From positions 1 through 48,865 of the forward strand of contig CACBRY010000004.1 of the NCBI GenBank assembly GCA_902541825.1: a DNA stretch of 48,865 bases, read 5' to 3'. Positions 1-48,865 of the stretch are shown piece by piece. The notes under the pieces were generated by a model. The model made no database searches. It had not been told where the DNA came from and saw nothing but the letters and a program-made list of their open reading frames with translations. This DNA is from an uncultured Pelagibacteraceae bacterium (lineage in GTDB: Bacteria > Pseudomonadota > Alphaproteobacteria > Pelagibacterales > Pelagibacteraceae). A program made the translations under genes and the position numbers. Each line of letters opens with the position of its first letter. Position 1 is the stretch's first letter.

Positions 1-2
1 GA

Positions 3-560
3 TTATAAATCTTCGATTTTTTCTTTAGAATCTTTATATGTTTTTTCATTTGGAAAAACTTTCAGTAAGTAATTACTACCTTTTTCAAGATATGGAAAGG
101 TGTATGATTTGTTTAAATTTAATGGCCATTTGTCATAATTATACACGATATGCACTCCTGAAAATATACATATGGAGATAATATACGCTCGAATAAATCC
201 AAAAAAGAATCCAAAAATAGTATCTAAACTTCCTATACCAGTATATTTGATTGCACTACTTATCCCTTTATTAATCAACAATATTAAAAAGATAACTATA
301 ATAAAGATTGTTATTCCAAGTCCTACATCAAGTACATATTCATTATCTATAATATTTTTTACATATGGTTTTAATCTTGGAAATAATATCAAAGTGAAAA
401 TATATGCTAATAACCACTTTGACATTGAAAGTATACTCAAGACAAACCCTTTTCTATAACACTTTATTAGTGAAAGAATAGTTATCAATATATAGATTAA
501 ATCAATCGCAGAAATTAAATTAAAAATTTCTCCAAAAAGTTCTAGAGTTATTTCAAACAT
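3..560 (-). CDS. cvpA: CvpA family inner-membrane protein
   Basis: The 185-residue protein has four hydrophobic segments, at about residues 17-31, 42-60, 80-97 and 115-140, and a short polar C-terminus. Two regions look like CvpA: an Asp followed by a helix ending in a Gly-Phe-Val turn (20-40) and the stretch LDTIFGFFFGFIRA (112-125), matching the usual LD-x-xx-G-xxFG-xx-R pattern. CvpA proteins were named for a role in colicin V production; their general function is unsettled and membrane or envelope homeostasis is suspected. It is the last gene of the minus-strand rpsF-to-cvpA run, 6 bases after the exporter gene, and is complete. In other Proteobacteria cvpA often precedes purF, which may lie beyond the window edge (inference). 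Confidence 0.8.
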   Translation of the reverse strand: MFEITLELFGEIFNLISAIDLIYILITILSLIKCYRKGFVLSILSMSKWLLAYIFTLILFPRLKPYVKNIIDNEYVLDVGLGITIFIIVIFLILLINKGISSAIKYTGIGSLDTIFGFFFGFIRAYIISICIFSGVHIVYNYDKWPLNLNKSYTFPYLEKGSNYLLKVFPNEKTYKDSKEKIEDL

Positions 561-566
561 ATATTC

Positions 567-2951
567 TTATTTTCCAAATGGCTTAAAAACTAATATTAAA
601 GATGGAAGTAAAGTTAAAACAGAAATCATTGCAAATAACATTGCTAATCCTGTGAAAATTCCAAAATAGATTGTAGGTATGAATTTAGATAACACTAAAA
701 TAGAAAAACCAAAGACTATTGTTATAGATGTATTTAAGATTGCAACACCAACTGTTGAATGACAAGTTTTTATCGTTTTTTTATAGTCATTAATTTTGTT
801 GAACTCTTCTTTAAATCTGTAGATATAATGTATGCTGTTATCAACCGCTATACCTATTGTAATAGCAGCAATTGTTATAGTCATCATATCTAAAGGTATC
901 TCTAGTATACCTATTATTCCTAAAATAAAGAATGCTGCAATAAAGTTTGGGACAACTCCAATTAAAGATAGTTTAATATTCTTAAATAAAATAACAAACA
1001 TTCCAAAAATACCCAGCATGACAAGTCCCAAGGTAAGAATTTGAGATTTAAACAAACTTTGTAATAAATTATTGAATAAGATCATCACCCCAGCTAATTT
1101 GTATCGATCCTCGTTTAATCCAAATTCGTTTTGTAGATCGAAATTTATTTTTTTGATAAGCTCATTTCTTTTAAGATCTTTTTGGGAGTCAATTATTCTT
1201 AAACTTATTCGAGCCTCGTTATCTTTTATTGAAATATAAGGATCAACTATCTCAGTTTTGATATTTTCAGGAATTTTAGTATATAAAACACCCATCTCTA
1301 AAGTCCCAAGAGGTTTATTATTATTTAATTGAGTTGCAACATCAACTATTGATGAAAAGGATAAAACTTTTCCTATCTGAGGAAGACTATCAAGATAATT
1401 ATGTATGTTAGAAATTGTTTCTATTTTATCTTTTGTAAACCAATACTTGTCATCATTTTTTTCTTCATCGCCCCAATCCTCAAATTCGTCATCTCCTTCT
1501 AATTTATCTTCTTTTTTTTCTGGAAACTTCAAAATTACTTCTAGTGGTGTTGTTCCACCTAGTTTTTCATCAATTAATTTCATACCTTTATAAATTTCTG
1601 TCTTTTTACTAAAATAATTTATAAAACTATTTTCAACCTCTAATTTGCTTATCCCAGTTATACTCAAAATAATTACTATCCCAGTTATTATAAAAACTTG
1701 ATTTTTAAAATTAATAGAAATTTTTCCTAAAAAAGAAGTTATTTTGGAGTCAACTTCCTCTTTGTAAAAAGTTTTATTATCTTTTAAAAAACTTAATAAA
1801 CTTGGAAGTAGGGTAAAAGTAATAACAAATGATGTTATTAATCCAAAAGTCATCATCAAACCAAAATCTATAACTGGTTTGATTTCACTAAAAATTAAAG
1901 ATAAAAAAGCAATTATAGTTGTTAAAGCAGTATATAGGATTGGCCAGAACATTTTTTTTGTCGTTAAAGAAATTATTTCATGATTATTTTTGTTAGGATA
2001 AATCTTTCTTAACTGAATAAATCTTGTGCTCATATGAATATTCATCGCCATAGTTAAAATTAACATCAGTGCAATAAAGTTTGACGAAATTACAGTTACT
2101 TTCCAGCCAATCAGGCCTAGAAGACCCATCATAATTATAACTGAAAAGAAACAACTACTTATTGGAACCACTACCCAAATTAAATTTCTAAAAATAAACC
2201 ATAAGGTTGCAATAATAAATGCAAGTACACCCAAACCAAAAACAATGATATCACTTTTAATAAAAGTCATCATGTCATCAGCAATCATTGGTATTCCACC
2301 CAAATAAATTTTTCCTATGTCATCGTAACTTTTGATTACTTCTCTAATTTCTAAGATATTATTGTGATTATTTTTTTTTATTTGATCTTTAAATATTTGT
2401 ATCTCTTTATCTGATTTACCTTCAACATCTTCCAATTTTTGATTTTCTTTTATGTTGACAATTATTCCACTTGTCTTGCCATCTTCACTAATAACAAAAT
2501 TTCTAAAAACTGGACTTGCTAAAATTTCTGCAAAACCTCTTTCTTTATCAACACCTTCATCTTTGAGTGTTTTAAAATTTAAAAGTCTTTCTTGAAGAGG
2601 AGCATCAGAATTATCCAATAGAGGTATATCTAAAAGAGTAATAACACTATGTACCCAATCTAAACTTTGGAGTTTATATTTTAAACTAAGGAGATTATTA
2701 ATCCCACTGTCGGATACCATATTATCATTAGGTGTATGAGTTAAAACAAGAAACTCTTTTGAACCATATCTATTTGTTACTTCTTTTAAGTATTCAAGAT
2801 CAGGGTCACCCTCTATTAGCAGTGTTTCTGATGATGCATCAAGCCTAAAATCTTTAGAGTAATAGCCAAAACTAATTAAGGCGATTAATAAAATAATCAA
2901 TATAGATTTAGGATTTTTTAAGACTGTATTTTGGTATAAATGATCCATCAT
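567..2951 (-). CDS. RND superfamily exporter (MMPL/SSD-type)
   Basis: The 794-residue protein shows the duplicated RND layout. A first membrane helix (about 14-28) is followed by a large soluble domain (about 40-225) and five helices (about 230-390); then a further helix (about 415-432), a second soluble domain (about 435-640) and a final helix cluster (about 645-790). This is the shape of MMPL or sterol-sensing-domain exporters, including the hopanoid-associated HpnN type, rather than the 1000-residue drug pumps. Such proteins use the proton gradient to move lipids or other hydrophobic molecules. Substrate is unknown here and no partner periplasmic adaptor is adjacent. The second soluble domain carries a strongly acidic loop near residues 485-500. 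It lies 19 bases after dnaB and 6 before cvpA, so co-transcription is likely. Confidence 0.8.
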   Translation of the reverse strand: MMDHLYQNTVLKNPKSILIILLIALISFGYYSKDFRLDASSETLLIEGDPDLEYLKEVTNRYGSKEFLVLTHTPNDNMVSDSGINNLLSLKYKLQSLDWVHSVITLLDIPLLDNSDAPLQERLLNFKTLKDEGVDKERGFAEILASPVFRNFVISEDGKTSGIIVNIKENQKLEDVEGKSDKEIQIFKDQIKKNNHNNILEIREVIKSYDDIGKIYLGGIPMIADDMMTFIKSDIIVFGLGVLAFIIATLWFIFRNLIWVVVPISSCFFSVIIMMGLLGLIGWKVTVISSNFIALMLILTMAMNIHMSTRFIQLRKIYPNKNNHEIISLTTKKMFWPILYTALTTIIAFLSLIFSEIKPVIDFGLMMTFGLITSFVITFTLLPSLLSFLKDNKTFYKEEVDSKITSFLGKISINFKNQVFIITGIVIILSITGISKLEVENSFINYFSKKTEIYKGMKLIDEKLGGTTPLEVILKFPEKKEDKLEGDDEFEDWGDEEKNDDKYWFTKDKIETISNIHNYLDSLPQIGKVLSFSSIVDVATQLNNNKPLGTLEMGVLYTKIPENIKTEIVDPYISIKDNEARISLRIIDSQKDLKRNELIKKINFDLQNEFGLNEDRYKLAGVMILFNNLLQSLFKSQILTLGLVMLGIFGMFVILFKNIKLSLIGVVPNFIAAFFILGIIGILEIPLDMMTITIAAITIGIAVDNSIHYIYRFKEEFNKINDYKKTIKTCHSTVGVAILNTSITIVFGFSILVLSKFIPTIYFGIFTGLAMLFAMISVLTLLPSLILVFKPFGK

Positions 2952-2970
2952 TTATCCAATATATTGTATA

Positions 2971-4389
2971 TTAATTATTTTGAGTATCTTTAAATTTTGT
3001 AAATCTTTCTTCAAACTCAAGAGTTACTTTACCAATGGGGCCGTGTCGTTGTTTCCCAATGATAATTTCAGCTAAATGTGCAACCTCATTCATCTTTGCT
3101 TGCCATTCAGCATGCTCTACCGTTGCTTCTCTCGGCTCTTTTCTTTGCAGATAATACCCTTCTCTGTAAACAAACATAACTACGTCTGCATCTTGCTCTA
3201 TTGAGCCAGATTCTCTTAAATCTGCAAGCTGAGGTTTATGATCATCTCTCTGTTCAACCTGTCGAGATAATTGTGATAATGCAAGAACAGGCACACCCAG
3301 CTCCTTAGCAATGGCTTTTAAACCTTGTGTAATTTGAGAGATTTCTTGGACTCTGCCGTCCTTATTATTATATGAACCTTTCATTAATTGTATGTAGTCA
3401 ACAACTATCAAGTCTAATCCATGCAACCTTTTTATTCTTCTTGCCCTATTGCTCATCGCAGCAATACTTATTGCTGGTGTTTCATCAATGAATAAAGGGA
3501 GTTCTGATATATTTTTAGAGGTTTCTAAAAACTGATCGAATTGTTCATCTGAAATTCTACCTCTCCTTATATCATTTGAGCCGATTCTTGCTTGCTCTGA
3601 AATAATTCTTGTTGATAGTTGTTCTGAAGACATTTCTAGTGAGAAAAAAGCAACTGATGATTTTGAACCATTCTCCTGAATTTTTTGGGCTGCATTAAAA
3701 GCAATATTAGTTGCAAGAGATGTTTTACCCATTGAAGGTCGTCCAGCTATGATGATTAAATCAGATTGATGAAGTCCACCCAATCTATCATCTAAATCTC
3801 TTAAACCAGTTGGCACACCAACTATTCCTCCCTCGTTTTTATATGCTGCTGAAGCCATCTCAATTGTTTGTTTCATGGCGTCATCAAATTTTATTAAAGA
3901 TGAACTAAAAGATCCTTTTTCGGCTAAATCGTAAAGTAACTTTTCTGAGGTCTCAATAATATTTTGACCATTGGTTTCGAGATCATTTTCTTTAGCATCA
4001 TCTATTATTTTTTCTGAGATCTTGATTAACTCTCTTCTTACATACATATCGTATATAATTTTTGAGTACTCAATTGCCTGTCTTACCGAGGTAGAAAACT
4101 TCGTAATTTTAACTAAGTATTCTGGGACGTTTAGTTCATCCTTCTCATTTTCAAAATAATTCTTTAATGTTATGGGATTAGCAAGCATACCTTTGTAGAT
4201 CATATTTTCGATAGCATCAAAAATTTTTTGATGCATCGGATCATAGAAATTAATATTTGAAATAATGGTATTAACTTCGTCAAATATTTCGTTGGTGACT
4301 AAAATTGATCCTATAACCGCTTGTTCTGCTTCAATATTATTTGGTAATTCTTTATAAGTTTCTTTGACAATACTTAAGTTATTTTCCAT
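2971..4389 (-). CDS. dnaB: Replicative DNA helicase DnaB
   Basis: The 472-residue protein is the hexameric 5'-3' helicase that opens the replication fork and recruits primase. The N-terminal helical domain begins with the typical PNNIEAEQAVIGSIL (16-30) and runs to about 120. The RecA-like motor follows a linker: Walker A is GRPSMGKTS (216-224), Walker B is the LIVVDYIQLM stretch, and ALSQLSRQVEQR plus the ADLRESGSIEQDAD arginine-finger region are intact. Length is normal for DnaB and no intein interrupts the P-loop. It follows rplI after 68 AT-rich bases, the common rpsF-rpsR-rplI-dnaB order. No dnaB paralogue or phage context is seen, so this is the chromosomal copy. Confidence 0.97.
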   Translation of the reverse strand: MENNLSIVKETYKELPNNIEAEQAVIGSILVTNEIFDEVNTIISNINFYDPMHQKIFDAIENMIYKGMLANPITLKNYFENEKDELNVPEYLVKITKFSTSVRQAIEYSKIIYDMYVRRELIKISEKIIDDAKENDLETNGQNIIETSEKLLYDLAEKGSFSSSLIKFDDAMKQTIEMASAAYKNEGGIVGVPTGLRDLDDRLGGLHQSDLIIIAGRPSMGKTSLATNIAFNAAQKIQENGSKSSVAFFSLEMSSEQLSTRIISEQARIGSNDIRRGRISDEQFDQFLETSKNISELPLFIDETPAISIAAMSNRARRIKRLHGLDLIVVDYIQLMKGSYNNKDGRVQEISQITQGLKAIAKELGVPVLALSQLSRQVEQRDDHKPQLADLRESGSIEQDADVVMFVYREGYYLQRKEPREATVEHAEWQAKMNEVAHLAEIIIGKQRHGPIGKVTLEFEERFTKFKDTQNN

Positions 4390-4457
4390 TAAGGATTATA
4401 TTACAGCAAATGAAAAACTTTTAAATTTTAAAAAAACCTGTGGATGAATTTGTATAA

Positions 4458-4916
4458 TTATTGAATAGTTTCTGCAGAATTTACGATGATCAATATTTCA
4501 GCCTCAACTTCTGAGTGCAAATAAACTTTTACTTTAAATTTTCCAATAGATTTGATTTCTTTTACCGGCTGTATCATTGAGGGTTTTATCTCAATTTGAC
4601 TTTTTTCATAAATTATTTTTGAAATTTCGGTTGGTTTTACTGAACCGTATAATTCTTTATTTTCAGTACTAAGTTTTTTAATAGAATATTCTTTTTTATG
4701 GATTTTTTCAGAAATTTTTTTAGCGTTTTGTTTTTTTTCATCATCTTTTTTGGAAAGATCAGATTTGATTTTTTCGACCTGTTTAATATTTTCTTTAGAA
4801 GCATAAAGAGCTTTTTTGTTAGCTATTAAATAGTTTCTAGCAAAACCTCTTTTAACATCTATCACCTCTCCAATAGAACCTATTCTCTTCAAGTTTTCTA
4901 ATAATATTACTTTCAT
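4458..4916 (-). CDS. rplI: 50S ribosomal protein L9
   Basis: The 152-residue protein starts [19 protein letters not shown] and contains VKRGFARNYLIANKKAL, the L9 N-terminal rRNA-binding signature. A Lys/Glu-rich connecting helix (about 40-75) leads to a C-terminal domain. L9 binds domain V of 23S rRNA at the base of the L1 stalk and helps keep the reading frame. Its ATG overlaps the rpsR stop by one base (TAATG), so translation is probably coupled. It is slightly divergent but complete. Confidence 0.95.
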   Translation of the reverse strand: MKVILLENLKRIGSIGEVIDVKRGFARNYLIANKKALYASKENIKQVEKIKSDLSKKDDEKKQNAKKISEKIHKKEYSIKKLSTENKELYGSVKPTEISKIIYEKSQIEIKPSMIQPVKEIKSIGKFKVKVYLHSEVEAEILIIVNSAETIQ

Positions 4917-5188
4917 TAGATTAATGCCAAGTTTCTTGCTCTTTTAATTGATAAAGCAAGTTCCCTTTGTTTTTTTTGTGAAACATTTGTTATTCTAGAC
5001 GGAAGAATTTTTCCATTTTCTGATACATATTTCTTTAGTAACCTTACATTTTTATAGTCTATTTTAGGAGCTCCCTTAACCGATAGGGGACAATTTTTTT
5101 TAAATTTATACTTATTTGGTTGAAAAATACTTAATTTAGCAAAATTACTCTGCTTACTTTTTTTGTTCCCACTTTGTTTTTTTGGCAT
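4916..5188 (-). CDS. rpsR: 30S ribosomal protein S18
   Basis: The 90-residue protein has a basic N-terminal arm rich in Lys, Ser and Gln, then the conserved S18 core: [25 protein letters not shown] (about 44-68) and [17 protein letters not shown] at the end. S18 binds the platform of the 30S subunit as a heterodimer with S6, whose gene lies immediately upstream with only a 2-base gap. That spacing fits coupled synthesis of the pair. The N-terminal arm is somewhat longer and more basic than in E. coli S18; nothing else is unusual. Confidence 0.95.
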
Positions 5189-5190
5189 AT

Positions 5191-5553
5191 CTAATTTTTA
5201 GTTTTTTCTTTTTTATCCGTTTTATCTAAGTCTTCATTTTTAGAAAAATAATTTGTATCAAGATCAAATTTTTTTACTCTAACAGTTAAATGTCTTAATA
5301 ATTTTTTATCAATCGCTTCATTTTTCTCTAATTGCTCTATTACTTTTCCTTTACCTTTTATTTTAAAGTGGATGAAGCTTCCCTTTTTATTTTTTTTAAT
5401 CAGGTAAGATAAGTTTAAAAGACCCCAATTTTCAGTTTTAATCACTTCACCCTCATTCTTTTCTACAATTTTAGAATATTTTTCAGTCAATTGTTTCAAT
5501 TCAGCTGGCGAGGTATCTTGTCTTGCTATAATTGTATGTTCGTATAAATTCAT
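5191..5553 (-). CDS. rpsF: 30S ribosomal protein S6
   Basis: The 120-residue protein begins [13 protein letters not shown] and has the ferredoxin-like S6 core, including the [26 protein letters not shown] region (about 35-60) and the LRHLTVRV strand near residue 90. The C-terminus is a charged tail of Asp, Lys and Thr, where some bacteria glutamylate S6; whether that happens here cannot be told. It is the first gene of the minus-strand ribosomal and replication run, 85 bases from the divergent fabD. Its leader contains the inverted repeat listed at 5574-5599. Confidence 0.95.
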
Positions 5554-5573
5554 ATTTATTCTTTAATAAAAAG

Positions 5574-5599
5574 TGAGGATATACTATTATAAATCCTCA
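5574..5599. promoter_or_regulatory. Perfect 7-bp inverted repeat between rpsF and fabD
   Basis: TGAGGAT (5574-5580) and ATCCTCA (5593-5599) are perfect inverted repeats around a 12-base AT-rich centre, in the 85-base gap between divergent rpsF and fabD. Read on the minus strand, the loop contains an exact TATAAT and the repeat is followed by CTTTTTATT. It could be a dimeric-regulator operator over a promoter, or a weak leader hairpin before rpsF. It lacks the CCG-bearing hairpin reported for S6:S18 autoregulatory leaders in other bacteria. Confidence 0.4.
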
Positions 5600-5638
5600 A
5601 TTACAATAGTTAAATAAACAATAATTAAATAATTTTAA

Positions 5639-6565
5639 ATGTTTTCTGTAATTTTTCCCGGTCAAGGTTCACAAATAGTAGGTATGGGAAAAGAGTTTTT
5701 TGAGAAACATGAAATTGTAAAAAAATTATTTAAAGAAGCTGATGAAACTTTAGAATTCAATTTATCCAAACTTATTTTAGAAGGCCCGAGAGACAAATTA
5801 GATCTTACAGTAAACACTCAGCCAGCAATTTTTTTAATAAGTTATTCAATCTTTCAAGTAGTTAAAGAGGATTTCAACATAAATCTAAATAAAGCAAAAT
5901 ATTTTGCGGGACATTCATTAGGTGAATATTCAGCACTATCATGTGCTGGATATTTGGATTTTAGTGAAACTATTAAAATTTTAAGAGTAAGAGGACACGC
6001 TATGCAAAACTCAATGCCAAAAGGCGAGGGTGGTATGTTGGCAGTATTAGGATCAAGTATAGAAATAGTAGAAAAAATTTTGAAAGATAATAAAAATGAT
6101 TTTGAGGCTCAAGTTGCTAATGACAATTCAGATGGTCAAATTGTTATTAGTGGTAAAACTAAAGATTTACAAATCTTAAGCGAACTTTTAAAAGAAAAAA
6201 AAATAAAGAATATTAAATTACCAGTTAGTGCACCTTTTCATTGTAATTTAATGAATAAAGCTACTGAAGTAATGACAAAAGAACTGCAAAAAATTAATTT
6301 TAAACAATCTAAAAATATTCTTATTTCAAATGTAACTGCAGATGAAATTTCTAACATCAACGATTTAAAGAATCTTCTTATAAGCCAAATTGAAAAAAGA
6401 GTTAGATGGAGAGAGAGCATACTTAATATGATAAATAAGGGTGTTAGACAATTCATTGAAATTGGTCCAGGTAAGGTACTTTCTGGTCTAGTAAAAAGAA
6501 TTAATAAAGATGTAAAAATTTCTTCAATTAATAGTCAATCAGATATAGAAGGTTTAAGTATATGA
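5639..6565 (+). CDS. fabD: Malonyl-CoA:ACP transacylase
   Basis: The 308-residue enzyme moves malonyl groups from CoA to acyl carrier protein, supplying chain-extension units for fatty-acid synthesis. The N-terminal FPGQGSQ (6-12) is the family signature. GHSLGEYSA (91-99) carries the nucleophilic Ser93, and VSAPFHCNLM (about 196-205) carries the catalytic His. The C-terminal FIEIGPGKVL motif is also standard. It opens the plus-strand fabD-fabG-acpP-gmk run; its stop overlaps the fabG start (ATGA). No clear Shine-Dalgarno precedes the ATG; the upstream bases are nearly all A and T. Confidence 0.97.
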   Translation: MFSVIFPGQGSQIVGMGKEFFEKHEIVKKLFKEADETLEFNLSKLILEGPRDKLDLTVNTQPAIFLISYSIFQVVKEDFNINLNKAKYFAGHSLGEYSALSCAGYLDFSETIKILRVRGHAMQNSMPKGEGGMLAVLGSSIEIVEKILKDNKNDFEAQVANDNSDGQIVISGKTKDLQILSELLKEKKIKNIKLPVSAPFHCNLMNKATEVMTKELQKINFKQSKNILISNVTADEISNINDLKNLLISQIEKRVRWRESILNMINKGVRQFIEIGPGKVLSGLVKRINKDVKISSINSQSDIEGLSI

Positions 6566-7299
6566 ATGATTTAAAAAATAATAACATAATTGTAACTGGT
6601 GCAACAGGTGGAATTGGAAATTCTATAATAAAAAAATTTTATGATTTTGGAGCTAATATTTTAGCCACAGGAACTAAAAATGAAAAGTTAGATGAACTAA
6701 AAAAAAAATTTCAAAATATCAAGACATTTAAATTTGATATATCTCAAACTGATAATTTAGAAAATTTTATCGAAGATGCTACAAAACAACTTGGAGGTAA
6801 ACTTGATTGTATAGTAAATAATGCAGGTATTACTCAAGATAACTTAGCTATACGAATGAGTATAGATGAGTGGAAAAAAGTAATAGATATAAACCTTACC
6901 TCTACTTTTTTAATTAGCAAGTTTGCAATAAAAAAAATGCTTAAAAATAAAAAAGGTAAAATTATAAATATCACATCTGTTGTTGGACATACAGGAAATT
7001 TAGGCCAAACAAATTACACAGCTTCTAAAGCAGGAATTATTGCAATGTCTAAAAGTTTAGCAATAGAATATGCAAAAAAAAATATTAATATTAATTGTAT
7101 ATCACCAGGTTTTATCAAAACAGCAATGACAGATAAAATTGATGAAAAATTTAAAGAAATTATTATTTCTAAAATACCCTCTGCAAGACTAGGAGAACCT
7201 GAAGATGTAGCTAATGCAGTTATTTTTTTAGCATCTTCACATTCTGATTACATAAATGGAGAAACATTGCATGTAAATGGAGGCATGTATATGGCTTGA
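6562..7299 (+). CDS. fabG: 3-oxoacyl-ACP reductase
   Basis: The 245-residue short-chain dehydrogenase reduces beta-ketoacyl-ACP with NADPH in the elongation cycle. TGATGGIG (12-19) is the cofactor-binding turn, NNAG (86-89) stabilises the fold, and the catalytic set is Ser139, Tyr152 and Lys156. The C-terminal YINGETLHVNGGMYMA is characteristic of FabG rather than other dehydrogenases. Four-base overlap with fabD and the acpP gene 50 bases downstream place it firmly in the fatty-acid cluster. Confidence 0.95.
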   Translation: MNDLKNNNIIVTGATGGIGNSIIKKFYDFGANILATGTKNEKLDELKKKFQNIKTFKFDISQTDNLENFIEDATKQLGGKLDCIVNNAGITQDNLAIRMSIDEWKKVIDINLTSTFLISKFAIKKMLKNKKGKIINITSVVGHTGNLGQTNYTASKAGIIAMSKSLAIEYAKKNININCISPGFIKTAMTDKIDEKFKEIIISKIPSARLGEPEDVANAVIFLASSHSDYINGETLHVNGGMYMA

Positions 7300-7349
7300 C
7301 AATCTAGGTAATTAAACTATTAACGATTTATAACTAAAAAAGGATCGAT

Positions 7350-7589
7350 ATGTCAGAAGATGTTTCAAGTAAAGTTAAAAAAATTGTAGCTGATCATTTA
7401 GGAATTGATGAGTCAAAAGTAACTGAAGAGTCGAGTTTTATCGATGACTTAGGTGCTGATAGTTTAGATACAGTCGAGCTAGTCATGGCTTTTGAGGAAG
7501 AGTTTGGGTCTGAAATTTCTGATAGTGAAGCAGAAAAAATTTTAACAGTGGGTGATGCAGTCAAATTCATTGAAGGCAAAGCTAATTAA
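7350..7589 (+). CDS. acpP: Acyl carrier protein
   Basis: The 79-residue acidic protein carries acyl chains on a phosphopantetheine arm. [15 protein letters not shown] (33-47) is the attachment motif, with Ser38 as the modified residue. Helices I to IV and the acidic recognition helix II ([16 protein letters not shown]) are typical. A purine-rich AAAAAAGGATCG sits 5-10 bases before the ATG. It lies between fabG and gmk; fabF, often next in other bacteria, is not adjacent here. Confidence 0.97.
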
Positions 7590-7599
7590 TAATTTTTAA

Positions 7600-8232
7600 A
7601 TGCCCTCATCAAAAGATGGGATAATGGTTATTTTATCTTCTCCTTCAGGAGCAGGCAAAACTACTCTAGTAAATTTGCTTTCAAAGCAAAATAATTATGA
7701 AATTTCTATATCACATACAACAAGACAACCAAGACCAGGGGAGATTCCAAATAAAGATTATTTCTTTGTAAATGATTTAGAGTTTAAAAGACTTATTAAT
7801 AATCAAGAGTTTTTAGAGTACGCTAAAGTTTTTAATAATTATTACGGGACAACAAGAACCCCGATCATTGATAGTCTAAATAAAGGAAAAAATGTTTTAT
7901 TTGATATTGATTGGCAAGGCGCTGATCAAATCAGAAATAAAAAATTAGATTATAAATTAATTACTTTTTTCATTTTGCCACCTAGTAAAGAGATTTTATT
8001 TGAAAGACTTTCAAATAGAGACATGAAAGACAAACTTATTGTTGATGAAAGAATGCAGCAGTTTGAGAGAGATGTTCTTCATTGGATAAACTATGATTAT
8101 GTAGTAATTAATGATAAATTGAATAATTGTTACTTGAAAATTAAAAGTTTAATAGATGCTGAAATAAACAATGGATCAAAAGATTATGACTCCAATTATA
8201 TTAGAAATCACATAGAAAAGCTAACTTCTTAA
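7600..8232 (+). CDS. gmk: Guanylate kinase
   Basis: The 210-residue enzyme phosphorylates GMP to GDP using ATP. The P-loop is [10 protein letters not shown] (13-22), followed by [11 protein letters not shown] (about 38-48), the GMP-binding segment, and YGTTRTPI and [10 protein letters not shown] further on. The lid region around [10 protein letters not shown] is present. The first ATG at 7600 lies 10 bases after the acpP stop; an in-frame Met at residue 9 is an alternative start. The last 12 bases overlap the convergent rsmA gene. Confidence 0.95.
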
Positions 8233-9006
8233 GTTCTCATACTCTTTGGTCAATTCAAAATAAGTTTCAAAATCTAAATTTTGAGGCCTTGAATTAAGAT
8301 CAATACCAATTTTTGAGGCAATACTAATATTTTCATTAAATAATTGAAAATAAGGTTTTTTAATCATTTTTCTTCTGTGCATGAAAAATATTCTCGTAAT
8401 TTTTTCCAAATTTTTTGAATTTTTTAATGAGAAAAAATTTTTTTTTGGTTTAAAAAACAAAACACTACTTTCAATTTTAGGCTGAGGCTGAAAACTTAAT
8501 GGACTTATGTCACATATCTTTTTTATATCTAATCTCCAATTAGCTAAAATTGTTAGTCTTCCATAATTTTTGGTATTAAAACTGGATATTATTCTGTCTG
8601 CTACCTCTTTTTGAAACATAAGTATGAGGGAATCAAACCATATTTTTTCTTTGAGGTTTAATATCCATTTACATAAGATTTCAGTTGATATATTATAGGG
8701 TAGATTACCAAAGACTGTTAAAGTTTTATCGCTCAATAAGTTTTCATTTATTTTTAAAATATCTTTATTGATGACTTCAATTTTATCTCTAAATTTTTTT
8801 TTAAGAAGTAACGCTAAGTTATCATCTTTTTCAATAACCAAAACCTTTTCTGGATTCCTTGATAAAATTCCCTCAGTTAAATTTCCAGTACCAGGACCTA
8901 TCTCTAAGATATTCTTATTTTCTAATTCAAGAATACTTACTATTTTAGTAATTATTTTTTTATCTATAAGAAAGTTTTGTCCAAGGCTTTTTTTAGCCCT
9001 CATCAT
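8221..9006 (-). CDS. rsmA: 16S rRNA dimethyladenosine transferase RsmA/KsgA
   Basis: The 261-residue methyltransferase dimethylates two adjacent adenosines in helix 45 near the 3' end of 16S rRNA, a late step in small-subunit assembly. [12 protein letters not shown] (4-15) is the family start, [10 protein letters not shown] is the S-adenosylmethionine site, and [12 protein letters not shown] carries the NLPY catalytic motif. Two consecutive ATGs occur; the first overlaps the pdxA stop (ATGA), suggesting coupled translation. It is the last gene of the lptF-to-rsmA run and its end overlaps gmk by 12 bases. Confidence 0.96.
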
Positions 9007-9935
9007 TTTTTATCTAAAAATTCTAATGATTTTATTAAACTAATTGGATTAGAAATATTTTTTCCAACCATTTTTTCATTTGGACCATGATCTGGTGTTA
9101 CTCTTAAAAAAGGCAAACCTATAGTTATATTTATTGCATCATACTCAAATATAGTTTTAATCGGTGTTAAAACTTGGTCATGATACATTCCAATAACAAC
9201 ATCAAATTTTTTTCTATTATTTTTTAAAAATATTGTATCTGCTGGGAAAGGACCCTTTACATCAATTTTATTTTTTAGAGATCGAATCACTGGACTCACA
9301 ATCTTAGTATCCTCATTAAATTTTAACACGCTTTCACAATGAGGATTTAACCCTAAAACAGCTATTCTTGGTTTGAAACCTAAATATTTATTAAAAAAAT
9401 TATTAATAACAATTATCTTTTCTTTAATCTTTTTTTTTGTGATTTTTTTTGCAACTAATTTTAGAGGAAAATGTGTTGTTACTGGGCAAACTGATAACTT
9501 CTTATTATAAATCAACATTGCGAATTTGTTTACATTAAAATTTTTACTAATAAATTCAGTTACACCAAGATATCTTTTATTTAAAGTTTTAGTTTTATTA
9601 ATTGGCCCATTAATCATTTTATGAGTTAAACCTTTTTTTATCAATCCGAAAGCAATTTGAAAGCAGTTATGTACATATTTAGAGGAGTTTTGATATTTTA
9701 CATGAATTAAATAAATCTTATTTTTATGAAATTTTTTAGCACCAATTTTTTCTAATTCTATTTGTTCAATTTCATACCTGTACTTATATTGCTTTATCTC
9801 TTTTTCTAAATTTTTTTTGTCACAAATTAAAATTAAAGGACTCGAAATTGATTTTGATTTAAGAGATTTAAAAAAAATTTCAAAAAAAATACTTTTTTTT
9901 TCTCCTGGAACTATTAAAATTGGGCTAAAACTCAC
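9003..9935 (-). CDS. pdxA: PdxA-like 4-phosphohydroxy-threonine dehydrogenase, divergent
   Basis: The 310-residue protein has PdxA length and order of motifs: NGPINKTKTLN (normally TGP-x-x-K), TTHFPLKLV, GLNPHCES, MYHDQVLTPIK and LPFLRVTPDHGPNE. The metal-binding His residues in the TTH, NPH and DHG motifs are kept. PdxA oxidises 4-phosphohydroxy-L-threonine with NAD in vitamin B6 synthesis. The usual N-terminal glycine motif PGEPAGIGP reads PGEKKSIFF here, and the segment after DHG is also altered. It sits between surA and rsmA, the normal alphaproteobacterial position, so orthology is likely although activity deserves a test. A related hydroxy-acid dehydrogenase role is possible. Confidence 0.85.
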   Translation of the reverse strand: MSFSPILIVPGEKKSIFFEIFFKSLKSKSISSPLILICDKKNLEKEIKQYKYRYEIEQIELEKIGAKKFHKNKIYLIHVKYQNSSKYVHNCFQIAFGLIKKGLTHKMINGPINKTKTLNKRYLGVTEFISKNFNVNKFAMLIYNKKLSVCPVTTHFPLKLVAKKITKKKIKEKIIVINNFFNKYLGFKPRIAVLGLNPHCESVLKFNEDTKIVSPVIRSLKNKIDVKGPFPADTIFLKNNRKKFDVVIGMYHDQVLTPIKTIFEYDAINITIGLPFLRVTPDHGPNEKMVGKNISNPISLIKSLEFLDKK

Positions 9936-10860
9936 TTATTGTGCTATTTAATTTAACTTTATTATAAAAAATATTAGAAAACTTATCTAATTGTTTTGAT
10001 GTCTCACTCATTATCATTCTATCGAGTTCTTTTTGTTTATCAAATTCAATAGCAACCTCTTTCATATCGTTTATTTTTAAAATTAGATAGTTGTTGCCGA
10101 TTTTGATTGGACTAGTATATGAATTTATTTTTAAATTTTCTAGTTCATTATTAATTTCAAATGATAAATTATTTTTTTTTACCCAACCTATTTTACCACC
10201 TGCTTTAGAACTATCAGCAATGCTGAACAAATTCGCAGTATTTTCAAAACCATTAATTTCTATACTTTCAAAAATTTTGTCCGAGTGTTCTGTTAAAGAA
10301 ATATTTTGTTTTTTATTAAAAACTATTTCAGATAAGTTATATTCTATAGAAAATTTTTCTTTACTTAATTTTTCAATTTTATTGATAAATTCATTTTTAT
10401 CAATTTTTATACTTTTAGAATATCTAGCATAAATCAAATTTTTCCATTCATTTTCAATTTCAATTTTTTCTTTAATATCATCTACAGAAATATTATGATT
10501 GTTTAAGTAATTTTTAAACTGGGACAGGTCTGAGAAATTTAAATTTCGTATTATTTTTTTTAAAACATTATTGATTTGAGGATTATTTAAATTCAACTCT
10601 CTGTATTTGATTATTTCACTTTTTCTGATCATTTCTTTTATTATTGATCTTTTAGCAAGTTGTTTTAGATCATTTTCACTTATTTCTTTAAGTTTAGGAT
10701 TTAGAGCCAAGAGATAATTGCTCTCCTTCTCAAGATCATAAGAGGTTACTATTTGATCATTTACCTTCATAATTATTTGTAAATTTATTTTGGCGTGAGA
10801 AAAATTATTTAATAAAAAAAAGATAAAAACTAGAATAATAGTTTTTTTATTTAAAATCAT
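9925..10860 (-). CDS. surA: SurA-like periplasmic chaperone / peptidyl-prolyl isomerase
   Basis: The 311-residue protein starts with a clear signal peptide (about residues 1-23, ending SHA). A SurA-type N-terminal helical domain follows, with IIMKVNDQIVTSYDLEKE (about 29-46). One parvulin-like domain lies at about 170-275, with the recognisable AGGKIGWVKKNNLSFEI stretch. SurA escorts outer-membrane beta-barrels, LptD among them. E. coli SurA is over 420 residues with two parvulin domains, so this is a reduced single-domain form, as often in Alphaproteobacteria. Its start overlaps the lptD stop (ATGA), and pdxA overlaps its end by 11 bases. Confidence 0.85.
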   Translation of the reverse strand: MILNKKTIILVFIFFLLNNFSHAKINLQIIMKVNDQIVTSYDLEKESNYLLALNPKLKEISENDLKQLAKRSIIKEMIRKSEIIKYRELNLNNPQINNVLKKIIRNLNFSDLSQFKNYLNNHNISVDDIKEKIEIENEWKNLIYARYSKSIKIDKNEFINKIEKLSKEKFSIEYNLSEIVFNKKQNISLTEHSDKIFESIEINGFENTANLFSIADSSKAGGKIGWVKKNNLSFEINNELENLKINSYTSPIKIGNNYLILKINDMKEVAIEFDKQKELDRMIMSETSKQLDKFSNIFYNKVKLNSTISEF

Positions 10861-13217
10861 TTTAAATTGGGTGTATTGAAACCACCAAAAGGAAGTATCG
10901 ATAACTTAAAGAAAAGATTTTCAGATGGCTTTAAGTCTTGATCACTATAATATTCCTTATTATATTCTATAGCTGCAGTTAAACAATCGTTTTGGAATTG
11001 ATAAATAAGATTGTAATATTCAGTAAAGTTTTTTTCTTTATTTTCTCTTGTTTCAAAAATTAAACTGTTTTTATCGTTAAATGCATAACGTGTTTCATTT
11101 TGTAAATAAGAGGTTTTTGAAATACTGTTATTTTCATTCAGATACTCAAACCTTGTGGTTAAATTTTTTAAATAATATTCAAAACCGAATAGTTCATAAT
11201 TTTGATCAATTAAATTATTTTTCAATGAAAAATTATAATTTAACTTGATATTTTTGTTAGGATTATACTCAAATAAACCTACAAAGTCAGAAACTTTATC
11301 ACCTAAATTAGTATTGGCTGGCAAATCCTTATTTTCTTCAAACCTTAGATTATTTGCAAAACCAAATTTTATATTTTGATTAAGATTTGATCTATCAACT
11401 TTTGTATATTCATAACCATATGTTAAAGATACTCCTCCTTCATTTATCTCATCTAAACCCAATCTATTAATGTCGAAGATATTATCATAGTTTATCTGTG
11501 CATTATCTTTATGTACATCTTTTGTATGGGGTGTACTTAGATTCAAAGTAAATCTTGGTGTGAGTGTATAATTAAATTGATCTGATTGTTTTAGAAGCGG
11601 GTACTTATAGTTTGACTGAAATGTTGGAACTAAGTTGGATGTATCTTTATTTTTAAATTTTTCTGAATTTTTTGCTTCTGAGCTTACATTTTTAATTAAG
11701 AATTTCTTATTATTTATAATTCCGTTATTAAAATATTTTAAATTTGAGTTAAATTCTAAATCATTAATTAATACTTTTTCTGTTATATTTGTATTATAAT
11801 TTTTATAATATCCACTAGACCTAAAAGAATAGTTGTCATTTAAAATTTTTGAAAAACTAAAATTTGGGACATATTCATACCTATCATTATTTGATTTACT
11901 TAAGTCCTCATAAATATTTAAATTTGTATTTATTATTTGATTTTCATTGTATAAATTTAAACTTATTGAATTTATTAAGTTTGAAGTACTATTTATAATT
12001 GGACTTTCAATTTTATAAGTCTTTAAGTATGTATCATCTGACACATTTTCAAGCCTTAGATCCAGCTCAATATCATCAAAATTTTCACTATTATAATTTT
12101 TTACAAAATTATAAAATAGATGTCCCTTTGAACCTTTATCAGACGAAACAAATTGGCTTATGTCTGCAATATGGTCAGATTTATCATTTTTTTGTCTTAA
12201 TTCAGATTGTAATAAGAATTTATCATCATTAAAAAATCTTGGACTTAATGTTATATCTTTGTTTTGTGCAACTGCAATAAAGTAAGGTAATTTCAAAGAT
12301 AACCCAGTGTTACTACTTTCCTCTAATCTTGGAATTAGAAATCCTGTTTGTCTTTTAACTGTTGGATCAGGATGAAAAAATCTTGGGAAGTAGAAAATTT
12401 TATTATCATAAATTTTTAGACTCGCATCTTTGTAAAAGATTATTTTTTTTATCTTATCATGTCTAATTTCATCTGCATTCATTTCCCACGGAGGACATTT
12501 TTCTCTTTTTTTACAAAATGTAAAAGAACCTTTTTTAACTATTGTATTTTTTTCATTACTGATCAAACTTCTACCTTTTAATCTTGGCTCGTTCTCTGAA
12601 TTTTCTGAAATTTTAAAATTTAACCCTATATCTTTTGCTAAAATTTCTTTTTTATTTAGATCTAAATATGCAATTTCTAGTTCAAATGTATTTTTATCTT
12701 TGTCAGACATCTTTGCATTGTCTAACTTAACAACTTTATTTATTAATGAGTATTCAAATTTATTTACTTCATATTTATTTTGAAATTCATCTATTATTTT
12801 ATTATTACCTTCTCCAAGAATTTTTTGGTTAATTAAATCATAATTAATTTTGTCTGAATAAATTATCAAATTATTTTTTTTGTCATCAATCTTTATTTTA
12901 TTTTCAAAATTTATTTTTCTATCTTCTATTTCATAACTAATTGTATCAGATTTAATTTCGAGATTTATGTCTATCTTTGTAATTTTACCTTGGCTCACAA
13001 TAATTAAAGATTTATCTTTAAAGTACTTTATTTTTACACCTTCAATAATAATTTTGTCGTCTTTAATTTTTGCTATACCATTATTTACTATTGTTAAATT
13101 TTGGTTATTGCTAATTTCGATATCTGTAGCATCAAATTCAATTTCTTTACCAAATGTGTTATTTAAAAATAAGATTTGATAAAAAATTATTAAGACTATT
13201 AAAATATTATTTTTCAT
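10857..13217 (-). CDS. lptD: LPS-assembly outer-membrane protein LptD
   Basis: The 786-residue protein has a signal peptide (about 1-23), an N-terminal OstA/LptA-like beta-jellyroll domain with repeated FENKIKIDDKKNNLII-type strands (about 25-230), and a large C-terminal beta-barrel. FTFCKKREKCPPWEMNADEI (about 233-252) and the following FFHPDPTVKRQTGFLIPR are highly typical LptD landmarks. Three cysteines are visible: two in that motif and one near the C-terminus (FQNDCLTAA), consistent with inter-domain disulfide formation. LptD inserts lipopolysaccharide into the outer leaflet with LptE. It lies between lptG and surA, so transporter parts and the barrel's chaperone are made together. Confidence 0.95.
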   Translation of the reverse strand: MKNNILIVLIIFYQILFLNNTFGKEIEFDATDIEISNNQNLTIVNNGIAKIKDDKIIIEGVKIKYFKDKSLIIVSQGKITKIDINLEIKSDTISYEIEDRKINFENKIKIDDKKNNLIIYSDKINYDLINQKILGEGNNKIIDEFQNKYEVNKFEYSLINKVVKLDNAKMSDKDKNTFELEIAYLDLNKKEILAKDIGLNFKISENSENEPRLKGRSLISNEKNTIVKKGSFTFCKKREKCPPWEMNADEIRHDKIKKIIFYKDASLKIYDNKIFYFPRFFHPDPTVKRQTGFLIPRLEESSNTGLSLKLPYFIAVAQNKDITLSPRFFNDDKFLLQSELRQKNDKSDHIADISQFVSSDKGSKGHLFYNFVKNYNSENFDDIELDLRLENVSDDTYLKTYKIESPIINSTSNLINSISLNLYNENQIINTNLNIYEDLSKSNNDRYEYVPNFSFSKILNDNYSFRSSGYYKNYNTNITEKVLINDLEFNSNLKYFNNGIINNKKFLIKNVSSEAKNSEKFKNKDTSNLVPTFQSNYKYPLLKQSDQFNYTLTPRFTLNLSTPHTKDVHKDNAQINYDNIFDINRLGLDEINEGGVSLTYGYEYTKVDRSNLNQNIKFGFANNLRFEENKDLPANTNLGDKVSDFVGLFEYNPNKNIKLNYNFSLKNNLIDQNYELFGFEYYLKNLTTRFEYLNENNSISKTSYLQNETRYAFNDKNSLIFETRENKEKNFTEYYNLIYQFQNDCLTAAIEYNKEYYSDQDLKPSENLFFKLSILPFGGFNTPNLK

Positions 13218-14286
13218 TTATTCTTATTAAACCAATCATTGAAACTATACCTAAAAAAATCATAGGAAAAAATATTGATAAATAAATTGGTATTTTATTT
13301 GTTAGTCCAAAAACATTAAAGATATTATTTATATAATAGATTATCACAGACAATGAGATACCTAATAAAACATGAAAAATATATGGTTTATTTTTTTTTA
13401 TATTTAACATTATTAATGATGAAATAATCGCCAATATAGTAAAATATATTGGAAGTGAAATTATTTTAAGAAAATGTAAATCAATATCTTGTGAAGAATA
13501 ACCTAGCAATTTGTTTTCATTTTTAATATCAATTAATTGAAATAAATTGAATGAATTTAGATTTCTAAAGGCACTATTGATCTTATCAATATTAAAGTGG
13601 GTATTTAATATTATAGTTTTTTCTAATTGAATTTGGCGATTATCTTTAAATATAGTTGGATTTTTAATAACCCATTCATCATTTGTTATGTTTATTTTTT
13701 TAGTAAAAATGTTCTCTATTAAATCAAAATTTTTATTAAACTTTGATATGAAAACATCCTCAAGAAAAGGATCATTTTTTGTAGCACCATTAATTATATA
13801 AATTTCATTTTCGATTTCATCTTTAATCCATATACCGTTGTCATTCAAATGTTTAAGGTATTTTCCATCCTCTGAATATACATTTTTAATATCAGAATAG
13901 ATAAATTTTAATTTCGAAGAAATTGGATAATATGTTGTAATTATAAGAATTCCAAAAATAAAAGAACATAATGATAAAAGTTTAATTAAATAAAAGTTAT
14001 TTAAATTATTTATCTTTATAAGTTCATTTTCTTTTTTTTTGATTAAATCAATAAAAAAAAGTTGTGCTGCAATTAAAATTATAAAAGGAAAGATTTCTAG
14101 TAAAGTAGTGGGTGCATTAAAAATTGCCAACATAAATGGCAAATAGAAAGCTGATGTAGTGTCACTTAGAAATGTAATCTCTTCAAAAATTGTTAAAGTA
14201 AATGATAATGAAAAAAATATTATACTTAGCATCAACAACTTTTTAAAAAATAAACTAATAAAATATTTATCTAATGTTTTAACCAT
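13207..14286 (-). CDS. lptG: LPS export ABC transporter permease LptG
   Basis: The 359-residue YjgP/YjgQ-family membrane protein has three N-terminal helices (within about 10-120), a periplasmic beta-jellyroll (about 130-255) and three C-terminal helices (about 270-355). With LptF and the ATPase LptB it extracts lipopolysaccharide from the inner membrane and passes it along LptC and LptA to LptD. It is assigned LptG rather than LptF by its position as the second of the pair, directly before lptD. It overlaps lptF by 8 bases and lptD by 11. Confidence 0.9.
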   Translation of the reverse strand: MVKTLDKYFISLFFKKLLMLSIIFFSLSFTLTIFEEITFLSDTTSAFYLPFMLAIFNAPTTLLEIFPFIILIAAQLFFIDLIKKKENELIKINNLNNFYLIKLLSLCSFIFGILIITTYYPISSKLKFIYSDIKNVYSEDGKYLKHLNDNGIWIKDEIENEIYIINGATKNDPFLEDVFISKFNKNFDLIENIFTKKINITNDEWVIKNPTIFKDNRQIQLEKTIILNTHFNIDKINSAFRNLNSFNLFQLIDIKNENKLLGYSSQDIDLHFLKIISLPIYFTILAIISSLIMLNIKKNKPYIFHVLLGISLSVIIYYINNIFNVFGLTNKIPIYLSIFFPMIFLGIVSMIGLIRINEK

Positions 14287-15403
14287 AACTAACTTTCGAG
14301 ATTAAAAATTTATAAATTAAAAAATAAATTATCATTGGTAGAATTATAACTAAAAAAAATAAAAATTGTGAGGTTTCTATATATCTCATTAAAATTTCTG
14401 ATAAGACTAAAATTAAAAAAACATATAGAAAGACTTTTATAGTTTTAAGAGAAAAATTATTTTCAATTTTTGAGAATGTTAATAAAAAACAGCATACTAA
14501 CGTTAAAAGTGGAAAGTACATTGGCTTTATAAATCTTTTATAAATTTCTTGTTTAATATTTTTTAGGCTATTAAAATCACAAAGGAACATCTCTTCTCTA
14601 TAACTTTTACCTTTAATTAAACTAATTGAACATTCTATAATTTTTCTTGATGGTAATTCCTGCATTTTTGCTATTTTAATAGTTCTAGAATCAAACTTTG
14701 ATAAATCATAATCTATTTTATCAAATTCAAAACTTATCAATCTATTATTATTAGTACTAACAATTCTACCTTTTAATAATTTAAAAATTTTACTATCTTT
14801 ATTATCTAAAAAACCTTCTTTCGCATAGATTATTTGATTATCTTCAGATGTTAAATCTAATATGTTTCCCTCTTGGATATAAATATTCTTAAAAGAATTT
14901 TTATCTGTTTTTTCATTAATAAATATGGTCAATCCAGATACTGTGTCTATAAATTTTCCTTGCTTTATTAAATTAGGTAAGAAATCCATATTTGAGTTTT
15001 TTAAAAATTCTCTTGCTTTTAATTGGCTTGATGGAGATATAATACCCCCTATTATGATTTGTAGAAACATAACAATTACTGAAAAATTAATTAAATGAGA
15101 AATAAATCTTTTTTTGGTAATACCATTGGTCCAAAATATAAGTAATTCATTATTTCTTTCATACTTGATTAATTCAAAAAAAACAGAAATACCAAACACA
15201 AAAGGCAGAATTCTGTGAATTATTTTTGGAAAATTAAATAAATTGTAATAGAAATAGATTGTGAAATTGTGTCCATCATCAATTACAAAATCCAAGTAAT
15301 TTGCGGCTTGGATTATCCAAACAATTAAACCAACGGTAAATGTGATAATCAAGGCTCTTAAAGATATGTCTAAAATTAATTTTCTAAAAAGTATTTTTTC
15401 CAT
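14279..15403 (-). CDS. lptF: LPS export ABC transporter permease LptF
   Basis: The 374-residue partner of LptG starts MEKILFRKLILDIS and shows three N-terminal helices, a periplasmic domain (about 135-270) and three C-terminal helices (about 290-368). The cytoplasmic FELIKYERNNELLIFWTNGI region (about 95-115) matches the conserved LptF/G coupling segment. It is first in the lptF-lptG-lptD-surA-pdxA-rsmA run and diverges from pepA across only 60 bases. The ATPase gene lptB and the bridge genes lptA and lptC are not in this window. Confidence 0.9.
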   Translation of the reverse strand: MEKILFRKLILDISLRALIITFTVGLIVWIIQAANYLDFVIDDGHNFTIYFYYNLFNFPKIIHRILPFVFGISVFFELIKYERNNELLIFWTNGITKKRFISHLINFSVIVMFLQIIIGGIISPSSQLKAREFLKNSNMDFLPNLIKQGKFIDTVSGLTIFINEKTDKNSFKNIYIQEGNILDLTSEDNQIIYAKEGFLDNKDSKIFKLLKGRIVSTNNNRLISFEFDKIDYDLSKFDSRTIKIAKMQELPSRKIIECSISLIKGKSYREEMFLCDFNSLKNIKQEIYKRFIKPMYFPLLTLVCCFLLTFSKIENNFSLKTIKVFLYVFLILVLSEILMRYIETSQFLFFLVIILPMIIYFLIYKFLISKVSYG

Positions 15404-15463
15404 TGAAATATAATTGTTTTACTCATATATAGCATTATCTCGTACAGATTGTATTTAATTTTT

Positions 15464-16918
15464 ATGAATATTAAAGTTAATTTTAAAAAACAGGTATCAA
15501 GTAAATCCAACGCAAATTTAATATTATTTGCTGACGAAAAATTCAATATTACTGGTTTAAAAAAACACATCTCAAATTCAGAATATTCTTACATTTCAGA
15601 TATTCTTAAAAAAAAAGATACTAAAAAAAAAATTGTAACTTTTGACATTAGCTCAAAAAAAAAAATAATTTTAGTTTCACTCAAAAAAAATCTTTCTGAC
15701 TCTGATGCAGAAAATTTAGGTGCGAAATGCCATGTTATTTTAGATGAGTTTAAGGAAACACAATATATCGTAAATTCAGATACTCTTCCAAACAGGTTAA
15801 AAAATATTCTTGGATATTTTTTACATGGATTAAAATTAAAATCTTATAAATTTGAAAAATATAAAACAAAAAAAGACAAAGGTGACATCTCTATTAATAT
15901 AGTAGGTAAGAATATTCCTGACAATAAAGATCAATTAAAATTTAGCTCCATAGAGAAAGGAACTTTTTATACGAGAGATTTAGTATCAGAACCTGGAAAT
16001 ATTTTACATCCAGATGAATATGCTAAACGAATAAAAACTTTAAGTAAATTTGGTTTAAAAATTAAAATTTATAATGAAAAAGAGTTAAAAAAATTAGGCA
16101 TGAATACCTTGCTGGGTGTTGGCCAAGGAAGTATTAGAGGATCTTATCTTGTAACAATGGAATGGAATGGATCTAAAGATAAATCTAAACCTTTAGCTTT
16201 TGTTGGCAAAGGTGTTTGTTTTGATACTGGCGGTATATCACTAAAGCCAGCTAAGTTTATGGAAGATATGACTTATGACATGGCAGGCTCTGCAGTAGTA
16301 GTTGGATTGATGAAAAGCTTAGCTTTGAGAAAAGCAAAAATTAATGCAGTGGGAGTAGTTGGACTAGTTGAAAATATGCCTGGGGGCAATGCACAAAGAC
16401 CTGGTGATATTGTTAAGTCTTATAGTGGTAAAACGGTTGAGATTTTAAATACCGATGCAGAAGGAAGATTGGTGCTAGCCGATGCACTTACTTTTACTGA
16501 GGAAAAATTTAGACCAAAGTTTATTGTAGATCTAGCAACTTTGACAGGAGCAATTATTGTTTCACTAGGCTCTGAATATGCAGGTTTATTTTCTAATGAT
16601 GATAAATTATCTCAACAATTGATCGAGTCGGGTGAGCATGTTGAAGAAAAGGTCTGGAGGATGCCTTTAAATGAAAATTACGATAAATTGATAAACTCAA
16701 AAAATGCAGATATGCAAAATATTAATTATGTTGGTGGAGCTGGTTCAACTACTGCTGCACAATTTTTACAAAGATTTATTTTAAACAAAACTCCTTGGGC
16801 TCATTTAGATATAGCTGGAATGGCTTTTTCTAAGTATGGTGGAGCCTTAAATTCAGGTGGTGCAACAGGTTATGGAGTTAGATTATTAAACAAACTCATA
16901 GAAGATCATTATGAGTAA
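15464..16918 (+). CDS. pepA: Leucyl aminopeptidase (M17 family)
   Basis: The 484-residue cytosolic metallo-exopeptidase removes N-terminal amino acids from peptides. The C-terminal catalytic half contains VGKGVCFDTGGISLKP, MAGSAVVVGLM and NTDAEGRLVLADAL, the M17 signature with two-metal ligands, plus the bicarbonate-site arginine region. The N-terminal alpha/beta domain (about 1-165) is poorly conserved, as usual. I start at the ATG 15464 (MNIKVNF) rather than an in-frame TTG five codons earlier, because the ATG gives a family-like N-terminus. A TATTTAATTTTT stretch directly before it may serve as a -10 with a very short leader. Its end overlaps ndk by 8 bases. Confidence 0.95.
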   Translation: MNIKVNFKKQVSSKSNANLILFADEKFNITGLKKHISNSEYSYISDILKKKDTKKKIVTFDISSKKKIILVSLKKNLSDSDAENLGAKCHVILDEFKETQYIVNSDTLPNRLKNILGYFLHGLKLKSYKFEKYKTKKDKGDISINIVGKNIPDNKDQLKFSSIEKGTFYTRDLVSEPGNILHPDEYAKRIKTLSKFGLKIKIYNEKELKKLGMNTLLGVGQGSIRGSYLVTMEWNGSKDKSKPLAFVGKGVCFDTGGISLKPAKFMEDMTYDMAGSAVVVGLMKSLALRKAKINAVGVVGLVENMPGGNAQRPGDIVKSYSGKTVEILNTDAEGRLVLADALTFTEEKFRPKFIVDLATLTGAIIVSLGSEYAGLFSNDDKLSQQLIESGEHVEEKVWRMPLNENYDKLINSKNADMQNINYVGGAGSTTAAQFLQRFILNKTPWAHLDIAGMAFSKYGGALNSGGATGYGVRLLNKLIEDHYE

Positions 16919-17321
16919 TATTGAACAAACCTTATCTATTATTAAACCAGATGCTGTAGAAAGAAATCTTGAGGGCGAAATTAAAGAAATGTTCAAAAGT
17001 AATGGTTTCCAAATTTTTAAAGAAAAAAAAATTCAAATTGAAAAGGCTGAGGCTGAAAAATTTTATAAAGTTCACGAAACAAAGCCATTTTATAATGATT
17101 TATGTGAATATCTTTCTTCGGGTCCAATAGTTGTTATGATACTTCAAAAAGAGAATGCAGTTAAAGGGAACAGAGAACTTATGGGAGCTACAAATCCAAA
17201 AGATGCCGAGGAAGGAACTATTCGAAAAAAATATGGAATCTCGATTGATAAAAATTCTGTACATGGATCTGATAGTATTGATAATGCTAAAATAGAAATA
17301 GATTTCTTTTTTAAAGATTAA
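16911..17321 (+). CDS. ndk: Nucleoside diphosphate kinase
   Basis: The 136-residue enzyme equalises nucleoside di- and triphosphate pools through a phospho-histidine. EQTLSIIKPDAVERN (4-18) is the N-terminal signature, and NSVHGSDSIDNAKIEI near the C-terminus contains the active-site His (about 117). The intermediate ANPKDAEEGTIRKKYG loop (here beginning GATNPKDAEEG) is intact. It follows pepA with 8 bases of overlap and ends 11 bases inside the convergent purN. Confidence 0.97.
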   Translation: MSNIEQTLSIIKPDAVERNLEGEIKEMFKSNGFQIFKEKKIQIEKAEAEKFYKVHETKPFYNDLCEYLSSGPIVVMILQKENAVKGNRELMGATNPKDAEEGTIRKKYGISIDKNSVHGSDSIDNAKIEIDFFFKD

Positions 17322-17892
17322 AAATTTTTAATATAGACCTTGGATAAAGCTTATGTTCTTGAACAAGTACTTTTCTGGCTAGAGAGTTTTTAGTATCATT
17401 TTTTGAGATTTTTACTTTTTTTTGTAAAATAATTTTTCCAGAGTCTAACTTCGAATTAACAAAATGAACCGTACACCCTGAGTATTTGTCATTATTGTTC
17501 AAGGCTCTTTGATGTGTATTCAATCCTTTATACTTAGGAAGTAATGAAGGATGAATATTCAAAATTTTCCCTTTAAATTTAGTGATAAAATTTTTGGATA
17601 AAATCTCCATAAATCCTGCCAAACATATCATTTTGACTTTATGCTCTTTTAAATCAGAAAGTATCCGATTTTCAATTTTATATCTTTTATTAAAATCATA
17701 CACTTTTCTTTTTATCTTATTTATTTTACCAAGTTTTAAACCTTTAGCTTTAGGATTATTTGAGACTATTAAATCAATAGAAATTGGTGATTTTTTCTTT
17801 TTAGAAAATTTTATTAAAGATTTTAAGTTACTTCCAGTGCCAGAAATAAAAACTGCAGCCTTAACTTTTTTATAGCCAGTTAACTTTGCCAT
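17311..17892 (-). CDS. purN: Phosphoribosylglycinamide formyltransferase
   Basis: The 193-residue enzyme transfers a formyl group from 10-formyl-THF to GAR, the third step of purine synthesis. ISGTGSNLKSL (about 15-25) is the phosphate-binding start, LAGFMEILS the folate region, and NIHPSLLPKYKGLNTHQRAL holds the catalytic Asn and His. The Asp of VHFVNSKLDSGKII completes the active site. It follows purM with 23 bases of overlap; the next in-frame Met would remove essential core, so this start is kept. It is unusually Lys-rich. Confidence 0.93.
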   Translation of the reverse strand: MAKLTGYKKVKAAVFISGTGSNLKSLIKFSKKKKSPISIDLIVSNNPKAKGLKLGKINKIKRKVYDFNKRYKIENRILSDLKEHKVKMICLAGFMEILSKNFITKFKGKILNIHPSLLPKYKGLNTHQRALNNNDKYSGCTVHFVNSKLDSGKIILQKKVKISKNDTKNSLARKVLVQEHKLYPRSILKIFNL

Positions 17893-18898
17893 TAAGACTT
17901 ACTTTGTTTCTATTTTTAGAAATTTTACCAATAACATAAGGTTTATATTCCTTTGAAAAAAATTTATTGATTCTTTTTATATGTTTGGGGTTAATTATTA
18001 AACAAAATCCAACTCCACAATTAAAAGTTTTAAGCATTTCATTATCACTAATTTTGTATGTTTTAAGCCAATTAAAAATCTTGAGAGGTTTAATCTTATT
18101 TAAATCTATTTCTACAGATAAGTTGTTGGGAACAACTCTACTAATATTATCAGCTAATCCACCACCAGTAATATTAGCACAACCATTTAATAAATTTCTT
18201 TTTACAAGGTTTAAGATTTCTTTTACATAAATTTTTGTTGGCTTAATAAGTTCTTTTTTGAGAAATAAATTTTTTTTTATATTTATTTTTTTAATTTTTA
18301 ATAAATGCCTAACAAGTGAAAAACCATTTGAATGCAAACCACTAGATGGAACAGCTAAAATTAAATCTCCCTTTTTAATCTTATTTTTATAAAGTATTTT
18401 TTTTTTATCTGTAATTCCAACAGCGAAACCAGCTATATCAAATTTACCCTTTGCATAAGTATCTGGCATTTCGGCAGTTTCACCACCAACCAAACTACAT
18501 TCTGCAATATCACACCCTTTAACTATTCCACGAATTATTGATTTCATTTTTTTTAAATCAATTTTATTAATTGAAATGTAGTCTAAAAAAAATAAAGGTT
18601 TTGCTCCTTGTACAATTAAATCATTTACACTCATAGCAACTAGATCTATTCCTATAGTGTCATATTTATCAAGTAAGTTTGCGATCTCTATTTTGGTTCC
18701 CACCCCATCAGTGCAAGCCACTATTTTTGGATTTTTTATATCTTTTGGCAAATCTGTGACCGAACCAAAGCCACCAATATTATCATTCTTTTTATTGCCT
18801 CTTTTTTTTGATGAAATACTAGATATGAAACTTACAAATTTATCTGCAGCATCAATATTGACCCCACTTTTTTTATAGGTAAAGAGATTTTTATTCAT
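17870..18898 (-). CDS. purM: Phosphoribosylformylglycinamidine cyclo-ligase (AIR synthetase)
   Basis: The 342-residue ATP-dependent enzyme closes the imidazole ring to form AIR. YKKSGVNIDAADKFV (8-22), FGSVTDLP, CTDGVGTKI (about 63-71), DLVAMSVNDLIVQGA and GLHSNGFSLVRHLL are the usual purM landmarks, and ITGGGLADNISRVV lies in the C-terminal domain. It pairs with purN downstream. Its ATG is only 23 bases from the divergent gene at 18922, so promoters for the two must overlap coding sequence or lie very tightly packed. Confidence 0.96.
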   Translation of the reverse strand: MNKNLFTYKKSGVNIDAADKFVSFISSISSKKRGNKKNDNIGGFGSVTDLPKDIKNPKIVACTDGVGTKIEIANLLDKYDTIGIDLVAMSVNDLIVQGAKPLFFLDYISINKIDLKKMKSIIRGIVKGCDIAECSLVGGETAEMPDTYAKGKFDIAGFAVGITDKKKILYKNKIKKGDLILAVPSSGLHSNGFSLVRHLLKIKKINIKKNLFLKKELIKPTKIYVKEILNLVKRNLLNGCANITGGGLADNISRVVPNNLSVEIDLNKIKPLKIFNWLKTYKISDNEMLKTFNCGVGFCLIINPKHIKRINKFFSKEYKPYVIGKISKNRNKVSLNGKVNWL

Positions 18899-18921
18899 TA
18901 ATATAGGTTTTAAATTTAAGT

Positions 18922-19983
18922 ATGTATTATATCAATCGTTTATATATTTTTTTTTCTTCTCTAGCTTTAATAATATTTTTTTTTTCCACAGAGGTTGTTA
19001 AAGCTAAATCTTTTGAAATCAATGATATTGAAATTTCTCAGCCATTTGAAATTAATTTTGATAAAAATAAAGTAATTGATTTAGGGTTTAAAAAAGCTTT
19101 TTTTGAATTAGTCTATTCTTTAATCAAATCGCCAGATTTCAAAAAAATTGACAATATAGAGCTAAATGAAATCAAAAGTATGATTGAAACATTCTCGATT
19201 AAAGAAGAAAAATTTATTGATCAAAAATATTATGTAAATCTTGGTGTTTCATTTAATAAAAAAAAAATTTTTAGATATTTAGAAAAAAAGAGTATTTTTC
19301 CATCACGAATACTTAAAGAGCAATTTTTATTTATCCCAGTTATAATAAATGTAAATGGAAATGATATTTCAATTTTCTCAAATAATCCAATTTATGATAA
19401 TTGGAATGAAATAACTAAAAGATATCAATTAATAAAATATTTACTTCCCTCTGAGGACCTTGAAGATTTAAATCTTATCAAAGAAAAATTAGATGTAATA
19501 GAAACTTATGATTTTAATGAGATTACAAAAAAATATTTTTTAAAGAATTCTATCATTTCACTAATTTTTAAAGATAAAAACGAAATAAGAATTCTATCAA
19601 AAATTTATAACGATAAAAATGAGATAATAAAGAATAATACTTTTAAGAATATTAATATAGATAACGAAACAGACCTTAATTTTTTAATTGAGAATTTGAA
19701 AAATTTATTTGAAGATACTTGGAAAAAATTGAATGAAATAAATACTTCAATAAAAGTTCCGATAACAATTAAAATTAAAAATAACAATTTAAAAAAATCA
19801 AATAATTTTGAATTATTTTTAAATGAAATAGATATGGTTAGTGACTATTCTATTGAAAAATTTGATAAAGAATTCATATTTTATGAAGTTTTATTTAATG
19901 GCACAGTCCAAAATTTTATTAATATAATGAAAAATGAAAAATATGATTTAAATACGCAAAAAAAAGTTTGGATGATTGAATGA
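18922..19983 (+). CDS. Exported protein, DUF2066-like
   Basis: The 353-residue protein begins with a signal peptide or anchor (MYYINRLYIFFSSLALIIFF, to about residue 28 at VVKA). The rest is Lys/Asn/Ile-rich and mostly soluble, with no enzyme motif that I recognise. The arrangement of a region with FKKAFFELVYSLI (about 57-69), an FSIKEEKF...YYVNLGVSFN segment (about 90-112) and a later ILSKIYNDKNEII segment resembles DUF2066 proteins, and those are commonly found between purM and the hda gene, exactly the context here. Function is unknown, probably periplasmic or envelope. Its stop overlaps the hda start by 4 bases. Confidence 0.6.
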   Translation: MYYINRLYIFFSSLALIIFFFSTEVVKAKSFEINDIEISQPFEINFDKNKVIDLGFKKAFFELVYSLIKSPDFKKIDNIELNEIKSMIETFSIKEEKFIDQKYYVNLGVSFNKKKIFRYLEKKSIFPSRILKEQFLFIPVIINVNGNDISIFSNNPIYDNWNEITKRYQLIKYLLPSEDLEDLNLIKEKLDVIETYDFNEITKKYFLKNSIISLIFKDKNEIRILSKIYNDKNEIIKNNTFKNINIDNETDLNFLIENLKNLFEDTWKKLNEINTSIKVPITIKIKNNNLKKSNNFELFLNEIDMVSDYSIEKFDKEFIFYEVLFNGTVQNFINIMKNEKYDLNTQKKVWMIE

Positions 19984-20642
19984 GAGACATAGATCAAACA
20001 ATAATCAAATTTGATTATGACAAAAATTTTAAAAATGATGATTTTTATCTTTCCAAAAGTAATAAACATATTTTTGATTTTTTAAACATATGGCCAAAAT
20101 GGGAGAGAAATTTTGTTAATGTCACTGGGGAAAAGTTTTCTGGAAAAACTCATTTAATGAATATTTTTTTAAATAAAAATAAAGGCATAAAGCTTGAGGG
20201 TAAATCTTTAGAAAATGATCATTTAAAAAAAATAAAGATTTATGAAAATATTGTAATTGAAAATTTGTCCACAAATGTTGACGAAAAATTACTTTACAGT
20301 CTCTTTAATTTAATTGAGCAAGACAATAAATTTATTATTATTACATCCGTAAAACCAATTGTTAATATCACTTTTGATTTAAAAGATTTAAGATCTAGAG
20401 CAAAAAACTTTATCTTATTAAATATCGAAAAACCCGATGATGAGTTAATGTTTGCTATTATATTAAAAAATTTATCTGATCGACAAATCTCTTTGGATGA
20501 TAAATTCATTGAGTTTATTGTCAAAAGAATTGAGAGATCATATAGTAAAATATATGATTTCATATATAAGATCGATCAACTAAGTTTAAAAAAAAAAAAA
20601 TCAATTGACTTAAAAATTATTAAAGAAGTCTTAGGAGAATAA
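19980..20642 (+). CDS. hda: Hda/HdaA-like DnaA regulatory ATPase
   Basis: The 220-residue protein resembles DnaA domain III with a short C-terminal helical part but lacks the DNA-binding domain IV. A P-loop-like GEKFSGKTHL (about 50-59), a Walker B region IENIVIENLS, the ITSVKPIVN sensor I stretch and DLRSRAKNF (arginine-finger region) are visible. Hda with the sliding clamp promotes ATP hydrolysis on DnaA and limits re-initiation. Near the N-terminus QTIIKF (6-11) could be a weak clamp-binding motif of the QxxLxF kind. It precedes aspS without a gap. Near the 3' end a run of 13 A (20588-20600) encodes four lysines. Confidence 0.8.
   Translation: MRDIDQTIIKFDYDKNFKNDDFYLSKSNKHIFDFLNIWPKWERNFVNVTGEKFSGKTHLMNIFLNKNKGIKLEGKSLENDHLKKIKIYENIVIENLSTNVDEKLLYSLFNLIEQDNKFIIITSVKPIVNITFDLKDLRSRAKNFILLNIEKPDDELMFAIILKNLSDRQISLDDKFIEFIVKRIERSYSKIYDFIYKIDQLSLKKKKSIDLKIIKEVLGE
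20588..20600 (+). repeat. 13-base poly-A tract inside hda
   Basis: Thirteen consecutive A residues lie in frame near the end of hda and encode the last base of a Leu codon plus four Lys codons. It is the longest homopolymer I noticed in the window. Such runs can cause polymerase slippage or sequencing error; the frame as given is intact. Confidence 0.85.
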
Positions 20643-22427
20643 TTGAACAAATTTAGAACTCATAAATGTAACGAATTAAGAAAAGAAAAAGTCGGAGATG
20701 TGGTAACTTTATCTGGTTGGATTAATAAAAAAAGAGATCACGGAAATCTTTTGTTCGTAGATTTAAGAGATAACTACGGAATAACACAGTGTATTATAGA
20801 TAAAGAAAATTCTAATTTTAAAATATTGGAAAAAACACAATTAGAAACTGTAATTAAAATTATTGGAACAGTTGTTGAAAGGTCGAAAGATTCAGTCAAT
20901 AAAGATATTGAAACAGGTGAAATTGAGGTAGTAATCAAAAATTTTCAAGTTCTTGGTGAATGTAAAGAACTTCCTTTACCAGTTTTTACTGATCAAGAGT
21001 ATGCGGAAGAAATAAGACTTAAGTATCGTTTTTTAGATTTAAGAAGAAAAAAAATTCATGAAAATATTATATTAAGATCAAAAGTAATTTCATTTATTAG
21101 AAATGAAATGAATAATTTAGGATTTTTAGAATTTCAAACACCAATTTTGACATCATCAAGTCCAGAGGGAGCAAGAGATTTTTTAGTGCCAAGTAGATTA
21201 AATCCTGGCAAATTTTATGCACTTCCCCAAGCACCTCAACAATTTAAACAATTAGTGATGGTCTCTGGCTTTGATAAGTATTTTCAGATTGCCCCTTGTT
21301 TTAGAGATGAAGATGCAAGAGCAGATAGAAGTCCTGGAGAGTTCTACCAATTAGATTTAGAAATGTCTTTTGTTGAGCAAGAAGATGTATTTAATGTAGT
21401 AGAGAAGTTATTTGTTAATACGTTCAAAAAGTTTTCAAATAAAAAATTATTGTTTAGTCGGTTTCCAAGAATTTCATTTAAAGAATCAATGATTAAATAT
21501 GGAACAGATAAACCTGACTTAAGAAATCCATTAGTTATTAATGACATCACTGAAACTTTTTTAAGAGAAGATGTTTCTTTTGAAATATTTAAAAAACTAG
21601 TTAAATCTGGATCCAAAGTCAGATGTATTGTTACAAAAAATACAAAGGATAAACCACGAAGTTTTTTCGATAATATTGATAAATGGGCTAAAGAACAAGG
21701 CGCCTCAGGACTCGCTTACTTTACCATTGAAAAAGAAAAAGAAATTTCAGCGAAAGGGCCGGTGGGTAAATTTTTTTCTAAAGATTCACTAAATGAAATA
21801 ATGATTAAGACTGAAGCGGAAGTAGGTGACAGTATTTTTCTTGCATGTGGTAAATTAGAAGAAGTAGAAAAGATAACTGCATTAGCTAGAGATAAAATTG
21901 GAAAAGATTTAGGTTTAATTGATGAAAATGTTTTCGCATTCTGCTGGATTATAGATTATCCAATGTATGAAATAGATAGTCAAACAAACAAAATTAAATT
22001 TAGTCATAATCCTTTTTCTATGCCGCAAGGAGACATCAACGAAATTAATTTTGAAAAACCATTGGAAATACTGGCATATCAATATGATATTGTATGCAAT
22101 GGAATAGAATTATCCTCGGGTGCGATTAGAAATCATATACCAAATTTAATGTATAAATTATTTGATGTTGCAGGTTACTCTAGATCTGAAGTTGATCAAA
22201 AATTTAGTGGAATGATAAATGCTTTAAGTTATGGTGCTCCACCTCATGGAGGAATTGCCCCAGGAATCGATAGAATAATTATGTTACTAGCAAACGAAAA
22301 AAATATTCGAGAAGTTACAATGTTCCCAATGAATCAAAACGCACAAGATTTAATGATGAATGCACCTTCTAGTGTAAGTGAAAATCAACTTAAAGAATTA
22401 AATTTATCTATAAAAAATAAAAAATAA
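20643..22427 (+). CDS. aspS: Aspartyl-tRNA synthetase (possibly non-discriminating)
   Basis: The 594-residue class IIb synthetase charges tRNA-Asp. The N-terminal OB-fold anticodon-binding domain (about 1-105) contains GWINKKRDHGNLLFVDLRD. Motif 2 lies in FRDEDARADRSPGEFYQLDLEMSF (about 222-245), motif 3 in PPHGGIAPGIDRIIMLL (about 535-551), and the bacterial GAD insertion is present at about 290-400. It opens with TTG, placed directly after the hda stop; MNKFRTHKCNELR is a normal N-terminus, so this start is right. Many Alphaproteobacteria use AspRS on tRNA-Asn as well, with GatCAB correction; that cannot be decided here. Confidence 0.96.
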   Translation: MNKFRTHKCNELRKEKVGDVVTLSGWINKKRDHGNLLFVDLRDNYGITQCIIDKENSNFKILEKTQLETVIKIIGTVVERSKDSVNKDIETGEIEVVIKNFQVLGECKELPLPVFTDQEYAEEIRLKYRFLDLRRKKIHENIILRSKVISFIRNEMNNLGFLEFQTPILTSSSPEGARDFLVPSRLNPGKFYALPQAPQQFKQLVMVSGFDKYFQIAPCFRDEDARADRSPGEFYQLDLEMSFVEQEDVFNVVEKLFVNTFKKFSNKKLLFSRFPRISFKESMIKYGTDKPDLRNPLVINDITETFLREDVSFEIFKKLVKSGSKVRCIVTKNTKDKPRSFFDNIDKWAKEQGASGLAYFTIEKEKEISAKGPVGKFFSKDSLNEIMIKTEAEVGDSIFLACGKLEEVEKITALARDKIGKDLGLIDENVFAFCWIIDYPMYEIDSQTNKIKFSHNPFSMPQGDINEINFEKPLEILAYQYDIVCNGIELSSGAIRNHIPNLMYKLFDVAGYSRSEVDQKFSGMINALSYGAPPHGGIAPGIDRIIMLLANEKNIREVTMFPMNQNAQDLMMNAPSSVSENQLKELNLSIKNKK

Positions 22428-23252
22428 TTATTTTTTACCTTTAAGACTAATTTTAACATCTGATAAGTCTACCAGATTTTTTTTGTAATTATTCCTTACA
22501 AATCCTTTACTTGTAATATCTTTCACTATTTTTAGTAATTGATTTTGTTCATCAGAACCTTTTTCATCTGATGATAAAGCATCAAAATTACCTATTGAAG
22601 GCGTATGCGCTAAATCTTCTCTGTTCAGATAAGAAATTGCAAGTTCTCTAAATATATAATCTAAAATTGAAGAGGCACTTAAAATTCTGTCGTTACCATT
22701 AACCTTACCTGATGGCTCGAATTTAGTCCCAATAAATGCACTCACAAACTCGTCTAACGGGACTCCGTATTGAAGACCAAGTGAAACAGCGATAGCAAAA
22801 TTATTCATTAAAGCTTTAACTAGCTCTCCCTCTTTACTTGTATCAATAAAGATTTCTCCGATTTTACCATCCTCATACTCACCAGTATGCAAATAAACTT
22901 TATGGTCACCAATAGTTGCTTTTTGAATATATCCTTTTCTTCTATCAGGCATGCTAAATCTTTTGCCAGAATTTTCAGATTTCGCAAAAGATTGAGAAAC
23001 TATTTTTTCAACATTACTAGTTTTATTTTCATTTTGAGTAGGAACTAAATCAATTTTTTTATTTTGATCACCTTTTTTACTATTAGGATCAAGACTTTTC
23101 GTTTTTCGATTATCTAATTTTACATCAATAATTTCAAATTTCCCATCATCTCTTTTTTCAAGATTCTTTAGCTCAGTTTCATTGATGTCATCCAGATAAT
23201 GATTTACCTTAAAAGTACACGTATAATAAGTTTCTACAAGATATTTTGCCAT
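22428..23252 (-). CDS. Free-standing TSCPD-domain protein (NrdJ C-terminal-like)
   Basis: The 274-residue protein matches the C-terminal part of vitamin B12-dependent (class II) ribonucleotide reductases. [32 protein letters not shown] and [20 protein letters not shown] (within about 105-170), then [16 protein letters not shown] (about 200-215), are the TSCPD-domain landmarks. No catalytic alpha/beta barrel is attached or adjacent. The N-terminus ([16 protein letters not shown]) is a separate conserved-looking segment. Only one Cys (12) is present, so the C-terminal redox Cys pair of full NrdJ is absent. Split NrdJ proteins are known in some bacteria, and free TSCPD proteins occur in Alphaproteobacteria; the role is uncertain. 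It starts 113 bases from the divergent NDUFA12 gene and abuts aspS without a gap. Confidence 0.8.
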
Positions 23253-23365
23253 TTTTAATAATCCTTAAATTAAATTTGAAATTTGAATCTTTTTACTTAT
23301 ATACATTTACACATTATAGTCTAATTTAAATTATACAATTTAAAATTGAAATTATTAAGTTTTAC

Positions 23366-23725
23366 ATGTTGACATTCTTTAAAAAAATTTTCACTTGGTG
23401 GAATCGAGATACATTCGGTACTAGGATCAAAACTATATTATTTGGTAAGTTGATCGGATCAGATGAATATGGGAATAAATATTATCAAAGCAAAAAAGGA
23501 AAAAGATGGGTAATTTATGCAAATGAAATTGATGCATCAAAAATTCCAGTTGAATGGTATTCTTGGATACATTTTATGCCTAATAAAATTGAGAATATTC
23601 ACAAATTAGAAAAACATGATTGGCAAAAACCTCACCAGCCAAATTTGACTGGTACCGACTCAGCTTATTATCCAAATAAGAACAACAAAGATGCAACTGA
23701 AAAAAAATATAAAAGTTGGAAATAA
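23366..23725 (+). CDS. NDUFA12-family complex I accessory subunit
   Basis: The 119-residue protein resembles the B17.2/NDUFA12 supernumerary subunit of NADH:ubiquinone oxidoreductase. Its landmarks are TWWNRDTFGTRIKT (11-24), GSDEYGNKYYQSKKGKRWVIY (about 32-52) and the PVEWYSWIHFMPNK core (about 60-73), followed by a Pro/Asn-rich tail with PNLTGTDSAYYP. In Alphaproteobacteria it is encoded away from the nuo operon and is thought to bind near the peripheral arm during assembly. The downstream DUF2155 gene overlaps its end by 35 bases, a pairing typical for the class. Confidence 0.9.
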   Translation: MLTFFKKIFTWWNRDTFGTRIKTILFGKLIGSDEYGNKYYQSKKGKRWVIYANEIDASKIPVEWYSWIHFMPNKIENIHKLEKHDWQKPHQPNLTGTDSAYYPNKNNKDATEKKYKSWK

Positions 23726-24095
23726 ACTAAACTTATTTTTATTAATATATTTATTAGCATTATTTATAACATTCAAGACTAGTGCTGAAATTAATCTCGA
23801 TGGAAATAAAACTGATATAAAAATATTAGATAAAATAAGTTCTAAAAATGAGTTGATAAAATTGGTAAATAATGAAGAATTTATTTATAAAGATTTAGCT
23901 ATAAAAAGTATTAAATGTACTGACTCTAAATTTGATGATAATCCTGAGGTTAAGGCATATATCCAAGTAAGAGATTTAACAAAAAAAGATAGAAATAACG
24001 TTTTTGTTTTTAATGGTTGGATGTTCTCCTCAAGCCCCTCTATAGCACCTTTCGATCATCCTGTTTACGATATTTGGCTTATTAGCTGTTACTAA
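23691..24095 (+). CDS. DUF2155 exported protein
   Basis: The 134-residue protein has a signal peptide or membrane anchor (about residues 13-32, ending in SAE) and ends with the DUF2155 motif: a Trp-Met-Phe-Ser-Ser-Ser-Pro stretch (about 110-116) then HPVYDIWLISCY. Two Cys (about 76 and 133) may form a disulfide. Function is unknown. It is almost always next to NDUFA12 in Alphaproteobacteria, as here. The ATG at 23691 lies inside the NDUFA12 gene, and the stop overlaps the convergent accC by 4 bases. The aat gene often found between DUF2155 and accC in relatives is missing. Confidence 0.85.
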   Translation: MQLKKNIKVGNKLNLFLLIYLLALFITFKTSAEINLDGNKTDIKILDKISSKNELIKLVNNEEFIYKDLAIKSIKCTDSKFDDNPEVKAYIQVRDLTKKDRNNVFVFNGWMFSSSPSIAPFDHPVYDIWLISCY

Positions 24096-25429
24096 AGTAT
24101 TTTATCTTTATCTAGCCAACTAACATTGAAATCAGAGTCGATAAACTTCTTATGATTTAGCAATTTTTTATGCAATGGAATTGTTGTAGTGATCCCCTCT
24201 ATTACAAACTCATCCAAAGATCTATTCATCCTTTGAATAGCCTCTAATCTATTTCTACCATGGCAGATTAGCTTGCAAATCATGCTATCATAATAAGGAG
24301 TTACTTTATAACCTTGATATATTGCACCATCAACTCTAGTTCTGAAGCCCGATGGTTGATGACACATACCAATCAATCCAGGCGATGGTTGGAAATTTTT
24401 ACTAGCATCCTCTGCATTTATTCTGCATTCTATAGCATGTCCTCTTGGATTTATATCACTTTGTTTTAAAGCTGTTTCTCCAGAAAACGCTATCCAAATT
24501 TGTTCTTTAATAATATCTATACCGGTTACCATTTCAGTAACAGGATGTTCAACTTGAACTCTTGTATTCATTTCAAGAAAATAAAATTTACCATCTTCAT
24601 AAATAAATTCAACGGTTCCAGCACCCATATAGCCAATTTTTGATACCATATTTACAGTTTTTTCAAAAAGATCTATTCTTATCTCATCAGTTAAAACAGG
24701 GCTTGGTGTTTCCTCAATTAATTTTTGGTGTCTTCTTTGAACAGAACAATCTCTTTCATGAAGATGAACTGTTCTATTTTTTCCAGCTAAAATTTGAACT
24801 TCAATGTGCCTCGGATTTTGAAAAAATTTTTCTATATACACTTCATCATTTCCAAAATATTTTTGAGCTTCAGATTTTGCAGTAGAAAACAACGTTTCGA
24901 ATTCATCCTCTTTATAAACAATTTTCATACCTTTTCCACCACCACCGCCTGATGCTTTAATCAAAATAGGAAAACCAATTTTTTTACACAATTCTTTAGC
25001 CTCTTTAACATCTCTAACTCCACCCTCAGACCCCTCAATTACTGGTAAACCGTTTTCTTTTGCAATTTTTTTTGCCTGTATTTTATCTCCCATCATTTCT
25101 ATAAGTTTTGAGGATGCACCTATGAATTTAATATTATTCTCTTCAAGAACTTTTACAAAATTTGCATTTTCTGAGAGAAAACCATAACCAGGATGCACAG
25201 CTTCAGCATTAGTGATTTCTATTGCAGATAATAGGGCTGGAATATTTAAATAACTATTTGCTGGTTGGTGAGAACCTATACAAACACTTTCATCTGCCAT
25301 TCTTACATGCATACTCTCTTTATCTACATCAGAATGAACAGCTACAGTTGAAATTCCCCATTCTTTACAGGCCCTTATAATTCTAACCGCAATTTCTCCA
25401 CGGTTAGCTATCAAAATTTTTTTAAACAT
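24092..25429 (-). CDS. accC: Acetyl-CoA carboxylase, biotin carboxylase subunit
   Basis: The 445-residue ATP-grasp enzyme carboxylates the biotin on AccB. IANRGEIAVRIIRACKEWG (7-25) opens the pre-ATP-grasp domain, and KASGGGGGKGMKIV (about 158-171) is the glycine-rich ATP loop. EVQILAGKNRTVHLHERDCSVQRR, FLEMNTRVQVEHPVTEMVTG (about 285-304) and the IECRINAEDASKNFQPSPG region complete the active site. It shares one base with accB, so translation is probably coupled. The carboxyltransferase genes accA and accD are not in the window. Confidence 0.97.
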   Translation of the reverse strand: MFKKILIANRGEIAVRIIRACKEWGISTVAVHSDVDKESMHVRMADESVCIGSHQPANSYLNIPALLSAIEITNAEAVHPGYGFLSENANFVKVLEENNIKFIGASSKLIEMMGDKIQAKKIAKENGLPVIEGSEGGVRDVKEAKELCKKIGFPILIKASGGGGGKGMKIVYKEDEFETLFSTAKSEAQKYFGNDEVYIEKFFQNPRHIEVQILAGKNRTVHLHERDCSVQRRHQKLIEETPSPVLTDEIRIDLFEKTVNMVSKIGYMGAGTVEFIYEDGKFYFLEMNTRVQVEHPVTEMVTGIDIIKEQIWIAFSGETALKQSDINPRGHAIECRINAEDASKNFQPSPGLIGMCHQPSGFRTRVDGAIYQGYKVTPYYDSMICKLICHGRNRLEAIQRMNRSLDEFVIEGITTTIPLHKKLLNHKKFIDSDFNVSWLDKDKIL

Positions 25430-25860
25430 TAATCAAGAATTAATAAATTTTGACCAAATTCTACAGCTTGGCCGTCTTCGACACAAATTTCTTTTACAAC
25501 TCCATCTGCAGTTGATGGTACATGGTTCATAGTCTTCATAGCCTCAACGATCATTACTGTGTCACCTTTTTTAATTTTTTTCCCAACCTCGACAAATTTT
25601 TTTGCACCAGGTTCAGGAGCATGATATGCTGTTCCTATAATTGGGGATTTAACCTCAATTCCAGTTTTAGTTTTCTCTGACAAATTATTATTTGAAAAAT
25701 TTATTTCAGTTTTTGGACTTGGAATATTTTGATTATTTACTGAGATATTATTTTTAGAAACTTTAATTTTAGTATCTTTCTCAGTATATTCTAGCTCAGT
25801 AAGATTAAACTCTTCTAAATAGTCACTAAGTTCTTTAATGATCTTTTTATTAATTTTCAT
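25429..25860 (-). CDS. accB: Biotin carboxyl carrier protein of acetyl-CoA carboxylase
   Basis: The 143-residue protein has an N-terminal Lys/Glu-rich region (1-60) and a C-terminal biotinyl domain (about 68-143). The attachment motif reads EAMKTMNHV, with the biotinylated Lys at about residue 108; Thr replaces the more usual Met or Leu after Lys. The protruding thumb typical of AccB is represented by YHAPEPGAKKFVEVG. It lies between aroQ, which it overlaps by 11 bases, and accC. Confidence 0.95.
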   Translation of the reverse strand: MKINKKIIKELSDYLEEFNLTELEYTEKDTKIKVSKNNISVNNQNIPSPKTEINFSNNNLSEKTKTGIEVKSPIIGTAYHAPEPGAKKFVEVGKKIKKGDTVMIVEAMKTMNHVPSTADGVVKEICVEDGQAVEFGQNLLILD

Positions 25861-26296
25861 TTAATAACAGCTTTTGCATTGAAATTATGGCTAAAATATA
25901 ACCATCAGCACCTAAACCAAAAATACCTCCTGTAACTACGTCGCTTATCAAAGATTTATGTCTAAATTCCTCACGTTTATATATATTTGAAATATGCAAC
26001 TCAATGATTGGTCTTTTAAAAATGCTTAATGCATCCCTAATAGCTACAGAGGTATGCGTGAAAGCTGCAGCATTGATTATAATTCCATCAAAATTTTTTC
26101 TAGAGTTTTGTATCAAGTTAACTATCTCACCCTCAACATTTGATTGAGTAAAATCAGCTACTAAACCTAATTCTTTCGACTTATTTAAACAAATTTCTTT
26201 TAATTCTTCAAATGTAGTAGATCCATATTGTGATTGTTCTCTTTCACCTAATAGATTAAGATTTGGACCATTAATTATAATTATCTTATTGTTCAT
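25850..26296 (-). CDS. aroQ: Type II 3-dehydroquinate dehydratase
   Basis: The 148-residue enzyme dehydrates 3-dehydroquinate to 3-dehydroshikimate in aromatic amino-acid synthesis. INGPNLNLLGERE (8-20) with the catalytic Tyr in SQYGSTTFEEL, IINAAAFTHTSVAIRDAL (about 72-89) with its His, and EFRHKSLISDVVTGGIFGLG (about 109-128) are all type II hallmarks. The start is fixed by homology and lies 16 bases from the divergent thiS. On the minus strand a TATATA element (26305-26310) ends 8 bases before the ATG, so the transcript may be leaderless or nearly so. Confidence 0.96.
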   Translation of the reverse strand: MNNKIIIINGPNLNLLGEREQSQYGSTTFEELKEICLNKSKELGLVADFTQSNVEGEIVNLIQNSRKNFDGIIINAAAFTHTSVAIRDALSIFKRPIIELHISNIYKREEFRHKSLISDVVTGGIFGLGADGYILAIISMQKLLLNEN

Positions 26297-26312
26297 TTAA
26301 CATTTATATACG

Positions 26313-26525
26313 ATGAAAAAAAAAATAAAAATAAAAATAAACGGTAAAATAAATAAAATTGACGATAAAACTAAATTATCTGACTTAGTTAAAAATTTAA
26401 AAGTCCCTTTGAAAAAAGTTGCAATTGAATTAAATAAAGAAATAGTGGATAAAAAAAATCTAAATAAAATCAATTTAAAAGTTAATGATAAAATTGAAAT
26501 TGTTCACTTTATTGGAGGTGGTTAG
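26313..26525 (+). CDS. thiS: Sulfur carrier protein ThiS
   Basis: The 70-residue ubiquitin-fold protein carries sulfur as a C-terminal thiocarboxylate for thiazole formation. It starts [16 protein letters not shown] and ends VHFIGGG, with the required Gly-Gly tail. It is very Lys-rich even for this genome. The last three Gly codons (GGA GGT GGT) also provide the ribosome-binding site of thiG, which begins 2 bases after the stop. A TATAAT at 26276-26281, inside aroQ, is a possible -10. Confidence 0.93.
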
Positions 26526-26530
26526 TTCTG
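26514..26530 (+). promoter_or_regulatory. Shine-Dalgarno and CTG start codon of thiG
   Basis: GGAGGTGG (26514-26521) is a near-perfect Shine-Dalgarno, built from the Gly codons that end thiS. Eight bases after GGAGGT lies CTG (26528-26530), in frame with thiG. Between the previous in-frame stop (26495-26497) and the Met at 26606 there is no ATG, GTG or TTG, while the conserved ThiG N-terminus ([11 protein letters not shown]) lies upstream of that Met. CTG is thus the best start. Confidence 0.8.
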
Positions 26531-27301
26531 AAAAAAGATAGTCTTATAATTTCAAAGAAAAAATTTAATTCGAGATTAATTGTTGGCACCGGCAAATATA
26601 AAAGTATGACTGAATGTGCCAAGGCAATAAAAATATCTGGTGCTGATATTGTTACTGTTGCTGTTAGAAGAGTAAATATTACTAATAGAAAGAAACCCTT
26701 ATTAATGGATTATATAGATCCAAAAAAAATAACTTACTTACCTAATACTGCTGGCTGTTTTAATTCAAATGAAGCATTAAGAACACTTAGGCTTGCAAGA
26801 GAGATAGGAGGGTGGAAACTGGTAAAGCTTGAGGTTTTAGGTGATAAAAAAAATCTTTTTCCAGAAATGATAGAAACTCTCAAATCTACAGAAATTTTGA
26901 CTAAAGAAGGTTTTAAGGTTATGGTTTATTGTAACGATGATCCTTTAATGGCAAAAAGGTTAGAAAATGCAGGAGCCTCAGCTATAATGCCTCTTGCAGC
27001 ACCAATAGGATCTGGTTTAGGCATTTTAAACAAAATCAATATTCAAATCATAAGAAATCAAACCAAATTACCCTTAATAATAGATGCTGGTTTAGGACAG
27101 GCGTCAGATGCAACAATTGCAATGGAGCTAGGTTGTGATGGCGTTCTAGTTAATACTGCAATTGCAAAAGCAAAAAAACCATTTAAAATGGCAGAAGCTT
27201 TTAAAAATGCAGTTATTGCTGGAAGACAATCTTTTTTATCTGGAAGAATTGAGAAAAAATTAATGGGAAGTGCCTCATCCCCAAAAAAAGGGATTATTTA
27301 G
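26528..27301 (+). CDS. thiG: Thiazole synthase ThiG (CTG start)
   Basis: The 257-residue TIM-barrel enzyme builds the thiazole phosphate of thiamine from deoxyxylulose phosphate, dehydroglycine and ThiS-thiocarboxylate. [12 protein letters not shown] (about 16-27), [14 protein letters not shown] (about 37-50), [11 protein letters not shown] with the Schiff-base Lys, [15 protein letters not shown] and [28 protein letters not shown] are all present. Starting at the first ATG (26606) would delete 26 residues including the GTGKY phosphate region, so the CTG start with strong Shine-Dalgarno is used; total length then matches the family. The end overlaps rne by 8 bases. SAR11 is reported to lack thiC and to need pyrimidine precursors, yet it keeps this thiazole branch. 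Confidence 0.93.
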
Positions 27302-29066
27302 TTTTTTTATAAAAATTTCTTTTTCTGTAAGTTTTTTTTCTTTTTTTTATATCAATTATTTTTTTATCTTTGGTTAAATCATCGAGATTTTTAAGCTTTT
27401 CAAAATATTCTATTAATTCAATTGTTTTTTTTGACTTGTTCTTTATGTCAATAATATATTCTGGTATAATTAAATTGTTATCTGAGATAATATCTATCTT
27501 AATTTTATTTTTTTTTTCAAAATAAGTTAAATTCTCAATAAAGTTTTCCTTTAAGAATGCTGAAATTTTTTCGCACACTCTTAGCTCTACAAATTTAGCT
27601 TTATTCAGGACAGCTTTTAATTCAACCAATTTTAATATTTTTTGAGCAAACGACTCATCTGTTAAAGCAACTTTCCATTTAACAGCACTTTCTCTAAGTC
27701 TTTGTCTTGACATTTCTAATAATCCAAAATTACTAATTCTTCCAATTTGAATTCTTGCTCTGTCAGATCTACATTTTTCTTTCAGTCTTCTTTCAACCAT
27801 TTTTCTATTTCCATAACTCAACATATCTATAAAGTCGATAATAATAAGCCCTGAGAGGTCCCTAATTTTAATCTGTCTTGCAATCTCTTCTGCTGCTTCT
27901 AAATTTGTGTCTAAGGCCGTGCTTTCAACATTTTTTTGTTTGATTGAACTTCCTGAGTTGATATCAATTGAAACTAAAGCCTCAGTTGGGTTTATTACTA
28001 AATACCCACCAGAACTTAATTTAATTTCGGTGTCAAATATTTGATTTAATTTTTGTTCTATACCCTCCTCAAAAAATAGTGGAGTTTTTCCTCTATACTT
28101 TTTAATTTTTTTAACTTGTGAAGGCATAAGCATCTTCATAAAATTTTGTGCTTTTTTATATCCTTCGTTTCCCTCTATTACGATACTTTTAGTATTTTCA
28201 TCGTACATATCCCTTAGGGTTCTACTTATGATCTCACTTTCTTGATGAATTAGCGAGGGTGCAATTGCATTAATCGCATTATCTTTAATTTGGTTCCAGG
28301 ATTTGATGAGAGTTTCTAAGTCGTGGTTAATCTCATTTTTAGTCTTATTGCTACCTGCAGTTCTTACGATCAATCCCATCTCTTTAGGTATTTCAATATC
28401 ATTTAAAATTGACCTTATTTTTTTTCTATCTGCTGGATTAAAAATTTTTCTCGATATACCACCTCCTTTAGGCGTATTTGGCATTAAAACAATATATTTA
28501 CCTGCAATAGAAATAAAAGTACTTAGTGCAGCACCTTTTTGACCTCTTTCATCTTTAATTACTTGAACAAGTATTACCTGATTTGGCTTGATAACCTCTT
28601 GAATTTTATATCTTTTGAGTTTATTTTTATTTTGAAATTTTTTTTCTTTATCGTCTAAATCTTTTTCTTTATCTTCAATTTCTTTTTTTTTTATTTCAAT
28701 AGGATCATCAACTTCTAATTTACCCTCAGCTAAATTTTCTTCTTCTTTTTCCTCTACCTTTTTTGATAATTCTTCTCTTAATTTTTCTTCCTCTTTTTTT
28801 ATTTTTTCAAGGTCACTTTGTGGAATTTGATAATAATCTGATTGGATATCATTAAAAGATAAGAAACCATGGCGTTCTCTTCCAAAATCAACAAATGCAG
28901 CTTGTAAGGATGGTTCAATTCTACTAACTTTACCAAGATAAATATTATTTTTTATGAGGTTATTTTTTGAACCTTCATATTCGTAGTCTTCAATATTATC
29001 TTTAGATTTAAGAACAACTCTAGTTTCATTAGGATGCGAAGCATCGATATATAAATTTTTTTCCAT
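27294..29066 (-). CDS. rne: Ribonuclease E/G family endoribonuclease
   Basis: The 590-residue protein starts with the S1 domain split by a long charged insert of Glu and Lys (about 85-150), as in alphaproteobacterial RNase E. The DNase I-like catalytic part contains [10 protein letters not shown] (about 369-377) and LIIDFIDML (about 409-417), with the two metal-binding Asp residues. After [16 protein letters not shown] the usual Zn-link (CPRC-type Cys pair) is missing. The long C-terminal degradosome scaffold of RNase E is also missing, and the protein ends in a basic Lys/Arg tail. It matures rRNA and turns over mRNA; RNase G is an alternative name. It diverges from mrcA across 102 AT-rich bases. 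Confidence 0.9.
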
Positions 29067-29168
29067 AATTTAAAGTTTAAGTGTTTCATTAAGTATTAAT
29101 TTTTTTATAAATTTTGTTTAATAATAATGCCTTATCTTTAACAAATTCCTATATATAATTAAATCAAA

Positions 29169-31508
29169 ATGACAAAGATGTTCAAAAATATTTTATTTCT
29201 ATTATTAAGCATTTCCTTATTAACTATAATTGCTATTTTTAGCATTTTATGGACTTTTTCTAATAATATCCCTGATTATAAATTTCTTAAAAATTATAAG
29301 CCACCTGTATCAAGCAAAATGTATTCTGGAGATGGGGATTTAGTTGCTGATTTTTCCAAAGAAAAAAGGATTTTTGTTCCTTACAGCGCGATTCCCCCAA
29401 ATGTTATTAATGCCTTTTTGTCTGCTGAAGACAAAAACTTTTTTACTCATCCTGGTGTTGATGCAAAAGGTGTTCTTAGAGCAACATTCAATAACATCAC
29501 CAATATCATGACTTCAAAAAGACTTGAGGGCGCTTCTACAATTACTCAACAGGTTGCAAAAAACTTTTTATTAACCAATGAAGTTAGCATAAACAGAAAA
29601 ATTAAAGAGGCAATTTTAGCGTTTAGAATAGAAAGAGCTTTAAATAAAGAGAGAATTTTAGAATTATATCTTAACCAAATATATTTAGGTAGTGGAGCAT
29701 ATGGTGTTGCTGCTGCAAGTTTGGAATATTTTGATAAGTCAATTAAAGAACTAAATTATGCCGAAGCAGCATTGTTAGCAGCTTTACCAAAAGCACCCAG
29801 TAAATATAATCCTTATAACAACATTGATTTAGCAAAATTTAGAAGAGATCTAGTTCTAAAAAATTTGAGTCAAAATGGATTTTTAACTCCTGAGAAATAT
29901 ATGGAGTATAAAAATCAAAATATAAACTTGAAAAAAAAGAAAAAAATTTATTTAGAGGATGCACAGTATTACATTGAAGATGTTAGAAAAAATATAATAG
30001 ATAAACTTACTTATGAGAAAGTTTACAAACAAGGATACAATATTAATACACCAATAAATTTAAACCTTCAAAAAATTGCAACCGAATCATTAAGAAATGG
30101 TCTAGTTGCTTATGATCAAAGGAAAGGATGGCGTGGACCAATTACCAACCTCAAAAATGATGACAATTGGCATCTGAATGTAGATAAGGAATATAAATTA
30201 GAGAATTCTATCGATTGGGAAATAGCAATCGTTAAAGAAATAGGTCAATTCAAAACAAAAATCGAAACAATTAAAAAATTAAGTGGTTACATAAATTACA
30301 ATGAAATCTCATGGACTAAAAAAGAGTTTGAAGATTTATTCAAAATTGGTGATTTAATTTATGTTAAGAAAGTTAAAGACACTTCTTATAGTTTAAAACA
30401 ACTTCCAAAAATAAATGGCGGTATAGTTGTAATGGATCCTTATACTGGACGTGTTTTAGCTTTGAGTGGAGGATTTAGTTTCAAATCAAGTGAATTCAAT
30501 AGAGCTACACAAGCACTACGACAACCTGGCTCAGCTTTTAAACCATTTGTATACGCATTAGCACTAGAAAATAAATATACTCCATCATCATTAGTACTTG
30601 ATGCACCTTTAGTTTTAGATCAAGGGGTTGATTTAAAAAAATGGAAACCAGAAAATTATGGTAAAAAGTTTTATGGACCCTCTACTCTTAGAGTTGGACT
30701 TGAAAAATCAAGAAACTTAATGACTGTAAGAATTGCACAAAACTTAGGTGTAGATAAAGTAGCAAAATTTTCTAAAAAATTAAAAATATACGACGACCCT
30801 GAAGAACTACTATCAATTTCCTTAGGATCAGCTGAAACAACTCTTTTAAGTTTGACTTCAGCATATTCATCTTTTGTAAATGGTGGAAAATTAATAAGCC
30901 CTATCATAATAGATAGAATTCAAGATAGTGAAGGTAATACAATAATTAATAATGAAAATAGAAAATGTATGAATTGTGATAAAATTTCATTTACTGGAAA
31001 AGACTATCCTAAAATTGAAGATAATTATGATCAAGTAATGTCCGAGCAAACGGCTTATCAAGTTACAACTTTATTAGAGGGAGTTATAAAAAGAGGAACT
31101 GGTAAAAAATTAAGAGATTTACAACTAAACTTGGCCGGAAAAACTGGAACCACTAATGAAAACACTGATGCATGGTTTATTGGCTTTACGTCAAATTTAG
31201 TGATTGGAGTATATGTTGGAATGGACAATCCTAAACCATTAGGTAAATTTGAAACAGGATCAAAAGCAGCATTACCAATTTTTAGAGAATTTATTGAAAA
31301 ATCAGTTAAAAAATCTGAAGCGAGGCCATTTAAGGTACCTAAAAATATGACGCTAATGGTAGTTGATCCGTTAACTGGAGAAAAGGCTAAATTTAATTCA
31401 AAAAATACAATTATTGAAGCTTATAAAAGTAAAAATGTTTTAAATGGAAAAGTATTGTATTCTGATAATAATAGAATCGATACAAATAATATATTAAAGT
31501 TTTATTAA
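29169..31508 (+). CDS. mrcA: Penicillin-binding protein 1A (glycosyltransferase/transpeptidase)
   Basis: The 779-residue bifunctional enzyme makes peptidoglycan. A membrane anchor (about 8-32) is followed by the GT51 domain with FLSAEDKNFFTHPGVD (about 84-99), EGASTITQQVAKNFLL and KIKEAILAFRIERAL. An OB-like insert (about 310-390) precedes the transpeptidase, which carries RQPGSAFKPFVYALALE (SxxK), SRN and KTGTT motifs. Class A PBPs of the 1A type show this order. The first ATG gives MTKMF; the next Met three codons later is an alternative. The stop shares one base with the prfB start. The amidase gene that often lies between rne and mrcA in Alphaproteobacteria is absent. Confidence 0.95.
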   Translation: MTKMFKNILFLLLSISLLTIIAIFSILWTFSNNIPDYKFLKNYKPPVSSKMYSGDGDLVADFSKEKRIFVPYSAIPPNVINAFLSAEDKNFFTHPGVDAKGVLRATFNNITNIMTSKRLEGASTITQQVAKNFLLTNEVSINRKIKEAILAFRIERALNKERILELYLNQIYLGSGAYGVAAASLEYFDKSIKELNYAEAALLAALPKAPSKYNPYNNIDLAKFRRDLVLKNLSQNGFLTPEKYMEYKNQNINLKKKKKIYLEDAQYYIEDVRKNIIDKLTYEKVYKQGYNINTPINLNLQKIATESLRNGLVAYDQRKGWRGPITNLKNDDNWHLNVDKEYKLENSIDWEIAIVKEIGQFKTKIETIKKLSGYINYNEISWTKKEFEDLFKIGDLIYVKKVKDTSYSLKQLPKINGGIVVMDPYTGRVLALSGGFSFKSSEFNRATQALRQPGSAFKPFVYALALENKYTPSSLVLDAPLVLDQGVDLKKWKPENYGKKFYGPSTLRVGLEKSRNLMTVRIAQNLGVDKVAKFSKKLKIYDDPEELLSISLGSAETTLLSLTSAYSSFVNGGKLISPIIIDRIQDSEGNTIINNENRKCMNCDKISFTGKDYPKIEDNYDQVMSEQTAYQVTTLLEGVIKRGTGKKLRDLQLNLAGKTGTTNENTDAWFIGFTSNLVIGVYVGMDNPKPLGKFETGSKAALPIFREFIEKSVKKSEARPFKVPKNMTLMVVDPLTGEKAKFNSKNTIIEAYKSKNVLNGKVLYSDNNRIDTNNILKFY

Positions 31509-32603
31509 TGGACGATAAATATTTAGATCTTAAAAAAGAAATCGAAAAAATTAACCACAGAGTTAAGGAGTATCTTTGAAAAAAATAAGATTTACTCAAA
31601 ACTGGATGATCTAGAAAAAAAAATGCTTGGTGCCAATTTTTGGCAAGATAAGTCAGATTCTCAAAAAACCATTAAAGAAAAAAAACTTTTTGAAGATTTA
31701 GTAAATTCATTCAAAGACTCAACTACTCAACTTAAAGATTTAGATGACCTTTATACCTTGGCCACAGATGAGAATAATCTTAATGTGAAAAAAGAAGTTA
31801 TAGAAAATATTAGAGAATTGAGATCAAAAGTTAAGAAGAATGAAATAAAATGTTTTTTATCTAAGGAGGCAGACTCATTTGATTGCTATGTGGAAATTCA
31901 TGCTGGTGCTGGTGGTACAGAAAGTCAAGATTGGGCTAATATGTTGAGAAGAATGTATATGAAGTGGTCAGATGGTAAGAATTATAAGTGTAATTTAATA
32001 AGTGAACACAAAGGTGAAGAAGCAGGAATTAAATCTTCAACTATTAAAATTGAGGGGGATTATGTGTTTGGTTGGCTAAAAAAAGAGTCTGGAATTCACC
32101 GACTTGTAAGAATATCTCCCTTTGATTCTGGAGCAAGAAGACACACGAGCTTTGCAAGTATTTGGGTTTATCCAGTTGTCGATGAAAACTTGAATATAGA
32201 AATACTAGATAAGGACTTAAGAATTGACACTTATCGTTCCAGTGGCGCTGGTGGACAACATGTTAACACAACTGATAGTGCTGTTAGAATAACTCATATC
32301 CCATCAAAAATAGTCGTACAATGTCAAAACGAGAGGTCTCAACATAAAAATAAAGAAACCTGTATGAATATGCTCAGAGCAAGACTTTACGATTTTGAAA
32401 TGAAAAAAAAAGATGAAGAAAATCAAAGTAATGAAGCTTCTAAATCTGAAATAGGGTGGGGTCATCAAATTAGATCATATGTACTTCAACCATACAGATT
32501 AGTTAAGGACAATAGGACAAACTTCGAAAGCACAAGACCAGATAAAGTTTTAGATGGTGACATTGATGTTTTTTTAGAGAAATCTTTGTATCAAATTAAA
32601 TGA
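31508..32603 (+). CDS. prfB: Peptide chain release factor 2, joined by +1 frameshift
   Basis: The gene starts at the ATG overlapping the mrcA stop (TAATG) and reads 23 codons to an in-frame TGA (31577-31579). Skipping the T at 31577 continues in frame +1 to 32603, giving 364 residues, the normal RF2 length. SPF (about 203-205), the stop-codon recognition tripeptide, and GGQ (about 248-250), which triggers peptide release, are intact, as is HAGAGGTESQDWANML. RF2 ends translation at UGA and UAA, so scarcity of RF2 raises frameshifting and restores its level. The downstream asmA-like gene overlaps by 4 bases. An annotation starting at the Met 31623 would lose the first 38 residues. Confidence 0.95.
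31565..31580 (+). promoter_or_regulatory. prfB +1 programmed-frameshift site
   Basis: An internal Shine-Dalgarno-like AAGGAG (31565-31570), one TAT codon, the slippery CTT (31574-31576) and the stop TGA followed by A make up the classical RF2 autoregulatory site. Layout and spacing match E. coli prfB, where AGGGGG-TAT-CTT-TGA-C is used; here the base after TGA is A rather than C. Confidence 0.93.
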
Positions 32604-34798
32604 AAAAAATAATTTTTAGATTTTTAATCTTTATATCATTATTAATCTTTGGTTTTATTACTTACTTAAGCACTATTGGCATAAAAACGAAAGCTTTTAA
32701 CGATCAAATAGTTAAAGAAGTTAAAAAAATTAACAATCAATTAGAATTAGAGTTGGATAAAATTAGTATCATTTTAGACCCTTTTAAATTCAAATTAGTT
32801 TTAAAAACGATTGGAGCAAATCTTAAGAATAAAAACAAATTAATTAAACTAGAAAGTGTTAAATCTAATATTGATATAAAGACATTTATAAATAAAAAAT
32901 TTTCGTTATCTGAGTTAGATATCAATACAAGGACTATAGAAATAAAAAACTTAATTTCATTTGTAAGAACAATTGAAGATAATCCACAAATATTCATATT
33001 AGAAAAGTTGGTTAAAAAGGGATATTTGATAGCAGATATAAATCTTAAATTTGATCAAAAAGGTAATATCAAAGATAATTTTATTATAAAAGGATTTGTA
33101 AAAGATGGTGAAGTAAAACCTTTTAAAAAAATAGACTTATCAAAAATAAATTTTATTTTTACTATTCAAAATAACGAATTTGAATTTAAAGATATTAATT
33201 TATCATATGATAAAAATGATTTGAAGTTTCCTGAGTTAATTTTAATTAAACAAAAAAATGAATTTCTAATATCAGGTAAAAACAAGAATAAAAATTTATT
33301 TTTAGATGATAAAAAAATTAATCAATTATTTAATAACGACCTTTCCAATATAAAGTTTAAGTCTGCTGAGTTCGATTTAGAAAATACTTTTTCATTTAAA
33401 ATAAATGATAAATACAAGATAGATGATTTAAAGATAAATTCTTTAATGAATTTAAAAAGTTCTAAAATTGTAAGCTCAAAAAATTTGAAAAAGTTTTTTC
33501 CAGAATTAAATGAGATAATTGAGTTATCAGATCATCAAATACAAATTGAATATAAAAAAGATCTACTAAGTATAATTGGCAATGGAAATATTTTAATCCA
33601 AAAAGAAGAAGATAATATTAATTATAATTTTACGAAATCAAAAGCAAACCTAAAATTTGACACTTCATTAGAAATCAAAAAAAATCCATTTCATCTTAAT
33701 TTTTTGAATTATAAAAAAGATAAGGATGGTAAATTAAGAATTGTTATTCTCGGAATTAAAAATCTTTTATCTAATGAAATCAATTTAAAAGATATCTCAA
33801 TAAAAGAAAAAAATAATAAATTTGAATTCAAAAATTTATTTTTATCAAATAAATATAAAATCAAATCTATAAGCAAGGTGAATTTGGATTATTTTGATAA
33901 TGACTTATTAAAAAATGAGTTATTTATCAAAAAAAAAGATAAAGATTATTTATTAGATTCTAAGAGTTTTAATGCTACTAAAATTATAGATGATTTATTG
34001 AAAGATGATAAAAATTCAGAAAGTGAAAAAATTTTTTCTAAAAATTTTAGATTAAATATCAAAATTAAAGAAGCATTTCTTGATAAAAATCATCTAATAG
34101 AAAATTTAAATGGATATCTAAAATTCAAGGACAGTGAAGTAATTGATGCTAATTTACTAGGAGATTTTTCCAATAATAAGAGGATTAATTTCACCATTAG
34201 ATCTACTTCAAACGAAAAAATTACTACTCTGTATTCTGATTTAGCTAAGCCTTTTGTGAATAGATACAAATTTATAAAAGGTTTTGAAGAAGGAAATTTA
34301 AATTTTCATTCTATTAAACAAAACAATGTTTCTAATTCAAAATTAATAATAGATAATTTTAAAGTCCAAGAGGTGCCAGCTTTAGCAAAATTGTTAACAT
34401 TAGCATCTCTTCAAGGTATCGCTGACCTATTAACTGGTGAGGGAATAAGATTTACAGATTTTGAGATGAAATTTTCAAACAAGGATGATTTGATGAAAAT
34501 AGAAGAACTATATGCCATCGGCCCAGCAATTTCTTTATTAATGGAAGGGTACGTCGAAAGTGATGATTTAATTAGTCTCAGAGGAACATTGGTACCAGCA
34601 ACAACAATTAATAGAACTATATCCTCAATTCCTCTCCTTGGAGATATTTTAGTTGGAAAGAAAGTTGGAGAGGGTGTTTTTGGTGTAAGCTTTAAAATTA
34701 AAGGTCCACCAAAAAAATTAAAAACAACTGTAAATCCTGTTAAAACGCTTACACCAAGATTCATTACTAGAACTCTTGAAAAAATAAAAAAAAATTAG
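32600..34798 (+). CDS. AsmA-like envelope protein
   Basis: The 732-residue protein has an N-terminal signal anchor (about 5-25) and a long, beta-strand-rich periplasmic region heavy in Lys, Asn and Asp. The last 120 residues are best conserved: VPALAKLLTLASLQGIADLL, GEGIRFTDFEM, and a SLRGTLVPATTINR then IPLLGDILVG stretch, typical of AsmA-like C-terminal domains (YhdP/TamB-related). Relatives form hydrophobic grooves that bridge the inner and outer membranes and help move phospholipid or assemble the outer membrane. It overlaps prfB by 4 bases and the convergent tyrS by 4. Function here is by analogy only. Confidence 0.8.
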   Translation: MKKIIFRFLIFISLLIFGFITYLSTIGIKTKAFNDQIVKEVKKINNQLELELDKISIILDPFKFKLVLKTIGANLKNKNKLIKLESVKSNIDIKTFINKKFSLSELDINTRTIEIKNLISFVRTIEDNPQIFILEKLVKKGYLIADINLKFDQKGNIKDNFIIKGFVKDGEVKPFKKIDLSKINFIFTIQNNEFEFKDINLSYDKNDLKFPELILIKQKNEFLISGKNKNKNLFLDDKKINQLFNNDLSNIKFKSAEFDLENTFSFKINDKYKIDDLKINSLMNLKSSKIVSSKNLKKFFPELNEIIELSDHQIQIEYKKDLLSIIGNGNILIQKEEDNINYNFTKSKANLKFDTSLEIKKNPFHLNFLNYKKDKDGKLRIVILGIKNLLSNEINLKDISIKEKNNKFEFKNLFLSNKYKIKSISKVNLDYFDNDLLKNELFIKKKDKDYLLDSKSFNATKIIDDLLKDDKNSESEKIFSKNFRLNIKIKEAFLDKNHLIENLNGYLKFKDSEVIDANLLGDFSNNKRINFTIRSTSNEKITTLYSDLAKPFVNRYKFIKGFEEGNLNFHSIKQNNVSNSKLIIDNFKVQEVPALAKLLTLASLQGIADLLTGEGIRFTDFEMKFSNKDDLMKIEELYAIGPAISLLMEGYVESDDLISLRGTLVPATTINRTISSIPLLGDILVGKKVGEGVFGVSFKIKGPPKKLKTTVNPVKTLTPRFITRTLEKIKKN

Positions 34799-36024
34799 CT
34801 TATTTCAACTTTGATATGTCTTTTTTTCCCCAAGGATAGTTTAATTGTGTCATTTTCAAATAATTTTTCACTGATTATTAGTTTTTCATCATTGATAACT
34901 TGATTATTAATTTTTACACCACTACCTTTAATTAATCTTCTTATCTCGCTTTTAGATTTTTCTAACTTTGAAAGAATTATTAGATCAATAATAGTTAACT
35001 TGTCATTCAATTGATTTTTTTTAATCACAATAGAAGGTAATGCAGAGCCAATTGAATTTTCCGAAAAAGTTTTTTTTGCTGTTTCTTCACTTTTTTTTGC
35101 TTCTTGTTCACCATGAAGCATAGAAGTGGTTTGATTTGCTAAAACAATTTTTTGTTCATTGATATTTTTTTCTTCAATTTTTTCTATTTCATCAATAGTT
35201 AAATCTGTGAAAAATTTCATGAATTTCGATACATCTCTATCATCTATATTTCTCCAAAATTGCCAATAATCGTATGGTGAGAAAAATTTTTCATCTAACC
35301 ATATTGCTCCACTTTCAGTTTTTCCCATTTTAGCACCTGTCGCTAACGTGATTAAAGGAGTAGTTAAACCATATGTTTGTTGATTAGAATATCTTTTTAC
35401 TAAATCTACACCATTCACGATATTTCCCCATTGATCAGATCCACCGATTTGCAATGCACAATTTTCTTTTTTATTAAGTTCTAAAAAATCGTAAGCTTGT
35501 AAAATCATATAATTAAATTCCATATAACTCAGAGATTGTTCTCTATCCAATCTTGTTTTTACACTTTCAAATGTTAACATTTTATTTATCGTAAAATGTT
35601 TTCCAATATCTCTCAAAAAAGAGATATAATTTAAATCTTTTAGCCACTCATAATTATTAACAAATATTGGTTTTACATTTTTATCACTTGTATCTAAAAA
35701 TTTTTTTAAAATTCTTTCAATATTTTTAGAATTTTTTTCAATTTCATCTTCACTTAAAATTTTTCGTGTTTTATCTTTACCAGATGGGTCTCCAATTCTT
35801 GTGGTTCCTCCGCCTAACAATACAATTGGTTGGTGTCCATGTTTTTGGAGCATTCGTAAACACATAATTTGTAGAAGACTTCCAACGTGTAAACTTTCAG
35901 CTGTACAATCAAAACCAATGTAGGCTTTAATCTTTTTTTTATCTAATAAAGAAGATAACTCATTTTCATCAGTACATTGATAAAAGTAGCCTCTATCTTT
36001 AAATTCTTTTAAAAATTTATTCAT
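34795..36024 (-). CDS. tyrS: Tyrosyl-tRNA synthetase
   Basis: The 409-residue class I synthetase charges tRNA-Tyr. YIGFDCTAESLHVGSLLQI (about 35-53) includes the HIGH-type motif (HVGS), and GAKMGKTESGA (about 230-240) is the KMSKS-type loop, written KMGKT here as in many TyrRS. GGSDQWGNIVNG (about 191-202) is the tyrosine-binding region. A C-terminal S4-like domain (about 345-409) with SEIRRLIKGSGVKIN contacts tRNA. It diverges from anmK across 47 bases. Confidence 0.96.
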   Translation of the reverse strand: MNKFLKEFKDRGYFYQCTDENELSSLLDKKKIKAYIGFDCTAESLHVGSLLQIMCLRMLQKHGHQPIVLLGGGTTRIGDPSGKDKTRKILSEDEIEKNSKNIERILKKFLDTSDKNVKPIFVNNYEWLKDLNYISFLRDIGKHFTINKMLTFESVKTRLDREQSLSYMEFNYMILQAYDFLELNKKENCALQIGGSDQWGNIVNGVDLVKRYSNQQTYGLTTPLITLATGAKMGKTESGAIWLDEKFFSPYDYWQFWRNIDDRDVSKFMKFFTDLTIDEIEKIEEKNINEQKIVLANQTTSMLHGEQEAKKSEETAKKTFSENSIGSALPSIVIKKNQLNDKLTIIDLIILSKLEKSKSEIRRLIKGSGVKINNQVINDEKLIISEKLFENDTIKLSLGKKRHIKVEIS

Positions 36025-36071
36025 AAGCGTATAATTCTACAATATACAAATTTTGTTAAAAAAAAATAATA

Positions 36072-37217
36072 ATGAAAAAAAAGATATTCACCTCAATAGG
36101 TTTGATGAGCGGTACATCAATGGATGGAGTGGATTTGTCTGTTATAAAATCTGATGGTAATGATCAATTTTCCAGTATTTATGATATTTATAAAGAGTTT
36201 GATGATGGACTTTACAAGCAATTAATTAGTTTAAGAGATAAAATTAGTAATTTTAAAGATTTAAAAACTCATTCTAAAGAGATTAATGATGTAGAAAAAA
36301 AATTTACATTATTCAACAGTCATTTAATTAAAGAGGTAATTGGAGATATTAATGAAGATATTGATTTAATAGGTTTCCACGGTCAAACAGTGTTTCATGA
36401 CCCAAAAATTCAAATTTCAAAGCAATTAGGTGATGGAAGACTTTTATCTAGTTTATTAAAAAAAATTGTAATCAATAATTTTAGACAAAATGATTTGAGT
36501 CACGGAGGCCAGGGTGCTCCACTTACACCAATATTTCATAGTTTGATTTCAAAAATTATCCAAAAAAATTTTAAACTTAAATTGCCAATTAATATTATTA
36601 ATATTGGAGGTATTACAAATATTACTCAAATCAAGGAGGATCTCAATAACTCTATAAACTTTTTTGCTTATGATATAGGACCTGGAAACTGTTTGATAGA
36701 TGACTGGGTAAGAAATAATAAAGATCTAAAATTTGATAAAGATGGAAAGTATGCAAATATCGGAAAAGTTGATGATCTAATTTTAAATCAAGCAATAGAT
36801 AACTTTGAGTTTAAATCTTACGAAACTTCGTTGGATGTAAAAGATTTTGATACATCATTTGTAAAAGGTTTGTCATTTGAGGACGGGTGTGCGACTTTAA
36901 CAAAATTTACTGCATATTTGATTGCTGATGGTTTGAGAAAAATAGATAAACAAAATAATATTAATCCACATCATTATATAATTTGTGGAGGTGGAAGAAA
37001 AAATAAATCTTTGATGCAATCGATTGAAAATTATTTGGTAAACAAGAATATAATTATAAAAGATATAGATGATTATAATTTTGATGGTAATTTTATCGAG
37101 TCCCAAGCTTTTGCATATCTAGCTATAAGATCATATTTAAAATTACCAATCTCATTTCCAAGCACAACAAGAAGTAAAAAAACTATTTCAGGTGGTGATA
37201 TTTTACAAAACTTTTAA
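36072..37217 (+). CDS. anmK: Anhydro-N-acetylmuramic acid kinase
   Basis: The 381-residue kinase converts 1,6-anhydroMurNAc, released in peptidoglycan turnover, into MurNAc-6-phosphate for recycling. GLMSGTSMDGVDLSVI (10-25) is the N-terminal phosphate-binding signature, followed by IGFHGQTVFHDP (about 99-110), NNFRQNDLSHGGQGAPLTP, NIINIGGITNIT and AYDIGPGNCLIDDWV. ICGGGRKN near the C-terminus is also typical. In Proteobacteria anmK is often next to tyrS, as here. Its stop overlaps the convergent hydrolase by 4 bases. Confidence 0.95.
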   Translation: MKKKIFTSIGLMSGTSMDGVDLSVIKSDGNDQFSSIYDIYKEFDDGLYKQLISLRDKISNFKDLKTHSKEINDVEKKFTLFNSHLIKEVIGDINEDIDLIGFHGQTVFHDPKIQISKQLGDGRLLSSLLKKIVINNFRQNDLSHGGQGAPLTPIFHSLISKIIQKNFKLKLPINIINIGGITNITQIKEDLNNSINFFAYDIGPGNCLIDDWVRNNKDLKFDKDGKYANIGKVDDLILNQAIDNFEFKSYETSLDVKDFDTSFVKGLSFEDGCATLTKFTAYLIADGLRKIDKQNNINPHHYIICGGGRKNKSLMQSIENYLVNKNIIIKDIDDYNFDGNFIESQAFAYLAIRSYLKLPISFPSTTRSKKTISGGDILQNF

Positions 37218-37870
37218 TAAAGCGCAGTTTCTTTTTTAATATACTTATTCAAACATTTATTTAATTCAGACTCACTTTTTGTAAAAAAATGATTTGCTTC
37301 AGAAATAGTTTGAAATTCTACTTTTATTCCTTTTTGTGCGCTAAGTTTATTATCTAAATCTTTAATAAATTCAAAAGGCACTAATTCATCTTTTTTTCCA
37401 TAAATCATTAAACCAGATGATGGACAAGGTGATAAAAAAGAAAAATCATAAACATTTGGTTGTGGTGAAATTGCAATAAATCTATTTATCTCAGGTCTTC
37501 TCATTAATAACTGCATTGCAATTAAAGAACCAAAAGAAAATCCTGATACCCAACATTGTGAATTGTCAAAATTTTCTCTTTCTAACCAATCTAGTGCAGC
37601 TGCAGCATCTGCTAATTCTCCTTGTCCATTATCAAATTCTCCGTCACTTTTACCAACACCTCTAAAGTTTACTCGACATACAGAAAAATCATTCTCCATA
37701 AAAGCATGAAAAGTTTCTACAACAACTTTATTATTCATTGTTCCTCCATATTGAGGATGAGGTTGTAATACTAAAGCGATAGGTGAAGTACTTTTTTTAC
37801 TTTTAAAATATTTTGCTTCGAGTCTTCCCGCAGGACCAGGAATGAATATTTCTAAAATTTTATTATCCAT
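37214..37870 (-). CDS. Alpha/beta hydrolase
   Basis: The 218-residue protein has the alpha/beta-hydrolase fold. GFSFGS (about 118-123) is the nucleophile elbow with Ser, YGKKDELVPFEF offers the acid Asp, and EANHFFTKS the His. It opens with IFIPGPAGRLEAKYF and has QPHPQYGGTMNNKVV (about 37-51), the pattern of the widespread small bacterial hydrolases related to S9/dienelactone-like peptidases. Cytosolic, no signal peptide. The substrate is unknown; homologues beside Fe-S or cell-wall genes have no settled role. It diverges from iscR across 135 bases that carry the IscR-type operator. Confidence 0.8.
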   Translation of the reverse strand: MDNKILEIFIPGPAGRLEAKYFKSKKSTSPIALVLQPHPQYGGTMNNKVVVETFHAFMENDFSVCRVNFRGVGKSDGEFDNGQGELADAAAALDWLERENFDNSQCWVSGFSFGSLIAMQLLMRRPEINRFIAISPQPNVYDFSFLSPCPSSGLMIYGKKDELVPFEFIKDLDNKLSAQKGIKVEFQTISEANHFFTKSESELNKCLNKYIKKETALY

Positions 37871-37952
37871 AATTGATATTGATAATTATTCTCAAAAAAA
37901 AATTACGTTTAACACATGTACGTGACAAAATGTTAGTGTTTTTTTTTGTTAG

Positions 37953-37986
37953 ATACTTGACTATTTTAGTCGGGTTTATATATACC
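37953..37986 (+). promoter_or_regulatory. IscR type 1-like operator over the iscR-suf promoter
   Basis: Bases 37953-37977 match the E. coli IscR type 1 consensus (ATASYYGACTRWWWYAGTCRRSTAT, recalled from memory) at 24 of 25 positions, with GACT and AGTC half-sites at 37959-37962 and 37968-37971. The left arm includes a TTGACT -35 element (37957-37962); TATATA or TATACC around 37979-37986 may be the -10. Cluster-bearing IscR bound here would block RNA polymerase, repressing the operon when Fe-S clusters suffice. Confidence 0.85.
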
Positions 37987-38005
37987 CCTGTAAAATAAAG
38001 GTTTT

Positions 38006-38431
38006 ATGAAATTAACATCTAAAGGCAGATATGCGGTAATGGCTTTAGTGGATCTGGCAAGATTTAATAATATTAACCCGGTATCTCTAAGAGACATTTC
38101 GCTTAGACAAGGTATTTCGCTTGATTACTTAGAGCAAATTTTTTCTAAACTTAGAAAAAAAGAGATTGTTCAAAGTGTTAGAGGAAATCAAGGTGGCTAC
38201 GTTTTAAATAAAAAAGCTAAAGAGATCAAACTTACAAATATTTTTGATGCTGTTGATGAAAAAGTTAAAACTGTTCAATGTAAAAAAGAGTCTAAAAAAG
38301 GGTGTAACGGTAAATCTACAAAATGTTTAACTCATAACTTATGGGATGAACTTGAAAATCATATTAATGATTTTTTTGAAAAAAAGAGTCTAGAAGATCT
38401 TGTTCAAGATAACACCGAGAGAAGAATTTAA
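38006..38431 (+). CDS. iscR: IscR-type Rrf2 regulator of Fe-S assembly
   Basis: The 141-residue repressor has the Rrf2 winged helix: [20 protein letters not shown] (1-20), [19 protein letters not shown] (about 33-51) and [13 protein letters not shown]. Three cysteines (about 92, 101 and 107) in [18 protein letters not shown], followed by LTHNLW, are the [2Fe-2S] ligand pattern of IscR, distinct from RirA or NsrR. It lies one base before sufB and directly behind a type 1-like operator, so negative feedback on its own operon is expected. An AAAGG stretch near 37998-38002 is the ribosome site. Confidence 0.93.
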
Positions 38432-38432
38432 A

Positions 38433-39875
38433 ATGGATACTAGAGAAAAAGATATAGAAAAGTTAAAAGATTATAAATACGGTTTTACAACTGATATTGA
38501 AAATATAAAAGCTCCAAAAGGCTTAAACGAAGAAGTTATTAAGTTTATTTCTAATATCAAAAAAGAACCGCAATGGATGTTAGACTTTAGATTAAAGGCT
38601 TATGAGCGATTAAAACTTTTAAAAGAGCCTAACTGGCAAAAACCAAAATACCCAAAAATTGATTATCAAGATTTATATTACTATTCAGCACCAAAAAGCA
38701 TGAAGGATAAGCCAAAAAGTTTAGATGAGCTTGATCCAAAACTTTTAGAGACATATAAAAAACTTGGAATTCCATTACAAGAACAAGCAAGATTAAATGG
38801 AATTGCTGTAGATGCTGTATTCGACTCCGTCTCGGTTGCTACTACTTTTAAAGGTGAGCTGACTAAACATGGAATAATTTTTTGTTCAATGTCAGAGGCA
38901 ATTCAAAAACATCCTGATCTTGTTAAAAAATATTTAGGTACAGTTATACCAGTAACAGATCATTTCTTTGCCACACTAAACTCTGCTGTTTTTACAGATG
39001 GATCATTCGTCTATATTCCCGAAGGTGTTAAGTGTCCTATGGAACTATCAACTTATTTCAGAATTAATGCATCAGAGACAGGACAGTTTGAAAGAACGTT
39101 AATTATTGCTGATAAAGGAAGTTACGTGAGTTACCTTGAAGGATGCACTGCTCCCATGAGAGATGAAAATCAATTACACGCAGCAAATGTCGAGTTGATT
39201 GCTTTAGACGATGCAGAAATAAAATATTCAACAGTACAAAATTGGTATCCTGGTGATGAAAATGGCAAAGGAGGAATTTATAACTTTGTAACTAAAAGAG
39301 GATTGTGTAAAGGTAATAATTCTAAGATTTCTTGGACTCAAGTTGAAACAGGTTCAGCTATAACCTGGAAATACCCAAGCTGTATTTTGAAAGGTGATAA
39401 TTCAATTGGTGAGTTTTATTCTATAGCAATTACTAATAATCATCAAAAGGCAGACACTGGAACAAAGATGATTCATTTAGGAAAAAATACTAAAAGTAAA
39501 ATTATTTCAAAAGGAATAAGTGCTGGATTCTCTGATATGACTTATAGAGGTTTAGTAGATATTAATTCAAAAGCTAAAAACTCTAATAACTATACACAAT
39601 GTGACTCTTTATTAATGGGAAATAAATGTGGTGCACATACAGTTCCATATATTAAAAACAAAAATTTTGATTCAAATATTGCACATGAAGCTACGACATC
39701 AAAAATAAGCGAAGATCAATTACATTATTGCCAACAAAGAGGGCTTAATCCTGAGGAGGCTGTGGGATTGATTGTTAATGGTTTTTGTAAGGAAGTATTA
39801 CAACAATTACCAATGGAGTTTGCAGTTGAGGCCCAGAAACTTGTAGGTATTAGCTTAGAGGGGAGTGTTGGTTAA
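38433..39875 (+). CDS. sufB: Fe-S cluster assembly scaffold SufB
   Basis: The 480-residue SufB forms the SufBC2D scaffold on which [Fe-S] clusters are built. Landmarks are KYGFTTDIE (about 15-23), the [28 protein letters not shown] block (about 177-204), [18 protein letters not shown] and the C-terminal [16 protein letters not shown] start at the ATG 38433, one base after the iscR stop and behind a GAGAGAAG sequence, not at an in-frame TTG 11 codons earlier that lies inside iscR. The SufB-length product supports this. Its stop shares one base with sufC. Confidence 0.96.
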
Positions 39876-40609
39876 TGCTTAAAATAAGTAATTTAAACGC
39901 AAATGTTGAAAATAAATCAATTTTAAAGGGTTTTTCGTTGAATATAAATCCTGGCGAAGTTCACGCAATTATGGGTCCAAACGGATCAGGAAAAAGCACA
40001 TTATCTAATATTCTCTCAGGAAAAAAAGGTTATCAGGTTTCAGGCGAAATCCTATTTGAAAATAAAAATTTATTTGATCTTGAAACCGAAGAAAGAGCGC
40101 ACAAAGGAATATTTTTGGCTTTCCAGTACCCATTAGAAATTCCAGGTGTTAATACAAATATCTTTTTAAAAACATCTTTAAATGCAATTAGAAAAGCAAG
40201 AGGTGAAAAAGAATTAGATGCAATTGAATTTTTAAAGCTTGTTAAAGAGAAAGCTAAAGAATTAAAATTTGACGAAGAAAAACTAAATAGACAATTAAAT
40301 GTTGGATTTTCAGGTGGAGAAAAAAAGAAAAATGAAATTCTACAAATGTCTATGTTAGCCCCAAAATTATCCATTTTAGATGAGACAGACTCAGGCTTAG
40401 ATATAGATGCACTTAAAATAGTAGCAGATGGAGTTAATACTTTAAGAAATAAGGATAATTCTTTTTTAATAATAACCCATTATCAAAGATTATTAGATTA
40501 CATTAAACCTGATTTTGTTCACGTTTTAATGAATGGAAAGATAATAAGATCTGGTGGTCCAGAATTAGCAATCGAATTAGAAAAAAAAGGATACGAAAGT
40601 TTTAATTAA
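39875..40609 (+). CDS. sufC: Fe-S assembly ATPase SufC
   Basis: The 244-residue ABC-type ATPase drives conformational change in SufB-SufD. Walker A is GPNGSGKST (about 34-42), the Q-loop is AFQYPLEIPGV, the signature is FSGGEKKKNEILQMS and Walker B is LSILDETDSGLDIDALKIVA. The His switch lies in IITHYQRLLDYIKPDFVHVL. Asp-Glu-Thr-Asp-Ser after Walker B is the SufC-specific variation of the usual DEPTSG. It starts in the stop of sufB (TAATG) and abuts sufD. Confidence 0.97.
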   Translation: MLKISNLNANVENKSILKGFSLNINPGEVHAIMGPNGSGKSTLSNILSGKKGYQVSGEILFENKNLFDLETEERAHKGIFLAFQYPLEIPGVNTNIFLKTSLNAIRKARGEKELDAIEFLKLVKEKAKELKFDEEKLNRQLNVGFSGGEKKKNEILQMSMLAPKLSILDETDSGLDIDALKIVADGVNTLRNKDNSFLIITHYQRLLDYIKPDFVHVLMNGKIIRSGGPELAIELEKKGYESFN

Positions 40610-41857
40610 ATGAGCGAGCGATTACAGTCAGACTTTGATAAATTAGTAAAAACTTCAAAATTTTCTAATGAAGAAATTCAATTTAAAAAAAATTTTTTAA
40701 ATAATTTCATAAAAAAGGGTTTTCCAAATAGAAAGCAAGAAGATTGGAAATTTTTAGATATTAGCCAGATCATCAAAAAAAATATTAGCGATTTAAGTTA
40801 TTTCAATGATTATTCACAATCTAATAAAATCGATCCATCAATTTTTATTGATGGATTGGAGCATAATAAAATTATTTTTACAAATGGAAGGATCGAAAAA
40901 ATTGATTTTAACTTCGAAGACCAAAATAAAATTGAAATAATTGATAAAACTAAAAAAGATATATCATTTGATTATGAAAATTCATTAATTGATTTGAACA
41001 GCGCATTTACCGACAAAGTTTTTAAAATTTTAATTAAAAAAAATTATTCTCTAAAAAAACCTTTGATAATTTATCATTCAACAAATGATAAAATAAAGTC
41101 AACTAATATCAATTTGAGATTAGATTTTGAATTAGGTGAAAATAGTTGTTTAAAGCTTATTGATTATTTTGCTAATAACACAGCGAAAAACTTTATAAAT
41201 ATTTTTTACAACTTTAATTTAGAAAAAGACTCAATTCTTAAAAACTATAAAATTGATAAATTTATTAATAATAATTTAAAATACTCTTTTAACAATATTG
41301 AACAGGATAATAACAGTGTCTCAGAAACATTTATATTATCTGCTGGTTCAGATTATTTTAAAAATGAGATTAATTGTAATTTAAATGGTGAGTATTCATC
41401 AGCATTTATTAATGGTATTTTTTCCTTAAAGGAAAATCAACAACACGAAATTAGAACTACAATCAATCATTTAGTGGAAAACACAAAAAGTTATCAGCTT
41501 ATAAAAAGTGTTCTTGGAAAAAATTCAAAATCTGCATATCAAGGAAGAATATTTGTAAATTCAAAAGCTCAAAAAACTGATGGATATCAATTGAGTAAAG
41601 CAATACTGCTCGATGAAACATCAGAGTTTAATGCAAAACCAGAATTAGAAATTTATGCTGATGACGTAAAATGTTCTCACGGATCAGCATCTGGTAGCTT
41701 AAATGAAAATTCAATTTTTTACTTAATGTCTCGTGGTTTGAATTATCAACAGTCAAAAGAACTTCTAATTAATGGGTTTTTAATGGATGTTGTTGAAAAG
41801 ATTACAGACGTAGAAATAAAAAACTTAATTACAAATATTATTGGATTAAAACAATGA
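40610..41857 (+). CDS. sufD: Fe-S cluster assembly protein SufD
   Basis: The 415-residue SufD pairs with SufB through its right-handed beta-helix core. The N-terminus holds GFPNRKQEDWKFLDISQI (about 37-54), and the C-terminal third carries AYQGRIFVNSKAQKTDGYQLS, EFNAKPELEIYADDVKCSHGSA (about 338-359) and FYLMSRGLNYQQSKELLINGF, standard SufB/D motifs with the conserved His. Its middle is much more divergent and Asn/Lys-rich. It overlaps sufS by 4 bases (ATGA). Confidence 0.94.
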   Translation: MSERLQSDFDKLVKTSKFSNEEIQFKKNFLNNFIKKGFPNRKQEDWKFLDISQIIKKNISDLSYFNDYSQSNKIDPSIFIDGLEHNKIIFTNGRIEKIDFNFEDQNKIEIIDKTKKDISFDYENSLIDLNSAFTDKVFKILIKKNYSLKKPLIIYHSTNDKIKSTNINLRLDFELGENSCLKLIDYFANNTAKNFINIFYNFNLEKDSILKNYKIDKFINNNLKYSFNNIEQDNNSVSETFILSAGSDYFKNEINCNLNGEYSSAFINGIFSLKENQQHEIRTTINHLVENTKSYQLIKSVLGKNSKSAYQGRIFVNSKAQKTDGYQLSKAILLDETSEFNAKPELEIYADDVKCSHGSASGSLNENSIFYLMSRGLNYQQSKELLINGFLMDVVEKITDVEIKNLITNIIGLKQ

Positions 41858-43074
41858 ACATAAATAACATTAGAAAAGAGTTTCCAATTTTTGATGAAAA
41901 AATTCAGAACAATGATTTAGTTTACCTAGATAGCGCTAATTCATCTCAAAAACCTAAGGTAGTTTTAGATAGGATAAATGATTTTTACTCTAAACAGTTT
42001 TCAAATGTAGGCAGAAGCATACATTATTTAGCTGTTGCAGCTACTAATTTGTATGAAAATACAAGAACTTCTGTCCAAAAATATATAAATGCAAAAGATA
42101 AAAATGAAATTGTATTTACTAAAGGTGCTACAGAAGCTTTAAATTTGGTCGCTAACACTTTAGGTCAAGCTATCTTGGAGCCAAATGATGAAATTTTAAT
42201 TACAGAACTAGAACATCACTCAAATTATGTTCCATGGCATTTTTTAAGAAAATCCAAAAATATAAAAATAAAGTTTGCAGAGATAAATGAAGACGGAGAT
42301 ATTCCGATTGAGAATATAGAAAAAGAAATTACAGATAAAACTAAAGTAATAGCAATAACTCATTTATCCAATGTCACTGGTGCAGTTTTACCAATCAAAG
42401 AGATAACCCAATTAGCACATTCAAAGGGCATAGTTGTTGTAGTAGATGGATGTCAGGGAGGACCACATTTAAAATTAGATATGCAAGACCTCGATTGTGA
42501 TTTTTATGCAATATCATGTCATAAAATGTATGGCCCGACTGGACTTGGAGTTTTGTATGGAAAAAGGAAATGGTTAGAGCAACTTCCACCATATCAAGGA
42601 GGTGGGGGAATGATAAATGAAGTTAAAAAAGATAGAATTTCTTATGGAGAACTTCCTAACAAGTATGAAGCTGGAACAATGGCTACAGCTCAAGTCATCG
42701 CGTTTGATCAATCAATAAAATTTTTAGAAAGTATTGGAATTGAAAATATAATTCAACATGAGAAAGAATTAATAGAATACGGCCAAGAAATTTTAAAAAA
42801 GAATAATTCTGTGAAACTAATTGGAAATCCAAAAGAGCGAGGTGGAGTTCTATCTTTTACGGTAGAAGGAGTTCATCCACATGACATTGCAACTATTCTG
42901 GATGAAACTGGAGTTGCTATAAGAGCGGGTCATCATTGTTGTCAAATACTTCATGACAAATTAGGTATACCTGCAAGTGCGCGAGCATCATTAGGAGTTT
43001 ATAACACTAAAGATGATTTAGATAAGTTAAATGAGGGTATTAATAATTGTAAAAAAATTTTTGATTTAAAATGA
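41854..43074 (+). CDS. sufS: Cysteine desulfurase SufS
   Basis: The 406-residue PLP enzyme of the group II desulfurases removes sulfur from Cys as a persulfide. YLDSANSSQKP (about 24-34; usually YLDNAATSQKP), ITELEHHSNYVPWH (about 117-130), VDGCQGGPHLKLD, the PLP-Lys in AISCHKMYGPTGLGVLYG, and the catalytic Cys in AIRAGHHCCQILHDKLG (about 360-376) are present. The usual Asn-Ala-Ala-Thr N-terminal segment is altered to Ser-Ala-Asn-Ser. The acceptor encoded next is SufU rather than SufE. Confidence 0.95.
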   Translation: MNINNIRKEFPIFDEKIQNNDLVYLDSANSSQKPKVVLDRINDFYSKQFSNVGRSIHYLAVAATNLYENTRTSVQKYINAKDKNEIVFTKGATEALNLVANTLGQAILEPNDEILITELEHHSNYVPWHFLRKSKNIKIKFAEINEDGDIPIENIEKEITDKTKVIAITHLSNVTGAVLPIKEITQLAHSKGIVVVVDGCQGGPHLKLDMQDLDCDFYAISCHKMYGPTGLGVLYGKRKWLEQLPPYQGGGGMINEVKKDRISYGELPNKYEAGTMATAQVIAFDQSIKFLESIGIENIIQHEKELIEYGQEILKKNNSVKLIGNPKERGGVLSFTVEGVHPHDIATILDETGVAIRAGHHCCQILHDKLGIPASARASLGVYNTKDDLDKLNEGINNCKKIFDLK

Positions 43075-43535
43075 ACTTAAAAGAATTATATCAAGAAATA
43101 ATTTTAGAGCATGGAAAGAACCCTCGAAATTTGGGTAAAACAGAAAATTTTAACAAGGATGCAAAAGGCAATAATCCATTATGTGGAGATAATGTACATG
43201 TATATCTTAAATTAAATGAACAAAGAAAAGTAGAGGATATTTCTTTTGAGGGAAGTGGATGTGCAATATCAATGGCATCAGCATCAATAATGACTGATTT
43301 GATTAAAGGCAAAAGTGATAATGAAGCTAAAGAAATAATTGAGGATTTTTTAGGAATGATTAAAGAAAATCCTGAACTTAAAAATAATATTTTAAAAGAG
43401 GATGATAAAACGAAATTGATGTGTTTATCAGGTGTTAAGCAATATCCAATGAGAGTTAAATGCGCTACCTTATCATGGCACACTTTGGTATCTGCAATGG
43501 AAAATGATGGGAAAGAAATAACCACAGAAAATTAA
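43071..43535 (+). CDS. sufU: SufU-type Fe-S assembly sulfur carrier
   Basis: The 154-residue NifU-N-domain protein has the SufU pattern: NPLCGDNVHVY (about 35-45), SGCAISMASASIM (about 63-75) and an approximately 20-residue insert before LSGVKQYPMRVKCATLSWHTL (about 123-143). The three Cys and the Asp after the first of them are the SufU metal-binding set. IscU lacks the insert and has LPPVK, so SufU is preferred. In Firmicutes SufU takes the persulfide from SufS, in exchange with Zn; the same is expected here. Its start overlaps the sufS stop (ATGA). Confidence 0.9.
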   Translation: MNLKELYQEIILEHGKNPRNLGKTENFNKDAKGNNPLCGDNVHVYLKLNEQRKVEDISFEGSGCAISMASASIMTDLIKGKSDNEAKEIIEDFLGMIKENPELKNNILKEDDKTKLMCLSGVKQYPMRVKCATLSWHTLVSAMENDGKEITTEN

Positions 43536-43537
43536 TT

Positions 43538-43834
43538 ATGGATGTAAAAAACAAAATAATTGAGGAAATTAGAAAAATTTATGATCCTGAATTACCAGTG
43601 AACATATATGAACTTGGTTTAATTTATGATATACAGGTAAACGGTCGTAAGGCTGAAATTAAGATGACATTAACTACACCGAATTGTCCAGTTGCAGAAA
43701 GTTTACCAAAAGAGGTAAAAGAGGGTGCAATGCAAGTAGAGGGAATAGATGATGTAAATCTTGAATTGGTTTGGGATCCTCCTTGGAATAAAGATATGAT
43801 GTCAGATGCAGCGAAATTGGAGTTAAACTTATAA
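43538..43834 (+). CDS. sufT: SufT / MIP18-family Fe-S maturation protein
   Basis: The 98-residue DUF59 protein contains KIYDPELPVNIYELGLIYDI (about 13-32), a TTPNCP motif with the single conserved Cys (about 48) and a WDPPWNKDMMSDAAKLEL end (about 80-97). Members help deliver clusters to targets under high demand. It is a standard late member of alphaproteobacterial suf operons and its stop shares one base with the sufA start. Confidence 0.92.
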   Translation: MDVKNKIIEEIRKIYDPELPVNIYELGLIYDIQVNGRKAEIKMTLTTPNCPVAESLPKEVKEGAMQVEGIDDVNLELVWDPPWNKDMMSDAAKLELNL

Positions 43835-44166
43835 TGAACCCTATTATTAAATTAAGTGATAATGCAGCTTTAAGAATTAAAGAAATAATGTCTAACGCTG
43901 AAAAAAATGCGATAGGTGTAAGAGTTTCTGTAAAATCAGGTGGTTGTGCAGGCATGTCATACGTAATGGAATATTCAAAAGAGGTAAATCCTAATGATGA
44001 GTTGATCGAGGATAAAGGTGTAAAAGTTTATATTGATTCGGCGGCAGTTATGTATCTTTTGGGCACTGAGATGGATTATAAAAAGGAGGATTTTTCATCA
44101 TCATTTGTATTCAATAATCCCAATGAAACCGAGCGTTGTGGCTGCGGTGAGTCTTTTAAAGTATAA
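43834..44166 (+). CDS. sufA: A-type Fe-S carrier SufA/IscA
   Basis: The 110-residue HesB/IscA-family protein passes clusters to apo-proteins. VRVSVKSGGCAGMSYVMEY (about 30-48) carries the first Cys, and ERCGCGESF (about 100-108) near the C-terminus the other two. Length and motif spacing are standard. It closes the suf operon; 56 bases later begins the small ORF at 44223. SufA rather than ErpA is assigned from context. Confidence 0.92.
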   Translation: MNPIIKLSDNAALRIKEIMSNAEKNAIGVRVSVKSGGCAGMSYVMEYSKEVNPNDELIEDKGVKVYIDSAAVMYLLGTEMDYKKEDFSSSFVFNNPNETERCGCGESFKV

Positions 44167-44188
44167 TCCCATTTTGAACATACCAGAG

Positions 44189-44216
44189 TTGCAATAAACG
44201 CATAGATTCATAATAT
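44189..44216 (+). promoter_or_regulatory. Candidate leaderless promoter before the 56-residue ORF
   Basis: TTGCAA (44189-44194), a 16-base spacer and TAATAT (44211-44216) match the sigma-70 consensus at 4 of 6 positions in each hexamer. The expected start of transcription (6-7 bases past the -10) falls at the ATG 44223, so the mRNA may lack a leader. No Shine-Dalgarno precedes that ATG, which fits. Confidence 0.45.
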
Positions 44217-44222
44217 CTCTTT

Positions 44223-44393
44223 ATGAACGTTTTTGAAATCAGAAATTTGCAAAACAGCGAGGACAGAAAAAAAAAGAGAAAAACTTTTTTAAGATCTCTC
44301 ATAAAGTCTGTTGATACTGGAGCAAATGGAACGCTTGATTACATTGTTAAAAAAGGTTCTGGCAAAAACAAAATTGCTAAAACCAGACAATAA
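44223..44393 (+). CDS. Small basic protein of unknown function
   Basis: An ATG opens a 56-codon frame between sufA and glnA that fills the gap exactly, ending 2 bases before the glnA stop. The product is basic, with a KKKRKT cluster at residues 16-21, then a plausible amphipathic stretch (FLRSLIKSVDTGANGTLDY, 22-40) and a Lys-rich end. I recognise no family. Support is modest: the frame uses the gap tightly, with promoter-like hexamers spaced for leaderless initiation. It could bind nucleic acid, or be chance. Confidence 0.5.
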   Translation: MNVFEIRNLQNSEDRKKKRKTFLRSLIKSVDTGANGTLDYIVKKGSGKNKIAKTRQ

Positions 44394-44395
44394 AA

Positions 44396-45802
44396 TTAAC
44401 AACTGTAATACATCTCAAACTCTATCGGATGAGGTGTGTGTTCAAAATTGTGTATTTCTTCAAACTTCAATGCAATATAAGCATCTATTTGATCATCAGT
44501 AAATACATTACCTTGTTTTAAGAAATCTCTGTCTTTATCAAGACTTTCCATTGCTTCTCTTAAAGATCCACAAACAGTTGGAATTTTCTTAACTTCATCT
44601 TCTGATAAAGCATAAAGATCTTTATCAAATGATTTACCTGGATCAATTTTATTCTTAATTCCATCTAAACCAGCCATTAACATTGCAGAGAAAGTTAAGT
44701 ATGGATTACCAGCAGCATCACCAAATCTAATTTCACATCTAGCTGCTTTTTTACTTAAAGTGATAGGAATTCTACAAGATGCTGATCTGTTTCTAGCTGA
44801 ATAAGCTAATAAAACTGGAGCTTCAAATCCTGGAATTAGTCTTTTGTAACTGTTCGTCGTAGCATTTGAAAAAGCATTTATTGCTTTTGCATGTTTTAAA
44901 ATTCCTCCTATGTAGTGTAAAGCTGTATCAGATAAACCCGCATATTTATCACCTGAAAATAACGCAGTATCACCTTTCCAAATCGATTGGTGAACGTGCA
45001 TACCTGAACCATTATCACCTTTAACAGGTTTAGGCATGAAAGTAGCTGTCTTACCAAATGAGTTAGAAACCATGTGAACAGCATATTTATAAAGCTGTAA
45101 GTTATCCGCTTGATCCACAAGAGTTCCAAAATACATTCCAAGCTCGTGTTGGCTAGGTGCAACTTCATGGTGGTGTTTTTCAACCTTAATTCCCATTTCT
45201 TTCATAGCTTTTAGATATTCACTTCTCATATCTTGTTCACTATCCACAGGTGGAACCGGGAAATAACCACCTTTAATTCCTGGTCTGTGACCCATGTTAC
45301 CATTTTCGTATTCTCTTCCTGAATTGTAAGGACCTTCCTTACTATCTATTTTAAATCCGGTTTCATTCATGTCATTTTTGAATCTTACATCATCAAAAAC
45401 AAAAAATTCAGCTTCAGGCCCAAAAAATGCTTTATCTCCAATTCCTGAACTTTTTAAGTAAGCCTCAGCTTTTTTAGCTGTCCCTCTAGGATCTCTTTCA
45501 TAAGGATCCTTTTTAATTGCATCTAAAACATCGCAAAAAAGATTTAATGTATTATGAGATGTGAATGGATCTACGATCGCTCTAGAATTATCTGGCTTAA
45601 GGATCATGTCAGACTCATTAATAGCTTTCCAGCCAGCTATAGAGGAACCGTCAAAAAAAATTCCTTCGTTCAACATATCTTCATCCACCATTTTGGCATC
45701 CATGGTTACATGTTGTAGTTTACCTCTAGGATCAGTAAATCTTAGATCTACGTATTCAATATCTTTATCTTTAATAGTCTTTAATACATCACTTGAACTC
45801 AT
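44396..45802 (-). CDS. glnA: Glutamine synthetase type I
   Basis: The 468-residue enzyme makes glutamine from glutamate, ammonia and ATP, the key step of nitrogen assimilation. [18 protein letters not shown] (about 49-66), [12 protein letters not shown] (about 130-141), [15 protein letters not shown], and [14 protein letters not shown] are the ATP- and metal-binding signatures. [11 protein letters not shown] (about 395-405) has the Tyr that adenylyltransferase modifies in GSI-beta enzymes, so adenylylation is likely. A strong AAGGAGAG lies just before the ATG. glnB, often adjacent in Alphaproteobacteria, is not next to it. The leader contains the inverted repeat at 45877-45908. Confidence 0.97.
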
Positions 45803-45876
45803 AATCTCTCCTTTATAATACTGGGCGTTGTAATAACAAAAAAAGACTGATAGATAATGCTCTTTTAATTGATATC

Positions 45877-45908
45877 ACCTATGCATTTTTTACATAAGTT
45901 TAATAGGT
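45877..45908. promoter_or_regulatory. Inverted repeat between glnA and the YbaK-like gene
   Basis: ACCTAT (45877-45882) and ATAGGT (45903-45908) form a 6-bp inverted repeat with a 20-base spacer in the 141-base divergent region, about 75-105 bases before glnA. It may bind a nitrogen regulator, or fold as a weak hairpin. I see no clear sigma-54 (TGGC-N8-TTGC-type) element. Confidence 0.3.
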
Positions 45909-45943
45909 AATGTGCAAATTGACTAACAATTAAAAGTTGAATA

Positions 45944-46423
45944 ATGAGTTTATTAGACAAAGAGCCAGTTCAAAGAGTTGAAAAAATCCTCAAAGATTTT
46001 GATGAATCTCAAAATATAATTGTTTTAGAAACCTCTGCCAGGACTGCCCTTGAGGCAGCTTCATCTTTAGGTTGTGAGGTAGGAGCAATTGTAAAAAGTT
46101 TACTCTTTAAAACTCAGAATAGTTTCACCTTATGCTTGGTTGCAGGTGATAAAAGGGCGTCATTAAACAGGATTAAGAAGGCACTTAAAATAAAGGATGC
46201 ATCTATGGCTTCAGCTGAAGATGTAAAAAATATTACAGGTTATACAATTGGAGGAGTTTCACCCATTGGTCATTTAAAAAAAATTGAAATTTTAATAGAT
46301 AAATCTTTAAGTAGATTTGATTTGTTGTTTGCTGCTGCAGGCCATCCAAACTGTGTATTTAAAATAGATTTTATAAATTTACAAAAAATTACAAATGGAA
46401 TTACTGAAGAGATTACCGAATGA
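45944..46423 (+). CDS. YbaK/EbsC-family aminoacyl-tRNA deacylase
   Basis: The 159-residue protein has the YbaK fold. Landmarks are LGCEVGAIVKSLLFKTQNSFTLCLVAG (about 38-64) with the active-site Lys, RIKKALKIKDASMASAEDV (about 72-90), ITGYTIGGVSPIGH (about 93-106) and the FAAAGHPNCVFKI end (about 128-140). Members hydrolyse mischarged tRNAs such as Cys-tRNA-Pro. The GGVSPIGH motif is diagnostic for the family. It overlaps the EamA gene by 4 bases and starts 141 bases from divergent glnA. Confidence 0.88.
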   Translation: MSLLDKEPVQRVEKILKDFDESQNIIVLETSARTALEAASSLGCEVGAIVKSLLFKTQNSFTLCLVAGDKRASLNRIKKALKIKDASMASAEDVKNITGYTIGGVSPIGHLKKIEILIDKSLSRFDLLFAAAGHPNCVFKIDFINLQKITNGITEEITE

Positions 46424-47307
46424 GACAAGCTAAAATTACAGATTATCTTTTATTAATTTTGCTTGCATTAATTTGGGCTTCTGCCTTTTTTAATATTAAA
46501 ATTGCAACATACTCATATGGTCCAGTTACCATTGCATTTTTAAGAGTTTTTTTTGGAGCCATTCCAGTTTTATTACTTTGTTATTATAAAAAAATAAAAA
46601 TAGAAGCATTCTCAAAAGACTGGCATTGGTTCGCTATGATTGGATTTATAAACTTAGTAGCACCTTTTTATTTGATAGCTTACGGAGTTCAATCAGTTCA
46701 AAGTAACTTAGCAGCAATTTTAATGTCAACAACACCTTTAAGCTCAACTGTTCTAGGTCATTTTTATACGACAAATGAAAAGTTTAATTTTATTAAAACA
46801 TTTGGAATTTTAATAGGGTTTTCGGGAATACTTTATTTATTTTCAGATAATTTATTGATTGATGAAAATAATTTTATATCTGCTTTATTAATTCTTTTAG
46901 GCTCAACCTGTTATGTGATTGGTGGTGTATTAACTTTAAAAATCAGTAAGAAAAAAAATGAAAATGTAACTGGATCTATATTAATTTGGGCTACAATTAT
47001 TTTAATACCACTCGTCAGTTTTATAGAACAGCCTTGGAATTTAATACCAAGATTAGACTCGACAATTTCCGTTATTTATTTAGGTCTTGTTTCAACAGGT
47101 ATTGCTTGGTTGTTACGATTTAGAATTTTAGTTAATAATGGTTTAATTTTCCAATCACAAGTTTCATATCTAATTCCAATTTTTGGAACAATTTTAAGTT
47201 ATATATTTCTGAAAGAATTAATTACCACAAAAGTATTAATTTCTTTAATCGCTGTTTCAGTTGGAATTTATTTTGTAAGAAAAGCTGATTACAAAAAAAC
47301 TACTTAA
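46420..47307 (+). CDS. EamA/DMT-family transporter
   Basis: The 295-residue protein has ten hydrophobic segments in two repeats of about five (residues about 8-150 and 153-290), as in EamA drug/metabolite transporters. ALIWASAFFNIKIA (about 17-30) and the FSGILYLF end of repeat 1 are typical, and VSYLIPIFGTILSYIFLKE (about 245-263) marks the second repeat. Exports or imports small metabolites or amino acids; the substrate is unknown. It overlaps the YbaK-like gene (ATGA) and runs 8 bases into the convergent methyltransferase. Confidence 0.88.
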   Translation: MRQAKITDYLLLILLALIWASAFFNIKIATYSYGPVTIAFLRVFFGAIPVLLLCYYKKIKIEAFSKDWHWFAMIGFINLVAPFYLIAYGVQSVQSNLAAILMSTTPLSSTVLGHFYTTNEKFNFIKTFGILIGFSGILYLFSDNLLIDENNFISALLILLGSTCYVIGGVLTLKISKKKNENVTGSILIWATIILIPLVSFIEQPWNLIPRLDSTISVIYLGLVSTGIAWLLRFRILVNNGLIFQSQVSYLIPIFGTILSYIFLKELITTKVLISLIAVSVGIYFVRKADYKKTT

Positions 47308-48208
47308 GCTTAGAAAAAGCTTTAATATGCAAAGGTGTAGTTTCACAACACCCACCAATTATTGTAGCTCCTGCATCTTTGAATTTTTTTGCAAATTCTA
47401 GCATTTTTTCTGGAGTTAAATCTTTTCTTACCCCAAGAAATTCATTTGGATTTCCTGTTTTGCTTTTATTGTATGCTCCAGTATAATTTGGTTTTGGATT
47501 AGTTTTAACAAAACCATTTAGTTTGAAACCAAATGGAATATTTAAACTTTTTATTTCTTTAAGATTTAAATCATAATTTTCTGGGGAAATGCATGATAAA
47601 ATTATTCCTAGTAATTTTTCATGATTAATTTTGTTAATAATTTCAGAAATTTTTTCGCCACTGGGTAAATTTGTACCCTCTGATATATGAGCTCCAATTA
47701 AATATGGTTTATTAAATTCTTTAATACTTTCTATAGCAATTTTAAATTCTCTTACACTGCTTAAAACATCAAAATAAAAAAAATCAATATACGGGTTTAA
47801 TAGCTTTGCTTGACTATAAAAATTATCCTTTATTTCTTTTTCTGATCTTGTATCAGCCTCGTAAGTTAAATATTGAGGCGGCAATCCACCAGCAACAAGA
47901 GTTTTAGGATATTGTTTTTTTGCTTTTTGAGCTATTTCACCTGCTTTAATATTTAAATACTCGTATTTATCTTCAACATTATTATCTTTTAATCTTATCT
48001 TTCTAGTTGTGAATGTAGTCGTTACAATTACCTCAGCACCAGACTTGATAAAGTCTAAATGTGTATCCAATAATAACTGATGATATTTTTCATGAAGTAA
48101 AGCATTCGCACTCCACAAAGTTCCATTAGGCTCCATACCTCTCGCAAGTAATTCCTGGCCCATACCACCATCTAAAATTCTTGTTTGTTTGAAAAAATTT
48201 AAATCCAT
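47300..48208 (-). CDS. Homocysteine S-methyltransferase (MmuM/BHMT family)
   Basis: The 302-residue Zn-dependent enzyme moves a methyl group to homocysteine, forming methionine. ILDGGMGQELLARGM (11-25) begins the barrel, the SCISPE motif gives Cys206, and IIGGCCETTPLHI gives Cys287 and Cys288, completing the three Zn ligands. The methyl donor (S-methylmethionine, betaine or a sulfonium such as DMSP) cannot be told from sequence; in SAR11 this gene is often annotated bhmT. Upstream lie two SAM-II/SAM-V-like aptamer motifs, the second containing its Shine-Dalgarno (GAGG, 5 bases before ATG). This fits repression by high S-adenosylmethionine. Confidence 0.92.
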   Translation of the reverse strand: MDLNFFKQTRILDGGMGQELLARGMEPNGTLWSANALLHEKYHQLLLDTHLDFIKSGAEVIVTTTFTTRKIRLKDNNVEDKYEYLNIKAGEIAQKAKKQYPKTLVAGGLPPQYLTYEADTRSEKEIKDNFYSQAKLLNPYIDFFYFDVLSSVREFKIAIESIKEFNKPYLIGAHISEGTNLPSGEKISEIINKINHEKLLGIILSCISPENYDLNLKEIKSLNIPFGFKLNGFVKTNPKPNYTGAYNKSKTGNPNEFLGVRKDLTPEKMLEFAKKFKDAGATIIGGCCETTPLHIKAFSKLK

Positions 48209-48211
48209 AAA

Positions 48212-48275
48212 ATCCTCACTTTTTTAGTGCTTTAGCTTTATGCAAGGCGCACAATATAGTTCAAATACCTACAGA
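48212..48275 (-). promoter_or_regulatory. SAM-V-like riboswitch overlapping the ribosome site
   Basis: Read on the minus strand: a P1-like pair TGTAGG (48273-48268) with CCTTGCA (48247-48241, one bulge), a loop ATTTGAACTATATTG, then TAAAGCTAAAG and the Shine-Dalgarno AGTGAGG (48220-48214), six bases before the ATG at 48208. ACT of the loop can pair with AGT at the ribosome site, and GTGC (48252-48249) with GCAC (48230-48227), giving H-type pseudoknot options. CACT can instead pair with AGTG locally. The motif order follows the SAM-II/SAM-V core; a translational off-switch is expected. Confidence 0.65.
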
Positions 48276-48286
48276 TTGATTATTAT

Positions 48287-48338
48287 GGGATTTCCGTTTT
48301 AGCAGTTAATGCCCGCAATAGGATCAAATCGGCAAAAC
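48287..48338 (-). promoter_or_regulatory. SAM-II-like riboswitch, distal of a tandem pair
   Basis: Read on the minus strand: P1 TGCC (48334-48331) pairs with GGCA (48313-48310) around a loop GATTTGATCCTATTGCG, followed by ACTGCTAAAACGGA. The GATTT-N4-TATTGC loop and the GCTAAAA strand match what I recall of the SAM-II core. TCC of the loop can pair with GGA (48295-48293). A TATAAA at 48345-48340 just upstream may be the -10. About 20 bases separate it from the second aptamer. Confidence 0.6.
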
Positions 48339-48461
48339 CTTTATACTTAATTTTAATTAAAAATCTTTATTAATTATATCTACAAATATTAATTAATTTT
48401 CTATAGATACAACATATAGTATTTTATTCAATTATAAGTAGTAAATAAAATTTTATAAAAA

Positions 48462-48490
48462 TAGACACTACCCTCATTTACGAGTTTAAT
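48462..48490 (+). promoter_or_regulatory. Candidate leaderless promoter of the aldehyde dehydrogenase gene
   Basis: TAGACA (48462-48467, 5 of 6 to TTGACA), a 17-base spacer and TTTAAT (48485-48490) form a good sigma-70 promoter. The predicted start, 6 bases past the -10, is the A of ATG 48496. No Shine-Dalgarno precedes that ATG, consistent with a leaderless mRNA that includes the basic tail. Confidence 0.5.
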
Positions 48491-48495
48491 TGGTT

Positions 48496-48865
48496 ATGGC
48501 TACTAAAAGAAAGAAAAAAGCTAAGCCAAAAACCAATAGAAAAAAAACTAAATTGGTTAAATCTTCTAGAAAAAAAATAAGAACGAAAAAAAAAGTTAGG
48601 ACAAAAAAGTCTGCGACTAAGAAGCGTTCTAAAATATCTAGAAAAAATAATAAGCTTAAATCAATAAAAAAAACAAGAGGAGTAAAAAAAATGAGTGCAG
48701 AAGCTATGAAAGTGTCATCTGTATTAGATACTTCTCATTTGAAAGTAAAATTCCCGTTTAAGGCAAAATACGGGAACTACATTAACGGTAAGTTTGTAGA
48801 GCCAAAATCTGGAAAGTATTTTGATAATACATCTCCAATTTCAAATGAAGTAATCTGTTCAGTTG
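48496..48865 (+). CDS. Aldehyde dehydrogenase with Lys/Arg-rich N-terminal tail (partial)
   Basis: The gene runs off the window end after 123 codons. Residues 1-65 are extremely basic: 27 Lys and 8 Arg, no Asp or Glu, with repeated RKK and TKK steps like a histone H1 tail. Without any stop, the frame continues from Met66 (48691) into KAKYGNYINGKFVEPKSG and FDNTSPISNEVICSV, the N-terminus of an NAD-dependent aldehyde dehydrogenase (ExaC-type). Its Rossmann and catalytic parts lie beyond the window. Two starts are possible: ATG 48496, without Shine-Dalgarno but placed for a leaderless promoter, and ATG 48691, behind a strong AGAGGAG. Both forms may be made. The substrate is unknown. Confidence 0.8.
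   Translation, partial: MATKRKKKAKPKTNRKKTKLVKSSRKKIRTKKKVRTKKSATKKRSKISRKNNKLKSIKKTRGVKKMSAEAMKVSSVLDTSHLKVKFPFKAKYGNYINGKFVEPKSGKYFDNTSPISNEVICSV
48676..48693 (+). promoter_or_regulatory. Internal Shine-Dalgarno and ATG for a tail-less aldehyde dehydrogenase
   Basis: AGAGGAG (48676-48682) lies 8 bases before the in-frame ATG at 48691-48693, an ideal spacing and among the strongest ribosome sites in this window. Initiation here would give a normal dehydrogenase starting MSAEAMKVSS without the basic tail. Confidence 0.7.

Follow-up and report, generated by a model that had tools for sequence, protein, structure and literature searches.

The window, that is, the whole stretch of DNA analysed here (48,865 nucleotides), makes up all of contig C4, one of 41 contigs in an 873-kb genome. 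Its last 370 bases comprise a polybasic tail and 58 codons from the beginning of an aldehyde dehydrogenase core. The open reading frame runs on the forward strand from an ATG at 48496 to 48690 as 65 codons (27 Lys, 8 Arg, no Asp or Glu and no stop), and continues in frame into MSAEAMKVSSVLDTSHLKVKFPFK..., the N-terminus of an aldehyde dehydrogenase. Since the window ends with the contig, the gene is cut after these 58 core codons (48691..48865, + strand). The core starts at a second in-frame ATG, whose position (48691) is that of the start codon in tail-less relatives of the same genus. According to the earlier note, enzymes of this type normally begin near it. The tail itself (48496..48690, +), with the first ATG as the start of a long form, keeps its frame in orthologues with few Lys/Glu differences and no stops.

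Several putative signals surround the two starts. A -35-like box, TAGACA (48462..48467, +), is followed after 17 nt by a -10-like box, TTTAAT (48485..48490, +), which ends 5 nt before the first ATG. The Shine-Dalgarno sequence of the second start, AAGAGGAG (48675..48682, +), lies within the last tail codons and is found in tailed and tail-less loci. Further upstream, on the 5' side of the promoter, a palindrome-like box, ATACAACATATAGTATT (48407..48423, +), is a candidate operator resembling an NrdR box; inspection by eye of 70 listed upstreams of tailed loci showed boxes of the ATACAACATATAGTATT type in many of them. On the other strand, a SAM-V riboswitch (48216-48279, -) precedes a divergent homocysteine S-methyltransferase gene; a second SAM-V riboswitch is present on contig C11 (L002) of the same genome.

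The window holds one good NrdR-like box at 48407-48423 and a second half that is weak by eye. An excerpt of a study of NrdR (PMC12051234) states that regulation needs two boxes with a spacer of 14-17 or 24-27 bp; the weak second half-box, again judged by eye, lies nearer than this. The gene nrdR was present in 3/3 genomes. NrdR regulation is a possible lead: one box fits, and the spacing departs from the published requirement. A box like it was also seen in the own genome (L223, about 1500-1520) before an ORF reading by eye as ribonucleotide reductase, and in L221 and L214, from two other genomes, by ORFs reading by eye as HU and ammonium transporter.

The identity of the enzyme was assessed by profile searches. 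With the truncated window protein, Pfam returned only a sub-threshold PLCC match and no match to a histone, HU or nucleoid-protein family, while 38 residues from residue 86 onwards matched ExaC with 35.5 bits. A full-length relative (P0001) scored 894.3 bits against the ExaC acetaldehyde dehydrogenase profile NF050026, covering profile positions 10-503 of 503. The curated cut-off is 900 bits and the score falls 5.7 bits short of it, so that by this comparison the dehydrogenase is called only ExaC-like and is not filed as a member of NF050026. It does belong to the aldehyde dehydrogenase superfamily (PF00171, 537 bits for the relative P0002, cut-off 23). Residues N238, K261, E335 and C374, which we take to be the catalytic residues of aldehyde dehydrogenases, were invariant in 42 sequences. 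A complete copy, L025, has 579 residues with the tail and 514 without it. At this locus, the only one examined in this respect (the window is cut before that point), a DUF779 gene (PF05610, 144 bits) lies directly downstream, followed by thioesterase-like and GYD-domain genes, the latter on the opposite strand. A DUF779 neighbour is linked to acetaldehyde dehydrogenase genes; acetaldehyde is probably the substrate.

The enzyme thus resembles the ExaC-type NAD-dependent aldehyde dehydrogenases over the entire catalytic core (894 bits with NF050026) and in the adjoining DUF779 gene. Two PDB sequences, 9koi (named ExaC) and 9fm9 (named aldehyde dehydrogenase), gave 758 and 849 bits. The tail sets the SAR11 protein apart from these, in a comparison that covered the core alone.

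Occurrence and make-up of the tail

Orthologues came from the best 80 of 328 relatives (all Pelagibacteraceae or Pelagibacterales), from the own genome together with 150 relatives sampled within the genus, from 197 genomes sampled across the order and from additional fetched regions. This gave 209 loci with a core match. Eight that were cut or lacked a recognisable core start (L001, L004, L022, L023, L080, L092, L117 and L174, L001 and L004 being the window's own gene) were excluded and 33 duplicates were removed, leaving 168 distinct loci. An in-frame, ATG-started tail of at least 30 residues was found in 123 of the 168, while 41 fell in the tail-less class and four were cut at a contig end. 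The fusion of a basic 65-codon run with an aldehyde dehydrogenase, noted earlier in the window, is therefore confirmed by a tail frame kept in 123/168 loci.

The tail is a feature of the own genus, g1, with 123 tailed, 20 tail-less, two frameshifted (counted among the 41) and four cut loci. It was absent from all 19 loci of other genera, namely g3 (3), g7 (2) and g8 (14). Because the best 80 relatives had been chosen by likeness to a tailed query, the genus sample provides a fairer frequency: its 54 genes were 40 tailed, 11 tail-less and three cut, that is, 40/51 scorable genes by open-frame lengths, with the own cut gene uncounted. With 11 of 51 scorable genes lacking it, the tail is dispensable.

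The 123 tails measured 37-76 residues (median 65) with a net charge of +19 to +39. Their composition was 44% Lys, 9% Arg and 0.5% Asp plus Glu, with about 15% hydrophobic residues. The ATG-GCT start was kept in 110/123. When the other frames of the 123 tails were read, frame +1 was open in seven and frame +2 in none. Three loci (L064, L080 and L081) have a frameshift, from either mutation or assembly error, in a run of A within the tail; their core starts and the Shine-Dalgarno sequences before them are intact. Apart from these three, the search for stops and frameshifts in orthologues, proposed in the earlier note, favoured a coding tail.

Selection on the tail was evaluated at its Lys codons, where an A/G difference gives Glu at position 1, Arg at position 2 and a silent change at position 3. 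Among 46 nearest tail pairs, differences numbered 4 at position 1, 46 at position 2 and 47 at position 3. Pairs were formed greedily from nearest neighbours whose tails had the same length, and the changes were unpolarised. For 42 pairs with equal core length, the cores showed 8 K/E and 9 K/R differences, counts that are inflated as some pairs join diverged core alleles. Pooled dN/dS was 0.49 in the tail versus 0.066 in the first 200 core codons. No tail stop was seen versus about 27 from random placement of the substitutions (minimum 11 in 1000 runs), a test weakened by the tails in it having been selected as open. As judged from the codon pattern, the tail is a coding N-terminal extension and not a leader. 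The scarcity of Lys/Glu differences relative to Arg-making and silent ones shows selection on protein charge: the tail is selected for its positive charge, and much less for its exact sequence.

Tail-less genes are scattered over the core tree, which is itself disturbed by recombination. In three pairs of loci (L079 and L008, L053 and L058, L025 and L084) the tails are 96-99.5% identical, and the DNA of the cores is 83-92% identical within the first 150 bases and 71-87% beyond them. This pattern suggests that recombination has exchanged the core, with a breakpoint close to where tail and core join. Because the core has recombined, no clean history of tail gain and loss is drawn on its tree.

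Promoter and the two starts

The earlier note placed transcription start at the first ATG on the basis of TAGACA-N17-TTTAAT. A promoter model (TAGACA, TTTACA or TTGACA combined with TTTAAT, up to two mismatches) matched before the tail in 113/121 tailed loci versus 152/1210 shuffled upstreams (single-base shuffles, kinship uncorrected), and the spacer between the two boxes was 17 nt in 112 of the tailed loci. In the 113 matched loci, the -10 box ends 5 nt (54 loci) or 6 nt (26 loci) before the tail ATG, 80 in total. A second spacing class comprises 13 nt (22 loci) and 15 nt (5 loci), and six loci have other spacings, some from an extra upstream ATG taken as the start. The short distance in 80/113 loci fits the proposed placement and suggests that transcription starts at or within a few nucleotides of the first AUG, so that the mRNA of the long form is probably leaderless or nearly so. 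In the tail-less class the promoter was matched in 30/41 loci. For 29 of these the distance to the core ATG is 23-34 nt, which leaves room for a short leader with a Shine-Dalgarno sequence.

The strong Shine-Dalgarno sequence reported before 48691 is indeed there and is conserved. The core ATG has a site of -4 kcal/mol or lower in 121/123 tailed loci (mean -8.4) and in 41/41 loci of the tail-less class (mean -9.7; two of the 41 are frameshifted tails). At the tail ATG, only 1/123 reached -4 kcal/mol. Synonymous shuffles of the last tail codons gave a mean of -7.2 kcal/mol, and on average 86% of them were at or below -4 kcal/mol (related sequences, kinship uncorrected), by which the Arg-Gly codons already appear to give most of the site. 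The most negative of 200 shuffle set means was -7.4. The observed mean lies below all 200 sets, so the internal site is conserved more strongly than the residues require.

In order to read these values, the complete tailed genome G176 serves as reference. Its first ATGs reached -4 kcal/mol in 131/1002 cases and -8 in 30/1002 (long ORFs, starts unproven), and its internal in-frame ATGs reached -8 in 58/4252. A missing Shine-Dalgarno sequence is therefore normal in this genome and a strong one unusual; being rare at starts, it may also matter little for initiation there.

A dual-initiation gene should have a second start that is in frame, conserved and preceded by a ribosome site, as the dehydrogenase has (121/123), and should yield both proteins. 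Two isoforms from one gene are plausible on these grounds, since a strong internal site is kept where most starts have a weak one or none. The alternative that translation gives the long form alone, with an internal site that is a relic or a by-product of Arg-Gly codons, is a serious one that we nevertheless consider rather unlikely. It would agree with the high share of shuffles that already reach -4 kcal/mol and with the limited use of such sites at G176 starts. It is at odds with a mean below each of the 200 shuffle sets, with the persistence of the site where the residues differ (RGVKK, RRKK, NGGK) and with the same kind of site before the core ATG of tail-less relatives.

Other carriers of polybasic tails

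Searched at E 10 against genomes G176, G194 and G183, the tail alone returned no second copy, and it missed the dehydrogenase tails of G194 and G183 too. As such a search is blind to diverged tails, it was replaced by a charge scan (50-residue windows with a net charge of at least +20). In G176 (1,199,990 bases, ORFs of at least 90 residues), 4/1183 ORFs passed the scan: the ExaC-like dehydrogenase, an acetyl-CoA synthetase (TIGR02188, 1018 bits, cut-off 725), a CarD-like protein (PF02559 and PF21095 matches) and a 399-residue, coiled-coil-like protein without a Pfam or NCBIfam match. Next came a DksA-like protein and one other, both at +18. In 800 kb of genome G183 (778 ORFs), five ORFs passed: the four kinds found in G176, and a FecR-domain protein whose C-terminus is basic. 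The design, noted earlier for the dehydrogenase, is not restricted to it: acetyl-CoA synthetase, CarD-like and coiled-coil-like proteins carry it as well.

The minor carriers can be located as follows. The coiled-coil-like protein, so described by eye, has 379-399 residues, an N-terminal tail of +32/+33 and no Pfam match (L283:18073-19269, -; L383:14209-15345, +), and its G176 and G183 versions share 69% identity in the stretch compared, which lies outside the tail. The CarD-like protein has a Lys-rich N-terminal tail in two genomes (L235:1255-2115, -; L381:893-1786, -), and the DksA-like protein a weaker one (L246:12433-12966, -). In the FecR-domain protein of G183 (L392:13108-14418, +), the basic segment is C-terminal and reaches +36 in 50 residues.

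The acetyl-CoA synthetase with a polybasic tail (G176:C1:39805-41889, read in L229/L230; further loci L288-L353, L398 and L399) was followed across genomes. Its gene was found in 75/80 genomes searched and its 5' end was read in 70. All 61 g1 genomes read have an ATG-started polybasic N-terminal tail, with no second in-frame ATG before the core in 60 and one more in G190; an in-frame GTG or TTG upstream of the core occurs in 18/61. In g8 the tail was present in 5/5, where the start must be GTG, and it was absent from the two g7 and two g2 loci read. Among 30 class-wide loci (the best of 144 genomes with the gene), the synthetase was tailed in the own genome and in G175 of genus g5 (GTG start), and the tail was absent from the other 28. 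The same Lys-codon test on 15 pairs of synthetase tails gave 0 Glu, 22 Arg and 24 silent differences. Overall, the tails of the dehydrogenase and the synthetase range from +14 to +39 in net charge.

Judged by sequence, the enzymes of two successive steps, from acetaldehyde to acetate and from acetate to acetyl-CoA, carry tails of one kind. Strict co-occurrence of the two tails was rejected: a tailed synthetase also occurs where the dehydrogenase lacks a tail or was not found, for example in G012, G105 and G177, where the dehydrogenase was unmatched. Because the synthetase keeps its tail without the dehydrogenase, the two tails are not strictly coupled.

Lys-rich extensions are known from other proteins. 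Some bacterial histone-H1-like and HU proteins have Lys-rich tails, similar to the present ones in their Lys-dominated composition and few acidic residues; the SAR11 tail differs from them in sitting on a metabolic enzyme. In eukaryotic aminoacyl-tRNA synthetases, Lys-rich N-terminal extensions raise the affinity for nucleic acid. These share with the SAR11 dehydrogenase a polybasic extension on an enzyme, but in the synthetases nucleic acid is the substrate, which it is not for the dehydrogenase. Dps combines an enzyme-like core with flexible Lys-bearing N-terminal tails, which an excerpt of PMC9103930 links to DNA binding; high-affinity Dps tails usually have 3-7 Lys there, and nine in a 52-residue case. 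The SAR11 tail differs in having 27 Lys in 65 residues, a dehydrogenase as core and a DNA binding that is only proposed. By analogy, Dps would be the closest working parallel, with no family relation. Among the literature matches listed, seen as titles and starts of abstracts and mostly outside subscription literature, no description of such tails, or of tails on this enzyme, was found. A polybasic tether is a known kind of element; in the literature searched, none was found described on this kind of enzyme.

Proposed tethering, its alternatives and its possible meaning

We propose that the gene product is an aldehyde dehydrogenase of the acetaldehyde type whose N-terminus bears a polybasic, probably disordered tail of about 65 residues. 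Its long form would be read from a leaderless or almost leaderless mRNA, and the internal Shine-Dalgarno start would probably yield some tail-less subunits. The tail would tether the enzyme electrostatically to a polyanion, for which nucleoid DNA or RNA is the likeliest candidate, and the choice of start would set the fraction of dehydrogenase that is tethered. In this manner the tailed dehydrogenase and the tailed acetyl-CoA synthetase may be held at one place in the cell. To this picture of a long form, some short form and a tail that tethers enzymes to a shared polyanion, we give an even chance.

A long tail in which positive charge is under selection and Lys and Arg are interchangeable is what an electrostatic tether would need. 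CarD is a family of RNA-polymerase-binding factors and DksA also acts at RNA polymerase, which makes nucleoid DNA or RNA the partner of first choice. The AlphaFold2 model, predicted from 42 close relatives, is poor (mean pLDDT 56.3, pTM 0.54) and carries little weight for disorder; in it, residues 1-72 have a pLDDT below 50 and residues 1-79 form no helix or strand.

A real polybasic tail might instead be directed to the anionic face of a membrane, to polyphosphate or to the ribosome. Any polyanion would suit a tail in which charge is kept more than sequence, and its hydrophobic residues, about 15% of the total, might form an amphipathic face. The few bearers of tails include the CarD-like protein, plus the DksA-like one with its weaker tail, which argues for nucleic acid, and we regard another target as possible yet unlikely.

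It is improbable that the tail is jobless and arose by a mutational ratchet, in which poly-Lys grows at a tolerant N-terminus of an A-rich genome. Its fast evolution (dN/dS 0.49), its variable length and the scatter of tail-less genes on the recombination-disturbed core tree would be expected of such a process. Against it stand Lys-to-Glu differences about tenfold fewer than Lys-to-Arg ones, an Arg share of 9% and the restriction of such segments to 4/1183 ORFs of G176.

Aldehydes react with lysine to form Schiff bases, and the likely substrate class of the enzyme could be trapped in this way by the tail and handed to the active site. This was judged very unlikely, as Lys-to-Arg differences are as common as silent ones and the acetyl-CoA synthetase, which has no aldehyde substrate, bears the same kind of tail.

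An A-rich non-coding leader with translation from 48691 only, to which the tail-less relatives beginning at the core ATG with a strong Shine-Dalgarno sequence and the frameshifts in three loci might point, is refuted for the group as a whole by the Lys-codon test, in line with the absent stops, the ATG-GCT start in 110/123 and a synthetase tail whose ATG is the sole in-frame one before the core in 60/61 genomes, and it retains hardly any probability.

Returning to the tether, its wider form is that two consecutive enzymes of two-carbon metabolism in SAR11 bacteria, acetaldehyde dehydrogenase and acetyl-CoA synthetase, are anchored through their tails to the nucleoid or to some other polyanion. 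This would be a membrane-free compartment in a minimal cell, the dehydrogenase's bound fraction being tuned by leaderless versus internal start. This is put forward tentatively, at distinctly less than an even chance. An excerpt of PMC3160333 calls SAR11 the most abundant ocean heterotrophs, with very small genomes, and reports that ethanol stimulates ATP production in strain HTCC1062; the latter suggests that a path from ethanol is in use in SAR11. These small genomes nonetheless keep nitrogen-rich tails on two central enzymes, and an assay of the catalytic core by itself would miss a selected part of both proteins. If the proposal is true, tethering tails would be a simple way of organising metabolism without compartments and, more speculatively, might guard DNA from aldehydes or supply acetyl-CoA near the chromosome.
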